Source: Bifidobacterium breve (GTDB lineage Bacteria > Actinomycetota > Acidimicrobiia > Acidimicrobiales > Acidimicrobilacustridaceae). Taken from it: DNA of 63,047 nucleotides. The stretch is taken from the NCBI GenBank assembly GCA_945862505.1, contig CAMAYJ010000006.1:1-63047 (forward strand), in the 5' to 3' direction. Both the position numbers and the translations under genes were made by a program. This document shows positions 1-63,047 of the stretch, piece by piece. The notes under the pieces were generated by a model that saw only the letters and a program-made list of their open reading frames with translations, did no database searches and had not been told where the DNA came from. The stretch's first letter is position 1. The number at the start of each line of letters is the position of its first letter.

Positions 1-2571
1 AACCCCAATGATCACCAAGAGTTGATGCTCGAAAAGAACCTCCAGGTTCGAGCCCTTATCAATATGTTCCGCGTTCGCGGTCACCTCGATACCGATCTCG
101 ATCCGCTCGATCTCACCGAACATCATCTGCACCCCGAACTCGACCCTGCTGCCTACGGACTGACGATCTGGGACTTCGATCGCGAATTCCTCACCGGCGG
201 ACTTGCTGGCCGTGACCGCATGACCCTTGCGTCGATCCTCGACGTGCTTCGCTCGGCCTATTGCCGCACGATCGGCATCGAATACATGCACGTCCAGGAT
301 CCCGTCCAGAAAGTCTGGATCCAACAACAAGTCGAAGGCGTGAAATTCGAACTTTCGATCGAAGAAAAGCAACACATCCTCGAACGTCTCAACGCTGCTG
401 AAGCGCTCGAACGATTCCTGGGCACGAAGTACCTCGGACAGAAGCGATTCGGCATCGAAGGCGCCGAGTCAGCCATCCCACTTCTCGACTCGCTGTTGTC
501 ATCGGCAGCGGACACATCGATGCAGTCGTCTGTCCTAGGCATGGCTCACCGCGGTCGACTCAACGTTCTCGTCAACATCGTCGGCAAGAAATACGAGCAA
601 CTCTTTACGGAGTTCGAAGGCAATACCGATCCCGAATCAATCCAAGGCTCCGGCGACGTGAAATATCACCTTGGTCAAACCGGCGTCTTCACCAGCCCTG
701 CCGGCAACACCATCGCTGTCGAACTTGCCGCCAATCCTTCCCATCTCGAAGCAGTTGACCCGGTTGTTGTGGGTATGGCCCGCGCAAAGATGGATCAGAT
801 CGAACCTCCGGGCGATTATCCGGTGCTTCCGATCCTCGTTCATGGCGACGCAGCATTCGCTGGTCAGGGCATCGTGGCCGAAACGCTCAATCTCTCCGAG
901 ATCACCGGCTACCGAGTCGGTGGAACCATCCACGTCATCATCAACAACCAGGTTGGGTTCACCACCGCTCCTACGGAAGCACGTTCATCGGTGTACTCCA
1001 CCGACGTCGCAAAGATGGTCCAGGCTCCCATCTTCCATGTCAATGGCGATGACCCAGAAGCGGTCGTGCGAGTCGCTCGTCTTGCATTCGAATATCGCCG
1101 CACATTCAACCGTGATGTCGTGATCGACATGGTTTGTTACCGCCGCCACGGACACAACGAAGGCGACGACCCGAGCTACACCCAGCCGCTTATGTACAAG
1201 CGCATCGAGGAAACTCGCTCGGTTCGAAAGATCTACACCGAGGCTCTCATGCGCCGCGGCGATATCTCTCTCGAAGAAGCCGAGGCATCTCTCAACGATT
1301 TCCAAGTTCGTCTTCAGGTCGCACTCGACGAGACTCGATCACACGACGCACCACCTCCGCTCGAACACGCACCCGAGCGCGTCTTCAGCGGAGTTCTTCC
1401 TCACGTCGACACGGGCGTGACCAAAGAAGAACTCGAGGCCGTCTTTGCTGACCTCGAACACGTCCCCGAAGGATTCACGGTTCATCCCAAGTTGGCAAAG
1501 CAGTTCGAGGGCCGGCACAAGATGTTTGTCGAGGACAGTGAGGTCGATTGGGCACTTGGCGAAGCCTTCGCATACGGAACACTTCTCCACGAAGGCACGT
1601 CAGTTCGTGTGTCCGGCGAAGATTCTCGTCGAGGCACGTTCTCGCATCGTCATGCCGCACTTATCGATTACGACAATGGTTCGGTGTACATCCCACTGGC
1701 CGATGCCGTGCGCAACGACGCTCGGTTCTGGATCTACGACTCGCTTCTTTCAGAATTCGCGGTGCTCGGTTTCGAGTACGGCTACTCCGTTGTCAACAAA
1801 GACGCACTTGTCGTATGGGAAGCCCAGTTCGGCGACTTCATGAACGGTGCGCAGGTCATCATCGACAACTTCCTGGTTGCCGCCGAAGACAAGTGGCGCC
1901 AGACCTCGGGCCTCGTCATGCTCCTGCCCCACGGTTACGAGGGACAGGGTCCCGAGCATTCCTCCGCTCGCATTGAACGATTCCTCACCCTTGCCGCCGG
2001 CGACAACATCCAGGTCTGCAACGCCACGACTGCGGCTCAGTTCTTCCATCTCCTGCGTCGCCAGGTTCGGCGAGATCTCCGCAAGCCGCTTGTGGTGTTC
2101 ACACCGAAGTCGCTGCTTCGAGCGAAGACCACACGCTCACCGGTGAGCGAGCTCATCCACGGGTCGTTTGAAGAAGTACTTGACGACAACGGCGTCGCCG
2201 ATACTGCATCGGTGCGTCGGATTGTGTTCGCGTCCGGCAAAATCGGCGTTGAAGCACAAGCTGCTCGAGACGAAATGGGCGCACCCGTTGCCATCGCTCG
2301 AGTGGAACAGCTCTACCCGTGGCCCTATGCCGACGTCGCTCGCATCGTAGAGAAGTATGCGAATGCCGACGAGATCGTGTGGCTTCAAGAAGAACCCGAG
2401 AACATGGGTGCTTGGAACCACATCAAGGGTCGGTTGTACGAGGCCCACGACGACACCCACATCATCCGCCGGGTAAGTCGCCAAGAATCAGCCAGCCCTG
2501 CCACTGGTTCTTCAGCAATTCACCATGCCGAGGTCCACGACCTCATGGAATCAGCCCTCGGCGGCATCTGA
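1..2571 (+). CDS. sucA: 2-oxoglutarate dehydrogenase E1 component (Kgd/SucA type), 5' truncated by window
   Basis: Thiamine-diphosphate E1 enzyme of the TCA cycle that decarboxylates 2-oxoglutarate. The frame is open from base 1, so the N-terminus lies outside the window and about 856 residues are visible. The fragment starts at the small helical E1 entry domain (VRGHLDTDLDPL) and runs through the hallmark segments GMAHRGRLNVL, GDAAFAGQGIVAETLN, NNQVGFTT, RRHGHNEGDDPS, WEAQFGDFMNGAQ and LLPHGYEGQGPEHSSAR to a normal C-terminus with a TGA stop. In many Actinobacteria this protein is a fused E2-E1 (Kgd/OdhA) of about 1,200 residues. Whether an E2-like domain precedes the visible part cannot be seen here. 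The family call is firm; fused versus stand-alone is open. Confidence 0.95.
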   Translation, partial: NPNDHQELMLEKNLQVRALINMFRVRGHLDTDLDPLDLTEHHLHPELDPAAYGLTIWDFDREFLTGGLAGRDRMTLASILDVLRSAYCRTIGIEYMHVQDPVQKVWIQQQVEGVKFELSIEEKQHILERLNAAEALERFLGTKYLGQKRFGIEGAESAIPLLDSLLSSAADTSMQSSVLGMAHRGRLNVLVNIVGKKYEQLFTEFEGNTDPESIQGSGDVKYHLGQTGVFTSPAGNTIAVELAANPSHLEAVDPVVVGMARAKMDQIEPPGDYPVLPILVHGDAAFAGQGIVAETLNLSEITGYRVGGTIHVIINNQVGFTTAPTEARSSVYSTDVAKMVQAPIFHVNGDDPEAVVRVARLAFEYRRTFNRDVVIDMVCYRRHGHNEGDDPSYTQPLMYKRIEETRSVRKIYTEALMRRGDISLEEAEASLNDFQVRLQVALDETRSHDAPPPLEHAPERVFSGVLPHVDTGVTKEELEAVFADLEHVPEGFTVHPKLAKQFEGRHKMFVEDSEVDWALGEAFAYGTLLHEGTSVRVSGEDSRRGTFSHRHAALIDYDNGSVYIPLADAVRNDARFWIYDSLLSEFAVLGFEYGYSVVNKDALVVWEAQFGDFMNGAQVIIDNFLVAAEDKWRQTSGLVMLLPHGYEGQGPEHSSARIERFLTLAAGDNIQVCNATTAAQFFHLLRRQVRRDLRKPLVVFTPKSLLRAKTTRSPVSELIHGSFEEVLDDNGVADTASVRRIVFASGKIGVEAQAARDEMGAPVAIARVEQLYPWPYADVARIVEKYANADEIVWLQEEPENMGAWNHIKGRLYEAHDDTHIIRRVSRQESASPATGSSAIHHAEVHDLMESALGGI

Positions 2572-2594
2572 GCAAGCGGGCATCGCCCCCGGTT

Positions 2595-3950
2595 TCAGCT
2601 TTCTCGAGTCGTCAGCAGATCCTGCGCTACGGCTTCCCATAGTTCGGTGGAAAGCCCCAGGGAGCGCGTATCAATTCGCTCGTCGTCTCCATGGAACATC
2701 TTTCCGAAGTCTTCAAAGGTCAGGTTCTCGCTGAAAAGCCCAAAGCCGTAGGCGACGCGATCCTCACGGCGGAAAAATCGCGCATCGGTGGCGCCGACGG
2801 TGAGGAAAGGAACCGTTTCAGATCCCGGGTACCACTGTTGGGTAACCCGAGACAGCGAATCCCACAGCGGAGTATCCGTCGGCGACGAACTCGACGGGTC
2901 GTAACTGATCTGCTCGATGGTCACTGCATCGGCAAGATCTCCGAGCGCCAGACGCAGTTCGGCCAAGACCATGTCCGCATCGTGGCCAGGGAGAGTTCGA
3001 ATATCTACCTCGAGTTCGACCGAATCCGGGATGACATTGATCTTGGAGCCGCCGTGGATCACCGTGGGGGCAAAGGTCGTATGGGTACATGCATGGAACT
3101 GACGAGCCATGCCGAGCGGTAGATGTTCAAGGACGTCATCAAGCCCATCGACAGAAAGCAACGGACCAGCAATCTCTTCGGGGTAACCCATCGATTCGAT
3201 AAAGCGACGCCAGGTGTCATGGATATGAGCTTCGGACTGGAACTCACCCACACGACGTACGACCTCAGCCGCCGTCACGAGTGCGTTGTCGGTCTTATAG
3301 GGCTAGGACCCATGCCCGGCAGTGCCCCCCACCTTGATCCGAACCCCAAAAAGCCCCTTTTCTCCGACTATGACAGGGAGCTTCAAGCCATTCGGACTGG
3401 GCAACGGAATACCGCCCGATTCGGTGATGACGTAATCGGCCATGACGGCTTCTCGCTCATGGGCCATCAAATACTCAGCACCGTAAGAACCATTCGCTTC
3501 CTCGTCGGCAACAGCGAGATACACAAGCGTGCCGCGCGGCGTGAACCCAGACCTTGCCAGTCGCTTAAATGCCACGGCCATCGACGTTGTGATGTTCAGC
3601 ATGTCGACTGCACCTCGACCCCAAACCTCGCCGTCGACAAGTTCACCCCCGAATGGATCGCGCGACCAATGTTCTGGATTCACCGGAACAACATCGGTAT
3701 GACCCATAAGAAGAAGAGTTGGAGCGGTCGGATCTGAACCTTCGATTCGAGCAACAAGACTGCGTCGCCCAGGAGCCGCGTCGTAGGTTTCAAGCTCGAG
3801 CCCAGGACCTTCAAGAAAGTTTTCGAGCACGTCTGCGCTTCGAATTTCGTCACCGGAATCGACTGCGCCATTGTTGACGCACGCATTCCGGATCAGCGTC
3901 TGCAGAAGTTCCGTGCACTCTTGTTCACCATTTTGCGAATTTCTGTTCAT
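2595..3950 (-). pseudogene. M20-family metallopeptidase interrupted by one in-frame TAG
   Basis: Zinc aminoacylase/carboxypeptidase family protein (ArgE/DapE/CPG2 relatives). The N-terminal part (3303-3950) has the metal motif GHTDVVP and the DEE catalytic pair in a DEEANGSYG context, and it ends at GTAGHGS with TAG at 3303-3305. The same frame resumes at once with PYKTDNALVTAAEVV and continues for 236 codons through HGGSKINVIP and VGATDARFF. There is no frameshift, and the total of about 451 codons is normal for the family. Both halves look unmutated apart from this codon, so the loss is recent, or the codon is read through, or it is a sequence error. The start at 3950 is preferred to a longer 4010 start because the extension is lysine/arginine-rich and not family-like. 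Confidence 0.85.
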
Positions 3951-4408
3951 AACGCGAACAGTACGTCGCAGTTGCTTCAAACATGCTGAACGTTGCGTTT
4001 TTCTGCTCACCGACGCTGAGAAACCGTCGAAATTGACGCCTCCTTACATGCATTGATCAAAAGTTCGTGCTAACGGCGCAAAACAAAGAAATCCCAAGCG
4101 AGAGAAGGAGAAAATACCTGTGGAAAACTTTAGAAGCGCGTAAAAAGCAGTCCCCGAACTACGGCGCGCGCACGCGCTTCGCAAAAACGCTTCGTAAAAC
4201 AACTCCTATAACCCAGTCAACATTCATCGAACAAAAAAATGCACGTGCAGCGCGAAAATCCTTGGATTCACCATTTGTGTGCGCAATGTGAGTACCGTTT
4301 TTTGTGCAGCGTCGTCACGAACCACGTGCGGCCTGCACTTCAGTAGCGATTCATGCAGCTGTTGTTGGTACCACTACACAAAATCATGAAGACGCCGAGG
4401 AGGCGAAG
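3951..4408. other. A-rich intergenic region upstream of the H1-like gene
   Basis: A 458-base gap visibly richer in A than the surrounding genes. It contains a 13-bp-period imperfect direct repeat (CGCTTCGCAAAA at 4175-4186 and CGCTTCGTAAAA at 4188-4199), an alternating GCGCGCGCACGCGC stretch just before it, and a possible -10 box TACCGT near 4293. A short basic frame at 4067-4291 shows no family features and no ribosome-binding site, and I do not call it a gene. The region probably carries the divergent promoters of the M20 gene and of the H1-like gene, the latter with a leader of roughly 100 bases. Confidence 0.5.
4397..4403 (+). promoter_or_regulatory. Strong Shine-Dalgarno fixing the H1-like start
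   Basis: GAGGAGG five bases before ATG 4409. It decides against the longer in-frame start at 4304, whose extra 35 residues are not lysine-rich. This strong site contrasts with the many leaderless starts elsewhere in the window. Confidence 0.7.
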
Positions 4409-4699
4409 ATGGCAGCAGTGAAGAAGCGGGCGGCCAAGAAGGCACCCGCAAAGAAGCGCACAGCGAAGAAGGCGGCTCCGGCCAAGAAGCGTGCGACCAA
4501 GAAGCGTGCAACTAAGCGCGTTGCCAAGAAGGCACCAGCTAAGAAGCGTGCAACCAAGAAGCGCGTAGCAAAGAAGGCTCCGGCCAAGAAGCGTGCAACC
4601 AAGAAGCGCGTAGCAAAGAAGGCTCCGGCCAAGAAGCGTGCCGCGAAGAAGGCACCAGCGAAGCGTCGTGCGACCAAGCGTCGTGCAACCCGCCGCTGA
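4409..4699 (+). CDS. Histone-H1-like Lys/Ala/Pro/Arg-rich basic protein (96 aa)
   Basis: Predicted nucleoid-binding protein built almost entirely of K, R, A, T, P and V in AAKKAPAKKRATKKRVAKKAPA-like repeats broken by short variations, and ending in RRATRR. There is no globular HU or winged-helix domain. Composition resembles the C-terminal tails of actinobacterial HU (HupB) and bacterial H1-like proteins, which bind DNA non-specifically and may be acetylated or methylated on lysine. Here the tail stands alone as a complete gene with a strong ribosome-binding site and a hairpin terminator, so it is probably well expressed. The DNA-binding role is inferred from composition only. The long antisense frame over it is a by-product of the repeats. 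Confidence 0.8.
   Translation: MAAVKKRAAKKAPAKKRTAKKAAPAKKRATKKRATKRVAKKAPAKKRATKKRVAKKAPAKKRATKKRVAKKAPAKKRAAKKAPAKRRATKRRATRR
4541..4640 (+). repeat. 45-bp tandem repeat inside the H1-like gene
   Basis: Bases 4541-4585 and 4586-4630 are identical, and the first ten bases of a third unit follow at 4631-4640. Each unit encodes 15 residues (KKRATKKRVAKKAPA). Identity at synonymous positions indicates recent expansion by slippage or unequal exchange, so tail length is likely to vary between strains. Confidence 0.85.
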
Positions 4700-4724
4700 T
4701 CTTCAGCCGCATACGTAGTACCCC

Positions 4725-4748
4725 AGTGCCCCGCTTCGGCGGGGCACT
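4725..4748 (+). terminator. Hairpin terminator after the H1-like gene
   Basis: AGTGCCCCGC, loop TTCG, GCGGGGCACT: a perfect 10-bp stem with a stable tetraloop, 26 bases after the stop codon. No T-run follows, which is common for actinobacterial terminators. Confidence 0.75.
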
Positions 4749-4784
4749 GTCGCGTCCAGTTCACACTTGAGGCGGCCTGATCGC

Positions 4785-4790
4785 TACCCT
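4785..4790 (+). promoter_or_regulatory. -10 box TACCCT for ettA
   Basis: Eight bases before ATG 4799, with no ribosome-binding site between. This fits a leaderless mRNA. Confidence 0.5.
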
Positions 4791-4798
4791 TGCCCGCC

Positions 4799-6475
4799 AT
4801 GAGTGCACAGTTCATTTTCACCATGCACAAGGTGAGCCGGTTCTATCCGCCCGACCGAGAGGTCCTGAAAGACATCAGCCTCTCGTTCTACCCAGGGGCC
4901 AAGATCGGTGTCATCGGTTCGAACGGCTCTGGTAAGTCCTCGCTGCTCAAGGTCATGGCGGGCCTTGACGACGGCTTTACCGGTGAAGCCCGCCTCTCGC
5001 CCGGATTCACTGTCGGCCTGCTTGAGCAAGAGCCACATCTCGACGAATCCAAAGATGTCATGGGCAACGTCATGGATGGTCTGGGCGAAACCGCCACGCT
5101 GCTTGAGCGCTACGACGCCGTGTTGGCGAAGTGGGGCGACCCGGATGCCGACTTCGAGAAGGTGGGTGAGGAACAAGCCGACCTTGAAGCCAAGATCGAA
5201 GCATCAGGCGCATGGGACCTCAAGCGCACGATCGAGATCGCAATGGACGCTCTGCGTCTTCCCCCATCAGATGCGGGCGTCTCGACGCTCTCAGGTGGCG
5301 AACGTCGCCGAGTTGCACTCTGTCGTCTTCTCCTCAACAAACCCGATCTGCTGCTTCTCGACGAACCCACAAACCATCTCGATGCCGAATCGGTCGCATG
5401 GCTTGAACGATTCCTTCGCGACTACCCGGGCACCGTCGTCGCCATCACCCATGATCGCTACTTCCTCGACAATGTCGCTCAATGGATCCTTGAACTCGAC
5501 CATGGCCGTGGAATTCCGTTTGAAGGCAACTACACAAGTTGGCTCGACCAGAAACAAGACCGACTCCGCCAAGAAGAAAAACAGGAATCGTCTCGGGCTC
5601 GAACGCTGGCGCGCGAACTCGAATGGGTGCGCATGGCACCGAAAGCTCGACAGGCCAAAGGTAAGGCCCGATTGTCGGCCTATGAGCAGTTGCTGGCCGA
5701 ATCACAAGAAGCCCAAGGACGCGGAGACGGTCTCGAGATCTTCATCCCCTCCGGCGATCGACTTGGCGATGTCGTCATCGAAGCCGAAAGCGTCACGAAG
5801 GGTTTCGGCGATCGGCTTTTGGTGGAAGAACTTTCCTTCTCACTCCCTCGCGCTGGCATTGTGGGCGTCATCGGACCAAACGGTGCCGGTAAGACCACGC
5901 TGTTTCGGATGTTCACCGGCGATGAGACACCCGACAGCGGTTCACTCACGGTTGGCCCCACCGTGAATCTCGCTTATGTCGATCAGAGTCGCGACGTTCT
6001 CGACTCCGAGAAAACTGTCTACGAAGAAATCACCGATGGCAACGAGGTCATCAAGCTCGGCAATCGGGAGATGAACGGTCGGGCTTACGTTGCCTCGTTC
6101 AACTTCAAGGGATCTGACCAGCAGAAAAAGGTCGGAATTCTTTCCGGCGGCGAGCGAAACCGCGTTCATCTCGCCAAGGTGTTGGCTCGCGGCGGCAATG
6201 TGCTGCTCCTCGACGAACCCACCAATGACCTCGATGTCGACACACTGCGCGCGCTCGAAGATGGCCTTGAAGCCTTCGCTGGCTGCGCCGTCGTCATCAG
6301 CCACGATCGTTGGTTCCTCGATCGTGTCGCTACCCATGTGCTTGCCTTCGAAGGCGACTCACAGGTGCGTTGGTTCGAAGGAAACTTCACCGAATACGAA
6401 GCCTTCCGCAAGAAAGAACTCGGCGCCGATGCCGACCAACCACATCGCATCAAATACAAGCCGTTGGTGCGATGA
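4799..6475 (+). CDS. ettA: Energy-dependent translational throttle protein EttA (ABC-F ATPase)
   Basis: Soluble ABC-F protein that binds the ribosomal E site and gates the first elongation step according to ATP/ADP status. It has two ATPase domains: Walker A SNGSGKSS at about residues 41-48, signature LSGGERRRVALCRLLL and LLLDEPTNHLD in the first; NGAGKTT, LSGGERNRVHLAKVL and LLLDEPTNDLD in the second. The charged P-site tRNA-interaction linker between them (about 235-300) is present. The N-terminus MSAQFIFTMHKVSR and the C-terminus ADQPHRIKYKPLVR are typical of EttA rather than other ABC-F members. ATG 4799 is chosen over a TTG nine bases upstream because it matches the family N-terminus and the -10 box spacing. 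The next gene overlaps by ATGA. Confidence 0.95.
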   Translation: MSAQFIFTMHKVSRFYPPDREVLKDISLSFYPGAKIGVIGSNGSGKSSLLKVMAGLDDGFTGEARLSPGFTVGLLEQEPHLDESKDVMGNVMDGLGETATLLERYDAVLAKWGDPDADFEKVGEEQADLEAKIEASGAWDLKRTIEIAMDALRLPPSDAGVSTLSGGERRRVALCRLLLNKPDLLLLDEPTNHLDAESVAWLERFLRDYPGTVVAITHDRYFLDNVAQWILELDHGRGIPFEGNYTSWLDQKQDRLRQEEKQESSRARTLARELEWVRMAPKARQAKGKARLSAYEQLLAESQEAQGRGDGLEIFIPSGDRLGDVVIEAESVTKGFGDRLLVEELSFSLPRAGIVGVIGPNGAGKTTLFRMFTGDETPDSGSLTVGPTVNLAYVDQSRDVLDSEKTVYEEITDGNEVIKLGNREMNGRAYVASFNFKGSDQQKKVGILSGGERNRVHLAKVLARGGNVLLLDEPTNDLDVDTLRALEDGLEAFAGCAVVISHDRWFLDRVATHVLAFEGDSQVRWFEGNFTEYEAFRKKELGADADQPHRIKYKPLVR

Positions 6476-6849
6476 GCATGGAACTGATCACTTCCGACTC
6501 CACGAGTCCTGCCTCACCGATCGGACCGCGTGCGATCCGGCGCATTGTGATCATCGTTTTCGTGCTCGGAATCGGCGGGATGATCGCTGGGTCCATTCTC
6601 GACAACAACGGTTTCGCCATCACCTTTGGCCTCATCACCGCTGTGGCAGCCCTCGCGCTGGTCCTCGTCACGCAGGTCTCGCCGCCAGGTGCGTTAGCCA
6701 AAACCGGTGAGCCTGCTCCCCTGGTAGTCGATGAACGACTTGCTGCCGATCTTGAATCGCGCATTAACGCCCTCGTCTCTGACGGCGCCGATGAGACCCA
6801 GGTTCGAAAACTTGTCGGTCGCGCCATTGAACTCGGCCGCCAGCAATAA
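6472..6849 (+). CDS. Small two-helix membrane protein, unknown function (125 aa)
   Basis: Not recognised. The start ATG shares bases with the ettA stop (ATGA at 6472-6475), so translation is probably coupled. After a short Ser/Pro/Thr-rich N-terminus come two hydrophobic segments (about residues 22-42 and 48-66) joined by a short turn, then a soluble tail of about 55 residues that is charged and predicted helical (LAADLESRINALVSDGADE). The tail could be a short interaction domain. A second start codon lies two codons in (6478). Coupling to ettA suggests co-expression, but no functional link can be claimed. Confidence 0.75.
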   Translation: MSMELITSDSTSPASPIGPRAIRRIVIIVFVLGIGGMIAGSILDNNGFAITFGLITAVAALALVLVTQVSPPGALAKTGEPAPLVVDERLAADLESRINALVSDGADETQVRKLVGRAIELGRQQ

Positions 6850-6893
6850 TCGGTCACGCACCTTCACTATCCATCTCGAATCGGAGCATGACG

Positions 6894-7649
6894 ATGACCG
6901 CACTTGATGACCACGCGGTCGCCGAACAACTTGCTGTCGACGCAGGAAAACTGTTGGTCTCACTGCGGGCTGACCTCGCTCTGAAAGGTGCCGATCAGAG
7001 GACCATCAAGAATGCCGGCGACCGTGAGTCTCACGTATGGCTCATGGAGCAACTCGCTGAACTTCGTCCCGACGACCCGGTGTTGTCGGAAGAAGGTCGT
7101 GACAACAGCCATCGACTTTCATCGTCGCGAGCCTGGATCATCGATCCGCTTGACGGCACCCGCGAATACGGCGAAGGCCGCGAAGACTGGGCCGTGCATA
7201 TTGCGCTCGCCATCGACGGCGAACCCACAATCGGTGCAGTGTCGCTTCCTTCGCTTGATCGCGTTCTTTCAACGGCAAATCCACCAGTTGTGCCTGATCG
7301 TCCCGCCGATCGCCCGCCTCGTCTCGTTGTCAGCCGGTCGCGCGCTCCCTATGTTGCACATGCGGTGGCCGAAGAACTCAACGCCGAGTTTCTGCAGATG
7401 GGTTCGGCCGGCGCAAAGGCAATGGCCATCGTGCTCGGCATCGCCGACATCTACGTTCACGCCGGCGGCCAGTACGAATGGGACAACTGCGCTCCGGCAG
7501 CTGTCGCTCTTGCCGCTGGCCTGCACGCATCACGCATCGATGGATCCCCCATGCGTTACAACAACGCCGATCCGTATCTTCCTGATCTCTTGATCTGCCG
7601 GAAAGAATTCGCCGAACCGGTGCTTGAAATCATTTCCGGTTTGTTCTAG
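6894..7649 (+). CDS. cysQ: 3'(2'),5'-bisphosphate nucleotidase, CysQ/inositol-monophosphatase superfamily
   Basis: Mg-dependent phosphatase that removes phosphoadenosine phosphate formed in sulfate activation; the fold also serves inositol phosphatases. Visible motifs are SEEG (65-68) with the first metal-binding acid, DPLDGT (84-89), and the C-terminal YEWDNCAPAA. The length of about 251 residues is normal. ATG 6894 is preferred over ATG 6888 because GGAG at 6883-6886 gives seven bases of spacing to 6894 and only one to 6888. The sulfatases elsewhere in this window make a role in sulfur metabolism plausible, but substrate preference within the superfamily cannot be read from sequence alone. 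Confidence 0.8.
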   Translation: MTALDDHAVAEQLAVDAGKLLVSLRADLALKGADQRTIKNAGDRESHVWLMEQLAELRPDDPVLSEEGRDNSHRLSSSRAWIIDPLDGTREYGEGREDWAVHIALAIDGEPTIGAVSLPSLDRVLSTANPPVVPDRPADRPPRLVVSRSRAPYVAHAVAEELNAEFLQMGSAGAKAMAIVLGIADIYVHAGGQYEWDNCAPAAVALAAGLHASRIDGSPMRYNNADPYLPDLLICRKEFAEPVLEIISGLF

Positions 7650-7681
7650 GCCGCTACCGGGGATTCAGCGACACCCAGCCG

Positions 7682-7687
7682 TACACT
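7682..7687 (+). promoter_or_regulatory. -10 box TACACT for the UbiB-like gene
   Basis: Eight bases before ATG 7696. It supports that start over an in-frame one 72 bases upstream inside the cysQ gene. Confidence 0.55.
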
Positions 7688-7695
7688 CGTCGGCG

Positions 7696-9336
7696 ATGTC
7701 GACTCCCACCGTCGCCCATGATTCCTCATCCACCGATGCCAAGGTTGGTCCCGCCGACCTTGCACTCGGTTCGTTCTCGAACGAACCGCCATGGATCGTC
7801 GTGCCCGCAGCGATGCCGTGGCGTGAAGTCGTCGATGCCATCCGCTGGAAAACCCAACATGACCTTCCCGAACTGACATCGGCGCGCCGACTCCCCGATG
7901 TGAAACGCGCCGTTACGGTTGTCGCCGATTTCGGCACTGCAATCGGCCTGTGGTGGGTCACAGGACGACGCAAAGGCAAGGCTGGCGATCACGCTGCGAG
8001 TCGTTCTGATCTCTCACGTCGACTTCGACTCTCTATCGAACGTCTCGGACCGACTTACATCAAACTCGCTCAGATCATTTCTTCGGGTGAAGGGTTGTTC
8101 CCTGAGGAACTCGTTTCCGAATTCAAAAAGTGTCGTGACCAGGTCCCCGCTCAATCGTTTGAAGTAGTCCGCGCCACAATCCAAGAAGATTTCGGCGCAC
8201 CCCTTGAAGAAATTTTCGAATCCTTCAATGAGACACCGCTCGCAGCCGCATCAATCGCACAGGTACACGGCGCTGTGCTTCGCAGTGGCGAATCCGTTGT
8301 CGTCAAAGTGCAACGAACCACGGTTGCGACGTTGGTCAACAAAGACATTCGTGTCATGGCCTGGCTCGCCCCATTCCTTGTCGGCCGACTCCCATTCGCG
8401 TCACTCGCTAACCCACCGGCGCTCGTTGAGTTGTTTGCCGAAACGATCAGCGAAGAACTCGATTTCCGTCTCGAAGCGCAGAACATGCTCGACGTTGCCG
8501 CATCGTTTGTTGCCCTCAAACAAAACGGCTACATCATTCCTCGACCTCACCCCACCCTTGTCACCCGCCGCGTGCTGGTCATGGAACGTCTTTCCGGCTT
8601 CAACTTCGACGACGTGGAGGCGATGCTGGCCGCCGGCGTTGACACCCACGAAGTGGTCCGAACCGGAATGATCGGATTCATGGAAGGTGCGATCATCGAG
8701 GGAATCTTCCACGGCGATCTTCATGGTGGAAACCTCTTTGTTCTTCCTGATGGAAAAGTCGCGCTCCTCGACTTCGGTATTACGGGCCGCATGGATGAGC
8801 GTCAGCGGCGCGCCTTCTTGCGATTGATGCTCGGCGCCACCGTGAACGACGTCCACATGCAGATCTCGGCGCTCTGCGATCTCGGGGCGCTTCCATCTGA
8901 CACTGACATTGATGCGGTTATCAAAGACCTCGGACTTGACGGCCCTGGCATCGACCCCACCACGGCCGATCCCGACGAAATGATCAAAGAAGTACAGAAG
9001 ATCGTGAAGATGCTTCTCGGTTACGGCGCACGTATGCCGAAAGAGCTCATGCTCTATGTAAAAAATCTTATGTTCCTCGACGGCGCCATTTCGCGGCTCG
9101 CACCTGATCTCGACATTTTCGCCGAGATCACGCAGATCTCGATGTACTTCGTTCAAACCCACGGTGAAAAACTGTTTGCCGAAGTTGGCTTCGATCCTTC
9201 AGCCTTCGAAATTGATCTCACCGGCGTGAAGGACAGCATCGGACTCGATCGATCGGTTGATCGCTTCACCTACCGCGATCTTCAGGAACGCCGCGAGCTC
9301 ATCAAGTCGCGATTCGAAAAGCGCGGAGTCAACTAG
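7696..9336 (+). CDS. ABC1/AarF/UbiB-family atypical kinase-like protein
   Basis: Membrane-associated protein-kinase-like ATPase of the UbiB/COQ8 family, linked in other bacteria to quinone or isoprenoid lipid metabolism. The family-specific Ala-rich loop ([11 protein letters not shown]), the VVVKVQR lysine, the catalytic-loop equivalent [11 protein letters not shown] and the metal-binding LLDFG are all present, with the characteristic N-terminal extension ([18 protein letters not shown]) before them. The protein is 546 residues. A predicted amphipathic C-terminal region replaces a clear transmembrane pair. Its exact substrate is unknown for most actinobacterial members. The upstream start lies inside cysQ and lacks a promoter or ribosome-binding site, so the -10-linked ATG was chosen. 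Confidence 0.9.
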
Positions 9337-9347
9337 CTCGGTGCGCC

Positions 9348-9353
9348 TACGAT
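9348..9353 (+). promoter_or_regulatory. -10 box TACGAT for nucS
   Basis: Nine bases before ATG 9363, lying right after the preceding stop codon. It suggests nucS has its own leaderless promoter. Confidence 0.45.
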
Positions 9354-9362
9354 GACGACCTC

Positions 9363-10022
9363 ATGCGTCTTGTCATCGCCACCTGTTCGGTCGACTACGC
9401 CGGTCGGTTGTCGGCCCACCTTCCATTGGCGACTCGACTCATCATGGTGAAGGCCGATGGTTGCGTGGCCATCCATTCCGATGGCGGAGCGTACAAACCG
9501 CTTAATTGGATGAACGCACCAAATCGCGTCACCGAAGAAGAAGGCCGCTGGGTCATCACCAACCCCAAGGGCGAAATTCTCACGATCACGCTCGTTGAAG
9601 TGCACCACGATTCAGCGCATGAACTCGGTGAAGATCCGGGTCTGCAGAAAGACGGCGTCGAGGCGCATCTGCAGGAGTTACTCGCTGCGAATCCAACTGC
9701 GATTGCCGACGACCTTCGCCTCATCAAGCGCGAGTACTTCACCGACATCGGCCCCGTCGACCTGTTGTGCCGCGATGCCGATGGTCGTTCAGTCGCAATT
9801 GAGATCAAACGCCGAGGCGAAATCGATGGCGTGGAACAACTCGCGCGCTATCTCGAGCGCATGGATCTTGATCCCGATGTGAAACCAGTGCGCGGCATCT
9901 TTGTGGCGCAAAGCATTAAGCCTCAGGCGCGAGTTCTCGCTGAATCTCGCGGCATTGAGTGCGTTGAAGTCGACTACGACGAACTTCGCGGCATTGAATC
10001 CGACGAGTTGCGCCTTTTCTGA
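9363..10022 (+). CDS. nucS: Mismatch-specific endonuclease NucS (EndoMS)
   Basis: Double-strand-cutting mismatch endonuclease that provides mismatch repair in Actinobacteria and Archaea lacking MutS/MutL. The N-terminal DNA-binding/dimerisation half ends near residue 85. The C-terminal RecB-like nuclease half carries the PVD (131-133) and EIK (147-149) catalytic motifs and the following Arg/Glu pair. The last residues, ELRLF, look like the beta-clamp binding tail typical of the family. At 219 residues it is full length. It directly precedes the duplicated secreted-protein/GNAT units, and a decayed copy of its 3' end lies at 11801-11854. Confidence 0.95.
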
Positions 10023-10064
10023 ATCTTCTCAATCGGTACCCAGAGTGCATAACGCGTCATGTCG

Positions 10065-10070
10065 TACACT
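10065..10070 (+). promoter_or_regulatory. -10 box TACACT for duplicated unit 1
   Basis: Six bases before ATG 10077 (CTGTAG spacer). Unit 2 has TAAGGT at the same spacing, so promoter architecture is conserved between the two copies. Confidence 0.55.
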
Positions 10071-10076
10071 CTGTAG

Positions 10077-11102
10077 ATGGACCTGAAGCAGACCCTCTCC
10101 TCGCGACGCCTTCTGTTTGGTGGAATCGCGGCCGCACTTGGCTTCTCGACCGTCGCTGCTCCCGCACTTGTTCCGATAGCAAGCGCAGCTCCCGCCGAAG
10201 GTTCAAACACGACCGATGAGTTGTCAGCGCAGGCGATCGGCACCTACAGCTCGTGTTCTGCGTACTTCGGACTCACGAAGCACTCCAACTCCGACCTCCA
10301 CAGCTATGCAGCCAACGTCGTCAACAACTCCGTTTCACCCACTCCGATGATCGGAACAGATCTTGTTCCGGTACTCACCGTCACAGACGCTTCGAGCAAC
10401 ACAGTCGAATGCGTTCCCGAGCTCGCATGGACTGATTCCACTTCATGGGGAACCCTGTACTTCAACACGCTTGATACCGGGAGAATGATTGGACTCATCA
10501 CCTATCCCGGCCAGGGGTATTACCGGATCCCCGCCACCTACGGGATCACCTACACGAGACCGGACAGCACCTCATTCACCCCAGTGTCCACATCAGTTCG
10601 ATTCGAAAGCAACTACACGCGCAAGATCATCTCGGTCGACCGGACGAGCGTCCCTGCCGTGGCAAATGGCGTCTTCGACGCAAGCCAACCTGTTAGTGCA
10701 GATCTGACAGACGAGTTTTTTGTTGCTTTTTTCGATGCAGTTGAATCTGCGGGCAACGCGTCGCAACGTGCCTACGTCGAACAGTATTGGACCGACTACA
10801 CCAACCTAGTTTCCTGCAAAGAATCAGACCCCGATTATGCCGCCACAGTTGCAACGCTGAGCACGCTCATCCCCGGAGTCAGCATCTCGACATGCACGTC
10901 GATCTACATCGCGACACGTGCGTATTACGAGGCATCACAGTTCAACGCAAGAATCAATGACAGCCTGATCACTGTCAGCATCGCCAACGAACCGCCTCCC
11001 ACCACCACCACAACACTCCTGTCGACAACCACATCGACGTCGACGCCGCTTTCGACCACGACTTCCGCAAGCCAGGTCATCGCTCCAGCGTTCACCGGCT
11101 GA
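10077..11102 (+). CDS. Tat-like secreted four-cysteine protein, copy 1, unknown function
   Basis: Not recognised as a named family. The N-terminus has an SSRRLLFGG twin-arginine-like motif (Arg 10-11), a hydrophobic stretch and an ASA-A cleavage site near 37/38. The exported part has four cysteines (60, 112, 247, 273) matched by copy 2 at 60, 110, 246 and 280, and a strongly conserved block at about 55-155 (GTY..C..YFGL, NNxVSPTPxIGTD, VPVLTVTD, YPGxGYY). A Pro/Thr/Ser-rich linker (about 306-334) leads to the final residues APAFTG. There is no LPxTG, lipobox or C-terminal membrane helix. It is followed after 14 bases by a GNAT-like gene, the same pairing as in copy 2. Function unknown; an extracellular or envelope role is inferred from the signal sequence. 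Confidence 0.8.
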   Translation: MDLKQTLSSRRLLFGGIAAALGFSTVAAPALVPIASAAPAEGSNTTDELSAQAIGTYSSCSAYFGLTKHSNSDLHSYAANVVNNSVSPTPMIGTDLVPVLTVTDASSNTVECVPELAWTDSTSWGTLYFNTLDTGRMIGLITYPGQGYYRIPATYGITYTRPDSTSFTPVSTSVRFESNYTRKIISVDRTSVPAVANGVFDASQPVSADLTDEFFVAFFDAVESAGNASQRAYVEQYWTDYTNLVSCKESDPDYAATVATLSTLIPGVSISTCTSIYIATRAYYEASQFNARINDSLITVSIANEPPPTTTTTLLSTTTSTSTPLSTTTSASQVIAPAFTG

Positions 11103-11116
11103 GCACCAGTCACCAG

Positions 11117-11782
11117 ATGGCAGCCCCAGGCGGTGCAAAGTTCCCAGAGGTACCTCTCCCTCCACCGGGTACGCCAATGTGGCACGTGCGTGACGCGAAG
11201 CTCTCGCTAGGGAGATGGCGATGTCGAACGATCGGTGATCATCGCTTCACTGATTCTTCCGTCGTCGACGGACCGATCGATACAGGTGATTCCTTCGTCT
11301 ACGCCTACTCAGACGTCGATACAAGTGGCCATTCGATTCTGCGCATCAATCCAGCGTTACTGCCCGACACTCCGCCCATCTGGTTCGTCGCACTTCCCGA
11401 ACGGAACCAGCCATCACCGGCAATCTCGCTCGTCGCATTCATCACCAAAGACCATGCCCCGGGAACAGTCATCTCCGACCCCGAGTTCTTCTCGATGGCC
11501 GTGGACACCAGTCAACAGGTCGGCGCGATTCGTTGGTGGATCGACTCGGGCATTGTCGATCAGATCTTCGTGGCTGAGCAATGGCGACGTCAGCACTTGG
11601 GACGCGCAATGATCGCCTCGGCGCAGTGCTACCAGGTCCACAACGGCTGGACCCCGAGGTTGGCAAGCAATGGTCGTCGAACAGCATTGGGACAGCAGTA
11701 TGCAGAAGCAGCACTCTTCCCTGATCGGTTTGCTCCGCTTGACGACCCTGCGCCGCCTATGGATCCCCCAAGCAAGGAGTAG
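11117..11782 (+). CDS. GNAT-like protein, copy 1, partner of the secreted protein
   Basis: A 221-residue cytosolic protein without signal sequence. Residues 148-165 (DQIFVAEQWRRQHLGRAM) read like the acetyl-CoA-binding motif A of GNAT N-acetyltransferases: a strand, a basic RRxxxG loop, then a helix. The N-terminal half, with a GTPxW entry motif and Asp/Gly-rich turns, is not a standard GNAT and matches only the copy-2 protein. The C-terminus keeps LFPDRFAPL and MDPP in both copies. The start is 14 bases after the secreted-protein stop with no promoter between, so the pair is probably one transcript. Acetyltransferase activity is inferred from one motif. Another CoA- or nucleotide-binding role is possible. 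Confidence 0.7.
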   Translation: MAAPGGAKFPEVPLPPPGTPMWHVRDAKLSLGRWRCRTIGDHRFTDSSVVDGPIDTGDSFVYAYSDVDTSGHSILRINPALLPDTPPIWFVALPERNQPSPAISLVAFITKDHAPGTVISDPEFFSMAVDTSQQVGAIRWWIDSGIVDQIFVAEQWRRQHLGRAMIASAQCYQVHNGWTPRLASNGRRTALGQQYAEAALFPDRFAPLDDPAPPMDPPSKE

Positions 11783-11800
11783 CTCACCCACCGAATACGT

Positions 11801-11854
11801 GAAGTCGTTCATGACGAACTGCGCGGCATCGAATCAGATGAAGTACGCCTGTTC
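11801..11854 (+). pseudogene. Decayed copy of the nucS 3' end at the duplication junction
   Basis: These 54 bases align without gaps to the last 54 sense bases of nucS (9966-10019), matching at 42 positions by my count. In frame they read [18 protein letters not shown] against [18 protein letters not shown]. Most differences fall at third codon positions. The NucS stop codon is replaced by TCG and nothing upstream is open or NucS-like. It lies between unit 1 and unit 2 exactly where nucS lies relative to unit 1, so the duplicated segment included the nucS end. Confidence 0.8.
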
Positions 11855-11890
11855 TCGTCCACTAGACGTGCGCCATAATCGACTGCACCG

Positions 11891-11896
11891 TAAGGT
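11891..11896 (+). promoter_or_regulatory. -10 box TAAGGT for duplicated unit 2
   Basis: Six bases before ATG 11903, matching the spacing in unit 1. The AGGAG touching the ATG is too close to act as a ribosome-binding site. Confidence 0.5.
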
Positions 11897-11902
11897 TAGG
11901 AG

Positions 11903-12889
11903 ATGGCGATAAAGGAATTTCTCCAGTCACGTCGACTCCTACTCGGTGCGCTTGCTGCATCGCTCGGCCTGGCGTCAGCCGCGGCCCCTGTCGTTTCGGC
12001 CCAAGCATCAGCGCAGCCGGTTGAAGGCCCGGGCCCCATTCAGCCCAGCACAATCTCGGCCCCCGGCACCTACGAAGACTGCACGCCGTACTTCGGCCTC
12101 ATGAAAGACAATGCCGACCTTCTGAGTTTCGATGTCGTGAACGTGAACAACGCCGTCTCGCCCACTCCGGTCATCGGCACTGACATCGTTCCCGTACTCA
12201 CTGTCACTGACGGCACGCAGAGCATCGAGTGCATCCCTTCGCTCGGCTGGACCGACGAAGCAACATGGCAAAGTGATTACGTCGATGCTGGCTCGGGATT
12301 TGTCATCACTGGGCTCGTTGCCTATCCCGGTGCGGGCTACTACCTCATGCCGGCAGTCGATGGGACTACAGCGTTCTCGCTGAGTGGGGGCGGGTCCATC
12401 CTCCCGACGGCAAGTTCACTTCGCTTCGAAACGAACTTCGTTGGCCTCACGCTCACTGTTACCCCGCCAGCTCTCGTTCACACCTTCGGCGGCTACCTGC
12501 CACTCCTCCAAAGCCTCACGAGCGCGCAGATTTCCGACCCGTACTACGCAGCGGCGAGTGCTGTGGTGACGGCGGCCGGCGATGCTGCTCAGGCGGCATA
12601 CCTCTTAGAACTGCTCACCGCAGGGCCCGAGACCTTCTGCGATAACACCACATGGGAGCCGCTCGTTCCGGACCAGAACTACCTTCGGCTCATTGCAACG
12701 ATGCAATCGCTCCTACAAACCGTTACGACTACCGTCAATTGCTGGGGTATCGCTCATGGAGCCGAATTGCTCTACAACGTTGAAGTACAAAACGCGAAGA
12801 TCCCCAACAGTTTGGTGACGCTCACCATCACGGACCCGAACGCAACAACGACGCCTCTTGCCGACCAAGCCCCTTCGTTCACTGGCTGA
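11903..12889 (+). CDS. Tat-like secreted four-cysteine protein, copy 2, unknown function
   Basis: Paralogue of the protein at 10077-11102. It has a QSRRLLLGA twin-arginine-like motif at the same position, an ASA cleavage site at 35-37, four cysteines (60, 110, 246, 280) and the same conserved block (GTYEDC, YFGL, VNNAVSPTPVIGTD, VPVLTVTD, YPGAGYY). The middle region (about 155-240) is strongly diverged. The long Thr-rich linker of copy 1 shrinks here to about ten residues, yet the protein still ends in APSFTG. Conservation of this tail across unrelated linkers suggests it is recognised by something. The gene is followed after eight bases by its GNAT-like partner. Confidence 0.8.
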   Translation: MAIKEFLQSRRLLLGALAASLGLASAAAPVVSAQASAQPVEGPGPIQPSTISAPGTYEDCTPYFGLMKDNADLLSFDVVNVNNAVSPTPVIGTDIVPVLTVTDGTQSIECIPSLGWTDEATWQSDYVDAGSGFVITGLVAYPGAGYYLMPAVDGTTAFSLSGGGSILPTASSLRFETNFVGLTLTVTPPALVHTFGGYLPLLQSLTSAQISDPYYAAASAVVTAAGDAAQAAYLLELLTAGPETFCDNTTWEPLVPDQNYLRLIATMQSLLQTVTTTVNCWGIAHGAELLYNVEVQNAKIPNSLVTLTITDPNATTTPLADQAPSFTG

Positions 12890-12897
12890 ACATCAAC

Positions 12898-13563
12898 ATG
12901 GCAACACCCTGGTCTTCATCATTCCCAAACGTTGAGGCCCCACCTGCAGGAACTCCTGCTTGGTATTCAAGGGAAGAATCCCTTCCGCGAAATCGGTGGC
13001 GAGCACGAGCGATCGTGAGCGATGCCCATCAAGATGCCGACGTCATCGACGGTCCTATGGCCAGCAACGACGCACACGAATTGTGGCGAACCGATGTCGA
13101 CCCCGATGGTCGCTCAGTTCTCAGCCTCAATCCAAACGCTCTCCGCAATGCTCCGCCGCTTTGGTTTGTCGTTGTCCCTGATCTCGACGCAACACGCCCC
13201 GCAATGATGCTGGCTGGCTTTGCCACCGATCACGTTGCACCGGGAACAGTCCTCACCAACCCCGAGTTCTTCTCGCTTCCGGTACAAAGCACAGACCAGG
13301 TCGGAGCCATCCGCTGGTGGCACCTTGAGGGCGTTGTCGATCAAGTCTTTGTTGCTGAGCAATGGCGTCGTCGTTTTCTCGGCACCGCACTCATCTACGC
13401 GGCGAATGCGTACCAAGTGCACAACGGTTGGCCATCCAAGTTGACGAGCGACGGACGCCGAACCGAACTCGGGGAACAACTTGCCGCAGCGACATTGTTC
13501 CCCGATCGATTCGCGCCGCTGAAAACGCTTTCGCCACCCATGGATCCCCCGAAGGGGAACTAA
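12898..13563 (+). CDS. GNAT-like protein, copy 2, partner of the secreted protein
   Basis: Paralogue of 11117-11782, also 221 residues and collinear over its whole length. The GNAT-like motif reads DQVFVAEQWRRRFLGTAL. Shared blocks include PxAGTPxW, VDGPM/VDGPI, PPLWFV, DHVAPGTV, NPEFFS, GAIRWW, YQVHNGW and LFPDRFAPL. It starts eight bases after the copy-2 secreted-protein stop and ends immediately before the convergent MaoC gene. Unlike the secreted partner, it has kept its length exactly, which suggests stronger constraint on the cytosolic protein. Confidence 0.7.
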   Translation: MATPWSSSFPNVEAPPAGTPAWYSREESLPRNRWRARAIVSDAHQDADVIDGPMASNDAHELWRTDVDPDGRSVLSLNPNALRNAPPLWFVVVPDLDATRPAMMLAGFATDHVAPGTVLTNPEFFSLPVQSTDQVGAIRWWHLEGVVDQVFVAEQWRRRFLGTALIYAANAYQVHNGWPSKLTSDGRRTELGEQLAAATLFPDRFAPLKTLSPPMDPPKGN

Positions 13564-14412
13564 CTAGGCGTCGAAGGTGTGGCGTCCGCCGACCAGCACG
13601 ACGCGACCGTCTTCGCCGCGTGTTTGGAAGATGCACTCGCCGGCGCCTTCGTTCCACATCTCGATGGTGAGTTCTTCGCCCGGAAATACCGGCGACGCGA
13701 AGCGACCTTCCATCGAACGGAACTTGGCCGGGTCAGAGCCACACATCGTGTGCAACAGCGCGCGGCCGGTGAAGCCGTAGGTGCAGAGACCGTGCAGGAT
13801 CGGTCGGTCGAACCCGGCCAATGCGGCGAACCACGGGTCGGAATGCAACGGATTGCGATCGCCCGACAAGCGATAGGTCAACGCTTGGTCGGGACGTACT
13901 CGATAGGACACCGAATGGTCGGCAGCGCGATCAGGAGCAGCGTTACGGTCGCCCGAAGGACCACGGTCGCCGCCCCATCCGCCTTCGCCACGAATGAAAA
14001 TCGCGGAGCCAACCGTAAGCAGCAACTCGCCAGTTGCATTGTCGACACATTCGCCTTCGACGGCAACGACGGCGCCTGAACCCTTGTCGTAGATGCCGAC
14101 AATCTTTCCGGTGGCAGTGAGCGAACCTTCCACGGGAATCTCGCGGTGTTGCACGAACGACTGCTCACCATGCACGAGCATCGCAAAGTCGAATGAACCG
14201 ATTGCACTGATTGCTCCAGCGACTCCAGCGCCAATGACTGCCGCCATTGTGGGCAGCACGCGCTGCGGAACCTCGTGGCTGTTCTCGGTTGTGAACGCGA
14301 GTTCATCAATGCCTGCACCCACGCCAACGGCGTAGAGCAGCGCGTCCTTTGAGGTCCAGGAGTGAACAATTGGCGTGCCAGTTGCGCCAACGACATCGTG
14401 ATTGATGGGCAT
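13564..14412 (-). CDS. MaoC-like enoyl-CoA hydratase 2 (282 aa)
   Basis: Double hot-dog hydratase acting on (2E)-enoyl-CoA to give the (3R)-hydroxy product, as in the hydratase part of peroxisomal MFE-2. The C-terminal hot dog carries the hydratase-2 signature YRLSGDRNPLHSDPWFA followed by RPILHGLCTYG. The N-terminal half is the second, non-catalytic hot dog (WTSKDALLYAVGVGAG). A Gly/Asp-rich linker near residues 145-165 joins them. It lies eight bases downstream of an MFE-2-type SDR gene on the same strand, so the two recreate the hydratase and dehydrogenase of MFE-2 as separate proteins. Its substrate could be fatty acyl- or steroid side-chain CoA. Confidence 0.9.
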   Translation of the reverse strand: MPINHDVVGATGTPIVHSWTSKDALLYAVGVGAGIDELAFTTENSHEVPQRVLPTMAAVIGAGVAGAISAIGSFDFAMLVHGEQSFVQHREIPVEGSLTATGKIVGIYDKGSGAVVAVEGECVDNATGELLLTVGSAIFIRGEGGWGGDRGPSGDRNAAPDRAADHSVSYRVRPDQALTYRLSGDRNPLHSDPWFAALAGFDRPILHGLCTYGFTGRALLHTMCGSDPAKFRSMEGRFASPVFPGEELTIEMWNEGAGECIFQTRGEDGRVVLVGGRHTFDA

Positions 14413-14420
14413 GAAGTGTC

Positions 14421-15323
14421 CTACTTCCGATCGAGACCGAGCATGTCGGCGTTGGGACGAGCCTTGCCCATGAGTTCTTCAACAAGCGGGCCAACGGCGG
14501 AAGGATCAAGAACGTTGGTGACCTTTGGTCCTTGGTGCCAACTTTCGCTGATGGCAAGAAGTTCGCCGCGAACATCGAACACTCGACCAGTGACCTCGGA
14601 GGATTCCTCGCTCGCCAACCACACCGCTATCGGTGAAATCCACTTGGTCGACATTGCTTCCTTCACTTCTTCAGGAGCATCGCCAAGACCGAGGTCAGCA
14701 GTAAGCCGTGTAAACGCAGCAGGGGCAATCGCATTCACGGTGACGCCGTAGCGACCGAGTTCGTCGGCGGCGATGATCGTGAACGATGCGATACCGCCCT
14801 TAGCGGCGCCGTAGTTGGTCTGGCCGATGTTGCCGTAAATGCCTGAGGGCGATGTCGTATTGATGATGCGGGCGCTGTTCGTTTCGCCTGCCTTCGAACG
14901 ATCGCGCCAATAGGCCGCGGCAAAATGCGAGGGACCAGCGGTGCCCTTGAGATGCACCTTGATGACAGCGTCCCATTCGGCTTCGCTCATGTTGGTGAGC
15001 ATCCGGTCGCGCAAAATGCCCGCGTTGTTGATGAGAACGTCGAGTCCGCCGAACGTCGTGATGGCCTGGTTGATGAGTCGTTCTGCGCCCGCCCATTCGC
15101 TGATGTCGTCGGTATTGGCAACGGCTTGTCCGCCAGCAGCGACAATCTCGTCGACAACTTCTTGAGCTGGACCTTTGTCGACACCCGTGCCGTCGCGAGA
15201 ACCGCCAAGATCGTTGACGACAACCTTTGCTCCCTCGGCGGCGAGCATCAGCGCGTAATCACGGCCGATTCCTCGACCAGCACCCGTGATGATGCATACC
15301 CGACCTTCACACAGTCCTGCCAC
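14421..15323 (-). CDS. SDR (3R)-hydroxyacyl-CoA dehydrogenase, MFE-2 type
   Basis: NAD(P)-dependent short-chain dehydrogenase most like the dehydrogenase domain of MFE-2/HSD17B4. Visible are TGAGRGIG (13-20), VVNDLGGSRDG, NNAGILRD, a catalytic Ser region in NTTSPSG and YGAAK. The C-terminal extension of about 70 residues beyond the SDR core is usual for this subgroup. The start is placed at GTG 15323 because AAGGAG lies eight bases upstream and the protein then begins GLCEGRVCIITG as in relatives; an upstream ATG at 15398 adds 25 unlikely residues. With the downstream MaoC gene it forms a two-gene beta-oxidation operon. Confidence 0.88.
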   Translation of the reverse strand: MAGLCEGRVCIITGAGRGIGRDYALMLAAEGAKVVVNDLGGSRDGTGVDKGPAQEVVDEIVAAGGQAVANTDDISEWAGAERLINQAITTFGGLDVLINNAGILRDRMLTNMSEAEWDAVIKVHLKGTAGPSHFAAAYWRDRSKAGETNSARIINTTSPSGIYGNIGQTNYGAAKGGIASFTIIAADELGRYGVTVNAIAPAAFTRLTADLGLGDAPEEVKEAMSTKWISPIAVWLASEESSEVTGRVFDVRGELLAISESWHQGPKVTNVLDPSAVGPLVEELMGKARPNADMLGLDRK

Positions 15324-15470
15324 GACGACGTCTCCTTCGTTCACCAATCGATCTGAAGCCCGATTGTGGCACGACCGGTTCAGGACCGCCGCAGACACTC
15401 GGCCGGCACGCCACCGACGGGTCCTAAAAGGGCTTCTAGGGCCCTGAAGCGCACTGTCACACCTAATCAG

Positions 15471-15476
15471 TACGTT
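15471..15476 (+). promoter_or_regulatory. -10 box TACGTT for rmuC
   Basis: Eight bases before ATG 15485, in the divergent gap between the SDR gene and rmuC. Confidence 0.5.
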
Positions 15477-15484
15477 AAGCGGTT

Positions 15485-16684
15485 ATGACCGCTCTTCTGC
15501 CTGTCCTGACCCTCCTCATCGGCCTCGCCATCGGCGCATTGGTCGGCACCCGCCTTGCGTCACGTCAGCCGGGTGCCGATCCACTCGATGTCGACCGCAC
15601 CCGAGACATCGCCAACGCCACGTTGGCCTCCACCATGCGCGAACTCATCGACGTCAACACGCGCCAACAGGCCGAAGCCAACGCCCGATCAGCGACCGAA
15701 GCGGCGCAGCAGCAGAAGTCTGTGCACGACCTCGTGGCGCCTGTTGGCGAGCAACTTGCCCGACTCGACCAGAAACTCAACGACCTCGAAAACAAACGGG
15801 TCGAAGATTCGGGCCGCCTGAACTTCAGCATCGGTTCGTTAGCATCACTTGCTAGCTCTCTCCAAAAAGAGACCGCTGAACTCGCGTCAGCCATGAAGAA
15901 CACCAAGGTGCGCGGCAACTGGGGCGAACTCCAGCTCCAACGCGTCATCGAACTCGCGGGCATGACCGAACACGTGATGTACGAACAACAAGAACACATT
16001 GCCGGCGAAGGCGATTCGGCCCGACCCGACATGATCGTGCGTCTTCCCGATTCCAAGAAGATCGTCATCGATGCAAAAGCACCAATGTCTGCCTACCTGA
16101 ATTCAATCAATGCCACTTCCGACATTGAGCGTGAACAACTACTCGCCAAGCACGCGGCCGACGTCATGGCCCATATCAATGCACTCGCAAAGAAGAACTA
16201 CGCGTCACGAGTCGACGGCTCACTTGATTTCATCGTGATGTTTGTACCCGGCGATACGTTCCTCACCGCCGCGTTCGATGCCAACCCCGAGTTCCTTGAA
16301 CAAGCGATCGCCAAGAACGTGTTCCCTGCGTCGCCCGGAACATTGATCGCCCTTCTCCGTGCAATCGCGTACGGCTGGCGCCAAGAGCAACTGGCCGAGA
16401 ATGCCGCGCAGGTCGTCGCCCTCGGCAAAGAGCTCTACGAACGCGTTGGGGTGTTCACTGGTCATCTGCAAAAGGTCGGCAACAGCCTCACGAAGGCCAC
16501 CGAGTCCTACAACTCGGCGGTGGCATCGCTTGAGACTCGCGTCATGCCCTCGGCCCGCCGGTTCGAAACGCTCGCTGTGGCCGCCGATCAGGCTTTGCCC
16601 GGTGTCAGCCCGATCGATGTCACCACCCGGCAGGTCTCACTTCCCGAGCTCGAAGCGGGCCCAACCGAACAAAATCCCTCCTGA
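15485..16684 (+). CDS. rmuC: DNA recombination protein RmuC family
   Basis: RmuC limits recombination at inverted repeats and contains a nuclease-like fold. The protein shows the family plan: an N-terminal membrane anchor (about residues 4-24, LLPVLTLLIGLAIGALVG), a coiled coil rich in E, Q, A and R to about 140, then the conserved core (VRGNWGELQLQRVIELAGM, DMIVRLPDSKKIVIDAKAP, FVPGDTFLTAAF, VFPASPGTLIALLRAIAYGWRQE). The 399-residue length is normal. The next gene is separated by a TetR-type palindrome and so is likely regulated independently. Confidence 0.93.
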   Translation: MTALLPVLTLLIGLAIGALVGTRLASRQPGADPLDVDRTRDIANATLASTMRELIDVNTRQQAEANARSATEAAQQQKSVHDLVAPVGEQLARLDQKLNDLENKRVEDSGRLNFSIGSLASLASSLQKETAELASAMKNTKVRGNWGELQLQRVIELAGMTEHVMYEQQEHIAGEGDSARPDMIVRLPDSKKIVIDAKAPMSAYLNSINATSDIEREQLLAKHAADVMAHINALAKKNYASRVDGSLDFIVMFVPGDTFLTAAFDANPEFLEQAIAKNVFPASPGTLIALLRAIAYGWRQEQLAENAAQVVALGKELYERVGVFTGHLQKVGNSLTKATESYNSAVASLETRVMPSARRFETLAVAADQALPGVSPIDVTTRQVSLPELEAGPTEQNPS

Positions 16685-16695
16685 ACCCCTCTTGC

Positions 16696-16713
16696 CTACC
16701 GACCGGTCGGTAG
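16696..16713. promoter_or_regulatory. Perfect 18-bp TetR-type operator over the desaturase promoter
   Basis: CTACCGACCGGTCGGTAG reads identically on both strands. Its last three bases are the first three of the -10 box TAGACT (16711-16716), so a bound repressor would block RNA polymerase. The ACCGACCGGTCGGT core is of the kind bound by TetR-family regulators of lipid genes. No tetR gene is present in the window. Confidence 0.8.
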
Positions 16714-16716
16714 ACT
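16711..16716 (+). promoter_or_regulatory. -10 box TAGACT for the desaturase
   Basis: Six bases before ATG 16723, and overlapping the palindromic operator. Confidence 0.6.
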
Positions 16717-16722
16717 GGCCTC

Positions 16723-17865
16723 ATGTCAATCGAAGAACTCCAAATCGATACCCCCGACATCGATTCAGAAAACCCTCAAAAAGGGTCTGAGCGCTCAGAA
16801 AAGGGCTCCCTGAAGCCCGTTCTCGATGTCATCCCCGCCGAGGCCTACGACAACCCAACCTGGAAGGGTTTGGCCTACTTCAGCCGAGATCTGGTCATGT
16901 ACGGCCTGATCATCGCCGGGCTCATCGTCATTGACAATCCCTTCGCCGTCATTGCCCTGTGGGTGCTGTCGGCCATGGTGATCTCTGGCTTGTTCATCGT
17001 TGCCCACGATGCCGCCCATGGTGCCCTGTTCTCCTCGAAACGCCTCAATCGAGTCATCGGCACGATCGCCATGTTGCCGTCGTGGCACGTGTACGAGGGC
17101 TGGACCCTTGGCCACAATCGAATCCATCACGGCTACACCGTGCGCGAAGGATTCGACTTCGTGTGGCACCCCTACACCCCAGAGCAGTTCGCAGCCATGT
17201 CAACACTCGGTCGGCTTCGTCATCGTTTCGAGTGGTCCTGGTTCGGTGCTGGCGCCTATTACTTGCGCGAGGTGTGGTGGCACAAGATGATCGTGGGCGC
17301 ACCGCCGGCCCGATGGGCAAAAACCATTCGCCGTGACCGAATCATCGTTTGGTCATTCGTTGCCGTGGCATCGCTTGCACTCGGCGCTCTTGGCTGGGCG
17401 AGCTACGGGGGCGTTGTCGGCATCCTTTGGATGATCCTCAAGGTGTTGGTTATTCCTTTCCTTGGTTTCAATTTCGTCATTGCTTCATTTGTGCACCTCC
17501 ATCACATCCAACCCAACATTCGTTGGTGGAAGCGTCGCGAATGGACAAAGTGGCACGGTCAGATGGAAGGCACCACTGTGCTCCGGGCTCGTTTCGGACT
17601 CAACTTCTTCTTCCACTGGATCATGGTGCATGTCCCCCACCACGTCGACATGCGCATCCCGATGTACAACCTCGAACTTGCGACCGACGCGATGAAAGAA
17701 GCCTTTCCAGGCACGATCCACGACGAACCGCTTCGATTCATGGACTTCGTGCGCAATACCCGCGTGTGTCGTCTCTATGACTTCGACGAGGGTCGCTGGT
17801 ACACCTACCGCGAAGCCGCAAAACGCCCAGCCGCCGAGCAAAATTCCGAACCAGTTGCTGCTTAA
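16723..17865 (+). CDS. Membrane fatty-acid desaturase family protein
   Basis: Integral-membrane di-iron oxygenase that desaturates or hydroxylates lipid acyl chains. It has histidine boxes HDAAHG (95-100), HNRIHH (131-136) and HVPHHVD (303-309), plus an extra HLHH near 258-261. Hydrophobic segments lie around 56-95, 205-225 and 232-258. The first 40 residues are acidic and low-complexity. The gene stands alone behind a perfect TetR-type palindrome that overlaps its -10 box, so expression is probably induced by fatty acid or acyl-CoA. Desaturation position and substrate cannot be told; ketolase or hydroxylase activity occurs in the same superfamily. Confidence 0.88.
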   Translation: MSIEELQIDTPDIDSENPQKGSERSEKGSLKPVLDVIPAEAYDNPTWKGLAYFSRDLVMYGLIIAGLIVIDNPFAVIALWVLSAMVISGLFIVAHDAAHGALFSSKRLNRVIGTIAMLPSWHVYEGWTLGHNRIHHGYTVREGFDFVWHPYTPEQFAAMSTLGRLRHRFEWSWFGAGAYYLREVWWHKMIVGAPPARWAKTIRRDRIIVWSFVAVASLALGALGWASYGGVVGILWMILKVLVIPFLGFNFVIASFVHLHHIQPNIRWWKRREWTKWHGQMEGTTVLRARFGLNFFFHWIMVHVPHHVDMRIPMYNLELATDAMKEAFPGTIHDEPLRFMDFVRNTRVCRLYDFDEGRWYTYREAAKRPAAEQNSEPVAA

Positions 17866-17912
17866 GGCTCGTTGCCCGCACTACGCGAGCACCTCAACCA
17901 GATGTCTACGAG

Positions 17913-18851
17913 TTAGTTCAACAATGCCGATGCATCAACGGTGACCGTTTCACCAGAACCATCAATGACTTGGTATTCAAAACCCTCTTCAACGATCGCG
18001 TCATCGGCACCAAAGGCAACGGGAATCTTGTTGCACGCGTTTCGCATCAGGTAACTAACAATCTCAACGAGTTCTTCGCTGTCATAGGACTGGGTGAGGC
18101 GGCCAAAGAGTTCTTGGTCGATTACTGGCGGGCCGACGAACATCGCATCGACCAGGTCGAGTACCGCGAGAGTTCCCGCCGAAAGTTTGCCGACCGACGC
18201 GGGATCTTCTGCCCCGAGGAGTGCGGCATCAGCGCCTGCATTCAGTGCGGCAACGCTGCGAACTGATTGACAACGACGACACTGATGGAGCCGCGCCCCA
18301 CGTAGACGCATGAGTTCCTTCGTTACTGGGTCAACGACCTTCAGTCGCCCAGTAGCAGCCAGTACGTCCATGATCGCCGCCATCGGGTCGGCCGGAATCT
18401 CGCCACTCGCTCCCCACGCCCACGTATCGGTGGTGATGGTTTCGCCAAGAAGGGCGCTCAGAACGACTCCAGCGCGTTGCCCAACATCGAGCAGATACAA
18501 CGCTTGAACAAATGGCCCAATCTCCGCGCCAAGCGCTCCGGCTGATGCGGCCAAGGGGCCTGCAAGAACGCCAGTGACGTCGATGACAAATTGCTCCGTC
18601 AGCGCCAGCGCAGCTTTCTGTCGTTCATCGAAGGCGTCGGAGGTCGGCCAAGAACTGAGTTCCGCTGCTTGTAGTTCGGAAATTGGTCCCCACGGCTTTG
18701 CGGTGAGTTCGGTTTCGTTATTGAGCAACACGGCGACACGCCGACGAGCAAGTTCAACAAGTGTGTTGTCACAAGATGCACGCACCGACTCGCAGGCCAC
18801 AGCGAGTGCTGCAAGTAGCTCTGGTGCGTCGACTTCACGCGGGTCAGACAT
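17913..18851 (-). CDS. Carboxymuconolactone-decarboxylase/AhpD-like protein with two repeats
   Basis: A 312-residue protein made of two AhpD-like helical halves. The second half contains the CxxC core in a typical setting (ELMRLRGARLHQCRRCQSVR, given here as positions about 180-199). The first half (AALALTEQFVIDVTG) lacks the cysteine pair, so only one half could be redox-active. Relatives act as alkylhydroperoxide reductase partners or as ring-cleavage pathway decarboxylases. The start codon overlaps the P450 stop by one base (TGATG), so translation is coupled and a role with the P450 is likely. The true reaction is unknown. Confidence 0.7.
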   Translation of the reverse strand: MSDPREVDAPELLAALAVACESVRASCDNTLVELARRRVAVLLNNETELTAKPWGPISELQAAELSSWPTSDAFDERQKAALALTEQFVIDVTGVLAGPLAASAGALGAEIGPFVQALYLLDVGQRAGVVLSALLGETITTDTWAWGASGEIPADPMAAIMDVLAATGRLKVVDPVTKELMRLRGARLHQCRRCQSVRSVAALNAGADAALLGAEDPASVGKLSAGTLAVLDLVDAMFVGPPVIDQELFGRLTQSYDSEELVEIVSYLMRNACNKIPVAFGADDAIVEEGFEYQVIDGSGETVTVDASALLN

Positions 18852-20104
18852 CAGCGAGCTCCTCCAGGCGTGAATGAAATGGGAAGGCTCTTCACGCCAT
18901 TGATGAAACTCGACCGCAATTGCACAGGCGGCCCGGCAAGTTCCAAGTCAGGGAGTCGGGTGTAGAGCTCACGGAACATAAGCGCGATTTCTCGACGAGC
19001 AAGATGCGCTCCCAAACAGAAATGTGGACCAGGCCCGCCGAATCCAACATGAGGGTTTGGATCTCGAAGCACATTGAACGTGTCGGGATCGTTAAAGACT
19101 GCTTCGTCGCGGTTCGCTGATCCGTAGAACATGATGACTTTGTCGCCCTGATGAAATTCATGACCCGAAAGCAGGTAGTCCCGGGTGAGCGTGCGCCGCA
19201 TCCAGACAACCGGCGATGCATAACGCACAATTTCCTCGACTGTCGTTGACATGGTGCCCTCGATGTCGGCGAGAAAGAGTGCGCGTTGATCGGGGTTCTG
19301 CGAAAGATGCGTGATGCCGTGGTTCAACGCCGTGCGGGTCGTTTCGTGGCCTGCGACGGAAAGCAGAATGAAGAACGAGGCGAGTTCGTCACCTGAAAGT
19401 TGCTCGCCATCGACTTCGGTATTTACGAGGGCTGATAGAAGATCATCGGTAGGGGTCGCTCGACGGAGCACTGCGAGTTCGTTCAACAGTCCTGCCAACA
19501 TCGCTCCTGCTTCAAGGAAGGCAGTGATCGGATCGACGCCTTCGGGAATGAAATCGGGATCGCCACCGGAGAGGATGATGTTCGACTGCGCCAACACCAT
19601 GTCGTATTCGCTGTGTGGAATTCCCATCATGTCGAGAATGACCAAGAGTGGAAATGGCATCGAGACGTCGGTTACGAAGTCGATCTCCCCTTTCTCGACA
19701 ATCTTGTCGACAACCTTTTTCGCGGTTTTCTCAACGTCGTCGAGAACAGCATTCAACATGCGCGGCGTGAACGTTCCCGAAACGATTTTTCGTAGACGTG
19801 CGTGGCGCGGATCATCCATCGAAATGAGCGATCCGTAGAACTCATTCATTTCTGCCGGCATGTCGAGAATCGAAACTGCGCCCTGGCCCGAGCAGAAGAT
19901 TTCAGGATGACGACTGATCTCCAAGATGTCATGCATTTTGGTGATGGCGTAATAACCGGGGCCTGCAGGGAATGGATCAATGATCGGTTCCGGGAAATAG
20001 GCGATTGGGTTTTCGCGACGCAACGTGGCAAATGCGGCATTGCGCTCGTTCCAAGGCTTGGCCCAGAACTCAATATCGGAAAGATCGATGTTTTCAAGTT
20101 TCAT
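18851..20104 (-). CDS. Cytochrome P450 monooxygenase
   Basis: Heme-thiolate monooxygenase of 417 residues. It shows the I-helix oxygen-binding motif AGHETT (251-256), K-helix EIVR (291-294), and the heme loop FGGPGPHFCLG with Cys363 as iron ligand. There is no membrane anchor, as is normal for class I bacterial P450s. Overall look is nearest to actinobacterial steroid/terpenoid/alkane hydroxylases such as the CYP125/CYP142 group, but this is by eye only. AGGAG lies five bases before the ATG. No ferredoxin or reductase gene is adjacent, so electrons must come from elsewhere in the genome. It is followed with one-base overlap by the AhpD-like gene. Confidence 0.95.
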   Translation of the reverse strand: MKLENIDLSDIEFWAKPWNERNAAFATLRRENPIAYFPEPIIDPFPAGPGYYAITKMHDILEISRHPEIFCSGQGAVSILDMPAEMNEFYGSLISMDDPRHARLRKIVSGTFTPRMLNAVLDDVEKTAKKVVDKIVEKGEIDFVTDVSMPFPLLVILDMMGIPHSEYDMVLAQSNIILSGGDPDFIPEGVDPITAFLEAGAMLAGLLNELAVLRRATPTDDLLSALVNTEVDGEQLSGDELASFFILLSVAGHETTRTALNHGITHLSQNPDQRALFLADIEGTMSTTVEEIVRYASPVVWMRRTLTRDYLLSGHEFHQGDKVIMFYGSANRDEAVFNDPDTFNVLRDPNPHVGFGGPGPHFCLGAHLARREIALMFRELYTRLPDLELAGPPVQLRSSFINGVKSLPISFTPGGAR

Positions 20105-20131
20105 AACGACTCCTAGACGAGAAGAAAGAAT

Positions 20132-21046
20132 TCAGAGGGCACCGGAGCGATCGGTGGTTTCAATCAGTTCGAGACATTCACCATTCGGCCCGGGCCAGAA
20201 CAGAACAAGCAACAGTGGGAATTCATCTCCAACCGACAGTTCTTCTGTCGGCAGGAACGGAATAGAACCGGCAGCGCGGATAACTGCTTCGTCGGCTGCG
20301 CAATCGGTCGTCGACCATGCCATCCGAAAAATTCCGAGTTCGTTGGCACCGCGCACTCGAACCGCAGATTTCGGAGCAGGATCGAGCCACTGAACGAGCG
20401 CAACGGTGAAAACCGAGCCTTTGTCGGCAAGCAAAACAGTACGGACAGTTACGTCGGTGTCACGACCATAAAGATCTCCGGGCCATACCATTTCAGTGAC
20501 ATCCTGGAGTGGAGAGAGGCCCATGACCTCTTGGTAGTACTTGAGCGACTCGTCAATATCGGCGCAGTTCACAACGACCTGAGCGATTGATGTTTTCTCA
20601 CCTTGGAACAAACCAACGGGAATACCATCGGAATCGAGCATCATCGCAACGATGAGTCGAGCATCACCGCCATCAATCTCACGCGGACCCGCAACCAGCG
20701 TTCCTCCCGCAGCAACGGCACGCTCCACGGTTGCGTTGATGTCAGGAGTTGAAAGTATCAACCGGTTGTAACCGGGCTCGCCATCTAGGCCAGGAGCGGT
20801 GCCAGTCGGTAGCGGCGTCTTCCACTCGAGGAGATCAAGCGAAAGTCCATCCAGTCCATCATCGGAATGCATGATCCAGGCATCCCACGCGACTTCATTA
20901 AGACCGAATGCTGCGCCCGACTGGTTCTTACTCGGCACGGTTCGCAATACGCGTCGAAGCCCGAGTGCTTCGTAAAACACAACAGAAACCTCAAGATCAG
21001 AGCAGTTCGAATTGCAGTGATAAATGCGGCTTCCCTGAATGGCCAT
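20132..21046 (-). CDS. Two-domain VOC (glyoxalase/extradiol dioxygenase superfamily) protein
   Basis: Two vicinal-oxygen-chelate modules: residues about 5-150 (IYHCNSNCSDLEVSVVFYEALGL to DSDGIPVGLFQ) and 155-300 (AQVVVNCADIDESLKYYQEVMGL to GPNGECLELIE). Such proteins include ring-cleaving dioxygenases, lyases and isomerases. The metal-ligand set cannot be confirmed by eye, so no reaction is assigned. A -10 box TACGAT six bases upstream of the ATG indicates its own leaderless promoter within the 42-base gap after the amidohydrolase gene. It lies in a leftward series with the P450 gene. Confidence 0.8.
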   Translation of the reverse strand: MAIQGSRIYHCNSNCSDLEVSVVFYEALGLRRVLRTVPSKNQSGAAFGLNEVAWDAWIMHSDDGLDGLSLDLLEWKTPLPTGTAPGLDGEPGYNRLILSTPDINATVERAVAAGGTLVAGPREIDGGDARLIVAMMLDSDGIPVGLFQGEKTSIAQVVVNCADIDESLKYYQEVMGLSPLQDVTEMVWPGDLYGRDTDVTVRTVLLADKGSVFTVALVQWLDPAPKSAVRVRGANELGIFRMAWSTTDCAADEAVIRAAGSIPFLPTEELSVGDEFPLLLVLFWPGPNGECLELIETTDRSGAL

Positions 21047-21052
21047 CGTCGA

Positions 21053-21058
21053 ATCGTA
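21053..21058 (-). promoter_or_regulatory. -10 box TACGAT for the VOC/P450/AhpD genes
   Basis: Six bases upstream of ATG 21046 (spacer TCGACG). It would drive the downstream three genes separately from the amidohydrolase gene. Confidence 0.5.
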
Positions 21059-21088
21059 GGGCCACCGAACCGGCAGCGCCTTCAGCGC

Positions 21089-22354
21089 TCAGTAGGACTC
21101 AGGATCGTCAATAACTGACTGCGGCACGGGGAAGTTATAGAGCTCTGAAGCGTTCTTCCACGTAATGCGAGCGATGTCCTCAGCCGGCAGATCGCCGATC
21201 TCGTGCTTGGTCACCGTCTGTGTGTTTGGCCAGGTTGAATCGCAATGCGGGTAATCGCTCTCAATGAGGATGTTCTCGATGCCAATGCGATCTCGCTGAA
21301 CAAACGCAGATGGGTCCTCAACCGCGCAGAACCAAAAGTTTCGTTTGAGAACCTCGGCTGGGGTGAGGTCGGTGCCCTTCCACGTTCCGTACATTTCGTG
21401 ATAGCTGAGCATGTGATCGAGGCGATCCATGAGCCCCGCCACCCATCCGATTCCGCCTTCGGACATGCAAAGTTTCAGATCTGGGAATCGAACGGGAAGT
21501 AACGAATACAACCAGTCGACTGCGGCGAACATCGCATAACCAAAAAACAACACACCGACGGTGTCGCCCGGAGCATCCGGAGCAGTCGCCGGCGACGTAC
21601 CTGAAGAACCGATGTGAAGATTCACAACCGTTCCGGTTTCCGCGCAAGCCTGCATCATCGGATCCCAGTACCCAGTGTGAAGTGATGGGAGCCCAAGCAT
21701 GTGGGGCGCTTCGGAAAACGTCACAGCCCTGAAGCCGCGCTCGGCATTGCGACGAATTTCCTCGGCGCCAAGCACGGGATCAAGCAGCCACGGAATCTGA
21801 CACGGCACAATGCGGCCCGGATGGGTGCCGGCCCACTCTTCAAGGTGCCAGTCATTCCATGCGCGAGTCGTCGCCAAAGCGAGTTCGACATCATTCGTGG
21901 TCGTTTGCAATCGCTGACCACAAAAGCCCGGCAAAAAGGAGGGAAAGTTCACCGACGCGTAAATGCCGTTGAGGTCCATGTCAGCGATGCGGGCATTGAT
22001 GTCCCACGCACCGCGTCGCATCTCGTCAAAACGAGCGGGCTCGAATGAATACTCCGACACAGGTCGGCCGACGACCGCATTGAACCCGACGTTCGGAAAT
22101 TCCATTCCGTCGTAGACCCAGGTTTCGGAGCCGTCATCTTTTTCAATGATTCTCGGTGCCCGGTCAGCCAACTTCGCTGGGAGTCGACCTTCGAAGGTGT
22201 GCGGTGGCTCAACAATGTGATCATCGGCGGAGATGATCGTGTAGTCGCGCTTGCGTCGTTCTGGCTCAGGCAGAAACGTGACGCCGCCAGTTTTTGATTT
22301 TCCACCGGTGGTGAAATTGAGATTGGACGCGAGGTCATCGATATTGATGGACAC
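21089..22354 (-). CDS. Amidohydrolase family 2 (metal-dependent TIM-barrel) protein
   Basis: A 421-residue member of the ACMSD/decarboxylase-like amidohydrolase-2 family, which hydrolyse or decarboxylate aromatic and cyclic acids. Motifs are SADDHIVEPPHTF near the N-terminus (DxH-type metal site variant), ADMDLNGIYASVNFPSFLPGF, NLHIGSSG (metal histidine) and ESDYPHCDSTWPN (C-terminal Asp/His). Relatives are common in actinobacterial steroid and aromatic degradation clusters. It starts three bases after the aldolase gene ends, so the two are one transcriptional unit. Confidence 0.85.
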   Translation of the reverse strand: MSINIDDLASNLNFTTGGKSKTGGVTFLPEPERRKRDYTIISADDHIVEPPHTFEGRLPAKLADRAPRIIEKDDGSETWVYDGMEFPNVGFNAVVGRPVSEYSFEPARFDEMRRGAWDINARIADMDLNGIYASVNFPSFLPGFCGQRLQTTTNDVELALATTRAWNDWHLEEWAGTHPGRIVPCQIPWLLDPVLGAEEIRRNAERGFRAVTFSEAPHMLGLPSLHTGYWDPMMQACAETGTVVNLHIGSSGTSPATAPDAPGDTVGVLFFGYAMFAAVDWLYSLLPVRFPDLKLCMSEGGIGWVAGLMDRLDHMLSYHEMYGTWKGTDLTPAEVLKRNFWFCAVEDPSAFVQRDRIGIENILIESDYPHCDSTWPNTQTVTKHEIGDLPAEDIARITWKNASELYNFPVPQSVIDDPESY

Positions 22355-22357
22355 GGC

Positions 22358-23179
22358 TCACTCCAGCACGTTGGGTTCTTCACGGATAAGACGGCGGACC
22401 GCTCCGGCCCAGTAAACCTCGGTACCGCGTTCGAGCAATGACGCCTTCATGGCGGGGCGAACAATCGGCGGCACGATAGTTGCTGATCGACCAGCAACGA
22501 GCACGTCGTACATGAGCTTGCACTGACGATCAAGGGTGGCGGACTTATAGGTCGCTTCTTCGATCGTCGGCGCAGTCACGATCACGCCATGATTCGCCAA
22601 AATCACTACAGAGGCATTCCCGATTCGCTCGGCCAGGTCGGCACCGAGTTCTGGCGAATCGATTTCACCCGAATACTCGCTGACGAATCCGAGTTCACCG
22701 TCGTACATCGATGACTGTTGGTGGAGAAACTCAGGAACAAGCCCAAGCGCCGCCAACAGCACTGCGTAATACGGATGATTATGAACAACGACACGAGATT
22801 CGGGGCGACGTCGATGCAGTTCAGTGTGAATTTGAACGGCCGGAGTGACATCCCACTTTCCGCCGATCACGTTTCCGTCGCGATCAACGCGACAGATGTC
22901 TGATGCAGAGACTTCCTCCCACCAAAGTCCCCACGGATTGACCATCATCGCTGAGTTATCGGCGTTGGCCCATGTGATGTGCCCGGCAATGTTTTCGCTG
23001 AATCCTTCACGAGCAAGAATCCGAAACGAACACGCCAATTTCTGTTCATCGGTGAGTTCCACCCCAATTGGTGGGGTAATCGATGGCGACCACGCGTCGG
23101 CGCCACCCTTTGACAAAGCAATGCCCTCTGGAAGTGAAGCTGCGCCAAGGGGCGCTGCGTCATTCGCTTCAATTGTCAT
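22358..23179 (-). CDS. Class II aldolase/adducin family protein
   Basis: Zinc-dependent aldolase-fold protein of about 273 residues. It carries the usual histidines in VVVHNHPYYAV and the ILANHGVIV segment, with HTELHRRRP before them. The family includes L-fuculose-phosphate aldolase and decarboxylases acting on hydroxy-acids. ATG 23179 is chosen because a G-rich site (GGGGGG) sits seven bases upstream and the protein then begins MTIEANDAAP. An upstream start at 23230 would run into the divergent promoter region. First gene of the leftward catabolic operon. Confidence 0.82.
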   Translation of the reverse strand: MTIEANDAAPLGAASLPEGIALSKGGADAWSPSITPPIGVELTDEQKLACSFRILAREGFSENIAGHITWANADNSAMMVNPWGLWWEEVSASDICRVDRDGNVIGGKWDVTPAVQIHTELHRRRPESRVVVHNHPYYAVLLAALGLVPEFLHQQSSMYDGELGFVSEYSGEIDSPELGADLAERIGNASVVILANHGVIVTAPTIEEATYKSATLDRQCKLMYDVLVAGRSATIVPPIVRPAMKASLLERGTEVYWAGAVRRLIREEPNVLE

Positions 23180-23263
23180 CGTGCAACCCCCCGGTCGACA
23201 TATATGGGCCACGTTAGATGCCAAACCCACGCATCAGACCATCGAATGTGGTTGCCTTTCGCC

Positions 23264-24727
23264 ATGACGACTGTCGCAACTGCCAATGGCGCTCTAGAGG
23301 GCCAAGACAATCCCGGATGCACCGCGTTCCTCGGTATTCCTTTTGCCGAGTCACCGGTGGGGCCGTTGCGCTGGGCTCCTCCCGTCCCGGCCCGCCACTG
23401 GGAAGGCGTTCGCGACGCCACTACATACGGGTCAGCCCCATGGCAACCCACCGGGGGCCCTCTCGACGGACTCGTTCCAGGGATGGGCAGCGACGATCAG
23501 TCCGATGACTGTTTAAACCTCAACATCTGGACCCCATCGCTCGATGATTCGCGACCGGTGCTGGTCTGGATCCATGGAGGAGCGTTCTCGTTGGGCGCCG
23601 GTTCTCTTGCGGTGTACAACGGTTCTCGAATCGCCGCCGCAACGAACACCGTCGTGGTCACTATCAACTACCGCGTGGGCGCCCTCGGATTTCTCGTGAT
23701 CGGCGATCCGTCGTGCACCCCAAATGTCGGGCTTCTCGATCAGGTGGCTGCCCTCGAATGGGTTCGCGACAACATCAGCGCATTCGGTGGCGACCCTGAC
23801 AACGTCACCATCTTCGGAGAATCTGCCGGCGGTGGCAGCGTGCTTTCTCTTCTCGCCATGCCCGCAGCCGTTGGAACCTTTCAACGAGCAATCGTCCAGA
23901 GCGGAGCTACCGATCTACTTCTTGATCGCGAGCGAGCCCTGCTTGTGACTGAGGCCGTGGCTCGCTGCGCCGGACTTGATCACGTCGATATCGATGCGTT
24001 GCGCGCGATTTCGGGGCCAGACCTCATCGCTGCGCAGGCACAAGCCGCCGGCGAACTGTTCATGACCGTCGGAACGATGCCCTTCCATCCCTGTGTCGAT
24101 GGCGTTGTCCTTCCCCAAACTTGGCTCGAGGCTGCGGCATCTGGCTTCAACCCAGTACCCGTCATCATCGGAACAACCCGTGACGAAATGGACCTCTTCA
24201 AAATGTTCGATCCAGCAGCGGCAACGCTCGATGATGCTGGGCTTCGCGCTCGACTCAGCGCAACTGGCAAGAGCATCGACGCACTTATTGACGCCTACGC
24301 GGCAACCGGAACGACAGAACCACCAGCTGTCTGGGCTCGGGTCAACACCGATACCGCCATGTGGCTGCATGCACTCGCCATCGCCGAAGCCCGATCCGCG
24401 CACGGACCAACGTGGATGTATCGCTTTGATTGGGAGGCCGCGTCATCAGGTATGGGCGCACCCCATGGTGTCGATATTCCCTTCCCATTCACCACCATCG
24501 ACGTCGATGGCTGGGACACCTTTGTCGAAGATCCCGAACAAGCAATGTCCCTCGCATCAGTGATCCAGCAGTCATGGGCCGACTTTGCCAACGATGGCGT
24601 CCCGACACTGGGCGATACTGAGTGGCCAGCCTTTGGCACCGAAAACCGGACTACTGCGATTTTCGGACGAAAGATCACGGTTGAATCTGACCCCAATGGT
24701 CAAGTTCGGCAAGCATGGCATGCCTGA
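23264..24727 (+). CDS. Type B carboxylesterase
   Basis: Alpha/beta-hydrolase esterase of about 487 residues. It has the oxyanion loop WIHGGAFSLGAG, the nucleophile motif FGESAGGGSV, and a C-terminal histidine in GAPHGVDIPF. The N-terminus TANGALEGQDNPGCTAFLGIPFAESPVGPLRW (residues about 6-37) is family-typical. There is no signal peptide, so it is cytosolic. ATG 23264 gives the normal N-terminus; in-frame starts at 23204 and 23246 would add a non-homologous leader. It is divergent from the aldolase operon across about 85 bases, a common arrangement for co-regulated catabolic genes. Confidence 0.88.
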   Translation: MTTVATANGALEGQDNPGCTAFLGIPFAESPVGPLRWAPPVPARHWEGVRDATTYGSAPWQPTGGPLDGLVPGMGSDDQSDDCLNLNIWTPSLDDSRPVLVWIHGGAFSLGAGSLAVYNGSRIAAATNTVVVTINYRVGALGFLVIGDPSCTPNVGLLDQVAALEWVRDNISAFGGDPDNVTIFGESAGGGSVLSLLAMPAAVGTFQRAIVQSGATDLLLDRERALLVTEAVARCAGLDHVDIDALRAISGPDLIAAQAQAAGELFMTVGTMPFHPCVDGVVLPQTWLEAAASGFNPVPVIIGTTRDEMDLFKMFDPAAATLDDAGLRARLSATGKSIDALIDAYAATGTTEPPAVWARVNTDTAMWLHALAIAEARSAHGPTWMYRFDWEAASSGMGAPHGVDIPFPFTTIDVDGWDTFVEDPEQAMSLASVIQQSWADFANDGVPTLGDTEWPAFGTENRTTAIFGRKITVESDPNGQVRQAWHA

Positions 24728-24767
24728 GCGCTCTGTCTAAAGAGCGTTCAACAATTCAGGGGGAACA

Positions 24768-25799
24768 ATGAAGTACACATCGCTCGGGACCACCGGCGTT
24801 TCTGTCAGCAGTTATTGCCTCGGGGCGATGATGTTTGGGCAGATGGGCAATACCGATCACGCCGAATGCATCCGTATTATCCATAAGGCGATCGACGCGG
24901 GCATCAACTTCATTGACACGGCCGACGTGTACTCCGGCGGCGAAAGCGAAGAAATCGTCGGCAAGGCCATCGCTGGACATCGCGACAAACTCGTCATTGC
25001 CACAAAGATGTTTAACACGATGGGACCCGATCGAAACCAGCGAGGCAACTCTCGCCGTTGGATGGCTCAAGCAATTGAAGAAAGCCTCCGACGCCTCGAC
25101 ACCGACCGTATTGACCTCTTTCAATTGCATCGCTTCGACGAAAGTGTTGCGCTTGAAGATTCCATGGGTGGCCTCACCGATCTCACCACAAACGGAAAAA
25201 TCATCTACGCCGGACATTCAGCGTGGCCCACCGAACGGATGGTCGAAGCGCAATGGACCGCCGAGAAGATGGGATTCGTGAAATTCCGCTGCGAACAAGC
25301 CTCGTATTCAATTCTCAAGCGTCGCATTGAACGACACGTGCTTCCAACAACCGCGCGCTACGGCATGGGAGTCATCACCTACAGCCCGCTCGGCGGAAGT
25401 TGGCTTTCAGGTCGTTACCGCGAACTCGGCGACGTCCCCGAATCATCACGCCTCGCCATGATGGGCAAACGTTGGGGTCAAGAACTCGATTCACCACAGA
25501 ATCAGGCCCGCATGAACGCAACCGTTGCCCTGCAATCGCTTGCCGACGATGCCGGTATTCCGCTTGCCCATCTCGCAACGGCGTGGGCGATGGAACACCC
25601 CAATGTCTCATCAGTCATCATTGGGCCACGCACCATGGAACAACTTGACGATCTCATCTCGTGTGCCGAACTTCGCCTTGATGCCGATCTTCTCGACGCG
25701 ATCGATCAGATCGTCGCTCCCGGCGGAGACGTTGTTGAGGAAGACAAATCCATTGATCCCCCGTCACTCCGGGCCAAGTCCCGCCGTCGACCAGCATGA
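24768..25799 (+). CDS. Aldo/keto reductase
   Basis: NADPH-dependent TIM-barrel oxidoreductase of 343 residues. It shows the catalytic tetrad contexts: Asp and Tyr in INFIDTADVYSGGESE, Lys in LVIATKMF, and His in LFQLHRFD. The later YSPLGGSWLSGRY and SSVIIGPRTMEQLDD segments match the YajO/potassium-channel-beta subgroup. AGGGGG lies five bases before ATG 24768. It is followed after ten bases by an alpha/beta-hydrolase gene and is probably co-transcribed with it. It likely reduces or oxidises an aldehyde or ketone intermediate of the neighbouring pathway. Confidence 0.92.
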   Translation: MKYTSLGTTGVSVSSYCLGAMMFGQMGNTDHAECIRIIHKAIDAGINFIDTADVYSGGESEEIVGKAIAGHRDKLVIATKMFNTMGPDRNQRGNSRRWMAQAIEESLRRLDTDRIDLFQLHRFDESVALEDSMGGLTDLTTNGKIIYAGHSAWPTERMVEAQWTAEKMGFVKFRCEQASYSILKRRIERHVLPTTARYGMGVITYSPLGGSWLSGRYRELGDVPESSRLAMMGKRWGQELDSPQNQARMNATVALQSLADDAGIPLAHLATAWAMEHPNVSSVIIGPRTMEQLDDLISCAELRLDADLLDAIDQIVAPGGDVVEEDKSIDPPSLRAKSRRRPA

Positions 25800-25809
25800 A
25801 AGATTTCCA

Positions 25810-26712
25810 ATGACCAATATTGAACGAGTTCCCTACGACGAGTTTTCTTTCTTCAAGGACAACGCGACCGAAGTCGGAATTGCATGGAATGGCCCGCCAG
25901 CGGTTCGCCGAGTCCGCGTCAATGTCGATGCCGAACGCGCGCTCAGCGCACTTGTGTGGGGAACCGCGCCACCAGAGATCGTGTTCTTGCACGGTGGTGC
26001 GCAGAACGCTCACACCTGGGACACCGTCGCCCTCGCCCTTGGCCGACCACTTGTCACAATCGACCTCCCCGGCCATGGCCACTCTGACGGCGGAAAGAAC
26101 GGAAGCCTTAACGTTCCATCTAACGCTGAGGATGTTGCTGTCGCGATAAGAGAACTCGCCCCCAACGCGAAACTTGTTGTGGGCATGTCACTCGGCGGAA
26201 TGACGAGCCTTGCTCTCGCTGGTCACGCCCCTGAACTTGTACAACGCCTCGCCCTCGTCGACGTCACTCCCGGAGTCGATGGACCAAAGTCGCAACAGAT
26301 CGCCAACTTCATTAACGGTCCGGAATCGTTTCCAAATTTCGATGAACTCCTTGCGCGCACTATCGAGTTCAATCCGACACGAACCGAATCATCGCTGCGT
26401 CGCGGCATCCTGCATAACGCCCTGCAACTCGAAGATGGTTCGTGGGTCTGGCGCTACCGCCGCATGGTCGAGTCCGGCGGCGATCACCCAGACTTCTCCT
26501 CGCTGTGGGACATCATCAGCGCGAGCTCGATGCCCCTTCTTCTCGTTCGCGGAATGCTTTCGCAGTCCGTGGTTGACGATGCCGATGAAGCCGAACTCGT
26601 GAAGCGCCGACCCGATGCTCAAATCGTTCACGTCGAACAGGCAGGACACAGCATTCAGGGCGACCAACCCGTCGAACTGGCCCGTATCCTCAATGAGTTC
26701 CTTGACGCTTAG
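25810..26712 (+). CDS. Alpha/beta-hydrolase
   Basis: A 300-residue hydrolase with the oxyanion HGGAQNAHTWD, IDLPGHGHSDG, nucleophile elbow GMSLGGM, an acid near VRGMLSQSVVDDAD and a terminal catalytic His in EQAGHSIQGDQP. Residues 1-55 lack strong features. The frame is open far upstream inside the aldo/keto reductase gene, but ATG 25810 starts ten bases after that gene ends and gives a normal length. Substrate unknown; meta-cleavage-product hydrolases, esterases and lactonases share this fold. Confidence 0.88.
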   Translation: MTNIERVPYDEFSFFKDNATEVGIAWNGPPAVRRVRVNVDAERALSALVWGTAPPEIVFLHGGAQNAHTWDTVALALGRPLVTIDLPGHGHSDGGKNGSLNVPSNAEDVAVAIRELAPNAKLVVGMSLGGMTSLALAGHAPELVQRLALVDVTPGVDGPKSQQIANFINGPESFPNFDELLARTIEFNPTRTESSLRRGILHNALQLEDGSWVWRYRRMVESGGDHPDFSSLWDIISASSMPLLLVRGMLSQSVVDDADEAELVKRRPDAQIVHVEQAGHSIQGDQPVELARILNEFLDA

Positions 26713-26751
26713 ACGTCGATTCCCAGCAACCCGATTCCTAAGGATCTTCAA

Positions 26752-27654
26752 ATGACTTGGACGACTGCCGATATCCCTGATCTCACCGGAAAGATTGCGG
26801 TGGTCACCGGGTCGAACGCAGGATTGGGTTTCCACATAGCAACAGATCTTGCCGGAGCGGGTGCACGGGTCATCATGGCGTGTCGCAACGAGGCGAAAGC
26901 TTCAGAGGCAGCCAACAAGATCCGTCGGACCTCGCCTCGAGGCACAGTCGAAACCATGACACTGGATCTTGCCGATCTCTCATCGGTGAAGGCGTTCAGC
27001 GAGCAACTCCTTTCAACCATCGATCGCCTCGACATTCTCGGAAACAACGCCGGCCTCATGGCTGTCGACGAATCAAAAACCGTCGATGGCTTTGAAATGC
27101 AGTTCGGCGTCAATCACTTAGGCCACTTTGCGCTTACCGGTTTGGTCCTGCCGCTCTTGCTCGCAACACCCGGCTCACGCGTGGTCAACCACTCAAGCAT
27201 GGGACATCGCCCCGGCAAGATGCATCTCGACGATCTCAATTACGAACATCACCGCTACTCACGTTGGCCCGCGTATTTCCAAAGCAAGTTGGCCAACCTG
27301 TTGTTCTCGCTCGATCTGCAGCACCGCCTTTCGCTGGCAGGATCCTCCACCATTGCGCTCACCGCGCACCCGGGCGGAAGTCGCACTGACCTCGGTGTAG
27401 AAGGTTCTGGTCTTTCCAACAAAGTTCTCAAGCCAACCGGCGGATTTGGACAGTCGGCCGCAAAGGGCGCTCTGCCATTCGTGCGCGCTTGCGTCGATCC
27501 TTCCGCCAAGGGAGGTGAGTTCTACGGACCGCGCTTGCTCATGTTTGGCTCGCCCAAGTTGGAAACACCCACAAAGAGAGCTCGAGATGCAGCTGTTGCG
27601 ACACAACTTTGGACTCGTTCGGAAGAACTCACCGGAGTTCGCTACCTCGACTGA
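26752..27654 (+). CDS. SDR, retinol-dehydrogenase-like
   Basis: NADP-dependent oxidoreductase of 300 residues. It has TGSNAGLGF cofactor loop, ACRN (NADP-binding Arg), NNAGLM, NHSSMGHR carrying the catalytic Ser, and YFQSKLAN with Tyr/Lys. It resembles the WWOX/retinol-dehydrogenase group frequent in Actinobacteria. AAGGA lies upstream of ATG 26752. It is the last gene of the rightward series and its end lies eight bases from the convergent VOC gene. Confidence 0.9.
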   Translation: MTWTTADIPDLTGKIAVVTGSNAGLGFHIATDLAGAGARVIMACRNEAKASEAANKIRRTSPRGTVETMTLDLADLSSVKAFSEQLLSTIDRLDILGNNAGLMAVDESKTVDGFEMQFGVNHLGHFALTGLVLPLLLATPGSRVVNHSSMGHRPGKMHLDDLNYEHHRYSRWPAYFQSKLANLLFSLDLQHRLSLAGSSTIALTAHPGGSRTDLGVEGSGLSNKVLKPTGGFGQSAAKGALPFVRACVDPSAKGGEFYGPRLLMFGSPKLETPTKRARDAAVATQLWTRSEELTGVRYLD

Positions 27655-27662
27655 GGGATCGA

Positions 27663-28112
27663 TCAGTCGTAGTGCCAGTCACGTTCGGGTGGCGTGGTGT
27701 ATTCGATGCATTGCACATCGAACCAAATCGGCAAAAGGTGCTTCACGTAGAACGCGTGAACTGTGCTGGCCGGATTCACAAGGTCTTCGTAGACCTTCAA
27801 CTTGATATCGGGTTCGGTCTTCTGCATTTCCGCAATACGCCCACACAATGCATCGACTTCTTCGCGTGTGTCGTGCAACAGTCCGAGATGGTCATAACCG
27901 GGCGAAGACATCGGCTTCGGACTCTCCGCCAAGAGAATGAATTGCGTTGCTCGCTCGTCGAGCATCATCAACAAACCGCTCTGACCAAGGATTTCAACGT
28001 CCTTGCATTCCCAGCCAAAAAGGTCGCCGTAAAAGGCCCGGACTTGATCGCGAAATTCCGTCGTGAGAATCCCGGGGGCAAACGTGAGTTCCATGTGGTT
28101 GAAGCGCATCAT
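27663..28112 (-). CDS. Single-domain VOC family protein
   Basis: A compact vicinal-oxygen-chelate protein of about 149 residues: FNHMELTF at the N-terminus, VRAFYGDLFGWECKDVE, GLLMMLDE, DHLGLLHDTREEVDAL, and a final strand region AFYVKHLLPIWFDVQCIEY. The fold is clear but a reaction is not. ATG 28112 is chosen over starts at 28124 and 28151 because a -10 box TATGGT lies seven bases upstream. Confidence 0.78.
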   Translation of the reverse strand: MMRFNHMELTFAPGILTTEFRDQVRAFYGDLFGWECKDVEILGQSGLLMMLDERATQFILLAESPKPMSSPGYDHLGLLHDTREEVDALCGRIAEMQKTEPDIKLKVYEDLVNPASTVHAFYVKHLLPIWFDVQCIEYTTPPERDWHYD

Positions 28113-28119
28113 GGCGCTG

Positions 28120-28125
28120 ACCATA
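28120..28125 (-). promoter_or_regulatory. -10 box TATGGT for the VOC gene
   Basis: Seven bases upstream of ATG 28112, inside the gap after the sulfatase gene. Confidence 0.45.
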
Positions 28126-28151
28126 GAACGATCTGAATCACGCCGCCGCAA

Positions 28152-29570
28152 CTAGGGAAGAAAGGTTCCCGTGAGCGTTCGGTCGGTGTGCTGCGCCCGC
28201 CAGGCCAACATCGCTCGTGCCTCGGCCCAGGCCCGTTCTGGATCCCTGAGCATCGTCCGCCAGGTTGGATCGGCCGCGAGGTCATAGACAAGCGCCTCAC
28301 CATCGGCGAACTGCACGTACCCGACTTCGCCACTTCGTCGAACCGTTAGTTGATGTCCCGCACTTCGACGATCTCCCGGCCACTGCGCCCCATGGCGACC
28401 GGGAGTGAAGAATCGCCAATCGAACTCCCAAAATGCTGCGTCTCGCCACTCTTCTGGCACGACACCATCAAGAAATGGTGTGAGCGATCGACCGTCGCAC
28501 TGCCGCGGAACTGGCTCATGCAACATTTCACACAATGTCGGGAACACATCAACGGCTTCGCTGAACGAATCGATCACCGTGCCGGCACTCTCGGACTTTC
28601 GCGGGTCGCGAATGATCAACGGGATATGAAAACTTTCCTCGAACCACCCCATCTTTTGCACCATGCCGTGATCGCCGAGTTGCTCGCCGTGATCGGATGT
28701 CACAACAACGATGGTGTTGTCCCATTGACCCGATTCACGAAGCGCTTGCCATACTCGGCCGAGTTGCTGATCGACATCGCTAATCATCCCGTAGTACTGC
28801 GCTCGCATTTCGCGCTGTCCCGCTTCATCCGCCGGTGCCGCGAAGTAGGAGATCGACAACAGAAATTCGTGAAGCGGATGGATGTCTGAACCTGCAGCAA
28901 TCGGAAGATCAACCGCAGAACGGTCATAAGCAGTCGCCCACTCCCCTGCTGCCGCGAACGGCGGATGAGGACGCAAATGACTCATGTGCACAAACCACGG
29001 TTCTTCTTGGGCAGGCAGCCACTCAAGGAAACGATCCGTTAGGAACGCGCTGACACCCACTTCGGCGGGTCGATCCGGTTCCGTTGCTAAACCTTTTTCG
29101 GGGTCAACTGGCATCTCGTATCCCTGCGACCGAACCCAATCAGCCCATGCCTCGCGACCACGAGTGAGATCGAGTTCACATCGAAAGCCTGGAAGGACTC
29201 CTTCATAGGTTTGGAGCCTTGGATCGTCATCGGCGACGGTGCGCGGATCGATTGCTTGATCGGTATAGCCAAAGAGCACAGGGTCGTATCCGCTTCGACG
29301 AGCGGCACGAGCGAGGTTGTCGAATCGATCGTCAAGCGGCGACCCATTCATGACCACTCGATTGTTCATTTGGTAGGTGCCCGTATACAGCGCAGCCCTT
29401 CCCGGACCACATGGCGCTGCTTGGCCATAATGGCGAGCAAAGCGCACCCCTTGTGCACACAAGTCATCAAGCGCCGGAGTGCGCACAACCCGATGGCCCG
29501 CAGCAGACAAGCACTCAGCCCTGAACTCGTCGAGAGTGATGAAGAGAAGGTTGGGACGATCTACAGACAT
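28152..29570 (-). CDS. Sulfatase-fold hydrolase, phosphonate-monoester-hydrolase-like
   Basis: Alkaline-phosphatase-superfamily enzyme of 472 residues. The formylglycine motif is C54-G-P-G-R58 (AAPCGPGRAALYTG). Metal ligands appear in ITLDEFRAEC (Asp14) and TSDHGEQLGDHG. The region TGTYQMNNRVVMNGSPLDDRFDNL (about 63-86) and GYDPVLFGYTDQ are characteristic of phosphonate monoester hydrolase/phosphodiesterase-type members rather than arylsulfatases. It is divergent across 35 bases from PhnY- and PhnZ-like genes, which favours a phosphonate or phosphodiester substrate. ATG 29570 is chosen because of a -10 box TACGCT six bases upstream; a start at 29618 would overlap the divergent gene. A sulfate ester substrate is not excluded. 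Confidence 0.85.
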   Translation of the reverse strand: MSVDRPNLLFITLDEFRAECLSAAGHRVVRTPALDDLCAQGVRFARHYGQAAPCGPGRAALYTGTYQMNNRVVMNGSPLDDRFDNLARAARRSGYDPVLFGYTDQAIDPRTVADDDPRLQTYEGVLPGFRCELDLTRGREAWADWVRSQGYEMPVDPEKGLATEPDRPAEVGVSAFLTDRFLEWLPAQEEPWFVHMSHLRPHPPFAAAGEWATAYDRSAVDLPIAAGSDIHPLHEFLLSISYFAAPADEAGQREMRAQYYGMISDVDQQLGRVWQALRESGQWDNTIVVVTSDHGEQLGDHGMVQKMGWFEESFHIPLIIRDPRKSESAGTVIDSFSEAVDVFPTLCEMLHEPVPRQCDGRSLTPFLDGVVPEEWRDAAFWEFDWRFFTPGRHGAQWPGDRRSAGHQLTVRRSGEVGYVQFADGEALVYDLAADPTWRTMLRDPERAWAEARAMLAWRAQHTDRTLTGTFLP

Positions 29571-29605
29571 GACCGGAGCGTACGGCACCGACATAGCATC
29601 GGGAT
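29571..29605. promoter_or_regulatory. 35-bp divergent leaderless promoter pair
   Basis: Between ATG 29570 (leftward) and GTG 29606 (rightward) lie only 35 bases. They contain TACGCT for the left gene (29577-29582, minus strand) and TAGCAT for the right gene (29594-29599), each exactly six bases from its start codon. The -10 boxes lie only 11 bases apart, so the two promoters compete for one stretch of DNA. Confidence 0.6.
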
Positions 29606-30373
29606 GTGGATCAACCATTCTTCGACACCATCGAACCCGGGCCCGATGCCGAAGAGCATTTCCGTCAGTTCGGCTGGGTGCTGACCGAGCCCCTTCGCCC
29701 CGAAGCGGTCGCCGAATTGCGCAGTTGGGTCGACGATCTCATGATGTGGCCCAACGACGGACCTTGGCTTCACTATCGAGAAGCCACCGCGAACGGCCCG
29801 CGCCTTTGCCGTACAGAAAACTTTGTTCCCTTTCACGACGAACTGCGGGAACTTCTCACCCGAAGCGAACTGTCCGATACGGCGTCGATACTCCTCGACG
29901 AAACTGCGGTGCTCTACAAAGAGAAAATCAACTACAAAACTCCCGGTGGTGCCGGCTATTCAGCACATCAAGATGCACCGGCGTATCGATTCATCGAAAC
30001 TCACGTTTCGTGCATGTTGGCCATCGACGATTCACGAGAGTCCAACGGTTGTCTCGAAGTCGTCTCGTCGATGCACGATGAAATGCTTCCAATGGACGAC
30101 AAAGGCTGCATCCGCGCCGACATTGTCGAGCAACTCGATTGGACACCCGCTCCCATCTGGGCCGGTCAGGCGTTGTGGTTCCATTCCCGCACTCCGCATC
30201 GCAGTGGCCCGAATACCTCGAATGAACCTCGCCGCGCGATCTACCCCACCTATAACGCGTTGCGAGAAGGCGATCTACGCGAGGCGTATTACGAACAGAA
30301 AGCAGCAGAGTTCGCTGCGTCCGACGGACTACGCGTATCGCTTATCGGCGACTTTGAAGGACAAATGCTCTGA
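29606..30373 (+). CDS. PhnY-like Fe(II)/2-oxoglutarate dioxygenase (PhyH family)
   Basis: A 255-residue PhyH-family dioxygenase. The stretch KEKINYKTPGG then SAHQDAPAY, with iron ligands His121 and Asp123, is the pattern I associate with PhnY, which hydroxylates 2-aminoethylphosphonate at C1. The distal His198 (TPHRSGPN) and Arg209/210 for 2-oxoglutarate are present. GTG 29606 has a -10 box TAGCAT six bases upstream. Its stop overlaps the start of a PhnZ-like HD gene by one base (TGATG), the order of characterised phnY-phnZ pairs. Substrate could be 2-aminoethylphosphonate, its N-methylated form or another phosphonate. Confidence 0.8.
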   Translation: MDQPFFDTIEPGPDAEEHFRQFGWVLTEPLRPEAVAELRSWVDDLMMWPNDGPWLHYREATANGPRLCRTENFVPFHDELRELLTRSELSDTASILLDETAVLYKEKINYKTPGGAGYSAHQDAPAYRFIETHVSCMLAIDDSRESNGCLEVVSSMHDEMLPMDDKGCIRADIVEQLDWTPAPIWAGQALWFHSRTPHRSGPNTSNEPRRAIYPTYNALREGDLREAYYEQKAAEFAASDGLRVSLIGDFEGQML

Positions 30374-30921
30374 TGTCCCCTGCGTCAATTGACTCTATCG
30401 TTGCCATGTACGCCACCTGGGGAAGTGAGAAGTACGACGAAGAGGTGACCCAACTCGCACATGCGCTGCAATGCGCCGCTCTTGCCGAGCGTGATGGCGC
30501 AAGTAAGGAACTCGTCGCCGCCGCCCTTCTTCACGATATTGGCCATCTGTTCGAAATCGAACGTAACAATGGCCCGGATCACCGCACTGATCTTCGACAT
30601 GAACAAACGGGTTCGGAATTTCTTCAGGGATTCTTCCCCGAATCCATCATCGCCCCAATCGCCATGCATGTCGAAGCCAAGCGCTACTTGGCGGCCAACG
30701 AGCCCGGCTACTTCGAGGCTCTTTCGTACGGCTCGCAGCGAAGCCTCGAAGTGCAAGGCGGACCATTTACTCCCAGCGAATGCGCAGAGTTTCTTAGGCT
30801 CGAAGGAAGTGCTGACGCGGTCGACCTTCGCCGATGGGACGACCACGGAAAAGTGACTGACCTCGAGGTCCGTAACTTTGATTCGTGGATTCCACTCCTA
30901 CGTGAAGTGGCAAACGGCTGA
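30373..30921 (+). CDS. PhnZ-like HD-domain di-iron oxygenase
   Basis: A 182-residue HD-fold protein of the phosphonate-operon HD family. PhnZ uses a mixed-valence di-iron centre to cleave the C-P bond of the PhnY product, giving glycine and phosphate. Here the HD pair is His54-Asp55 in LLHDIGH, with further candidate ligands His30, His58, His76, His99 and Asp156/157. Tyr21/Glu24 sit in the N-terminal substrate-sensing loop and MHVEAKRYL (Lys103) is the expected phosphonate-binding segment. The start overlaps the PhnY-like stop, so the two are translationally coupled. A simple phosphohydrolase is the alternative, made unlikely by the neighbour. Confidence 0.82.
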   Translation: MSPASIDSIVAMYATWGSEKYDEEVTQLAHALQCAALAERDGASKELVAAALLHDIGHLFEIERNNGPDHRTDLRHEQTGSEFLQGFFPESIIAPIAMHVEAKRYLAANEPGYFEALSYGSQRSLEVQGGPFTPSECAEFLRLEGSADAVDLRRWDDHGKVTDLEVRNFDSWIPLLREVANG

Positions 30922-30924
30922 AAA

Positions 30925-32001
30925 TCAGCGCAGATGGATCTGCGCTGCGCCGGAAATAAATGGGAGATCAGCGGGACTCAAAGCACCTGCTACCGCTTCG
31001 CACACTGCCGGAATCGCGTTAACGCATCGATTCGCCGCACTCGCATTGCCGCCACCGGCAGCACCGGGCTCGCCCGGTTCGTTGCCATGAATAGTGATTT
31101 CCATATGCGGATGTCCGCTCATCACGACTCGGTGTTCGCCACCCGGATTCAACGGCTGTTGCCAGTCGGGTGCACAGTCGTCGTCGATTCGGGTGACATG
31201 TTCCACCACAAGAAGTGGATGTCCCTTGACGACACCGGTCACTACAAAGCGAAACGCTCCGAGTGTTCCTTCTTCAAAGGTTCCCATTCCGGGAACTTCA
31301 ATCGTCCGTTCGAGCGGACGGCGCTCGACTGTCGTAACGACGTCATCGATCTCAACCTCGAGGATGTCGGCTAAGACGCGGACCATCGGCGCCCAGACGG
31401 TCATCAATGAAATTGGCTCAAGCATCTGTGGCATTGCATCCATCGGGCCACCCAGCCCAATGACATTTCGCACGACATCAGGTGCGTCATACAGCGCGTA
31501 GTTGAAAATCTCCTGAATGCGAAGCTCGGTGATACCCGCCCCAATACCGCTGATGAGGGCAGGGAGGATGTCGAGAGCCCAACCCGGATCGATTCCAGAC
31601 ACGAAAACTGATGAGTTTCCAGCGTCCATCGCGGGAGTCAGCATGCCCATCAACTCAGGTGGCGCACTTGCCGGATGCAGTAACGGATAGAAGGCCGTCG
31701 AGACAACATTTCGACCCGAACGCAGCAAGCGCTCGAGATCCATGTAGGCCTCCATCGGACGAGTATCGGCAGTTGCGGCATAGACAACGCAGTCGACGTC
31801 ACTGGCAAATGCGATTTCCGTGTTGTCGGTTGCACTCACACCAAGGGCGGCAATTCCCGCCAATTCGCCTGCGTCTTTGCCAACTTTGGCCGGGTTGGAA
31901 ACAACAACACCAACTAACTCAAGGTCGCGATGCGCTGCGACCGCTCGAATAGCTGGTCTCCCGACGTTTCCTGTTCCCCAAACAACCACTCGATATGTCA
32001 T
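30925..32001 (-). CDS. Dihydrodipicolinate-reductase-like NAD(P)-dependent dehydrogenase
   Basis: A 358-residue Rossmann oxidoreductase beginning MTYRVVVWGTGNVGRPAIRA (residues 1-20), with a DapB-like N-terminal NAD(P) domain and a C-terminal domain seen in the 2,4-diaminopentanoate-dehydrogenase group. These proteins are widespread in Actinobacteria and mostly uncharacterised. ATG 32001 is chosen because a -10 box TAGGGT lies eight bases upstream; the longer frame to 32166 overlaps the end of the neighbouring epimerase-like gene. It ends three bases from the convergent PhnZ-like gene. Confidence 0.82.
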   Translation of the reverse strand: MTYRVVVWGTGNVGRPAIRAVAAHRDLELVGVVVSNPAKVGKDAGELAGIAALGVSATDNTEIAFASDVDCVVYAATADTRPMEAYMDLERLLRSGRNVVSTAFYPLLHPASAPPELMGMLTPAMDAGNSSVFVSGIDPGWALDILPALISGIGAGITELRIQEIFNYALYDAPDVVRNVIGLGGPMDAMPQMLEPISLMTVWAPMVRVLADILEVEIDDVVTTVERRPLERTIEVPGMGTFEEGTLGAFRFVVTGVVKGHPLLVVEHVTRIDDDCAPDWQQPLNPGGEHRVVMSGHPHMEITIHGNEPGEPGAAGGGNASAANRCVNAIPAVCEAVAGALSPADLPFISGAAQIHLR

Positions 32002-32009
32002 AAGCGGGG

Positions 32010-32015
32010 ACCCTA
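32010..32015 (-). promoter_or_regulatory. -10 box TAGGGT for the DapB-like dehydrogenase
   Basis: Eight bases upstream of ATG 32001, and 34 bases downstream of the epimerase-like stop. Confidence 0.45.
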
Positions 32016-32048
32016 GTAGCGAGCACGACGCTCGCGCTGGAGCCGCCG

Positions 32049-33155
32049 TTAGTTCTCGAAAGTCTCTTGACTTCGTGGCCGCCCACCGGGGCCGCTGTAT
32101 GCGAGACCCACTCCGGGTTGCACCGCAAACTCTGCCGGGGCCATTGACGCGACCGCCGACTTCCAAGAAGTAATCAATTGATCCTCCGCCGCGTAATCAA
32201 ATGGATCAGTCAATACATATTCCTCAGGCGCGCCCGGAGCGATCGGGTTCTCGACAAGCCAACGAGCCGTCCGAGCAACCGCTTCACGAGCTGGGACCAC
32301 ATCGGCATAACCAAGTCGGGTCTTGAGAAGCGAGGTGTCCAACACTCGATGCGTCGGGGATGGTTGGGCCAGTAATGGTCGAGCAGGAACCGCTAACTCA
32401 AACGGCAAGGAAACGATCTCGAGTGCAGCACCAAGTTCACTTGTGATGATCTCGATCACTTGGCGAATCGTCAGCACCTCGTCATCGCCACAATTGAATG
32501 CGAATCCAGCAGCATCATCAGGGCGATCGACTCCACAAAGAACCGCGTGAGCGAGGTTCTCTGTGTAGCCGTGATGATGAAGGGTCAAACCATCGTCAGC
32601 GACAACGATCTGGCTGCGCCCATCAAGAATTCGACGAACAATGCTCCATTCACGCGGAACGACTTGGAGTGGGCCGTATGCATACGGGTAACGGAAATGC
32701 GCAGCGTTTGGTTGGCTCGCAAAAACAAACTCCTCGGTGCGGGCAACGCGAAAGCCTTTCTCATCCTCTTCTGGTAGGGCAACAACGGGTGCCGCTTCGC
32801 TTACCGGAACAGGAAGGCCGTCTGGCTCGAACAACCACGGATTCATCCAACCCCGGATCGCCGGCACTCCGCCAACAGAGACAAAACGTTCGGTCCGTCC
32901 GACCATGAATTCGGCGATACGACGCAATCGGCCATACATCACAACAGTGAGATCCCACGTTCGATCGCCCATCGCTTCTGCCAGTGAGTCCATGTCATAG
33001 GGGTCGGCATGGATGTGCTCGATGTCAGTGGGAGTCTCTGGTCGCTCGTGAGTGCCCCTATGAAGGATCACGACGTCATGGCCTCGGTCGATGAGGCCGC
33101 GAACCAAGTGGATTCCCGTTGGGCCAGTTCCACCAATCACCAATGTGCGTGTCAT
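32049..33155 (-). CDS. NAD-dependent epimerase/dehydratase-like protein
   Basis: An extended-SDR protein of 368 residues with TLVIGGTGPTGIHLVRGLIDRG (about 3-24, GxxGxxG cofactor loop), HRG after the second strand (NADP preference), and FRYPYAYGP near 165 in the position of the catalytic Tyr region. The usual YxxxK is not obvious, as in isoflavone-reductase-like and regulatory members. GAGGG lies six bases upstream of ATG 33155. It is divergent from an SDR gene across about 147 bases. Confidence 0.8.
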   Translation of the reverse strand: MTRTLVIGGTGPTGIHLVRGLIDRGHDVVILHRGTHERPETPTDIEHIHADPYDMDSLAEAMGDRTWDLTVVMYGRLRRIAEFMVGRTERFVSVGGVPAIRGWMNPWLFEPDGLPVPVSEAAPVVALPEEDEKGFRVARTEEFVFASQPNAAHFRYPYAYGPLQVVPREWSIVRRILDGRSQIVVADDGLTLHHHGYTENLAHAVLCGVDRPDDAAGFAFNCGDDEVLTIRQVIEIITSELGAALEIVSLPFELAVPARPLLAQPSPTHRVLDTSLLKTRLGYADVVPAREAVARTARWLVENPIAPGAPEEYVLTDPFDYAAEDQLITSWKSAVASMAPAEFAVQPGVGLAYSGPGGRPRSQETFEN

Positions 33156-33302
33156 CTCTCGCCCTCATCGTTTGGCAGCTGTTCGCTGCTGACCCTACAA
33201 GGCGACCAGCATCCGGTTCGGCCCACCTGCTCGTTCAACACCGACTACCTCATCGTGGTAACAATCACTCTCGGCTCAAGAGCCGACGTAAAAGGGGAAA
33301 CC

Positions 33303-34085
33303 ATGATTCTGGAAAACAAAGTCTCAATCATTTCGGGAATTGGCCCGGGACTCGGACAGGAACTTGCCTATTCCTTCGCGCGCGAAGGTTCCGATGTCGT
33401 CCTTGTCGCCCGCACCGAATCAAAGTTGCGACAAGTTGCCGACGAGATTGCTCGCCAGTGGCCCGACCGACGCGTTTTGGTCTGCCCAACCGACATCTCG
33501 GACGCAACCCAGACGCAGAGCATGATCGACGCAACAATCGCCGAGTTTGGTCGCATCGATTGTCTTGTGAACAGCGCATATGTGCCACCGCCGTTCACCC
33601 TGTTTGAAGACGCAAACTTCGATGACTGGCGTAAATCATTCGACATCACCGTCTTCGGCACGCTGCAGCTCACACAGCAGGTCGTACCTCATATGAAGGC
33701 CAATGGCGGCGGTTCTATCGTGTTCGTCAACTCGATGATTCAGAAGAAGCCTCTCGCCACGCAGTCGGGCTACGCGACATCAAAGGGTGCACTCACCGTT
33801 GCTGCTCGCATGCTGGCCAAAGAACTCGGGGCCTACCGCATCCGAGTCAATTCCACCTTTATGGGTTGGATGTGGGGCCCGCCCGTCGAGGGTTACGTCG
33901 ACTACGCCGTCAGCACCGGTCAGGATCGCGCTGCGGTTATTGCCGAAATCACCAAAGACATTCCGCTTGGCATCATCCCTGACGACGCCGACTGTGCCAA
34001 CGCTGTCGCCTTCCTCGCCTCAGATCTCGCCAGCGTGATCACCGGCGCTGAACTCGACGTCAACGGCGGCGAGATGATGCTCTGA
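33303..34085 (+). CDS. SDR-family oxidoreductase (260 aa)
   Basis: Classical SDR with cofactor loop SGIGPGLG, VLVART, a shortened NSAYV in place of NNAG, catalytic Ser in FVNSMIQKKP and YATSK with Tyr/Lys, and C-terminal NGGEMML. The altered NNAG motif is unusual but seen in some subgroups. AAAGGGG six bases before ATG 33303 supports this start; an in-frame start 294 bases upstream runs antisense through the neighbouring gene. Substrate unknown. Confidence 0.88.
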   Translation: MILENKVSIISGIGPGLGQELAYSFAREGSDVVLVARTESKLRQVADEIARQWPDRRVLVCPTDISDATQTQSMIDATIAEFGRIDCLVNSAYVPPPFTLFEDANFDDWRKSFDITVFGTLQLTQQVVPHMKANGGGSIVFVNSMIQKKPLATQSGYATSKGALTVAARMLAKELGAYRIRVNSTFMGWMWGPPVEGYVDYAVSTGQDRAAVIAEITKDIPLGIIPDDADCANAVAFLASDLASVITGAELDVNGGEMML

Positions 34086-34149
34086 TCGAGCCCATCGAAA
34101 CCCACACGATCTGACACAATTACAAAAGACATCATCGAGGAGGATCCCT

Positions 34150-34632
34150 ATGCCCACCGAACAATACGCAGAGATGTTGTGGGAAACACCCACACACGAA
34201 GAGATCATCGGAATTACCAAGGGTCACGTTGAAGCCATGGAAACCATGGACATCGACGACGTCTGGGTTCAGGCCGGCATGCATCACGTGATGCTCCGAA
34301 CCATCGGACGCAAGTCCGGAAATGAACACAAGATCGCTCTCCCCTACTGGCGTGATCCCGAAGGCGTCCGCATCGTCGTCGCTTCCTACGCCGGACACGA
34401 GAAGCATCCGGCATGGTTCCTCAACCTTCGTGACCGAGCGGCTAACCCCGAGGTCTATATCAAGGTCCAGGACGGCGAGTTCTGGTCAGTTCCTGACATC
34501 CTTGACGGCGGCCCCGACCACGACCGCATCTGGGAGCTCCTGTGCGACGATCGTGCGTGGTACCGCGACTATCAGAAGAAGTGCGACCGCACGATCCCGT
34601 TAGTTCGACTTCCCGAAACCCGTTCGGTCTGA
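34150..34632 (+). CDS. Ddn-like deazaflavin-dependent nitroreductase-family protein
   Basis: A 160-residue split-beta-barrel protein of the F420-dependent Ddn/DUF385 family. The core reads VMLRTIGRKSGNEHKIALPYW, then VASYAGHEKHPAWFLNLRDRAANPEVYIKV (spans about residues 48-68 and 77-106), the usual Ser-Gly-Arg and HPAWxxNL signatures. Relatives reduce quinones, nitro compounds or unsaturated ketones with F420H2. GAGGAGG before ATG 34150 is a strong ribosome-binding site. Presence of this family implies that the organism makes F420, which suits Actinobacteria. Confidence 0.88.
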   Translation: MPTEQYAEMLWETPTHEEIIGITKGHVEAMETMDIDDVWVQAGMHHVMLRTIGRKSGNEHKIALPYWRDPEGVRIVVASYAGHEKHPAWFLNLRDRAANPEVYIKVQDGEFWSVPDILDGGPDHDRIWELLCDDRAWYRDYQKKCDRTIPLVRLPETRSV

Positions 34633-34666
34633 GACTCAAACTGAACAGACACTCCTGACAACGCTG

Positions 34667-35380
34667 TCAGTCACAACCTTCAGGACCGCAGACCTCGCCC
34701 TCGACGACAAGTTCGAGGGAGGGTTCGCGTTCGGACCACACACGTTCGAGTACTCCACGCAAAACCTCAGGGGGCTGTGCTCCAGCAACAGCAAGACGAC
34801 GGTCAAAAACGAAGAACGGAACTCCGCTCACCTGCATTGACGCAGCTGTCGCTTCATCGATCCGAACTTCATCAGCAAACGCCTCGGTTCGAAGCACTGC
34901 AGCAACCTCGTCGGCATCTAGCCCTGCATCGATTGCTAACCGTTCAACAACTTCAGGAAGTCCAATAGCTTCACCTTCAGAGAGATAACCGCGCAGGAAC
35001 CGTTCTTTCACTTCCGTTTGGAGACCTCGGGAAGCGCCCAAGTGAATTAACCGATGGGCATCAAATGTGTTGCCTGGTTGCACGATGTCGAATCGAAACT
35101 CCACGCCACACTCAACTCCAGTCGCCGTCATTCGGTCGACCATCACTTGAGCTTCATCGTCGGCAACGCCGTACTTCTTCGCCAACATCCCGACGTAATT
35201 TCCGGCTCGCGCCGCTGGAGCAGTCGGATCGAGTTCATAGCTGTGCCAAACGATTTCGACATTGTCAGAATGTTCAAAGTCTGCGAGTGCCGAATCAAGA
35301 TTCGCTTTGCCGATCGCACACCACGGACAAACGACATCAGACCAAATATCGACCCGCAAGGTATCGCTAGTTACATTCAT
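34667..35380 (-). CDS. DsbA-family protein, FrnE-like
   Basis: A 237-residue thioredoxin-fold oxidoreductase with the active site Cys18-Pro-Trp-Cys21, the family-typical WSDVVCPWC opening, and the cis-Pro loop VSGVPFFVFD. It has no signal peptide, so it acts in the cytoplasm, as FrnE-like proteins do. The extra CGPEGC near the C-terminus offers a second cysteine pair that could form a disulfide or bind metal. GGAG five bases before ATG 35380 supports the start. Confidence 0.9.
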   Translation of the reverse strand: MNVTSDTLRVDIWSDVVCPWCAIGKANLDSALADFEHSDNVEIVWHSYELDPTAPAARAGNYVGMLAKKYGVADDEAQVMVDRMTATGVECGVEFRFDIVQPGNTFDAHRLIHLGASRGLQTEVKERFLRGYLSEGEAIGLPEVVERLAIDAGLDADEVAAVLRTEAFADEVRIDEATAASMQVSGVPFFVFDRRLAVAGAQPPEVLRGVLERVWSEREPSLELVVEGEVCGPEGCD

Positions 35381-35497
35381 CAGATCTCCAGACGCTGAAG
35401 GAGTGAGCGTACCTGTGATGCCTCATCCCATCTCGCTCAAGACCGCCCTGTGCCAGCCCACACGGCTAGGTTGAGCCACTACCAAAGGGACGGAAAC

Positions 35498-36700
35498 ATG
35501 GAAGACGGCATTACGCCGCCCGAGTCTGACGAGCGCGAGCATCCCCTCACCCGGGCGATGATCCTGCTGTTCCTGCTCACTGCTCTCATGTCGCTCGGCT
35601 ACGGCAGCGTCTTCACGCTTCTCGCTGACATTCGCGACAAATTCGGTTTTACCGATGGCCAAGTTGGAGTAATCGCGTTCGCTGGTCTCTTCACCGGCGT
35701 GCTCAGCCAACTCTTTCTCGCCCGCTATTCCGATCGCGGTTACGCGGTCGTCATGATGCGGGTCGGAATCGCTACCGCCGCATTCGGAATGCTGTGGATG
35801 GTTTTTGCGACGTCGCTCTGGCAATGGATTGCCGCTCGACTACTACTTGGCTTGGGCTCAGGGATGGTTGGCCCCGCCATTCGCCGAGTGATCATCGCTC
35901 GCGATCCTCAACGGATCGGAGCAAACCTCGGACGACAAACTGCATTCGATGTAGCCGGATTCGTGCTCGGCCCTGCGCTTGCCGCCGGCCTGGCCCAGTT
36001 CTTCGGGCTTCGAGCGCCATTCATTGTGCTCACTGTTGTCTACGTGTTGGCGGTTTTCTTGGTTGGAAAAGTCACGACCGCTGCGGATGCAGCCGCTTCC
36101 GAGATTTCGACGGCAAAACGGTTCTCACTTATTCGGCTTCCAGCAATGCAATCAGCGCTCTTTGCTGCAATCGCGTTTTACTTAACGATCGGCATGTTTG
36201 AAGCTCTTTGGTCGATTCTCCTTCGTGACCAGGGTGCGGAAACCTGGCTCATCGGAGTGACCTTGAGCCTGTTCACAATCCCAATGATTGTCTTCGCCCC
36301 TAAGGGTGGCGCCTTGGCCCAGCGAATTGGTCCGATACGAGTAGTGACCGTGAGCATCACCGTCGCTGCAATCGCCACTTGCCTCTATGGGTTCTTGCCA
36401 TTGTGGTTACTCGTCGTAGTTTCCGGATTTCACGCGATCGCCGATGCATACACAATGCCGGCCAACCAAGTGGCCGTCGCGGTTTCGAGTCCGCCCGATC
36501 AACTTGCCGCAGGCCAGGGTCTTCTCGGCGCAACCGGTCTCGCCATTGCTGCTGCATCGGCACTCATTGGATCCGCGGTGTACGACGTGTACGGACGAGG
36601 ATCTATCTTTGCTGGCACCGCAGTGCTCATGATGCTTTGCCTCGTGCTCTCGCGTTGGCGTTGGAACGCGCAGCCCGCACTCCACGACATCACGGGTTAG
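35498..36700 (+). CDS. Major facilitator superfamily transporter
   Basis: A 400-residue, 12-helix MFS protein. The loop between helices 2 and 3 reads ARYSDRGYAVVMM, a variant of the GxxxDRxGRR motif, and helix 4-5 carries RLLLGLGSGMVGPAIRRV. An acidic N-terminus (MEDGITPPESDEREHP) precedes helix 1. ATG 35498 follows AAGGGA at good spacing; a GTG at 35450 would add 16 residues. The substrate cannot be inferred. The -10 box of the next gene overlaps this gene's stop codon. Confidence 0.9.
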   Translation: MEDGITPPESDEREHPLTRAMILLFLLTALMSLGYGSVFTLLADIRDKFGFTDGQVGVIAFAGLFTGVLSQLFLARYSDRGYAVVMMRVGIATAAFGMLWMVFATSLWQWIAARLLLGLGSGMVGPAIRRVIIARDPQRIGANLGRQTAFDVAGFVLGPALAAGLAQFFGLRAPFIVLTVVYVLAVFLVGKVTTAADAAASEISTAKRFSLIRLPAMQSALFAAIAFYLTIGMFEALWSILLRDQGAETWLIGVTLSLFTIPMIVFAPKGGALAQRIGPIRVVTVSITVAAIATCLYGFLPLWLLVVVSGFHAIADAYTMPANQVAVAVSSPPDQLAAGQGLLGATGLAIAAASALIGSAVYDVYGRGSIFAGTAVLMMLCLVLSRWRWNAQPALHDITG

Positions 36701-36703
36701 CGT
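36698..36703 (+). promoter_or_regulatory. -10 box TAGCGT overlapping the MFS stop codon
   Basis: The TAG of the hexamer is the MFS stop codon. Seven bases separate it from ATG 36711. The next gene may be both co-transcribed and separately started. Confidence 0.4.
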
Positions 36704-36710
36704 CACGCTC

Positions 36711-37370
36711 ATGGGCGAACTGCTTTCTAAGGTCATCGCTCTTTCGCTGGGTGCGGCTATTAGCCCAACTGTTCTCGCGCTCGAGTTGCTCATTTTGTCG
36801 GGCAAGCGATCCAAGGCCCGAGCCTCGATGTTCCTCCTTGGCCTTCTGCTTGTTTTCGGCGCGATCACAGCAGTTGGTCTGCTTCTCTCACACACAACCT
36901 CGAGTTCACCTGCCCAAGTCTCGATCACCAAAACTGTCGATGCCGTCACTGGCATTCTCTTGCTGCTCCTCGCACTGGGAACGATCCTGAGATCCTTTGT
37001 ACATAACTCGGTAGCCCCTGTTGGCGGCGAAACGAAGGACGCGAAAACTCCGGGCCTGACCTCGGCGTTTCTCCTTGGTCTGGCGATCATGGTCACGAAC
37101 TTCTCCACAATCTTGCTGTACATCCCAGCGATGCGGTCCATCAGCGCAAGTGACGTCTCAACCTCCGACAAAGCAGTTGCCGTTGCAATCGCATTCCTCA
37201 TCGCAGCAGCACCGATTCTCTTTATCTACGGATTCGCTGTTGGATTTCCGAAGATCGCAACTCCGCCCCTGAACAAACTGCGTGGTTCAATCGATCGTCA
37301 CCAGCGCGTGATTGGCATAGTGATCGAGGTCATCTTTGGCGCGTATTTGATGTTCAAAGCATTTCGATAG
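36711..37370 (+). CDS. GAP/Sap-family six-helix membrane protein
   Basis: A 219-residue polytopic protein with six hydrophobic segments and the family start MGELLSKVIALSLGAAISP (1-19), matching the GAP (Sap, sulfolipid-1-addressing) family of Actinobacteria, which help export envelope glycolipids in mycobacteria. The central charged loop (about 105-125) splits two three-helix repeats, each starting with a Pro- or Asn-containing helix (SPTVLALELL and MVTNFSTILLY). Transport of a lipid or small metabolite is inferred from the family only. Confidence 0.82.
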   Translation: MGELLSKVIALSLGAAISPTVLALELLILSGKRSKARASMFLLGLLLVFGAITAVGLLLSHTTSSSPAQVSITKTVDAVTGILLLLLALGTILRSFVHNSVAPVGGETKDAKTPGLTSAFLLGLAIMVTNFSTILLYIPAMRSISASDVSTSDKAVAVAIAFLIAAAPILFIYGFAVGFPKIATPPLNKLRGSIDRHQRVIGIVIEVIFGAYLMFKAFR

Positions 37371-37382
37371 ACAAAAACTGCA

Positions 37383-38315
37383 TCAAACGTCGGGCTCAAG
37401 CACATAGGACTTGTTGCCCGCAGGGTCTACAGGGATATCGCCAGCAATCGTGATCCGTTCATGACAACGATGCATACCTTTGGGGATATCCGTGGGAACG
37501 ATGTGCGCCGTCGCCCGATTGTCCCAGAAGGCGATGCTTCCTGGCTCCCATCGGAAACGAACTGTGAACTCTTGGCGCTGCAAATGCTCATAGAGCATTG
37601 CGAGAATGTAGTTGCTTTCTCGACGCGACAACTCAACGATGTAATCGGTGAAGTTGGGTTCGACAAAGATGACCTTCTCGCCAGTTTCGGGATGCACTCG
37701 AACGACCGGGTGCACCGCGCGCAGTGGCTTTGACATAAACGCCTTCGCGATCTCGCCCGGCATTTCACCGCGATCGATCGGGAGCGCATTGTGGTTCACT
37801 GCGTGGAGGCCGTCGATGAAGACCTTGATCTCGGGCGAGAGATAGCTGTACGCCATCGCAAGGTTCGACCACTGCGTATCGCCACCATAGGGAGGAACGA
37901 CAACTGCCCGAAGAATCGATCCCATTGGCGGCGCTTCAATAAATTTCACATCGGTGTGCCAACGACTTTCGATACGGGGACCGCTAGCACCCTTCTTCTC
38001 TTTCACATTTGCGGTGCCTTGTTGATTATCGAGCAGCAAGATCTCTGGGTAGTCAGGAAACGAAGGCGGGAACGTGGGATGACCCGGAAGTGGATCACCA
38101 AAGGCGCGCGCAAGTGCGAGGTGCTGATCGCGATCAATGAACTGATCACGGAAGAACACAACCTTCCACTGCAACAGGGCAGCACGGATCTCGGCAGCCA
38201 CTTCAGCCTCAATGGGCTTTGTCAGATCAACACCGAAAATCTCTGCGCCGGTGTAGCCCGTCATCGGACGGATATCGAGTCCGAGTTCCGTCGCGTTTGT
38301 CGTGCGCTGCCCCAT
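37383..38315 (-). CDS. TauD/TfdA-family Fe(II)/2-oxoglutarate dioxygenase
   Basis: A 310-residue dioxygenase. His120 and Asp122 (WHTDVKF) plus a distal His in RATAHI form the iron triad, and Arg in GMHRCHERITI binds 2-oxoglutarate. The N-terminus (IRPMTGYTGAEIFGVDL) and VVFFRDQ match TauD. Family members cleave taurine and other sulfonates, alkylsulfates or phenoxyacids. AAGGGGGA precedes the ATG. With two sulfatase-fold genes and an alkylsulfatase-like gene in the window, an organosulfur substrate is plausible but unproven. Confidence 0.9.
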   Translation of the reverse strand: MGQRTTNATELGLDIRPMTGYTGAEIFGVDLTKPIEAEVAAEIRAALLQWKVVFFRDQFIDRDQHLALARAFGDPLPGHPTFPPSFPDYPEILLLDNQQGTANVKEKKGASGPRIESRWHTDVKFIEAPPMGSILRAVVVPPYGGDTQWSNLAMAYSYLSPEIKVFIDGLHAVNHNALPIDRGEMPGEIAKAFMSKPLRAVHPVVRVHPETGEKVIFVEPNFTDYIVELSRRESNYILAMLYEHLQRQEFTVRFRWEPGSIAFWDNRATAHIVPTDIPKGMHRCHERITIAGDIPVDPAGNKSYVLEPDV

Positions 38316-38447
38316 GAGTCCCCCTTGATTGACAAGGCCAACGTTAGAGCAACTCGGTGCCGCCGCCGAATCTAAACGGGTGCCACGGATTCGACCACGA
38401 GGGGTGCTCTACTTTGCCAGTTCCCTTTCTCAGTATCCGGAGCTCGA

Positions 38448-39074
38448 ATGACCCCCCGGTTCACACCCTCCCGACTCATCTCGGCCATCGTCCTAACTCT
38501 CACCGTCACGCTTGCTTTCGCGTCCTGCGGCGGCACCTCCTCAAAGGTCGTCGAAACAACGACCACGCAATCGACCACGAAAACGACCGTTGCGCCAACA
38601 ACGACCACCACCGTCGACCCCGGGACCCTTCCCCAGACTGACGAGAAGCCCTCGGGAACCGGAGCGGAATTCGAAAACCGCATGAAGGTGCTAGCCAACG
38701 CGATTATCACCAACACTCCCGATACCGCAGTCTCAACGTTCTTCCCTGTCGCTGCGTATAAGCAAACAAAGAAAAACACTGATCCGGCCGCGGATTGGAA
38801 AAATCGACTCATTGCCAATTTCAAAGTTGATGTTGCCACCGCTAACAAGAAACTCGGCGCCAATGCAAAGAATGCCGTGTTCACGGGTGTAACAGTTCCC
38901 GCGACCGCCGTATGGGTGAAACCCGGCGAGGAATACAACGTCGGTCCGTACTGGCGCGTTTTCAAGGCGCAGATGAACTTCACCTTCGATGGAAAGAACG
39001 TGCAGACTCCAATTGAGTCAATGATTTCGTGGCGGGGTCAGTGGTATGTCGTGCATCTCGGCACTATCCGCTAA
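38448..39074 (+). CDS. Lipoprotein with Thr-rich linker, unknown function
   Basis: A 208-residue predicted lipoprotein: Arg-containing n-region, hydrophobic core and lipobox FASC with Cys27. A Thr/Val/Ser-rich spacer (about 35-60) precedes a soluble domain (about 65-208) with alternating strands ending in SWRGQWYVVHLGTIR. The domain shape suggests an NTF2-like or SnoaL-like fold but I cannot confirm it. GGAG five bases before the ATG fits translation from 38448. Confidence 0.78.
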   Translation: MTPRFTPSRLISAIVLTLTVTLAFASCGGTSSKVVETTTTQSTTKTTVAPTTTTTVDPGTLPQTDEKPSGTGAEFENRMKVLANAIITNTPDTAVSTFFPVAAYKQTKKNTDPAADWKNRLIANFKVDVATANKKLGANAKNAVFTGVTVPATAVWVKPGEEYNVGPYWRVFKAQMNFTFDGKNVQTPIESMISWRGQWYVVHLGTIR

Positions 39075-39095
39075 CCAAACCAACTGGGGTAGGGA

Positions 39096-39887
39096 TCAGC
39101 CAGTGGTCTTTTTTCGGTACTTCTCCATGTGCTCACGAACATCGGGCGCGTAATTCAGAAGATTTTGATTTCGCGCTTCAAGCGCGATCGCACTCGTAAG
39201 ACTGCTCGCTTCGGCGTTATGCCACAGCACTTCTTTGGTCGTGCGGAGGCCGCTTGCGGTGTACCCCGCCATGCCGCGCGCATAGCTAAGCGCCAGTGCT
39301 TCAAGTTCGCTGTCGGCGACGACTCTCGATACCAGACCCATACGCAATGCTTCTGCAGCATCGATATCACGACCGGTGAGAATCAGATCAAACGCGTTGG
39401 CATTGCCAATCAGTCGCGGCAACAAGTAAGTGATTCCAATATCGGTTCCGGAAAGACCAGTGCGGATGAACGCTGAGCAGAACTTTGCCGAGTCGGAAGC
39501 CACGCGAATGTCGGCGGCACACGCCAAAGCCAGTCCGCCACCAAATGCCGGTCCGTTCACTGCTGCGATAATTACCTGAGGAAGATCCCGCATGCGCACC
39601 GTCAGGTTCGACATGAATGTTTGCGCGTCAACTCCGGCGGACATATGGCGATGCTCGCCAGGTTTCGGAGGTGTACCGAAATCTTTCAAGTCGAGACCGG
39701 CGCAAAATGCTCTCCCGGCCCCGGTAAAAATCACGACCTTGCAGTCGATATCAGAGGCGATCGAATCGAAAGTGTCGTGAAGTTCGGTGACAAGTTCAAA
39801 TGAAATGGCGTTGAGTCGATCGGGGCGGTTGAGACGAACCACGGTGATATGCAGTTCGGGTTTGGTCACTTCAACCAGTGCGCTCAT
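39096..39887 (-). CDS. Enoyl-CoA hydratase/isomerase family protein
   Basis: Crotonase-fold protein of 263 residues. The oxyanion-hole segments GRAFCAGLDLKDFG and AVNGPAFGGGLALACAADIR are clear. At the catalytic positions the sequence reads IRTGLSGTDIGITYLLPRLIG (about residues 131-151), with no Glu at the first site and Asp at the second. So it belongs to a group where classical hydration is less certain. The ATG at 39887 overlaps the acyl-CoA dehydrogenase stop as ATGA, which fixes the start over 39905. Confidence 0.9.
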   Translation of the reverse strand: MSALVEVTKPELHITVVRLNRPDRLNAISFELVTELHDTFDSIASDIDCKVVIFTGAGRAFCAGLDLKDFGTPPKPGEHRHMSAGVDAQTFMSNLTVRMRDLPQVIIAAVNGPAFGGGLALACAADIRVASDSAKFCSAFIRTGLSGTDIGITYLLPRLIGNANAFDLILTGRDIDAAEALRMGLVSRVVADSELEALALSYARGMAGYTASGLRTTKEVLWHNAEASSLTSAIALEARNQNLLNYAPDVREHMEKYRKKTTG

Positions 39888-41071
39888 TTCGGGATATCTG
39901 TCCAAGGGACAGCGCTATCGACACGAACGTCGCCCGGCAGCCCCAGAACTCGCTCACCAAGAATGTTGCGCATGATCTCGGACGTGCCACCTTCGATCGT
40001 GTTGGCACGAGCACGCAGAAACCGACCAGTTCGGGTGGACATTCCCGCAGACGAACGAGTCATCGGATATCCGGGTTCGTGCAGCATGCCGGCGGCGCCT
40101 TCAAGGTCGACAACGGCGGCCGTGACTCGCTTCGAAAGTTCGGCAGAAGCCAGTTTGCTCACTGAACCTTCCGGGCCCGGATTCCCGCCAACTGCGGACT
40201 GCTTCGCACGTGCATTCGTGAGGCGAACGATTTCAGCCTCAATCCAGAGCCCCATGACACGATCACGCCAGATCTCGTGCTCAACCGGCGAAAGTTGCGA
40301 CTTTCGAACTGCCCACAACTTCATGAGTTCGTTGATCGGGCCAGAACCTCGCGGCGCAGGACCGCCGGCAAGGGCAACGCGCTCGTTCATGAGCGTGGTG
40401 ATCGCCACACGCCAGCCATCACCCTCGTCGCCAAGGCGCAAGGAATCGTGAACGCGCACGTCGGTGAGGAAAACCTCGTTGAATTCCGCTTCACCGGTCA
40501 TTTGGTAGAGCGGGCGAACTTCAACGCCAGGTGCATGCATGTCCAGAACGAAATAGCTAAGACCTTTGTGCTTTGGAACATCTGGATTTGTTCGAGTCAG
40601 AAGCATGCCGTAATTGGATGTGTGCGCCAATGTCGTCCACACCTTTTGTCCGTTGACCACCCATTCATCGCCATCTCGAACTGCGCGACTCGGAATGCCG
40701 GCGACATCGGAGCCGTGGGTAGGTTCTGAAAACAGCTGACACCACACATCTTCACCAGTGAAGATTTTTCGGATGTGCTTCTGTTTCAATTCATCGCTGC
40801 CATAAGCCAGAACGGTTGGCGCGCCCATTCCGATGCCGATCGGGTTGATGCGCAGGTCTTCATAGTTCACGCCGTGCGAGCGAAGCACCGCATCGATTAC
40901 TGCCTGCTGACCACGGTTGCCATCAAGACCCCCGTACTCCTCGGGGAAGTGCACCATCGCCAAACCAGCGTCGTATTGCTTGCCGCGAAACGCGAACTGA
41001 TCGTCGAGGATGTCGCGGTTTTCCTCAACCAGTTCCTCGGTGCGCTTCGCCAGATCCTGATCTTCGTACAT
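39884..41071 (-). CDS. Acyl-CoA dehydrogenase
   Basis: FAD-dependent acyl-CoA dehydrogenase of 395 residues. It shows FPEEYGGLDG in the N-terminal helical domain, the QLFSEPTHGSDVAGI and VVNGQKVWTT flavin-proximal segments, and the C-terminal IEGGTSEIMRNILGERVLGLP. The form resembles the actinobacterial ACAD group used for steroid or long-chain acyl-CoA oxidation. A short GAGGA lies just before the ATG. The downstream enoyl-CoA hydratase gene overlaps it, forming a two-step beta-oxidation operon. Confidence 0.93.
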   Translation of the reverse strand: MYEDQDLAKRTEELVEENRDILDDQFAFRGKQYDAGLAMVHFPEEYGGLDGNRGQQAVIDAVLRSHGVNYEDLRINPIGIGMGAPTVLAYGSDELKQKHIRKIFTGEDVWCQLFSEPTHGSDVAGIPSRAVRDGDEWVVNGQKVWTTLAHTSNYGMLLTRTNPDVPKHKGLSYFVLDMHAPGVEVRPLYQMTGEAEFNEVFLTDVRVHDSLRLGDEGDGWRVAITTLMNERVALAGGPAPRGSGPINELMKLWAVRKSQLSPVEHEIWRDRVMGLWIEAEIVRLTNARAKQSAVGGNPGPEGSVSKLASAELSKRVTAAVVDLEGAAGMLHEPGYPMTRSSAGMSTRTGRFLRARANTIEGGTSEIMRNILGERVLGLPGDVRVDSAVPWTDIPK

Positions 41072-41257
41072 ACGTCCTCACGGTTCCCGATTTGAGATCG
41101 AACTCGGCGACTCAGTCCCCGCTTTGGGTCACGAATCCTCAGGGGAGCATCGTGCCACTAGACAGCGGGTCCCACCAGCCAATGTCCACTGGTCCCGCAA
41201 ACCGATCCGATGCACCCACGCCTCTCACGAGAACCACCGGGCATAGCAACGAGTTAC

Positions 41258-41283
41258 TAGCATCTGAATGTTCCGAACGGAAC
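41258..41283 (+). promoter_or_regulatory. Candidate cyd promoter and operator
   Basis: A -10 box TAGCAT at 41258-41263 is followed by the inverted repeat GTTCCG-AA-CGGAAC at 41270-41283, placed about where transcription would begin. The repeat could be an operator for control of the cyd genes. It does not match the Rex site I know (TTGTGAAnnnnTTCACAA). The rest of the 238-base gap (41072-41309) shows nothing further. Confidence 0.45.
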
Positions 41284-41309
41284 GGACAGAGCAGATTGAG
41301 GGCACCAAA

Positions 41310-42719
41310 TTGAGCGTCGAAGACCTTCACCGCATTCAATTCGCTCTCACCATCTCGTTCCATTTCATCTTTCCGCCACTCTCCCTTGGTGTCGGCCTGA
41401 TCCTCGTCATCTTCGGGATCAAATCAGTCCGAACCAAAGACCCAAAGTGGCGCCAGCTCTCGATGTTCTGGGTGAAGATCTATGGGCTGATCTTTTCCAT
41501 GGGAATTGCGACCGGCATTGTGCAGGAATTCGAGTTCGGCACCAATTGGTCGCAGTATTCACGATTCGTTGGCAATATCTTCGGAAGCCTTCTTGCCGCT
41601 GAAGGAATCTTCGCATTCATGCTCGAAGGCGGATTTCTTGGTCTCATGCTTTTTGGCGGCACTCGCCTCGGAAACCGTATGTGGCTCTTTGCGACGACGA
41701 TGGTCGTCGTAGGGGCGACGTTCAGCGCGTTCTGGATCGTGATGGCCAACTCCTGGATGCAAACCCCACGAGGGTTTGAAGTCAAAGACGTTGGGCAGGG
41801 ACCTCAAGCATTTATGACGAGTTTCCAAGAGGTCGTGTTCACTCCGTCTTTCCTTCCCCGAATCCTGCATGTGATCGCTGCGTGCTGGATGGTGGGTTCA
41901 TCACTCGTCCTCAGTGTCGGCGCGTTCTATCTGCTTAAGAAGCGACACGTGGAACTAGCCAAGACAATGATCCGTGTTGCACTTCCTGTTTTCACAGTGG
42001 TCGCACTACTACAGGTCGCCGTATTCGGCGCTAACCAAGCAACTGAAGTGGCGCAATATCAACCTGCGAAGTTGGCGGCGATGGAGGGGCTCTACCAAAG
42101 CGAATCTTGCGCTCCGATGTACCTCTTGGGATGGACAGATCCCAACGCGCAAACAACGAGTGGAATTCAATTTCCTTGTCTGTTGAGTTTCCTCACCGAT
42201 AAAAGTTTTGACGCAACCGTTACGGGACTCGAAGCCACTCCTCGCGACGAATGGCCAGCCGTCAACTTGGTCTTTCAGGTGTACCACCTGATGATCAATC
42301 TCGGAATGTTGTTCATCCTGATCGGTTTACTTGCTTGCGGATTCTGGATATGGAAGCGCAAGATCTGGGATCAACGTTGGCTGTTGTGGATTCTCGTTTC
42401 CTCTGTCGTTCTCACCGAGATCGCTACAGCAACTGGTTGGTGGACAGCCGAATTCAGCCGCCAACCCTGGATTGTTTGGCAAGTACTCAAGACAAGTGAT
42501 GCATATTCGCCGAATGTTTCATTCGGTCAGGTCATGTTCTCAATTGTGATGTTTGTCCTGCTCTACATCATCGTGTTCATGGTGTTCATCCGACTTCTTG
42601 ATCGACATATCAAAGAGGGGCCACCACCGCCCACTGATCCCGATGAAACATCCTCACTCCCCGACTCCTTCGGCGAAATCTTCCGACGCCGTTCACGCGT
42701 CTCAAGCGGAGGCGATTGA
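41310..42719 (+). CDS. cydA: Cytochrome bd ubiquinol oxidase subunit I
   Basis: Quinol oxidase subunit carrying hemes b558, b595 and d. From the chosen start the N-terminus is MSVEDLHRIQFALTISFHFI (1-20), with His18 as the conserved heme ligand. Glu98 and Glu106 (AAEGIFAFMLEGG) are the proton-path pair. The 469-residue length implies the short Q-loop form. The quinol-site motif reads SRQPW where GRQPW is usual. TTG 41310 is chosen because GAGGG lies upstream and the protein then starts like other CydA; an ATG at 41268 adds 14 unlikely residues. cydB follows after two bases. Confidence 0.95.
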   Translation: MSVEDLHRIQFALTISFHFIFPPLSLGVGLILVIFGIKSVRTKDPKWRQLSMFWVKIYGLIFSMGIATGIVQEFEFGTNWSQYSRFVGNIFGSLLAAEGIFAFMLEGGFLGLMLFGGTRLGNRMWLFATTMVVVGATFSAFWIVMANSWMQTPRGFEVKDVGQGPQAFMTSFQEVVFTPSFLPRILHVIAACWMVGSSLVLSVGAFYLLKKRHVELAKTMIRVALPVFTVVALLQVAVFGANQATEVAQYQPAKLAAMEGLYQSESCAPMYLLGWTDPNAQTTSGIQFPCLLSFLTDKSFDATVTGLEATPRDEWPAVNLVFQVYHLMINLGMLFILIGLLACGFWIWKRKIWDQRWLLWILVSSVVLTEIATATGWWTAEFSRQPWIVWQVLKTSDAYSPNVSFGQVMFSIVMFVLLYIIVFMVFIRLLDRHIKEGPPPPTDPDETSSLPDSFGEIFRRRSRVSSGGD

Positions 42720-42721
42720 AT

Positions 42722-43741
42722 ATGTGGCTCCAAACAACCTGGTTTGTCCTCTACGTCATCATCGTCAGCGGCTACGTCATCCTTGACGGCTTTGACCTCG
42801 GTGTCGGCATGCTCTCGCCGTTTATTGCCCACAACGATCATGACCGTCGGATCCTTCTGAATTCCATTGGGCCAGTTTGGGACGGCAACGAGGTGTGGCT
42901 CGTTCTCGGAGGCGGCGCTCTTTTCGCGGCATTCCCACTTGTTTACGCATCGCTGTTCAGTGGCTTTTATCTCGCCATGATGTTGGTTCTTCTCGTCCTG
43001 ATTATGCGAACCGTGGCTATCGAGTTTCGTTCCAAACGACCAGAGGCTTGGTGGCGTTCGCTTTGGGACTGGACCTTCACAATTTCCTCGTTTGGAATCA
43101 CCATTCTTCTCGGCGTCGCATTAGGAAATGTGATTCGTGGAGTGAGCCTCGATCAACAGGGCAACTTGAACGTGAGTCTCCTCGACTTACTCAACCCGTA
43201 CTCGATCACTCTCGGCCTCGTTGCTGTCGCAATGCTCTGCCTTCACGGCGCAATCTTCCTTACCCAAAAAACCACAGGCGAACTTCTCAACACAATCAAA
43301 GCGCTCATTCCGAAGTTGCTCATCGCGTTCTTCATTCTTATGACCGCACTCATTGCCTGGACGCTTCTTCGAGACGAGCAGTTCACACAGAACTTCAAAG
43401 ATCGACCATGGACGGCCATCTTCCCGCTCTTGGCCTTCGCATCAATAGCTGCGGCGTGGCTCTTCGTTCGTCGTGGTGCCTACCTCAGCGCCTTTCTCGC
43501 TTCAGCAACAATGATTGCCCTCCTCATGGGTGCCATTGCTTGCGGGATGTACCCCGTCATGCTGCGATCGACCACCGATAGCGCCTACGACCTCACAGTG
43601 CAGAACGCATCGGCTGCCAAGGAAACACTCATGGTGATGTTCGTGATTGCCCTCATCGGCATGCCCTTCGTCTTGCTCTATACCGCTGGCGTCTATTACT
43701 TCTTCCGCGGAAAAGTGGAACTCAACGACGACAGCTACTGA
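42722..43741 (+). CDS. cydB: Cytochrome bd ubiquinol oxidase subunit II
   Basis: A 339-residue polytopic subunit. The opening WFVLYVIIVSGYVILDGFDLGVG (about 6-28) and GPVWDGNEVWLVLGGGALFAAFP (about 51-73) are CydB hallmarks. About eight to nine hydrophobic helices are evident. ATG 42722 with GGAGG nine bases upstream is preferred to a TTG six bases earlier. It follows cydA almost immediately. Confidence 0.95.
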   Translation: MWLQTTWFVLYVIIVSGYVILDGFDLGVGMLSPFIAHNDHDRRILLNSIGPVWDGNEVWLVLGGGALFAAFPLVYASLFSGFYLAMMLVLLVLIMRTVAIEFRSKRPEAWWRSLWDWTFTISSFGITILLGVALGNVIRGVSLDQQGNLNVSLLDLLNPYSITLGLVAVAMLCLHGAIFLTQKTTGELLNTIKALIPKLLIAFFILMTALIAWTLLRDEQFTQNFKDRPWTAIFPLLAFASIAAAWLFVRRGAYLSAFLASATMIALLMGAIACGMYPVMLRSTTDSAYDLTVQNASAAKETLMVMFVIALIGMPFVLLYTAGVYYFFRGKVELNDDSY

Positions 43742-43764
43742 GACCACGCCGGCGATCAACGCGG

Positions 43765-43770
43765 TACCGT
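43765..43770 (+). promoter_or_regulatory. -10 box TACCGT for cydD
   Basis: Eight bases before ATG 43779. cydDC may be transcribed separately from cydAB. Confidence 0.5.
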
Positions 43771-43778
43771 CACACCCC

Positions 43779-45422
43779 ATGAGTCCCCGGGAATTGCTGT
43801 CACGAGTTCCAAGCGCTCAATGCCTCCACAGAATCGGCGTCTTACTCAGTATTCTCGCTTCTGTTGCCCTCGTCGCGTGGACGCTTTCGCTGGCACGATC
43901 AATCTCTGGGGTTTTCGAACATCAACCGCTAACACCGGCACTTCTTGGACTCGCAGGTTTTCTTGCACTGCGAGTCACTTTTCGCTTCGCTAGCGCACAA
44001 CTCCTTGCGGCCTCAAGCAGTCGCATTCGCATGGGCGTCCGATCCGCCCTCACCGCCTATTGGAGTGCCGAATCCACAGCTTCGGCATCGACGGGCGTCG
44101 ACAGCACTCTCTTGGGCCCCGGTGTCGATTCGCTCGACGACTACATCACCAAATATCTCCCCGCTCGGTCGCTCGCCGCTGTCATACCGCTCGTTGTCTT
44201 CTTGACCATCGGCGTTCTTGACCCGTGGACGTTGCTCATTTTGCTCTTTGCCGGACCGATGCTAATTCTCTTACTCGCAGTGATCGGCTCTCGTACTCGT
44301 GCCCTCGCCGACCAACGTTTCCGTGAACTTGGATGGCTTCGTTCCTTTTACCTCGACATGGTGCGCGGCATTCCGACGCTCAAGGTGTTTGGGCGGGCAA
44401 GCGAAAGTGTCTCCACCATCGAGGAGATCAGCGATCGATTCGGACGCACCACGATGAGTGTTCTGCGCACTGCCTTCCAGACATCGCTGGTCATCGAATG
44501 GGCCGCAACTGCAGCAACCGCGCTCGTTGCCGTTCAAGTCAGTTTCCGCATGATCGATGGAGACATCGGTTTTGCAACAGCCCTCGCCGTCTTAATCCTT
44601 ACGCCTGAATTTTTTGCACCACTGCGCAATTTGGCGATTGAGTACCACGCCGGGCAGACAGGAAACGCTGTGCTCGCTCAACTCCCGAACCTCGATCTAC
44701 CCATCGCGAGTGCATCACCGACCACACCAGCCTGGCCAGCAGTTCCCGAGAAGATGTCCGTGCTCCGCTTCGAGGAGGTTTCGTTTACCTATCCCGGGAC
44801 CGACCACCTCACTCTCGATCGCGTCTCCTTCACGATCGCTGCTGGCGAAACTGTTGTCCTCCTTGGTCCGAGTGGTGTTGGAAAAACTACGGTCCTCGAC
44901 CTTCTCCATGGCCGACTCGAGCCATCGGCGGGAAAAATCACAATCGACAACACACCGCTTGCTCGTCTTGATCCCGACGCCTGGCTGCGAGGCATCACCT
45001 CAGTCCCCCAGAACCCATTCATGTTCAGTTCATCCGTCTATAACAACGTCACCCTTTCAAATCGCCGCGCATCTACTGAGCAGATTCATGCCGCTCTCAA
45101 ACTGGCACTTGCTTCAGATTTCGTTGCCGATCTCCCACTCGGGATCGACTCGCCGATCGGAGAGGACGGAGCGACTCTCAGCGGAGGCCAGCGACAACGT
45201 TTGGCAATCGCCCGGGCCCTGCTTCGCGATGCGCCGCTCGTCCTTCTTGATGAGTTCACCGCCCACCTTGATCCTGAAACCGAACTCGAACTGATCTCGT
45301 CGCTTCGTCCGTTTCTCCAGGATCGAACCGCTGTGATCGTTGCGCACCGGGAGGCGACGCTTTCGCTTGCCGATCGAGTCTTCAGACTCGAACACGGATG
45401 CATCGAAGAGGTGCCGCTATGA
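43779..45422 (+). CDS. cydD: CydD-type ABC exporter half-transporter
   Basis: Half-transporter of the heterodimer that exports cysteine/glutathione needed for cytochrome bd assembly. A six-helix membrane domain (about 30-310) precedes the ATPase with Walker A GPSGVGKTT, Q-loop PQNPFMF, signature LSGGQRQRLAIARALL and Walker B LVLLDEFTAHLD. The fragment VRGIPTLKVFGRASES in the coupling helix region is typical of CydD. ATG 43779 fits the promoter box and overall length (547 aa). It overlaps cydC by four bases. Confidence 0.92.
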   Translation: MSPRELLSRVPSAQCLHRIGVLLSILASVALVAWTLSLARSISGVFEHQPLTPALLGLAGFLALRVTFRFASAQLLAASSSRIRMGVRSALTAYWSAESTASASTGVDSTLLGPGVDSLDDYITKYLPARSLAAVIPLVVFLTIGVLDPWTLLILLFAGPMLILLLAVIGSRTRALADQRFRELGWLRSFYLDMVRGIPTLKVFGRASESVSTIEEISDRFGRTTMSVLRTAFQTSLVIEWAATAATALVAVQVSFRMIDGDIGFATALAVLILTPEFFAPLRNLAIEYHAGQTGNAVLAQLPNLDLPIASASPTTPAWPAVPEKMSVLRFEEVSFTYPGTDHLTLDRVSFTIAAGETVVLLGPSGVGKTTVLDLLHGRLEPSAGKITIDNTPLARLDPDAWLRGITSVPQNPFMFSSSVYNNVTLSNRRASTEQIHAALKLALASDFVADLPLGIDSPIGEDGATLSGGQRQRLAIARALLRDAPLVLLDEFTAHLDPETELELISSLRPFLQDRTAVIVAHREATLSLADRVFRLEHGCIEEVPL

Positions 45423-47095
45423 CAGCAAAGTCCTCGGGCCGCGAACTTTTTCAACGTATTGGCAAGACTCATCGCTGGGTGGCGCTCAGTTCACTCCTCG
45501 GAATCATCACGATCGGTTCTGGCATAGGGCTACTCACCATGGCGATTTATCTTCTGACGCGTTCGGCGGCGCTCGGAACGGCCGCATCGCTTTCCCTCAC
45601 GATTCTCGGCGTGCGCTTCTTCGCATTAACGCGAGTTGTCGGCCGCTATTGCGAGCGCTATCTCGGGCACCTCGGAACGTTCCGGGTTCTCATTCGACTT
45701 CGGGTTTGGTTATTTGAACATCTCATCGAAACTGACTCAATCATTCGCGCTACCCAACGCAGAGGAGATGTCGTCGCTGGACTCGTTGACGATGTTGACA
45801 CGATGCAGGACCGCCTTTTACGCGTCTCGAGTCCGCCACTCGTCGCGTTCGGCACCTTAGTCATCGCTCTTGCCGCCCTTCTAGCGATCGATGTCCGCAG
45901 CGCCGTCATTCTCGCCGTATTTTTTCTTGTCGGCTCGTTGGTGCTTCCGCCCCTGCTTTGGTCACAAACCCGGCAACTTTCCGGCCAGTTGACCCAACTG
46001 CGCGCCAGGAGACTCACCGAAGCAACTGAGTTGTTCGATGGTTTGGAGACACTCAAGATATGGGGACGAACTGATCAAATTTCAGAATCGATTGAATCTC
46101 TTGATTCCCAAGAATTCCAACTCACCCGCAAACTAGAACGGATACGATCGCTGCTCGATATCGCAGTCGTAAGTCTCACAGGCCTTTGCGTTCTCACAAT
46201 TGTTGTTGCACTCAGATCCGTAGATAGTTCGACGCCGAACATCTGGTGGCTCACCGCAACGCCTTTGATCGCACTTGCCTCATTTGAAGCGCTTGGTCCA
46301 CTCCTCGCCGCCCCCGACGTTCGATCCAAGACCGATGCAGCCGCGAACCGCATTCTTCTGATGACCACCTCTTCAACGCTCACCAATCCACCAGTTGCAA
46401 CACAACAATCGTCACTCAATCATCTGGCGGCGAATCCCGGGATCGAAATTTCCAATCTTTCGTTCTCCTACGGAGATCACGCACCCGTTTTCACCAACGC
46501 TTCTCTCACCATTCCGTTTGGTGCGACTGTTGCCATCGCCGCGCCATCGGGCGCAGGAAAATCCACGCTTGTACAACTCCTCGTTGGGCTCCTTCCCTGC
46601 CCAGAAGGAGCCATTTCAATCGGGGGTTATCAAACTGCCCAACTGCTAAAACTGCCTCGCCCCTACGTCGCTGCCGTAATGCAGGACGATCATGTCTTCG
46701 ACACGACTATTCGCGACAACCTCCTAGTTGGGGACGGCGATGCATCGGATCAACAACTCCTTGATTCCTGTGCAATCGCGGGATTTGAACCGTTTCTCGA
46801 TGCTCGACCCGGCGGCCTTGATGCACCAATCGGAGCAAATGGAGAACTACTCAGTGGCGGCGAGCGTCAACGCCTGATGATCGCTCGCGCTGTTCTTTCC
46901 AACTCCCCAATTCTCATACTCGATGAAGCAACAGAGCACCTTGAGCCCGAACTCCGCGCGTCAGTTATCGACCAGATCATCCGTGCACGCAGGACTCAAA
47001 CCACCGTGATCCTCGCCCACGACATCGATGCCATCATCCGGGCCGATGTCGTCTACGACATCTTCGATGGATCGTTTGTTAAGCGTCAGTCGTGA
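45419..47095 (+). CDS. cydC: CydC-type ABC exporter half-transporter
   Basis: Partner half-transporter of 558 residues. The membrane domain (about 20-300) is followed by an ATPase with Walker A APSGAGKST, a Q-loop in AAVMQDDHVFD, signature LSGGERQRLMIARAVL and Walker B ILILDEATEHLEPE, then the switch His in LAHDIDAI. The ATG shares bases with the cydD stop (ATGA at 45419-45422), so the two are made together. It overlaps the convergent hydrolase gene by ten bases at the 3' end. Confidence 0.92.
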   Translation: MTAKSSGRELFQRIGKTHRWVALSSLLGIITIGSGIGLLTMAIYLLTRSAALGTAASLSLTILGVRFFALTRVVGRYCERYLGHLGTFRVLIRLRVWLFEHLIETDSIIRATQRRGDVVAGLVDDVDTMQDRLLRVSSPPLVAFGTLVIALAALLAIDVRSAVILAVFFLVGSLVLPPLLWSQTRQLSGQLTQLRARRLTEATELFDGLETLKIWGRTDQISESIESLDSQEFQLTRKLERIRSLLDIAVVSLTGLCVLTIVVALRSVDSSTPNIWWLTATPLIALASFEALGPLLAAPDVRSKTDAAANRILLMTTSSTLTNPPVATQQSSLNHLAANPGIEISNLSFSYGDHAPVFTNASLTIPFGATVAIAAPSGAGKSTLVQLLVGLLPCPEGAISIGGYQTAQLLKLPRPYVAAVMQDDHVFDTTIRDNLLVGDGDASDQQLLDSCAIAGFEPFLDARPGGLDAPIGANGELLSGGERQRLMIARAVLSNSPILILDEATEHLEPELRASVIDQIIRARRTQTTVILAHDIDAIIRADVVYDIFDGSFVKRQS

Positions 47096-48165
47096 CTCGA
47101 GACAAGCTCTAGCAGTGAAGTCGATGCGGTCGCTTGGGTCTGCATCATTGAATCTGCGGATCCGGCTAGTCGCCATCGAAAATTGAACGCGATTAATCGA
47201 GCGACTGCTGGTCCGGTCTCAGAGTCGATTGCCGACCCAAGGTGCGATGCACCTTGGACCATGACGAGCATCGCGGGCCCCGGATCATTTCCGACCAATA
47301 TCTCGGAGCTCTCAAATGGATTGATTTCGTCGTATTCACCATGGATGGCTAACAACGGCGGATCGCTGGTCGTAAACCATGCGCCACCGAACGTGTCGAA
47401 GCCGCCAGAAATCGCCACGACGCTCGCCACTCGGCGATCGGCATAACGAGGTGCATACGCAGCGAGCAACACGGTGACTGCCCCGTCAGAATGACCAACA
47501 AGTCCTACCGGCCCAGGAGCGATGATCCCCGCTAACGATGATGGCGCTTCTGATCCTGTCATTGCGGTTATGAGAAACGAAAGATCTTTTACTTGTTCCG
47601 GAAGCTCATATTCATCCGGAGCCCCATCGAACACAGTGCTCGACATTGGGAATTCTGGCGCAGCAACTACGAACCCCGACGCAGCAAGGTCATGCAGCAA
47701 CAATGAATAACGCTCGGACGAAGCATTGAAACCATGTGCAAAAAAGATCAGCGGTGCTGGCGCATACGCCGGAGCATCGGGTACTTCCTCCTCGCTCGGC
47801 ATCCCCATCGTTGGGTAACGCACAGTGACGGTGAGCGGACGAGTCGTTAATGCTTCACGATCACCGCGTGGCGGCGTGGTTCGAGTGAGATCAGTGAAGG
47901 TCATCACGCTGACCCCAACTGCTGAGGGCGCATCTGGAGTGACGAGGTCTGTGATCGATGGGGGAACTGTCGACGATGGAAGGACCTCAGGTGCCCCCGG
48001 CATAGCCGCGCCACTAGGAGTAGCAACCGCTGATGTCGGCCCTCCTGACCCCATCCGGAGGCCAATAACGAGACCCAGAGCAGCAAGTGCCAACAACACC
48101 ACCACCGCACCGAGAACAAGCCATCGGCGCGGTTGCTTTGTCGAGGGCGATTTCGAAGCTGACAC
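47086..48165 (-). CDS. Membrane-anchored alpha/beta-hydrolase
   Basis: A 359-residue hydrolase of the PAF-acetylhydrolase/dienelactone-hydrolase type. A basic N-terminus leads to one hydrophobic anchor (about 15-36) and a Pro/Ser/Thr-rich spacer to about 80. The enzyme domain follows, with LIFFAHGFNASSERY (oxyanion), nucleophile elbow GLVGHSDGA, an acid in AIHGEYDEINP and His in VQGASHLGSA. It is therefore probably extracytoplasmic. The start is GTG 48165 with GAGGG touching it, so an internal start is possible. It overlaps the cydC end by ten bases. Confidence 0.8.
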   Translation of the reverse strand: MSASKSPSTKQPRRWLVLGAVVVLLALAALGLVIGLRMGSGGPTSAVATPSGAAMPGAPEVLPSSTVPPSITDLVTPDAPSAVGVSVMTFTDLTRTTPPRGDREALTTRPLTVTVRYPTMGMPSEEEVPDAPAYAPAPLIFFAHGFNASSERYSLLLHDLAASGFVVAAPEFPMSSTVFDGAPDEYELPEQVKDLSFLITAMTGSEAPSSLAGIIAPGPVGLVGHSDGAVTVLLAAYAPRYADRRVASVVAISGGFDTFGGAWFTTSDPPLLAIHGEYDEINPFESSEILVGNDPGPAMLVMVQGASHLGSAIDSETGPAVARLIAFNFRWRLAGSADSMMQTQATASTSLLELVSSHD

Positions 48166-48389
48166 CCCTCAAGGATGGCCCACCGAGGTGCGAATGAGGT
48201 GAATTCGCCACACAGATTCGCAGCAAACCCCGCTCGGTCGAACGCTCCCCCTCACCGCTCCCGGATTTCAACGACCATCGCAGGCGCCACCGCTCAGCGG
48301 CAGGGAGCGATAAGACTCGCCACATCGACTTCGCTCACTCTCACCACCGAGTTGTCACGCCAATCAGCCGCTACGCGATTCTGACGATT
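48166..48389. other. Divergent gap before the beta-lactamase-fold lipoprotein
   Basis: About 224 bases between two divergent genes. The rightward frame stays open through at least 48264-48389 and encodes a plausible lipoprotein n-region (RVVTPISRYAILTILTF), but no ATG, GTG or TTG occurs at its beginning. No hairpin or clear promoter box is visible to me. Confidence 0.4.
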
Positions 48390-49460
48390 TTGACGTTCAG
48401 TCTCGTCACCGCCGGATGTGGTTGGACAGTCCGCTCGACAACTACGAAAAGCCCATCAACGTTTTCAGAAATCGATTCAGCAATGGCTCTCCGAGTCGCA
48501 AGCGAAGATTTGGACGGAGCTGGGTTACTCGTCGTCGCAGATGGAACCGAATACCGGAAAACTTTTTACGGGTCCTATACCAACGAAACAGTTATTCCGA
48601 TTGCATCGGCCAGCAAGTGGCTCACCGCTGCGACGATGATGAGTCTCGTCGATGACAGGAAGGTCTCACTCGACGATCCGGTTTCGAAATTCCTGCCGAA
48701 TTTCACCGAACCAGTCCGGTCAGCAACGATCAGACAACTCCTTTCTCATACCGCTGGCATTGCCCAAGCGAACTGCATCTGGGAGCAACAACTCTCACTC
48801 ACCGAGTGCGTCGACGAAGTGGCGACACAGAAAGCGTCCTACCAACCCGGCACGAAATTTTCCTACGGGAATACGAGTTTCTCCGTTGCAGGACGAATCA
48901 TCGAAGTCATTACCGGCCAGTCATTCGAGGAAGCCTTTGAGTCGCGTATCGCTCTTCCTCTCGGAATGAATCACACGCGCTTCGACGGTAATTACTACCC
49001 CACCGAATCAAATCCTGTTCCTGCTGCCTCTGCTGAATCGACCCTCAACGACTACGGGACCTTTGTTGAAATGATCTTCAACAAAGGTTCAATGAAGGGC
49101 GTTCAAGTTCTTTCTGAACAATCAGTGCTGGAGATGGAGACCGATTCCGTCGTTGGTATCTACACAAGCGCTGACTCAGCTGTCCGAACCACCGGCATTC
49201 CAACCTACGGATTGGGAACCTGGCGAGACGTGACGACCGCGAGCGATGTGGGGGTCATCACGAGTGGGAATGGCGCCTATGGGTTCTACCCGTGGGTTGA
49301 CCGATCGCGGAACGGTTTCGGGATCGTGTTCGTTTACGACCAGCGCGGATCTGATCTGGCCGTTCCTGAATCGCAGAGGGAACTCCATTGGGTGTGGGCT
49401 GCTCTTGATGCGCTCGGGGTTCCCCGGTCATCGACCCCAACCACGATCTACGGGCGTTAA
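48390..49460 (+). CDS. Beta-lactamase-fold serine hydrolase, predicted lipoprotein
   Basis: Class C beta-lactamase/esterase-type hydrolase of at least 356 residues. It has a lipobox LVTAGC close to the annotated TTG, SxxK in SASKWLTAATM, and YxN in FSYGNTSFS. No KTG is evident; GVITSGNGAYG may fill that place. It probably acts outside the membrane on peptides or esters. The TTG start gives only a ten-residue signal peptide without positive charge. In-frame codons upstream supply Arg residues and a better hydrophobic core, so translation probably begins upstream at a non-standard codon, or this start is misplaced. It ends ten bases from a convergent gene. Confidence 0.75.
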   Translation: MTFSLVTAGCGWTVRSTTTKSPSTFSEIDSAMALRVASEDLDGAGLLVVADGTEYRKTFYGSYTNETVIPIASASKWLTAATMMSLVDDRKVSLDDPVSKFLPNFTEPVRSATIRQLLSHTAGIAQANCIWEQQLSLTECVDEVATQKASYQPGTKFSYGNTSFSVAGRIIEVITGQSFEEAFESRIALPLGMNHTRFDGNYYPTESNPVPAASAESTLNDYGTFVEMIFNKGSMKGVQVLSEQSVLEMETDSVVGIYTSADSAVRTTGIPTYGLGTWRDVTTASDVGVITSGNGAYGFYPWVDRSRNGFGIVFVYDQRGSDLAVPESQRELHWVWAALDALGVPRSSTPTTIYGR

Positions 49461-49470
49461 CAGCGGCCGA

Positions 49471-50754
49471 TCAGGGCTTGATTGCTCGCTTCACTGGCCG
49501 GTCCCAACCGGGCTGGCCCGTGGACTTCGGGCTGGGCCACAGACCTGGGCCCATTTCAAGAATGCCGTGGTGTGAGCCGTATTCGCCCAGCAGATTCAGG
49601 TAGCGAGCAGCATCGAATGCCTCGGCGCCACGCACACCAGTTCCTACCCAACCACCACTGGCAAGAAGTTCGATTGCGACCACGGGACAAATCGCCGTTT
49701 GCCACAGCACTGCTTGTGAACCCCAGGCGCGCATTGTCGTTTCATTATCGGCAACGTGATACAGGTACACCTCGCGATGGGCACCATCGAACGTTCCGCG
49801 CACCCAAGTACCCGCGCATGTCTTTCCGTGCATGAGGTGACCGAGTTCTGCTGGGTTCGGCAATAGCGCAGCCAGAACGTCACGAGGGGCAACTCGTGCA
49901 TCGCCGACTTTGATCTTTTCTGTGGAATCCAGCCCGAGATACGCGAATGTCTTGAGCCAATCGATGAACTCTGCGCCCAAGCCGTATTTGAACGTGACTC
50001 GGCGACAATCAACCTCGCGAGGAACAAGAAGGACTTCTTCGTGTTCGACATTTACGCATTCGATGGGACCAATTCCCGCGGGGAAGTTGAAGACTTCAGG
50101 TTCACTGAAACATTCGGTTGTGAAGAATCCGCGGTCTTTTTCCCAAATGAGCGGCGGATTCAAACATTCTTCGATGGTTGTCCAGATCGAGAATGTTGGA
50201 GCGAAGTCATATCCATCGATTGAAAGATTTGAACCGTCTCGAATTCCGATTTCATCAATCGTGTCAAAGAGATGATCAGCGGCATAGCGGGCGAAGATGT
50301 CAGACAGGCCCGGCTCGACTCCCATACCGACGATCGCGAGAAGTCCTTTTTCTCGCCACGCCTCATCGGCCGCGAGCTGCGCTGCGCCAAGCGGAATACC
50401 AACCTGGTTGTAAGGATCGGTCGCGTGCGGCTCACTGAGATTCATGGCCATGTCGATGTAATTCGTACCGGCGGTGAAACAGGCATTGAAGATCGGCTCG
50501 TTCAATCGCGGATCGCAGGCGTTAACAACGATGTCGGCCTTTGTCTCTGCAATCAACGCGACGATGTCAGCTTCATTACGAGCATCAATAGCCGCCGCCC
50601 GGAACCGCCCAGGATCATCCAGTTCGTCGATTGCATGCTGGGCGGAATCAAACGAAATATCCGCGAGTGTGAATGTTGAAAAGAAGGGACGATCTTCAGC
50701 AATGGACGCCATCGATGCGCCAACACCGCCTGCTCCGATCACCAGGATGTTCAT
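49471..50754 (-). CDS. Saccharopine-dehydrogenase-like oxidoreductase
   Basis: A 427-residue enzyme of the saccharopine dehydrogenase/carboxynorspermidine synthase family. It has an N-terminal Rossmann loop MNILVIGAGGVGASMASIA (1-19), the NACDPRLN and NYIDMA segments, and VGMGVEPGLSDIFARYA leading into the C-terminal domain. Substrates in the family include lysine/glutamate adducts and polyamines. ATG 50754 begins directly with the Rossmann strand; an upstream start at 50811 adds 19 unlikely residues. No other polyamine or lysine genes are adjacent, so the reaction is unassigned. Confidence 0.85.
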   Translation of the reverse strand: MNILVIGAGGVGASMASIAEDRPFFSTFTLADISFDSAQHAIDELDDPGRFRAAAIDARNEADIVALIAETKADIVVNACDPRLNEPIFNACFTAGTNYIDMAMNLSEPHATDPYNQVGIPLGAAQLAADEAWREKGLLAIVGMGVEPGLSDIFARYAADHLFDTIDEIGIRDGSNLSIDGYDFAPTFSIWTTIEECLNPPLIWEKDRGFFTTECFSEPEVFNFPAGIGPIECVNVEHEEVLLVPREVDCRRVTFKYGLGAEFIDWLKTFAYLGLDSTEKIKVGDARVAPRDVLAALLPNPAELGHLMHGKTCAGTWVRGTFDGAHREVYLYHVADNETTMRAWGSQAVLWQTAICPVVAIELLASGGWVGTGVRGAEAFDAARYLNLLGEYGSHHGILEMGPGLWPSPKSTGQPGWDRPVKRAIKP

Positions 50755-50867
50755 AACTACCCGTCTGAGGAACGCCTCGGGTGCGAGGTCGTGGCCACCA
50801 GTCTGCCTCATTCATCGCCAGTCTCGGCGACCAATAAGCCGGCTTTTCGCCTATTTGGGGGTCAGAT

Positions 50868-51623
50868 TCATCTGCGGCGACTTCTCGTTGCCGGCTCCCC
50901 AAGGACCCGCAAGGGCCTGAGCCGCTCGGCCAATCCAAACGGTTGCACTGTCTGCTCCTGGATATAAGCAGCTGCTTCCAATGGGTCGTCGGTAACGAGC
51001 AGGAGGTCTAAGTCGCTGCTCGAGATCATTCCAGATCTCACCATTTCCTCTAGTTGCTCAACCAGGTCGCCCCAGTACTCCACCCCCATGAGCACCACAG
51101 GAAAATGTTCGATCTTTCCTGTTTGGATGAGTGTGAGAGCTTCGAACATTTCGTCGCCAGTACCAAAACCACCTTGCAAGACAACAAATGCGTAGGAGTA
51201 CTTCACAAGCATCACCTTGCGGATGAAGAAGTGCTCAAACGACACCTCGAGATCGAGATACGGATTCGAGGACTGCTCGTTTGGTAACTCGATTGTGCAA
51301 CCCACGCTCGTCGCACCAACATCCTTTGCCCCACGATTGGCTGCTTCCATGATCCCCGGTCCTCCCCCGCTCATGATGGTGAAACCAAGTTCACCGAGCA
51401 GGGCAGCGGTCGACCGAGCCATCACGTAGGCAGGTTCAGTTTCTGCAATTCGAGCAGATCCAAAAACCGTGACACAAGGCCCAACAAAATGAAGGCGGCG
51501 GAATCCATGGAGAAGTTCGCGGCCTACTCGGAAGATCGTTCCGAGTTCACGACGCCGAAGCCGCGGACCTCGGAGAAAGAGCGACTCGTTCGTCGAGCCG
51601 AAAGAAAACTTCGAATCAGACAA
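50868..51623 (-). CDS. LOG-family (TIGR00730-type) protein
   Basis: A 251-residue Rossmann-like protein of the LONELY GUY family, which contains cytokinin-nucleotide phosphoribohydrolases and was once misnamed lysine decarboxylase. It has VTVFGSAR at the start of the core, SGGGPGIMEAANRGA, and QGGFGTGDEMFEAL where PGGxGTxxE is usual. The Pro-to-Gln change is noted; the Glu is kept. A basic stretch of about 40 residues precedes the core. The TTG start lies inside the last codons of the monooxygenase gene (overlap 51616-51623), suggesting coupling. Confidence 0.85.
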   Translation of the reverse strand: MSDSKFSFGSTNESLFLRGPRLRRRELGTIFRVGRELLHGFRRLHFVGPCVTVFGSARIAETEPAYVMARSTAALLGELGFTIMSGGGPGIMEAANRGAKDVGATSVGCTIELPNEQSSNPYLDLEVSFEHFFIRKVMLVKYSYAFVVLQGGFGTGDEMFEALTLIQTGKIEHFPVVLMGVEYWGDLVEQLEEMVRSGMISSSDLDLLLVTDDPLEAAAYIQEQTVQPFGLAERLRPLRVLGEPATRSRRR

Positions 51624-53580
51624 AGTCGTACTCGTCGGCGTTCACCTTGCGCGTCCATTCCCAATAGTCGGGAATTGGCCATGGCGAGAGGGTGTAGATC
51701 TTGCCGTCTTTGTTCTTAAAATGGGAGAACTTCACCGTTTCATGAGCCCACACCATCTGGCTAATTTCTGATTCGTACGTGGCGACGTACTTGTCATGCA
51801 CTTCAGCCTTCGGCTCCATGGCCCGTTTGCCAGTGTTCAGTAGTTCGTGAATCGCACTCATCACGTAATTCACCTGACATTCCGATTGGAAAATCAAGCT
51901 TGCGCCATGGGCCAGATTTGTTCCCGGACCGTAGAGACAGAAGAGATTCGGGAAGTTCGGAATTGAGATTCCGAGATAGGCAGTGGGCTCTTCGCCAAAC
52001 TGTTCGCGAAGCGCGATCCCATCTCGACCGATAATCGTCATGGGGAACAAGTAATCGTTGTGACGAAAGCCGGTCGCATAAATGATGACGTCGGCCTCAT
52101 GAACTTCACCGTCTTCGGTGATAACTCCCTCGGCGGTCACACGTTCAATGCCGGTGCGAATGAGTTCCACATTCGGCTTCAACAAACATTTCAGCCACGA
52201 ACCATTGTCCTGAAGCATGCGCTTGGCGGAAGGCGGGTAGTGCGGCATGGATTTCTCGATCAGATCAGGGTGACCTTCAAGATGACTTGTGATCCATCCT
52301 TCAAAAATGCTGCGCCGCTCAAAACTCGCCTGGCTTATCGATCTGCCTTCAGGGTCATGCCAGGTTGGATCGACTCGTGATCCCTCGATACTGAGGCCTG
52401 ATGCTGGATAGAACATCAGGAATCGAAACCATCGTGCGTAAAACGGAAGATGCCGCATCGCCCATGCATCGCCCGAAGGGACCTCGCGGTGATAGTTCAT
52501 ATTCGGGAACATCCATTGCGCAGTGCGTTGGAAAATATCAAGATGCTCAACCTCATCGGCGATGGTCGGAGCGATTTGGAAACCACTTGCTCCCGCACCA
52601 ACCTGAGCAACTCGTTTTCCGGCAAGATCAAGACCCTCTGGCCAACGCGCCGAGTGAAACGACGGCCCCTCAAAATCTTCCATGCCGGGAATGTCAGGCA
52701 TTCGAGGAGCATTTAACGCACCGGTCCCACTCACGATCACGTTTGCGAAGATGACCTCGGTGGCGCCATCGGGAGTGCGAATCTCAACTGACCATGTTGA
52801 CGATTCCTCATTCCACAGCGCTTTGACAACTTCGGTATTGAATCGACACTTTTCATCGACGTTGTACTTACGCATGACGCGTTCGAAGTAGCCGCGAAGT
52901 TCCGGCTGCCGACAGAAGTATTCGCTCCAATGATCTGATGGCTCAAAGGAGTAGCAGTAGAAGTGACTACCGATATCGACGCGCGCACCTGGGTAACGGT
53001 TATCGCGCCAAGTGCCACCGGGTCCATCGGTCTTCTCAATAATTGTGTAAGGAATACCGGCCTGATCAAGACGAATCCCCGTCAACAGCCCCGACTCGCC
53101 ACACCCAATCACGACAACATGGAACGCGTCGCGGACATCGGACGGGATTTCGTCTTTCCACGTGATTGCGCCGCTATCGGCGCCATCAAAATGAAGATCA
53201 TCAGCAAACATTTCGACGACAGCGGGATCTACTGGCGCAGCAGCCATGAAATCCATGAGTTCTTTCACGAGTTCTAGCGAAGGAACCACTGGTTCTGGGC
53301 AACCCGCATCACGCCACTGCGCAATGACAGGAACTGCGAGTTTGCGAACCTCGGACTGTTCCTCGACCGTCAATCCGCTCTCATAGTTATTCAGCATCGC
53401 GAAACGAGGACGCGTGTCTCCTCGGATCCAAGAGGGATCGCCGGTCATATGCACCAAGGAGCACATCAACGCCGGGATACAAACCTCTTCAAGCGCAGCG
53501 ACGATGGCGGCATCGTTGTCGAGAAATGGAATACCAGCGTGAGGATTGCGATCGGTCGCCATGCCGACACTCTTCCTCAT
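51616..53580 (-). CDS. Baeyer-Villiger-type flavin monooxygenase
   Basis: A 654-residue FAD/NADPH monooxygenase. The FAD-binding loop is VVVIGCGESG, then GGTWRDNRYPGARVDI (about 197-212). The Baeyer-Villiger fingerprint reads FEGPSFHSARWP (FxGxxxHxxxWP), followed by an NADPH loop AQVGAGASG. The N-terminal extension of about 150 residues before the flavin loop is typical of the long actinobacterial group that oxidises cyclic and steroid ketones. Start 53580 is used; ATG 53562 (MATDRNPHAG) is an equal candidate. Confidence 0.92.
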   Translation of the reverse strand: MRKSVGMATDRNPHAGIPFLDNDAAIVAALEEVCIPALMCSLVHMTGDPSWIRGDTRPRFAMLNNYESGLTVEEQSEVRKLAVPVIAQWRDAGCPEPVVPSLELVKELMDFMAAAPVDPAVVEMFADDLHFDGADSGAITWKDEIPSDVRDAFHVVVIGCGESGLLTGIRLDQAGIPYTIIEKTDGPGGTWRDNRYPGARVDIGSHFYCYSFEPSDHWSEYFCRQPELRGYFERVMRKYNVDEKCRFNTEVVKALWNEESSTWSVEIRTPDGATEVIFANVIVSGTGALNAPRMPDIPGMEDFEGPSFHSARWPEGLDLAGKRVAQVGAGASGFQIAPTIADEVEHLDIFQRTAQWMFPNMNYHREVPSGDAWAMRHLPFYARWFRFLMFYPASGLSIEGSRVDPTWHDPEGRSISQASFERRSIFEGWITSHLEGHPDLIEKSMPHYPPSAKRMLQDNGSWLKCLLKPNVELIRTGIERVTAEGVITEDGEVHEADVIIYATGFRHNDYLFPMTIIGRDGIALREQFGEEPTAYLGISIPNFPNLFCLYGPGTNLAHGASLIFQSECQVNYVMSAIHELLNTGKRAMEPKAEVHDKYVATYESEISQMVWAHETVKFSHFKNKDGKIYTLSPWPIPDYWEWTRKVNADEYDFV

Positions 53581-53635
53581 TGGCGTGACCTACGCCACAT
53601 TCAGTTTGGAGGACTGGGAAGCCCCAGCCGTCGAC

Positions 53636-53857
53636 TTACTTTGCCGCGGTGGTCGGTGAACTCGACATACCTGACATCGTGCCCATCACCGTGGTGGTTG
53701 AACCCGATCCAGCACTTGTGGTCGTCGTTGCCATCGTTACTGGCGGAATTGAGCCTGTTACCGGGGTCTGATGCTTCTTCGAACTCGAGCAGCCGGCCAC
53801 AACAGCAGCACTCAGGGCCAGGGCTGCGACGAACACCTTGATTCCACGTGAAGTCAT
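53636..53857 (-). CDS. Small Ser/Thr-rich lipoprotein (73 aa)
   Basis: A complete short gene. It has a basic n-region (TSRGIK), hydrophobic core and lipobox VAGC with Cys23, then a low-complexity tail of Ser, Thr, Met, Gly and Pro. No folded domain is evident, so it may be a surface spacer. A -10 box TAGTCT lies exactly six bases upstream of its ATG, which supports reality despite the small size. Divergent from the exonuclease III gene across 60 bases. Confidence 0.75.
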   Translation of the reverse strand: MTSRGIKVFVAALALSAAVVAGCSSSKKHQTPVTGSIPPVTMATTTTSAGSGSTTTVMGTMSGMSSSPTTAAK

Positions 53858-53863
53858 GCCCTG

Positions 53864-53869
53864 AGACTA
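53864..53869 (-). promoter_or_regulatory. -10 box TAGTCT for the small lipoprotein
   Basis: Six bases upstream of ATG 53857. Confidence 0.55.
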
Positions 53870-53917
53870 GCGACCGAGACGCACCAGTCCGAACTCAGAA
53901 CGTGACACGATCGGCGG

Positions 53918-54715
53918 GTGCTGAGAATCGCAACTGTCAACGTCAATGGTCTCCGAGCCGCCACCCGCAAGGGCATGCATGACTGGCTGGCCGAGAGCCA
54001 ACCCGATGTCGTCACTCTCCAAGAAGTTCGGGCACCCGATGAGCTTGTCGCCGACCTGATGGGAGAGGGCTGGAACATCGTGCACGCGGAATGCTCGGTC
54101 AAAGGACGTGCCGGTGTTGCTGTGGCCAGCCGACTTCCGATCACCAATTCCCGCAGCGGCGAACATTCCGTTTCCTTCGCCGACAAAGGCCGATGGATCG
54201 AAGCCGATATCAAAACCGGGAAGCGCAAAGCATTCACGGTGATCTCGGCATATGCCCACACGGGCGACGAAACATCTCCGATAAAGATGAAAGAGAAGCT
54301 CGCCTGGTTCGACGCGGCCACCGAGCGGATCACCGAACTTCGCGCCGATGGTCGTCATGTGGTGTTCACCGGCGACCTGAATGTCGCTCACCGTGAAGCC
54401 GACCTCAAAAACTGGAAGGGCAACATCGGTTGCGCCGGTTTCTTACCCGAAGAGCAGGCGTTCTTTGACAGTTGGTTTGATGAACTCGGTTGGGTCGATG
54501 TGGTTCGATCCTGCTATCCCGATGTGGCCGGCCCCTATTCGTGGTGGTCCTACCGCGGTAAAGCTTTCGATAACGACGCTGGCTGGCGGATCGACTACCA
54601 GATCGTCAACTCTCAACTCGCAAAGCTGGCAAGTAACGCTCGCGTCGATCGAGCGCCCTCGTACGACACGCGCTGGAGTGACCATGCTCCTGTGGTCGTC
54701 GACTACGACATCTAA
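53918..54715 (+). CDS. xth: Exodeoxyribonuclease III (AP endonuclease family)
   Basis: A 265-residue Mg-dependent AP endonuclease/3' exonuclease of base-excision repair. Motifs in order are NVNGLRAA, TLQEVRAP (metal Glu), GDLNVAHREADLKN (catalytic Asp/Asn), WRIDYQIV and SDHAPVV with the catalytic His. The length and order match XthA. It starts at GTG 53918; a weak -10 box CACGAT lies six bases upstream, consistent with leaderless expression. Confidence 0.94.
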   Translation: MLRIATVNVNGLRAATRKGMHDWLAESQPDVVTLQEVRAPDELVADLMGEGWNIVHAECSVKGRAGVAVASRLPITNSRSGEHSVSFADKGRWIEADIKTGKRKAFTVISAYAHTGDETSPIKMKEKLAWFDAATERITELRADGRHVVFTGDLNVAHREADLKNWKGNIGCAGFLPEEQAFFDSWFDELGWVDVVRSCYPDVAGPYSWWSYRGKAFDNDAGWRIDYQIVNSQLAKLASNARVDRAPSYDTRWSDHAPVVVDYDI

Positions 54716-54779
54716 ATCAAAACGACCTCTTGAGCGAGGAGCAAAATCGGTGCTGCCGATACGGCAGCTTGAACCTCGC

Positions 54780-56999
54780 TTAGTTCGAAACAGACTCTTC
54801 GGTGCGGTGATCTGAAGTTTCGTACTCCGCTTCCGGCAATCGACTTTCACCCTCAATGTCGAGATTGGGGATGATGCGATCAAGGAAATTTGGAAGCCAC
54901 CAGTTGGCGTTGCCCATGAGACGCATCGAAGCCGGCACCAGCACCATTCGAATGATTGTTGCATCAACAAATACTGCAGTCGCCAGGCCAAGCCCCATCA
55001 TCTTTATGGTCGGTTCTCCGCCGAACACGAAACTGATGAACACCGAGATCATGATCAGTGCAGCCGACGTAATGACCCGAGCCGTTGCTGTAATTCCGAC
55101 GATGACCGATTCGGTGTTATCGCCCGAATGGTTGTACTCCTCACGGATACGACTGAGGATGAAGACCTCATAGTCCATCGACAATCCAAAGAGGATTGCA
55201 AACATAAACATCGGAATAAAACTCACGATTGGCAACGATTGATACACACCAAAAAGTTCTGCTCCCCAGCCCCACTGGAAGACAGCCACGATGACGCCAT
55301 AGGCGGCGCCAATTGAGAGCAGATTCATGATCGCCGCTTTCAACGGAACAAGAATTGAGCGAAAGACAATCATCAGCAACAGAAACGAAAGCCCGACAAC
55401 ACAACCGATGAAAAGTGGCAGACGATCAGCAACACGGTCACTGAGATCAATGAATGTCGCAGTTTGCCCACCGACGTAGACCGTGCCGCCAGTTACGGCC
55501 ACAGCATCCGGGAGAACCGATGACCGAAGCCGAGCAATAAGTTCACTGGTCTCCTTGTCCTGCGGGGCGCTCTTTGGAATGACCTGAATGACTGCTGCTT
55601 TGCCATCGGGACCGACGGCTACACGTGCGATTTCGGCTACATCTGGCTCAGCGGTGAGCGCAGCACTCAGTTGCTCGACAACCTTTTCAGGCGAAAGGGT
55701 TGCTCCTTCAAGGTTGACAGCGAGCACAAATGGGCCATTGAAGCCAGGCCCAAAACCTTCAGCGAGCAGGTCATAACTGCGCCGCAACGTCGACGATGTG
55801 GGACTTTGACTTGAATCTGTCTGACCGAGCCGCAAATCAAGTATCGGCGCAGCCAACGTAAGCATGATGGCAAGACCGACGAATAGATACACCACGGGAT
55901 GACGCGAAACATGTTGAGCCCAACGCGCCCAACCTTGGTATTCACCATCAACGTTTGTCGTCGAACCTTCGCTGACACGCTTTGTCCCTGGAAGACCAAA
56001 TCGATCGATGTTGTGTCCGGCAAATCCCATGAGCGCCGGAAGGAGCGTGAGTGATGACGTCACCATCACGGCCACCACGATCGCCGCACCAATTCCCATG
56101 AACGTGATCATCGGAATGCCGGCAACAGCCAGACCACAAATCGCGATAACAACAGTTCCACCCGCAATGAGCACTGCTTGGCCTGCAGTAGCGATCGAAC
56201 GGCCAGAGGCGTCTTCCACCGTGAGGCCGCGGTGTAGCCCTGCCCGATGTCGGGTGATGATGAAGAGGGCGTAATCGATGCCAACCCCGAGTCCAATCAT
56301 TGACGCAAGCATCTCTGACGTTGACGGCATCTCGACAAACGCCGACAAACAGGTAATCGCTGCAATGCCTGCGCCTAAACCGAAGAGGGCGGTGCCAATC
56401 GGGAGGCCCATCGCGATAACTGATCCGAAGGCGAACAACAGAATCACCATTGCCGCAAGTAGGCCGATTCCTTCGGTTCCACTGAGGCTTGGCTGTTCCA
56501 TAAGTTGCGGAAACTGACCACCGAACTCAACTTGAACACCAGCGTCTGTCGCGACTTCCGTCGTAGCAACGACCTCGTAATACACCGACCGAGGCAACGC
56601 GCGAACTTCGTCGTCAAATTGAATAGTTGCTAGGACAGTCGTGCCATCGCTAGAAACTCGCTTTACAAGAGCGGGGGCCGGTTGCACAACGTGGGGCACA
56701 GTGGCCATGGCGTCAAGGGACGCTGTAACCGCTGACGCAGCGGGTCCACCGGAAATGGTTCCGTTCGGAACGTGGAACACAACTTGCATCGATCCGCCCG
56801 CTTGGGACGGAAATGTTTCGAGGAGGAGATTCGTAGCTTTTTGTGATTCAACCCCCGGAATCTGAAGGCGATCCACGAACTGTCCGCCCGCAACTTGGCC
56901 AACGACAACAAGCGCAATGACCATTGCGACCCATGCAAACAAGACTCGCCACCGTCGTCGAGTACAGACGCGACCAATTCGATACAGAACATTCGACAT
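54780..56999 (-). CDS. MmpL-type RND lipid/drug exporter
   Basis: A 739-residue protein of the MMPL family with two repeats, each a single helix, a periplasmic domain and five helices. The first helix is near 17-35. The loop FGGQFPQLMEQ, GLGVGIDYALFIITRHR and later ILFGLSMDYEVFILSRIREE are classical MmpL segments with the proton-relay Asp/Tyr pairs. Relatives export lipids, siderophores or drugs and are often under TetR control. Upstream lie an inverted repeat and a GACCGGTC core (57019-57045) that may be its operator. Confidence 0.93.
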   Translation of the reverse strand: MSNVLYRIGRVCTRRRWRVLFAWVAMVIALVVVGQVAGGQFVDRLQIPGVESQKATNLLLETFPSQAGGSMQVVFHVPNGTISGGPAASAVTASLDAMATVPHVVQPAPALVKRVSSDGTTVLATIQFDDEVRALPRSVYYEVVATTEVATDAGVQVEFGGQFPQLMEQPSLSGTEGIGLLAAMVILLFAFGSVIAMGLPIGTALFGLGAGIAAITCLSAFVEMPSTSEMLASMIGLGVGIDYALFIITRHRAGLHRGLTVEDASGRSIATAGQAVLIAGGTVVIAICGLAVAGIPMITFMGIGAAIVVAVMVTSSLTLLPALMGFAGHNIDRFGLPGTKRVSEGSTTNVDGEYQGWARWAQHVSRHPVVYLFVGLAIMLTLAAPILDLRLGQTDSSQSPTSSTLRRSYDLLAEGFGPGFNGPFVLAVNLEGATLSPEKVVEQLSAALTAEPDVAEIARVAVGPDGKAAVIQVIPKSAPQDKETSELIARLRSSVLPDAVAVTGGTVYVGGQTATFIDLSDRVADRLPLFIGCVVGLSFLLLMIVFRSILVPLKAAIMNLLSIGAAYGVIVAVFQWGWGAELFGVYQSLPIVSFIPMFMFAILFGLSMDYEVFILSRIREEYNHSGDNTESVIVGITATARVITSAALIMISVFISFVFGGEPTIKMMGLGLATAVFVDATIIRMVLVPASMRLMGNANWWLPNFLDRIIPNLDIEGESRLPEAEYETSDHRTEESVSN

Positions 57000-57018
57000 G
57001 CGGGGGGAGATCCTCTCG

Positions 57019-57045
57019 GGCGCCTAGGTGGCGCCTCGACCGGTC
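57019..57045. promoter_or_regulatory. Inverted repeat and TetR-like core upstream of the MmpL gene
   Basis: GGCGCC-TAGGT-GGCGCC (57019-57035) is an inverted repeat 20 bases before the leftward ATG 56999. The palindrome GACCGGTC (57038-57045) follows and equals the centre of the 18-bp operator at 16696-16713. They suggest one or two repressor sites. Confidence 0.4.
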
Positions 57046-57091
57046 AGACGATACCGGAGGGATACTTCATGACCACCCCCGGCGAACAGCG

Positions 57092-57901
57092 CTATCTGGG
57101 GCTCGGGGCGACACGAACCACACCGGATGTTGTTCGCCTTCCATTTCCATCGTCATCAAACAGGTCCACTCGAATGCATCCTTCTGAAGGTGGACCGACA
57201 AAACGCGCTGAACTCACAATTGGGGCAATGCGATTCTGCGCTAGAAAACGCACTTCCATCTCTGTGACGACATACGGATGGTCTCCCCCAAGCATTTCGT
57301 CAGCGAGATCCTCAGCGGCTACTTCGATCAATCCGGCGACTACTGCTCCCTGCATAGCTCCCGCAGGATTCAGTAATTCCGTATGCAGCTCCGCAGAAAC
57401 TATTCCCCGCGAGCGATCTCGCGAGATGAAACCCGCCGCTGAACGAAGCGTCTCGTCAAGCGGCACCGACGGCATACGAGTCACAGCCGCGTGCACATCG
57501 AACGGGGGTTTCCCTGGATCGCCATCACGACGGGAAACTTTCGCAAAGCTAATGAGGCTGCTCCCCCACTCAACTCCGTCGACCATAAGCGGCATTTCGC
57601 AAACTGCAGATCTCCCGCCATTGCGAAGAATCACCGCTCGCGTTTCAATAGACACCGGCGCACTAGCAAGAGGGAGGCGTATCGAAAGATCTGATGTGAA
57701 CGCCCAACTACTTGGGTCGGTATCGATCGTCATTCCGCCAACAACATCAATCAAGAACGCAACCGCCGCCATCGACGCTGCGCCACGGGACGCAATCGCT
57801 CGCGGTGAAGTCAAGTGGCCAACCAATTGGCCATTATCCAGAGTGAGAGACGTGCCGAGACGGCTCGGAATAGAGGAAATCGCATTGGGGATATCGGTCA
57901 C
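57092..57901 (-). CDS. Acyl-CoA thioesterase-like double hot-dog protein
   Basis: A 269-residue protein with two hot-dog modules: LVGHLTSPRAIASRGAASMAAVAFLIDVVGG (about 27-57) and then LLNPAGAMQGAVVAGLIEVAAED, where the second carries the NPxGxxxGG/A-like active-site loop of PaaI-type thioesterases. It likely hydrolyses acyl-CoA. GTG 57901 has a -10 box TATCGT six bases upstream. Chain-length preference is unknown. Confidence 0.8.
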   Translation of the reverse strand: MTDIPNAISSIPSRLGTSLTLDNGQLVGHLTSPRAIASRGAASMAAVAFLIDVVGGMTIDTDPSSWAFTSDLSIRLPLASAPVSIETRAVILRNGGRSAVCEMPLMVDGVEWGSSLISFAKVSRRDGDPGKPPFDVHAAVTRMPSVPLDETLRSAAGFISRDRSRGIVSAELHTELLNPAGAMQGAVVAGLIEVAAEDLADEMLGGDHPYVVTEMEVRFLAQNRIAPIVSSARFVGPPSEGCIRVDLFDDDGNGRRTTSGVVRVAPSPR

Positions 57902-57907
57902 GCAGCG

Positions 57908-57913
57908 ACGATA
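57908..57913 (-). promoter_or_regulatory. -10 box TATCGT for the thioesterase
   Basis: Six bases upstream of GTG 57901. Confidence 0.5.
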
Positions 57914-57996
57914 ATGCCCAATCGCAAGTGGGTTGCACGGTCTCTGCGTAGCGAGACGCCTTTTGCAAAACGCCCTGCTCTAGTTGCGTTGATTCC

Positions 57997-60330
57997 TCAC
58001 TGAGCCCGCAGGCCGGCTTGGAACATTCCGTCTCGTACCAGTGCCAGAACCTCGTCAGACGGAAGGTCGAGACGTTCGATCGTGACCGCCCGGATCGATG
58101 CGGTGCAGGAAAAATCATGCGAGTAGTCACCGACGGGCGACCCCGTGTCAGTCCCAACGTCGAAGGTCTCACCGCTCATCGAAAAGACCAGCGGAACAGT
58201 CTTCTCCACACGCCCTTCTGCACTACGAGTTCCATCAACGAGTAACGAGGCCTGTCCGCCAGCGCCAAAACCTCCGTCGTATGCGAACACCAGCTGCACG
58301 ACATGTTCCCCGGGATCAAGGGGCGAGGGACCAGTGATTACTGCATGCTCATGCCCGTACCAGTTGTAATGGAATACCGGCGCTCCTTTGTCGTTGAGAT
58401 AGAGCGACCAACCGGCCATGACTCCTCCCTGACACGCAATCACTCCAACGGCACCATCGGCGGGCACTTCAATTTGGGCGGTAATCGCAAACGAGCAGTT
58501 CTTGATGCTGATCACCGATGACTCCGGCATTCGCACATGTGCGGTGGTGTAGGTCATCGAAGACACTCCGTCAAGAACATGTGGCACCGCAAAGTCCCCA
58601 TTGCGGGGCGAACCTGGGTCGCGCATCGGGTAGACCCCGTAGAGACGCGCGTGTTCATCGAAAACCTGCTGGAGTTCCACAAGCTTCTCGGGCATCGCCT
58701 CGGCTAGATCAATTGACTGCGAGAAATCCTCGGCGACGTTGTACAGCTCCCAAACTTCCTGCGGTCCATCGAAGTCATAACCCGCAAGTCGGACCCACGG
58801 GAGTCGTCCGTGGAAACACGACGCCACCCAACCATCGTGATAGATCGCGCGATTGCCAAGAATTTCGAAATATTGCGAGCGTCGGGAACTGGGTGCGTAG
58901 GGATCGTCGAATGAATAGACCATCGACGTACCGTGAACTTCCATTTGCTCTATTCCATTGACCGTCTCCGGAAGCTCAACGCCGGTGACCTCATAAATGG
59001 TCGGCGCAATGTCAATCAGATGATGAAACTGTTGGCGTAGTCCTCCAGTGTCACTGATTCGCTTCGGCAAAGAAATCGCAACTGCATTACGCGTGCCGCC
59101 GAAGTGCGACGCAACTTGCTTCATCCACTGGAATGGAGCGTCTAAAGCCCACGCCCAACCCACATTGAAGTGATTCTCGCAACGGTCTGTTCCGAAGTCA
59201 TCAATGTGATCAAGTAACCATTCGGGATCTTCCGGCACCCCATTTTGAAAACTTGGAGCGCTCCACGCGCCATGGATCGTTCCTTCAGCTGATGCACCGT
59301 TATCGCCAGTGATATAGATCACCAACGTGTTATCCATCTCCCCCATGTCCTCAACGGCCTGAATCACTCGATGAATCTGTGCATCGGTATGAGAAAGGAA
59401 TCCGGCGAACACTTCCATGAGCCGGCGCGCAACCGGCTTGTAACGATCCGGGTAGTCGTCCCATGACGGAATCTCCTCAGGGCGATCAGTCAGTTTCGTA
59501 CCTGCAGGGATCACTCCGAGTTCGAGTTGCCGATCAAAGATGTGCTGACGCAGAGCATCCCAGCCCTCATCGAACATACCGGCAAAGCGGTCACTCCACT
59601 CCTTTGCAACCTGGTGGGGCGCGTGTACCGCTGGAGTTGAGAAATAACAGAAGAACGGTCGACCGGGTGTTGAAACGTGTTGACGTTGCATCCACGTGAT
59701 CGCTTGATCGGCCAAGTCTTCGGTGAGGTGGTAATCATCGCGACCGATATGCGGAGAGATCGGTGTGGTCTGGTCGTATACCGGTGGCTCATACTGCGAT
59801 GCTTCGGCCCCGAGGATCCCGTAGAAGCGATCAAAGCCCATTCCCGTAGGCCAGCGATCGAAAGGGCCGGACGGGCTCTGCTCCCACGATGGCGTGAGGT
59901 GCCACTTCCCGAAACAAGAAGTGCTGTAGCCCGACATGCGCAATACCTGTGCCACCGTGGCCGCTTCGGGTGGAATCGCACTGTCATAGCCCGGAAATGA
60001 ATTCGCGATCTCAGTAATTCCGCCCATATGCACTGCGTGGTGATTGCGCCCTGTCAACAACGCAGCGCGAGAAGGAGAGCACAACGCTGTGGTGTGGAAC
60101 TGGTTGTAACGAAGACCGCGTTCAGCGATTGCATCTAATCCAGGGGTTGGAATGGGACCACCGAATGTCCCAAAAGTTCCGAAGCCGACATCATCAAGCA
60201 TGATCAATAAGACATTCGGTGCGTTCTCCGGCGCCGATGACGGCGAAAGGCGCGAGGGCGTGGAGTCGCTGATGAGCCGTTGCACATCACCAACGAAAGG
60301 TGGCGTCGGACGCGGTAGCGAAGCGGTCAC
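57997..60330 (-). CDS. Arylsulfatase with C-terminal accessory domain
   Basis: A 777-residue sulfatase. The formylglycine motif CSPSR sits in TTALCSPSRAALLTGRNHH, preceded by LLIMLDDVGFG (metal Asp pair) and followed by CFGKWHLTP and YITGDNGAS. The C-terminal 200 residues (about 570-777) form a beta-rich domain that may bind carbohydrate. There is no signal peptide, so it is probably cytosolic. The start is GTG 60330, sharing GTGA with the stop of the alkylsulfatase-like gene. An upstream ATG at 60459 would overlap that gene by 130 bases. Confidence 0.92.
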   Translation of the reverse strand: MTASLPRPTPPFVGDVQRLISDSTPSRLSPSSAPENAPNVLLIMLDDVGFGTFGTFGGPIPTPGLDAIAERGLRYNQFHTTALCSPSRAALLTGRNHHAVHMGGITEIANSFPGYDSAIPPEAATVAQVLRMSGYSTSCFGKWHLTPSWEQSPSGPFDRWPTGMGFDRFYGILGAEASQYEPPVYDQTTPISPHIGRDDYHLTEDLADQAITWMQRQHVSTPGRPFFCYFSTPAVHAPHQVAKEWSDRFAGMFDEGWDALRQHIFDRQLELGVIPAGTKLTDRPEEIPSWDDYPDRYKPVARRLMEVFAGFLSHTDAQIHRVIQAVEDMGEMDNTLVIYITGDNGASAEGTIHGAWSAPSFQNGVPEDPEWLLDHIDDFGTDRCENHFNVGWAWALDAPFQWMKQVASHFGGTRNAVAISLPKRISDTGGLRQQFHHLIDIAPTIYEVTGVELPETVNGIEQMEVHGTSMVYSFDDPYAPSSRRSQYFEILGNRAIYHDGWVASCFHGRLPWVRLAGYDFDGPQEVWELYNVAEDFSQSIDLAEAMPEKLVELQQVFDEHARLYGVYPMRDPGSPRNGDFAVPHVLDGVSSMTYTTAHVRMPESSVISIKNCSFAITAQIEVPADGAVGVIACQGGVMAGWSLYLNDKGAPVFHYNWYGHEHAVITGPSPLDPGEHVVQLVFAYDGGFGAGGQASLLVDGTRSAEGRVEKTVPLVFSMSGETFDVGTDTGSPVGDYSHDFSCTASIRAVTIERLDLPSDEVLALVRDGMFQAGLRAQ

Positions 60331-62036
60331 GAACGCAGACCGTCGACGTCGAAAATTCCAAGGGCGTTTATCGCTAATGAGCGTTCGCCAACAATCACGA
60401 TGTTCCCACTTGTGATCGCATCGCTGAGAGCAAGCCGATTTGTCAGGACATCGGCCCATGTCTCAAGAGAACACTGAACGACAATCTGAGCATCGGTGCC
60501 ATCGGTTGGACACGCAATCGAGTTACGAACGTGAAGGCCCGCGGAAACACCATCTCCGAAGTCCCAGCCCAGCCGAATATTGACACCATGAGCGAGTTCA
60601 GGATCGACCAAAACTCGAAGGATATGAACTGAGCGCTCAGACGAAGAGCCGAGAATCTGTGCTCGAGAGAAGCGGTGCCGATACAGGCGACTGGTATCGA
60701 TTGAGCCTTCAAGTGACAACGCTCGTGTCAGACACCAGATTCGGATATTTGCCGCCGAGGTGCGCTGCGCAACAGTCCGCAGACAACGCGCCAAACGGCG
60801 TCTGTCATCATCGTCTTCTGCGCTACGAACAAGCCAGGTCGACAGTTCAAGCGCCCACCGAACGTCACCGGATTCCAACGCTGCATCGGCTTTTTCGCGA
60901 ACTGTGGCCGGTCCACCGAAGCCCTCGATGAGCCGACGCGCTCGTTCAACCGTCGGCAAGGGGAAAAGATCGGCTTCATCACCATCAAACCAGCCGAAAA
61001 GACCAGTACGAATCTGACGGAAATGATGTTCGGCAACTCCATACCGTTCCGAGGTCAAGTTGTCATCGTCGGCTTCGGGCGGGAGTTGCACCTCAAGACC
61101 GATATCGGCCGACAACACTCCCCGATTCGAGAGACGAACGCTTTGGTCCCAAAGGAACTGAATCGAGTCGCGGTATTTGGTAACGCGATCGCTAATGAGT
61201 TCTCGTCCTGAAATTGGTGGACCGTGCGTGGCCACCAAGTATTCCGCCCCGAGCGACAGAAGGTGATCGATTCCGTCAAGCAGGATTCGTGGATCGCGAT
61301 ATTCCTCGCCACGAATGGCAAAGACGTTGAATAGAACTGGCCATACCAAGTTGTTGACTGCCACCTTCAAGGTCGGAAACCAGTAGGTGACAGAGTCGTC
61401 AGAATCTGACGGGGCATGCGTCACTTCGATCGGTAGTCCGGCGATGTTCAGCGATGCGCTTTGGCCAAACGTATTCGTCGGCACAACGAACACACTGGTG
61501 AACGGAAAATGTGAAGGGTTCCGATAGAAGTAACCCAATCCCACATTTACGCGTCCGTCAGGACCATCCTCGGGCAGGAACATTGCGAACTGTTCGGCAA
61601 GTCCCCGCCCATAGGCCGGCGCAATTTCAGACACTGCCCGCTCGCGGTTATAGGAAACCTTCTCATGGGCCCAGATGGGAATGTCGCGAACACCAGCATC
61701 TTCAAACACCGCTTCGGTTCCGCAGACGTAATGAAAGTGTGTGTAGAGAACATCCACAATCGGCCGACTGGTGACCTTGCGCAGTTCCACAATAGCCTCG
61801 CGCATTTCTTCGGTCGACTCGCCGGTGTCGATTGCGATTATTCCCTCGGGGCCTTCAACAAACGTTTGGTTGGAAAGTCCATTCCCGACGAAACACCACA
61901 CTCCAGTGGTGACCTCATAAAAGCGACGGGCAATGATTTCAGATTGAGCGACGTGATCACGATGGGCGATCTGCCCACTCGGCAGGGTCACGGTTTCAGA
62001 TGAGTCCGGGGCAAAAGATCGGCTGCGACTAGTCAC
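60327..62036 (-). CDS. Alkylsulfatase-like metallo-beta-lactamase protein with altered metal motif
   Basis: A 569-residue protein with the plan of SdsA1-type alkylsulfatases: MBL domain (about 30-310), alkylsulfatase dimerisation helices (DQSVRLSNRG, DIGLEVQLPP, then FFGWFDGD-like GLFGWFDGDEADL), and a C-terminal SCP2-like domain (NIRLGWDFGDG to end). The metal motif reads THFHYVCG: His100 and His102 are kept but the Asp and His of HxHxDH are Val104 and Cys105. Later ATHGPP supplies another His. Activity may need one metal, or may have changed. GTG 62036 has a -10 box TACGAT six bases upstream; the open frame beyond is antisense to the SDR gene. It is coupled to the arylsulfatase gene. Confidence 0.85.
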   Translation of the reverse strand: MTSRSRSFAPDSSETVTLPSGQIAHRDHVAQSEIIARRFYEVTTGVWCFVGNGLSNQTFVEGPEGIIAIDTGESTEEMREAIVELRKVTSRPIVDVLYTHFHYVCGTEAVFEDAGVRDIPIWAHEKVSYNRERAVSEIAPAYGRGLAEQFAMFLPEDGPDGRVNVGLGYFYRNPSHFPFTSVFVVPTNTFGQSASLNIAGLPIEVTHAPSDSDDSVTYWFPTLKVAVNNLVWPVLFNVFAIRGEEYRDPRILLDGIDHLLSLGAEYLVATHGPPISGRELISDRVTKYRDSIQFLWDQSVRLSNRGVLSADIGLEVQLPPEADDDNLTSERYGVAEHHFRQIRTGLFGWFDGDEADLFPLPTVERARRLIEGFGGPATVREKADAALESGDVRWALELSTWLVRSAEDDDDRRRLARCLRTVAQRTSAANIRIWCLTRALSLEGSIDTSRLYRHRFSRAQILGSSSERSVHILRVLVDPELAHGVNIRLGWDFGDGVSAGLHVRNSIACPTDGTDAQIVVQCSLETWADVLTNRLALSDAITSGNIVIVGERSLAINALGIFDVDGLRS

Positions 62037-62042
62037 CGCGGC

Positions 62043-62048
62043 ATCGTA
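62043..62048 (-). promoter_or_regulatory. -10 box TACGAT for the sulfatase pair
   Basis: Six bases upstream of GTG 62036, in the 60-base gap shared with the divergent SDR gene. Confidence 0.55.
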
Positions 62049-62096
62049 GGTTGCCTTAGGGCAGCGCTGTCGTCTGAACAGTGACAGGATGCGCCC

Positions 62097-62840
62097 ATGT
62101 TCGATCTCACCGGAAAGACCGCCCTCGTCACTGGCTCTGGCCAAGGAGTTGGCCTTGGGATTGCCCGCACACTCATTGATGCGGGCGCAATCGTTTACAT
62201 CAACGACCTCGTTGCCGATCGCGCTATCGCTGCGGCCAACGAACTCGGCCCAAACGCCAAGCCGCTTCCATTCGACGTCGCAAACTTTGCCGATGTCGAA
62301 GCTGCGATCTTGAGTGCCGATCCAATCGACATTCTGGTGAACAACGCAGGGATACCGCCGTCGATGCGCGCCGTGAAATTCCGAGACCTTCCGCGCGATG
62401 AATGGGGCCCATATGTCGATGTCAATCTCTACGGCGTCCTCAATTGCGTAAAGGCCGTGCTTGATGGAATGTGCGAGCGGAATTGGGGTCGCATCATCAC
62501 TATTTCTTCTGGAGCAGGTACCCAGGGTTTGAACATCGGTGTTTCTATCTACGGCGCGGGCAAGGGCGCTGGTATTTCCTTCATGCGCCACATTGCCATG
62601 GAGAACGCCGGAGACGGGGTAACCGCCAACACACTCGCTCTTGGGCTCATGCAGCGCGATGAGCCCGGAATCTCCGAAGACCAGCGAACGGTTACCGCGA
62701 AGATCGCAAAGACTGTTCCTGCAGGAAGACTCGGTAAGGGAAGCGACATCGGTTACGCGTGTGTCTACCTCGCTTCGGAAGAAGCCTCTTGGGTAACCGG
62801 ACAAACCATAGCCATCAACGGCGGATCTGCGACCACCTAA
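62097..62840 (+). CDS. SDR-family oxidoreductase (247 aa)
   Basis: Classical SDR with TGSGQGVGLG cofactor loop, NNAGIPPS, catalytic Ser in ITISSGAGT, YGAGK with Tyr/Lys, and a C-terminal TGQTIAINGG. The start ATG 62097 begins the normal FDLTGKTALVTG. It is divergent from the alkylsulfatase-like gene by 60 bases and may oxidise the alcohol released by that enzyme, though this is only inferred from position. Confidence 0.9.
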   Translation: MFDLTGKTALVTGSGQGVGLGIARTLIDAGAIVYINDLVADRAIAAANELGPNAKPLPFDVANFADVEAAILSADPIDILVNNAGIPPSMRAVKFRDLPRDEWGPYVDVNLYGVLNCVKAVLDGMCERNWGRIITISSGAGTQGLNIGVSIYGAGKGAGISFMRHIAMENAGDGVTANTLALGLMQRDEPGISEDQRTVTAKIAKTVPAGRLGKGSDIGYACVYLASEEASWVTGQTIAINGGSATT

Positions 62841-62917
62841 GGTATTGGTGCCAAGCGCGTAATCGATAAGCAAGCACCAACTCGGCTCTGGCGTCACACC
62901 CGTGCCATGTAGGCAAC

Positions 62918-62950
62918 AAAAAGAGAGCGCCGACCGAAGCCGACGCCCTC
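62918..62950 (-). terminator. Rho-independent terminator for the leftward gene at the window end
   Basis: On the minus strand GAGGGCGTCGG pairs with TCGGCGCTCTC (11 bp with three G-U pairs) around a CTTCGG loop, followed by TTTTT. It lies 27 bases after the stop codon of the partial gene 62977-63047, and may also stop reading from the SDR side. Confidence 0.8.
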
Positions 62951-62976
62951 CAGAAACTCGTTTGTCTTGGCAGCCG

Positions 62977-63047
62977 TTACTTAATCGGATACCACTTGGC
63001 ATCGACAGGCACCCAGCACTGAATATCAACGGGGCAGTTGTTGTAGG
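62977..63047 (-). CDS. C-terminal end of an unrecognised protein, truncated by window
   Basis: The last 22 codons and TAA of a leftward gene that begins outside the window. The visible end includes CPVDIQCWVPVDAKWYPIK, with two cysteines six residues apart and several Trp/Tyr. A clear terminator follows, so the frame is real. It may be an exported or binding protein by its Cys/Trp-rich tail, but I cannot name it. Confidence 0.6.
   Translation of the reverse strand, partial: YNNCPVDIQCWVPVDAKWYPIK

Follow-up and report, generated by a model that had tools for sequence, protein, structure and literature searches.

In the window, by which we mean the whole stretch of 63,047 nucleotides that was analysed, two copies of a two-gene unit lie head to tail on the plus strand, at the position (10065..13563) and with the open reading frames reported in the initial annotation. 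Each unit contains a gene for an exported protein, here named S, followed by a gene for a GNAT-like protein, here named G. The upstream neighbour is nucS (9363..10022, +), encoding the endonuclease NucS (NCBIfam NF002876, E 4.3e-107, above cut-off; Pfam NucS_C and NucS_N). S1 (10077..11102, +) encodes an exported protein of 341 aa with a signal sequence, four conserved cysteines and a Thr/Ser/Pro linker, and G1 (11117..11782, +) a GNAT-like protein of 221 aa with no visible signal sequence (Pfam Acetyltransf_7, E 4.9e-05, below cut-off). The second unit is formed by S2 (11903..12889, +), a paralogue of S1 encoding an exported protein of 328 aa, and G2 (12898..13563, +), a paralogue of G1 whose GNAT-like product has no visible signal sequence and gives weak Pfam matches below cut-off. 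As the annotation had it, both G proteins are exactly 221 aa long, and the partner genes follow at short distances, the gaps being 14 bases between S1 and G1 and 8 bases between S2 and G2. A -10 box six bases before the ATG had also been proposed, and a TANNNT sequence is indeed seen at this distance ahead of both S genes: TACACT for S1 (10065..10070, +) and TAAGGT for S2 (11891..11896, +). The arrangement TANNNT-6-ATG is found for 10 of the 18 S genes, S1 and S2 counted, some of the starts being uncertain. Both S proteins end in a related pentapeptide located immediately 5' of the stop codon, which is PAFTG in S1 (11085..11099, +) and PSFTG in S2 (12872..12886, +). We refer to it below as the tag.

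The S1 and S2 proteins are 37% identical (E 3e-45) and G1 and G2 are 52% identical (E 3e-84); G1 belongs to a clade of its own, together with copies from genomes G008, G018 and G002. The spacer between the two units (11800..11855, +) contains a degenerate duplicate of the nucS 3' end, a duplication scar in which 44 of the 56 bases are identical and whose alignment score is 52, compared with shuffle maxima of 32 and 30. This remnant is also present in two further genomes of the same genus and absent from a third. The tandem duplication of the S-G unit is old, it carried the 3' end of the upstream nucS along, and it predates species separation within the genus.

The four conserved cysteines attributed to the exported proteins hold up in a broader comparison, residues C60, C110, C246 and C280 of S2 being invariant among 15 aligned S proteins. 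The proposed Tat-like export does not: S1 and S2 have an SRR sequence, yet just 7 of the 18 N-termini compared contain a twin arginine, those of S1 and S2 included, and Tat export is therefore rejected as a defining or conserved feature of S. The S proteins would be exported via a hydrophobic N-terminal signal. S1 matches no Pfam family above cut-off and has no NCBIfam match, and the S profile has no match in the PDB. A Pfam search with the 15 S proteins gave isolated matches, none common to two members, including a weak match of one member to Gram_pos_anchor (E 0.06) and of another to DUF7384 (E 0.00033). The predicted structure of S, based on an alignment of three sequences, has a pLDDT of 43.5.

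The description of the partner proteins as GNAT-like can be kept in so far as both G1 and G2 have Pfam matches to this superfamily, but all of these are weak and below Pfam's cut-offs. The likeness to the GNAT superfamily (Pfam Acetyltransf_7, _1 and _10) lies in weak matches over about residues 117-177 of G, whereas motif A is variable among the G proteins, and the conserved N-terminal half of G and its [DN]GRRT motif match no family in the libraries searched. One reading, which follows the initial annotation, takes G for an ordinary GNAT acetyltransferase whose substrate, modified prior to export, would be S or the ligand of S. This is supported by matches of 13 of 19 G proteins to Acetyltransf_7 at E <= 0.1 (best 2.1e-05). 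The acetyl-CoA motif A of GNAT proteins is [RQ]xxGx[GA], and its strict form is kept in G1 and G2. However, it occurs in just six of the 19 G proteins, these two included, the single PDB match of the G profile has an E-value of 0.37, and the AlphaFold2 model of G (pLDDT 41.3, from four sequences) is too poor to reveal a pocket. We consider an ordinary acetyltransferase rather unlikely; G is GNAT-like as judged from its sequence, and is not a proven acetyltransferase. A search of viral contigs for relatives of G found none.

S and G were searched for in 99 genomes, including the window's own. S is present in 13 of them, and every one of these 13 genomes also has G, so that the pair is co-inherited. 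G is present in 14 genomes, and in the sole one without S (G003) the G gene lies 48 bases from a contig end. At 18 of the 20 G loci with readable surroundings an S gene adjoins or is near G, and the two loci without a nearby S gene hold the most distant G homologues. The S and G distances are correlated (0.81 over 15 pairs, a value that none of 5000 permutations reached), which shared descent alone could also produce. A separate partner enzyme for every secreted protein had further been proposed, and this is contradicted by the gene losses and gene numbers in three relatives: in G008, S1 and G2 were lost and G1 now lies beside S2; in G018, S1, S2 and G1 were kept and G2 is reduced to a remnant; and in G002 the locus contains three or more S genes, of which one is truncated at a contig end, along with two G genes. 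S and G are thus not fixed couples, and a one-to-one partnership is ruled out. G would act ahead of export, either on S or on something bound by S.

The same data bear on the possibility that S and G constitute a toxin-immunity or surface-antigen couple, in which S is a fast-changing surface protein and G protects against it or diversifies it. Such a couple would fit the patchy distribution of G, which is held by 7 of the 21 genomes of the genus, the recurrent duplications and losses in the interval from nucS to the following gene, and the lower conservation of S than of G (mean identity over 15 pairs 0.30 vs 0.48). A specific couple, however, should not tolerate the survival of G1 with S2 after the loss of S1 (G008), nor that of S2 without G2 (G018), and the Pfam, NCBIfam and PDB matches include no toxin family. 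We regard this explanation as improbable.

The C-terminal pentapeptide of S is a regular feature in two families, namely the window's own family (f1) and a distant family belonging to another order (f72), in both of which the tag is common. All 18 readable S C-termini of these two families end in [FY][TA]G-COOH; 17 of them conform to P-x-[FY]-[TA]-G, and the Thr of the tag is replaced by Ala in four of the 18. In families f7, f23 and f25, where the tag is not common, all six S tails consist of an LPxTG-like motif, a hydrophobic helix and an Arg tail. The S homologues carry LPPTG, LPSTG, LAATG, VPVTG, LPATG or LALSG at the place where the tag stands, whereas tagged S proteins end at the Gly, with neither a hydrophobic membrane helix nor a basic C-terminal tail. 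Read-through of the stop codon into a hidden helix is excluded for S1 and S2 specifically, because the G genes start 14 and 8 bases after the respective stop codons. The unrelated DUF4397 family (PF14344) follows the same rule: in tag-using genomes all eight members, the query included, end in P-x-[FMV]-T-G-COOH, and in other genomes all six end in a helix and a basic tail, five of these behind [VI]NTG. When S and DUF4397 proteins are pooled, the tag is located at the end of 26 of 26 proteins in tag users vs none of 12 elsewhere.

The tag is not restricted to these two families of proteins. Using the reversed pattern as control, and with both pattern counts admitting TGG beside stop codons, we found 552 P-x-F-T-G-stop sites vs 35 control sites in the 37 f1 genomes, 34 of which have at least five, and 109 vs 4 in the 12 genomes of f72. 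Outside f1 the counts were 106 vs 101 in 61 genomes, one genome (G041, 17 vs 0) being set apart, and they were slightly raised in G285 (7 vs 1) and G089 (6 vs 2). Within f1, genomes G007 (3 vs 2), G025 (3 vs 1) and G010 (4 vs 0) are not clearly tag users. Some of the pattern sites are not ends of proteins: 12 of 14 in G000, the genome of the window, and 19 of the 20 retrieved (of 31) in G002 close frames of at least 100 aa, and of 29 loci sampled from as many genomes, 21 end frames of at least 65 aa, four have Trp instead of a stop codon, and four belong to short frames, one of which is cut by a contig end. The 31 tagged frames of two genomes fall into 15 families in a BLAST comparison from which the last 30 residues had been removed, and two of eight scanned tagged proteins contain an NCBIfam choice-of-anchor Q domain. 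A hydrophobic N-terminus is moderately enriched among tagged frames (17/23, vs 20/56 for the frames of the window, S1 and S2 among the latter), and some tagged frames, for example a ubiquitin fusion, have no signal sequence. As a pattern, P-x-F-T-G-COOH is lineage-wide and is found on many unrelated proteins that are predicted to be exported. The literature matches listed, whose scope excluded subscription journals and preprints, contained no description of such a C-terminal tag; in two of the papers listed, LAFTG or LPFTG occurs once each. A role of G in the tag machinery is rejected, since G also occurs together with S proteins whose tails are ordinary LPxTG ones; moreover, 25 of the 37 f1 genomes have no G match, yet the tag is found at five or more sites in 34 of the 37.

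A sortase is the candidate for the enzyme that would read the tag. A sortase match is present in 34 of the 37 f1 genomes; the three others (G005, G009 and G032), with 17, 13 and 7 tag sites, are 71-85% complete. G285 and G089 have no sortase match either. Of the two sortase matches of G000, one is located on contig C34 and the other on C12; the window is on C6, and no sortase gene lies beside S and G. The one on C34 (PF04203, 6.1e-27, over cut-off) has GHR and ACHP motifs, containing the His and Cys, and is by our own reading class-E-like. The idea of a special sortase that marks tag use is not supported: relatives of the 323-aa sortase occur in 37 of 40 chosen genomes, tag users and non-users alike, and in an alignment of 16 user and 13 non-user sequences no column separated the two groups, the filter being a residue present in over 80% of users and under 25% of non-users. 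The f1 sortases mostly have TLMAC and an insertion ahead of the IV of the next strand, but the sortases of the f72 tag users have neither, and the non-user G060 has the insertion.

These observations can be combined in a model for which we see the chances as evenly balanced: the S-G unit would comprise a gene for a surface protein and a gene for a cytosolic GNAT-like partner, and the tail of S would be a helix-less, lineage-wide sorting tag of the sortase type. The comparison of homologues indicates that the tag would be a sortase-type motif reduced to its recognition residues, the membrane helix and Arg tail of the relatives having gone. Once the protein has been exported, its tag would be recognised by a membrane sortase, probably the class-E-like one found in the majority of these genomes; this enzyme would cleave between Thr and Gly with release of free glycine, and join the cleaved protein to the envelope.

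It is also possible, although we consider it less probable, that the tag is real and is read by a different machine, such as a C-terminal protease, a ligase, an amidating enzyme or a non-covalent receptor, and thus defines a separate helix-less sorting class. Tag use follows f1 and f72, whereas sortases are present in 90 of the 99 genomes of the order sample; no sortase residue passed the above filter as specific to tag users; and the C-terminal Gly is present in all 18 readable S tails of the two families. Against this, the homologues place the xTG of an LPxTG-type signal exactly at the position of the tag, for which a sortase is the simplest explanation, and a short helix-less sortase signal has a precedent in AbpA, as described in the available part of PMC4974636.

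Alternatively, the tag might be an inert remnant: helix-anchored display would have been lost, the signals truncated after the motif, and the proteins now released. Loss of the helix would leave a truncation right after the motif, and exported proteins without an anchor are common. A remnant should decay, yet the pentapeptide is kept at the stop codons of many unrelated proteins, across a whole family and a family of another order, and Val is preferred at position -7 (30 of 55 tags). We hold this explanation to be very doubtful.

Returning to the sorting tag, the five-residue tail of S may be a stripped-down surface-sorting tag that has not been described before. In its broadest form, which is plausible but falls a little short of an even chance, the proposal is that this is the first genome-wide C-terminal sorting tag without a membrane helix, a five-residue signal recognised at the free C-terminus of exported proteins that are soluble, adopted by two distantly related actinobacterial families that replaced the LPxTG-helix-tail signals throughout their surface proteome, and served by a modified sortase or a new enzyme able to capture soluble substrates. 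If true, a helix-less tag on many proteins would imply that sorting does not generally depend on a helix to retain the protein, a set of proteins of uncultured freshwater actinobacteria that would otherwise be taken for simply secreted ones would count as surface proteins, and a ligase acting on soluble proteins with a five-residue tag could be obtained. The S-G module is a conserved two-gene unit that is directly testable.

According to the available parts of PMC11980579 and PMC5148588, a helix and a tail normally belong to a sortase signal. The tag resembles the LPxTG/LAxTG signals of class E sortases (PMC5148588, as far as available) in being a C-terminal pentapeptide that ends in T-G and follows a Thr/Pro-rich linker on exported proteins; moreover, homologues of the tagged proteins have the classical signal, and the genome encodes a sortase with His and Cys. 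It differs from the signals presented in that source in that the tagged protein stops at the Gly, without the hydrophobic helix or basic tail, and in having Pro as its first and Phe as its third residue. Among the systems compared, the one exception to the helix rule is AbpA of oral streptococci, which, in the accessible portion of PMC4974636, has the sortase motif LPKTS with no membrane helix or long tail and is still anchored, by a dedicated SrtB. The tag shares this absence of a helix and long tail. However, the AbpA signal serves one substrate, which has a dedicated sortase encoded next to it, whereas the f1 genomes each have 3 to 36 sites of the tag pattern, spread over many protein families, and S has no adjoining sortase gene of this type, the matches lying on other contigs. 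In addition, AbpA is described in that portion as needing a three-residue AVK tail for function, whereas P-x-F-T-G has no tail at all. The part of PMC11980579 available to us presents sortase, exosortase, archaeosortase, rhombosortase and myxosortase as acting on a motif, a helix and a basic tail. PEP-CTERM, GlyGly-CTERM and MYXO-CTERM, as presented there, are like the tag in being genome-wide, lineage-specific C-terminal signatures on many unrelated exported proteins, but they consist of a motif, a helix and basic residues, whereas the tag consists of the motif alone.

Two units, each consisting of a gene for an exported protein (S) followed by one for its GNAT-like partner (G), lie head to tail at 10077-13563 on the forward strand, as the initial annotation had described: S1 (10077-11102) is followed after 14 bases by G1 (11117-11782), and S2 (11903-12889) after 8 bases by G2 (12898-13563), both G proteins having 221 residues. 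S1 and S2 share 37% identity and G1 and G2 52%, and a third, single S-G pair is located elsewhere in the same genome (G000, contig C7). The -10 box reported for each unit was also found, TANNNT being present six bases 5' of the ATG of both S1 and S2, and of 10 of the 18 S genes overall; this is the layout expected for leaderless transcripts.

The expectation that the pair is co-inherited was borne out. S was detected in 13 of the 99 genomes searched (own included), all 13 of which also contain G; G is present in 14, and the sole genome with G and without S (G003) has its G at a contig end. At 18 of the 20 readable G loci outside the window, a count that leaves out three loci cut by contig ends and one with a partial G, S is adjacent or close to G, in varying order and orientation: it is divergent in G123, and 3' of G in G008, G034 and G060 (in the last at about 1 kb). 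The two G loci without S, the second copy in G115 and that of G310, encode the most distant G proteins. S and G form a unit. In the class sample, G was found at E <= 1e-8 in 11 of 395 genomes, one of which (G204) has a fragment only. The GNAT-like character ascribed to G is weak: 13 of 19 G proteins give an Acetyltransf_7 match at E <= 0.1 (the best at 2.1e-05), but G1 and G2 fall under every Pfam cut-off, and 6 of the 19, G1 and G2 included, have the strict acetyl-CoA motif. The best match of a PDB profile search with G had an E of 0.37, and the predicted G structure was unusable (pLDDT 41.3). Judged by sequence, G weakly resembles a GNAT, and none of the family models in the libraries searched matches the S-G family pair.

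The gene 3' of the second unit (13564-14412, reverse strand), which we take to be MaoC-like, is 92-100% identical across seven loci of the genus, indicating that the S-G units form a variable insert, flanked by this gene and by nucS, which precedes the first unit. A decayed copy of the nucS 3' end lies within the 120 bases that separate the two units, at 11800-11855 (44 of 56 bases match; score 52 versus shuffle maxima of 32 and 30). This scar also lies between G1 and S2 in G018 and G008, of the same genus (scores 44 and 48 versus 30 and 27), and is absent from the two G002 spacers tested. When 19 G proteins were placed in a tree, G1 formed one group with the nucS-side copies of G008, G018 and G002 (100/99), and G2 another with the copies of G016 and G001 (100/99), so the duplication predates the species. 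The G001 copy of the second group sits with its S immediately 3' of nucS, as would be expected had the first unit been lost there. Units have been both gained and lost in this interval across genomes. The proposal that each S is bound to a G of its own is contradicted by three genomes: in G008, by our reading of the spacer, the promoter and first codons alone remain of S1 before G1, and a G2 remnant follows S2; G018 keeps S1, G1 and S2 plus a G2 remnant; and G002 carries no fewer than three S genes, of which one is truncated at a contig end. In G036 (L043, 3091-5294), two tandem S genes precede G, each of them frameshifted, unless these are assembly errors, and the last frame of both ends in PRFTG.

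The exported S proteins carry a hydrophobic signal at the N-terminus and four invariant cysteines; their linker is rich in Thr, Ser and Pro, and their end is distinctive. In f1, the family of the window's genome, and in family f72, all 18 readable S C-termini (S1, S2, S3 of G000 and the C-terminal frames of the two frameshifted G036 genes included) end in [FY][TA]G-COOH, and 17 in P-x-[FY]-[TA]-G, the lone exception being the V-T-F-T-G of f72. All six S proteins of families f7, f23 and f25 end instead in the usual sortase signal: LPPTG, VPVTG, LPATG, LPSTG, LAATG or LALSG, then a hydrophobic helix and arginine residues. A second family behaves alike. A search that started from a DUF4397 protein of G002 gave matches in 9 of 40 chosen genomes; in genomes using the tag, 8 of 8 proteins (query counted) end in P-x-[FMV]-T-G-COOH, including a G026 protein split across two frames whose C-terminal part ends in QPRVTG, whereas in non-users 6 of 6 end in a helix plus a basic tail, preceded in 5 cases by [VI]NTG. 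Pooling the two families compared, S and DUF4397, the tag-type end occurs in 26 of 26 proteins of users versus 0 of 12 of non-users. The tail type goes with the genome and not with the protein family, and this is the main evidence that a host machine reads the tag and that the tag replaces the sortase signal.

A DNA search for P-x-F-T-G-stop gave 552 sites versus 35 for the reversed pattern in 37 f1 genomes, with 3 to 36 sites per genome and at least 5 in 34 of the 37 (G007, G010 and G025 have 3 or 4). Outside f1, the numbers were 106 versus 101 in 61 genomes, with G041 (f6; 17 versus 0) set apart. The sole other clear user family in the 395-genome class sample is f72 (109 versus 4 in 12 genomes), in which counts are high in genera g142, g155 and g189, and genera g151 and g164 have 1 to 3 sites. 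Raised counts also occur in some genomes outside the two user families, such as G327 (f20; 13 versus 3), G213 (f85; 7 versus 0), G191 (f83; 6 versus 0) and G285 (f54; 7 versus 1). Because the pattern also accepts TGG in the stop position, part of the sites are not protein ends: in a sample of 29 loci, each from a different genome, the site closes a frame of at least 65 aa in 21 cases, reads as Trp in 4 and belongs to a short frame in 4. ORFs of at least 100 aa are closed by 19 of 20 sites fetched from G002 (of 31) and by 12 of 14 in G000. The 31 tagged proteins of these two genomes fall into 15 families once the last 30 residues are removed, and the eight scanned gave matches to alpha/beta hydrolase, fibronectin type III, DUF4397, choice-of-anchor Q (two proteins) and beta-helix repeats. 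Valine is favoured at position -7 (30 of 55 tags), and by a crude measure an N-terminal hydrophobic segment is present in 17 of 23 tagged ORFs versus 20 of 56 others. One tagged protein (L087) has an internal LADTG and then IGAEAPAIPVFTG-COOH, as if a new tag had been placed behind an old sortase motif. Proteins in which a ubiquitin domain very near eukaryotic ubiquitin is fused to a further domain ending in PxFTG-COOH are encoded in G000 (contig C34; L234, 309-1121 and 1-285, reverse strand), G006 (L078) and G002 (L237/L127), with no obvious signal sequence; G000 and G006 have the copies side by side. For the G000 protein, phmmer against PDB gave E of about 4e-28 to 9e-28 to single-ubiquitin chains, and in G017 (L071) the C-terminal portion only is readable.

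As the tag keeps T-G, occupies the place of LPxTG and is accompanied by sortase matches in 34 of the 37 f1 genomes, a sortase would be the economical answer to what reads it. Sortase relatives do not mark the users, being equally present in non-users, and no residue splits the sortases of the two groups under our filter, so that this assignment is one that we infer. A sortase-fold protein of G000 (contig C12; L066, 2984-3955, reverse strand; PF04203, E 3.2e-12), apparently a pseudosortase since by our reading it lacks the catalytic Cys and His, adjoins a gene for an LPMTG-plus-helix protein. None of the NCBIfam and Pfam models that gave matches describes the tag, and our literature search found no description of it. 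The sortase of G000 looks class-E-like, and LAxTG is the motif recognised by class E sortases (PMC5148588). A helix-less signal is described for AbpA, which has its own SrtB (PMC4974636). The C-terminal sorting systems compared in PMC11980579 consist of a motif, a helix and a basic tail. We read the tag as a variant of known sorting signals, with a fair chance that it is a kind of its own.
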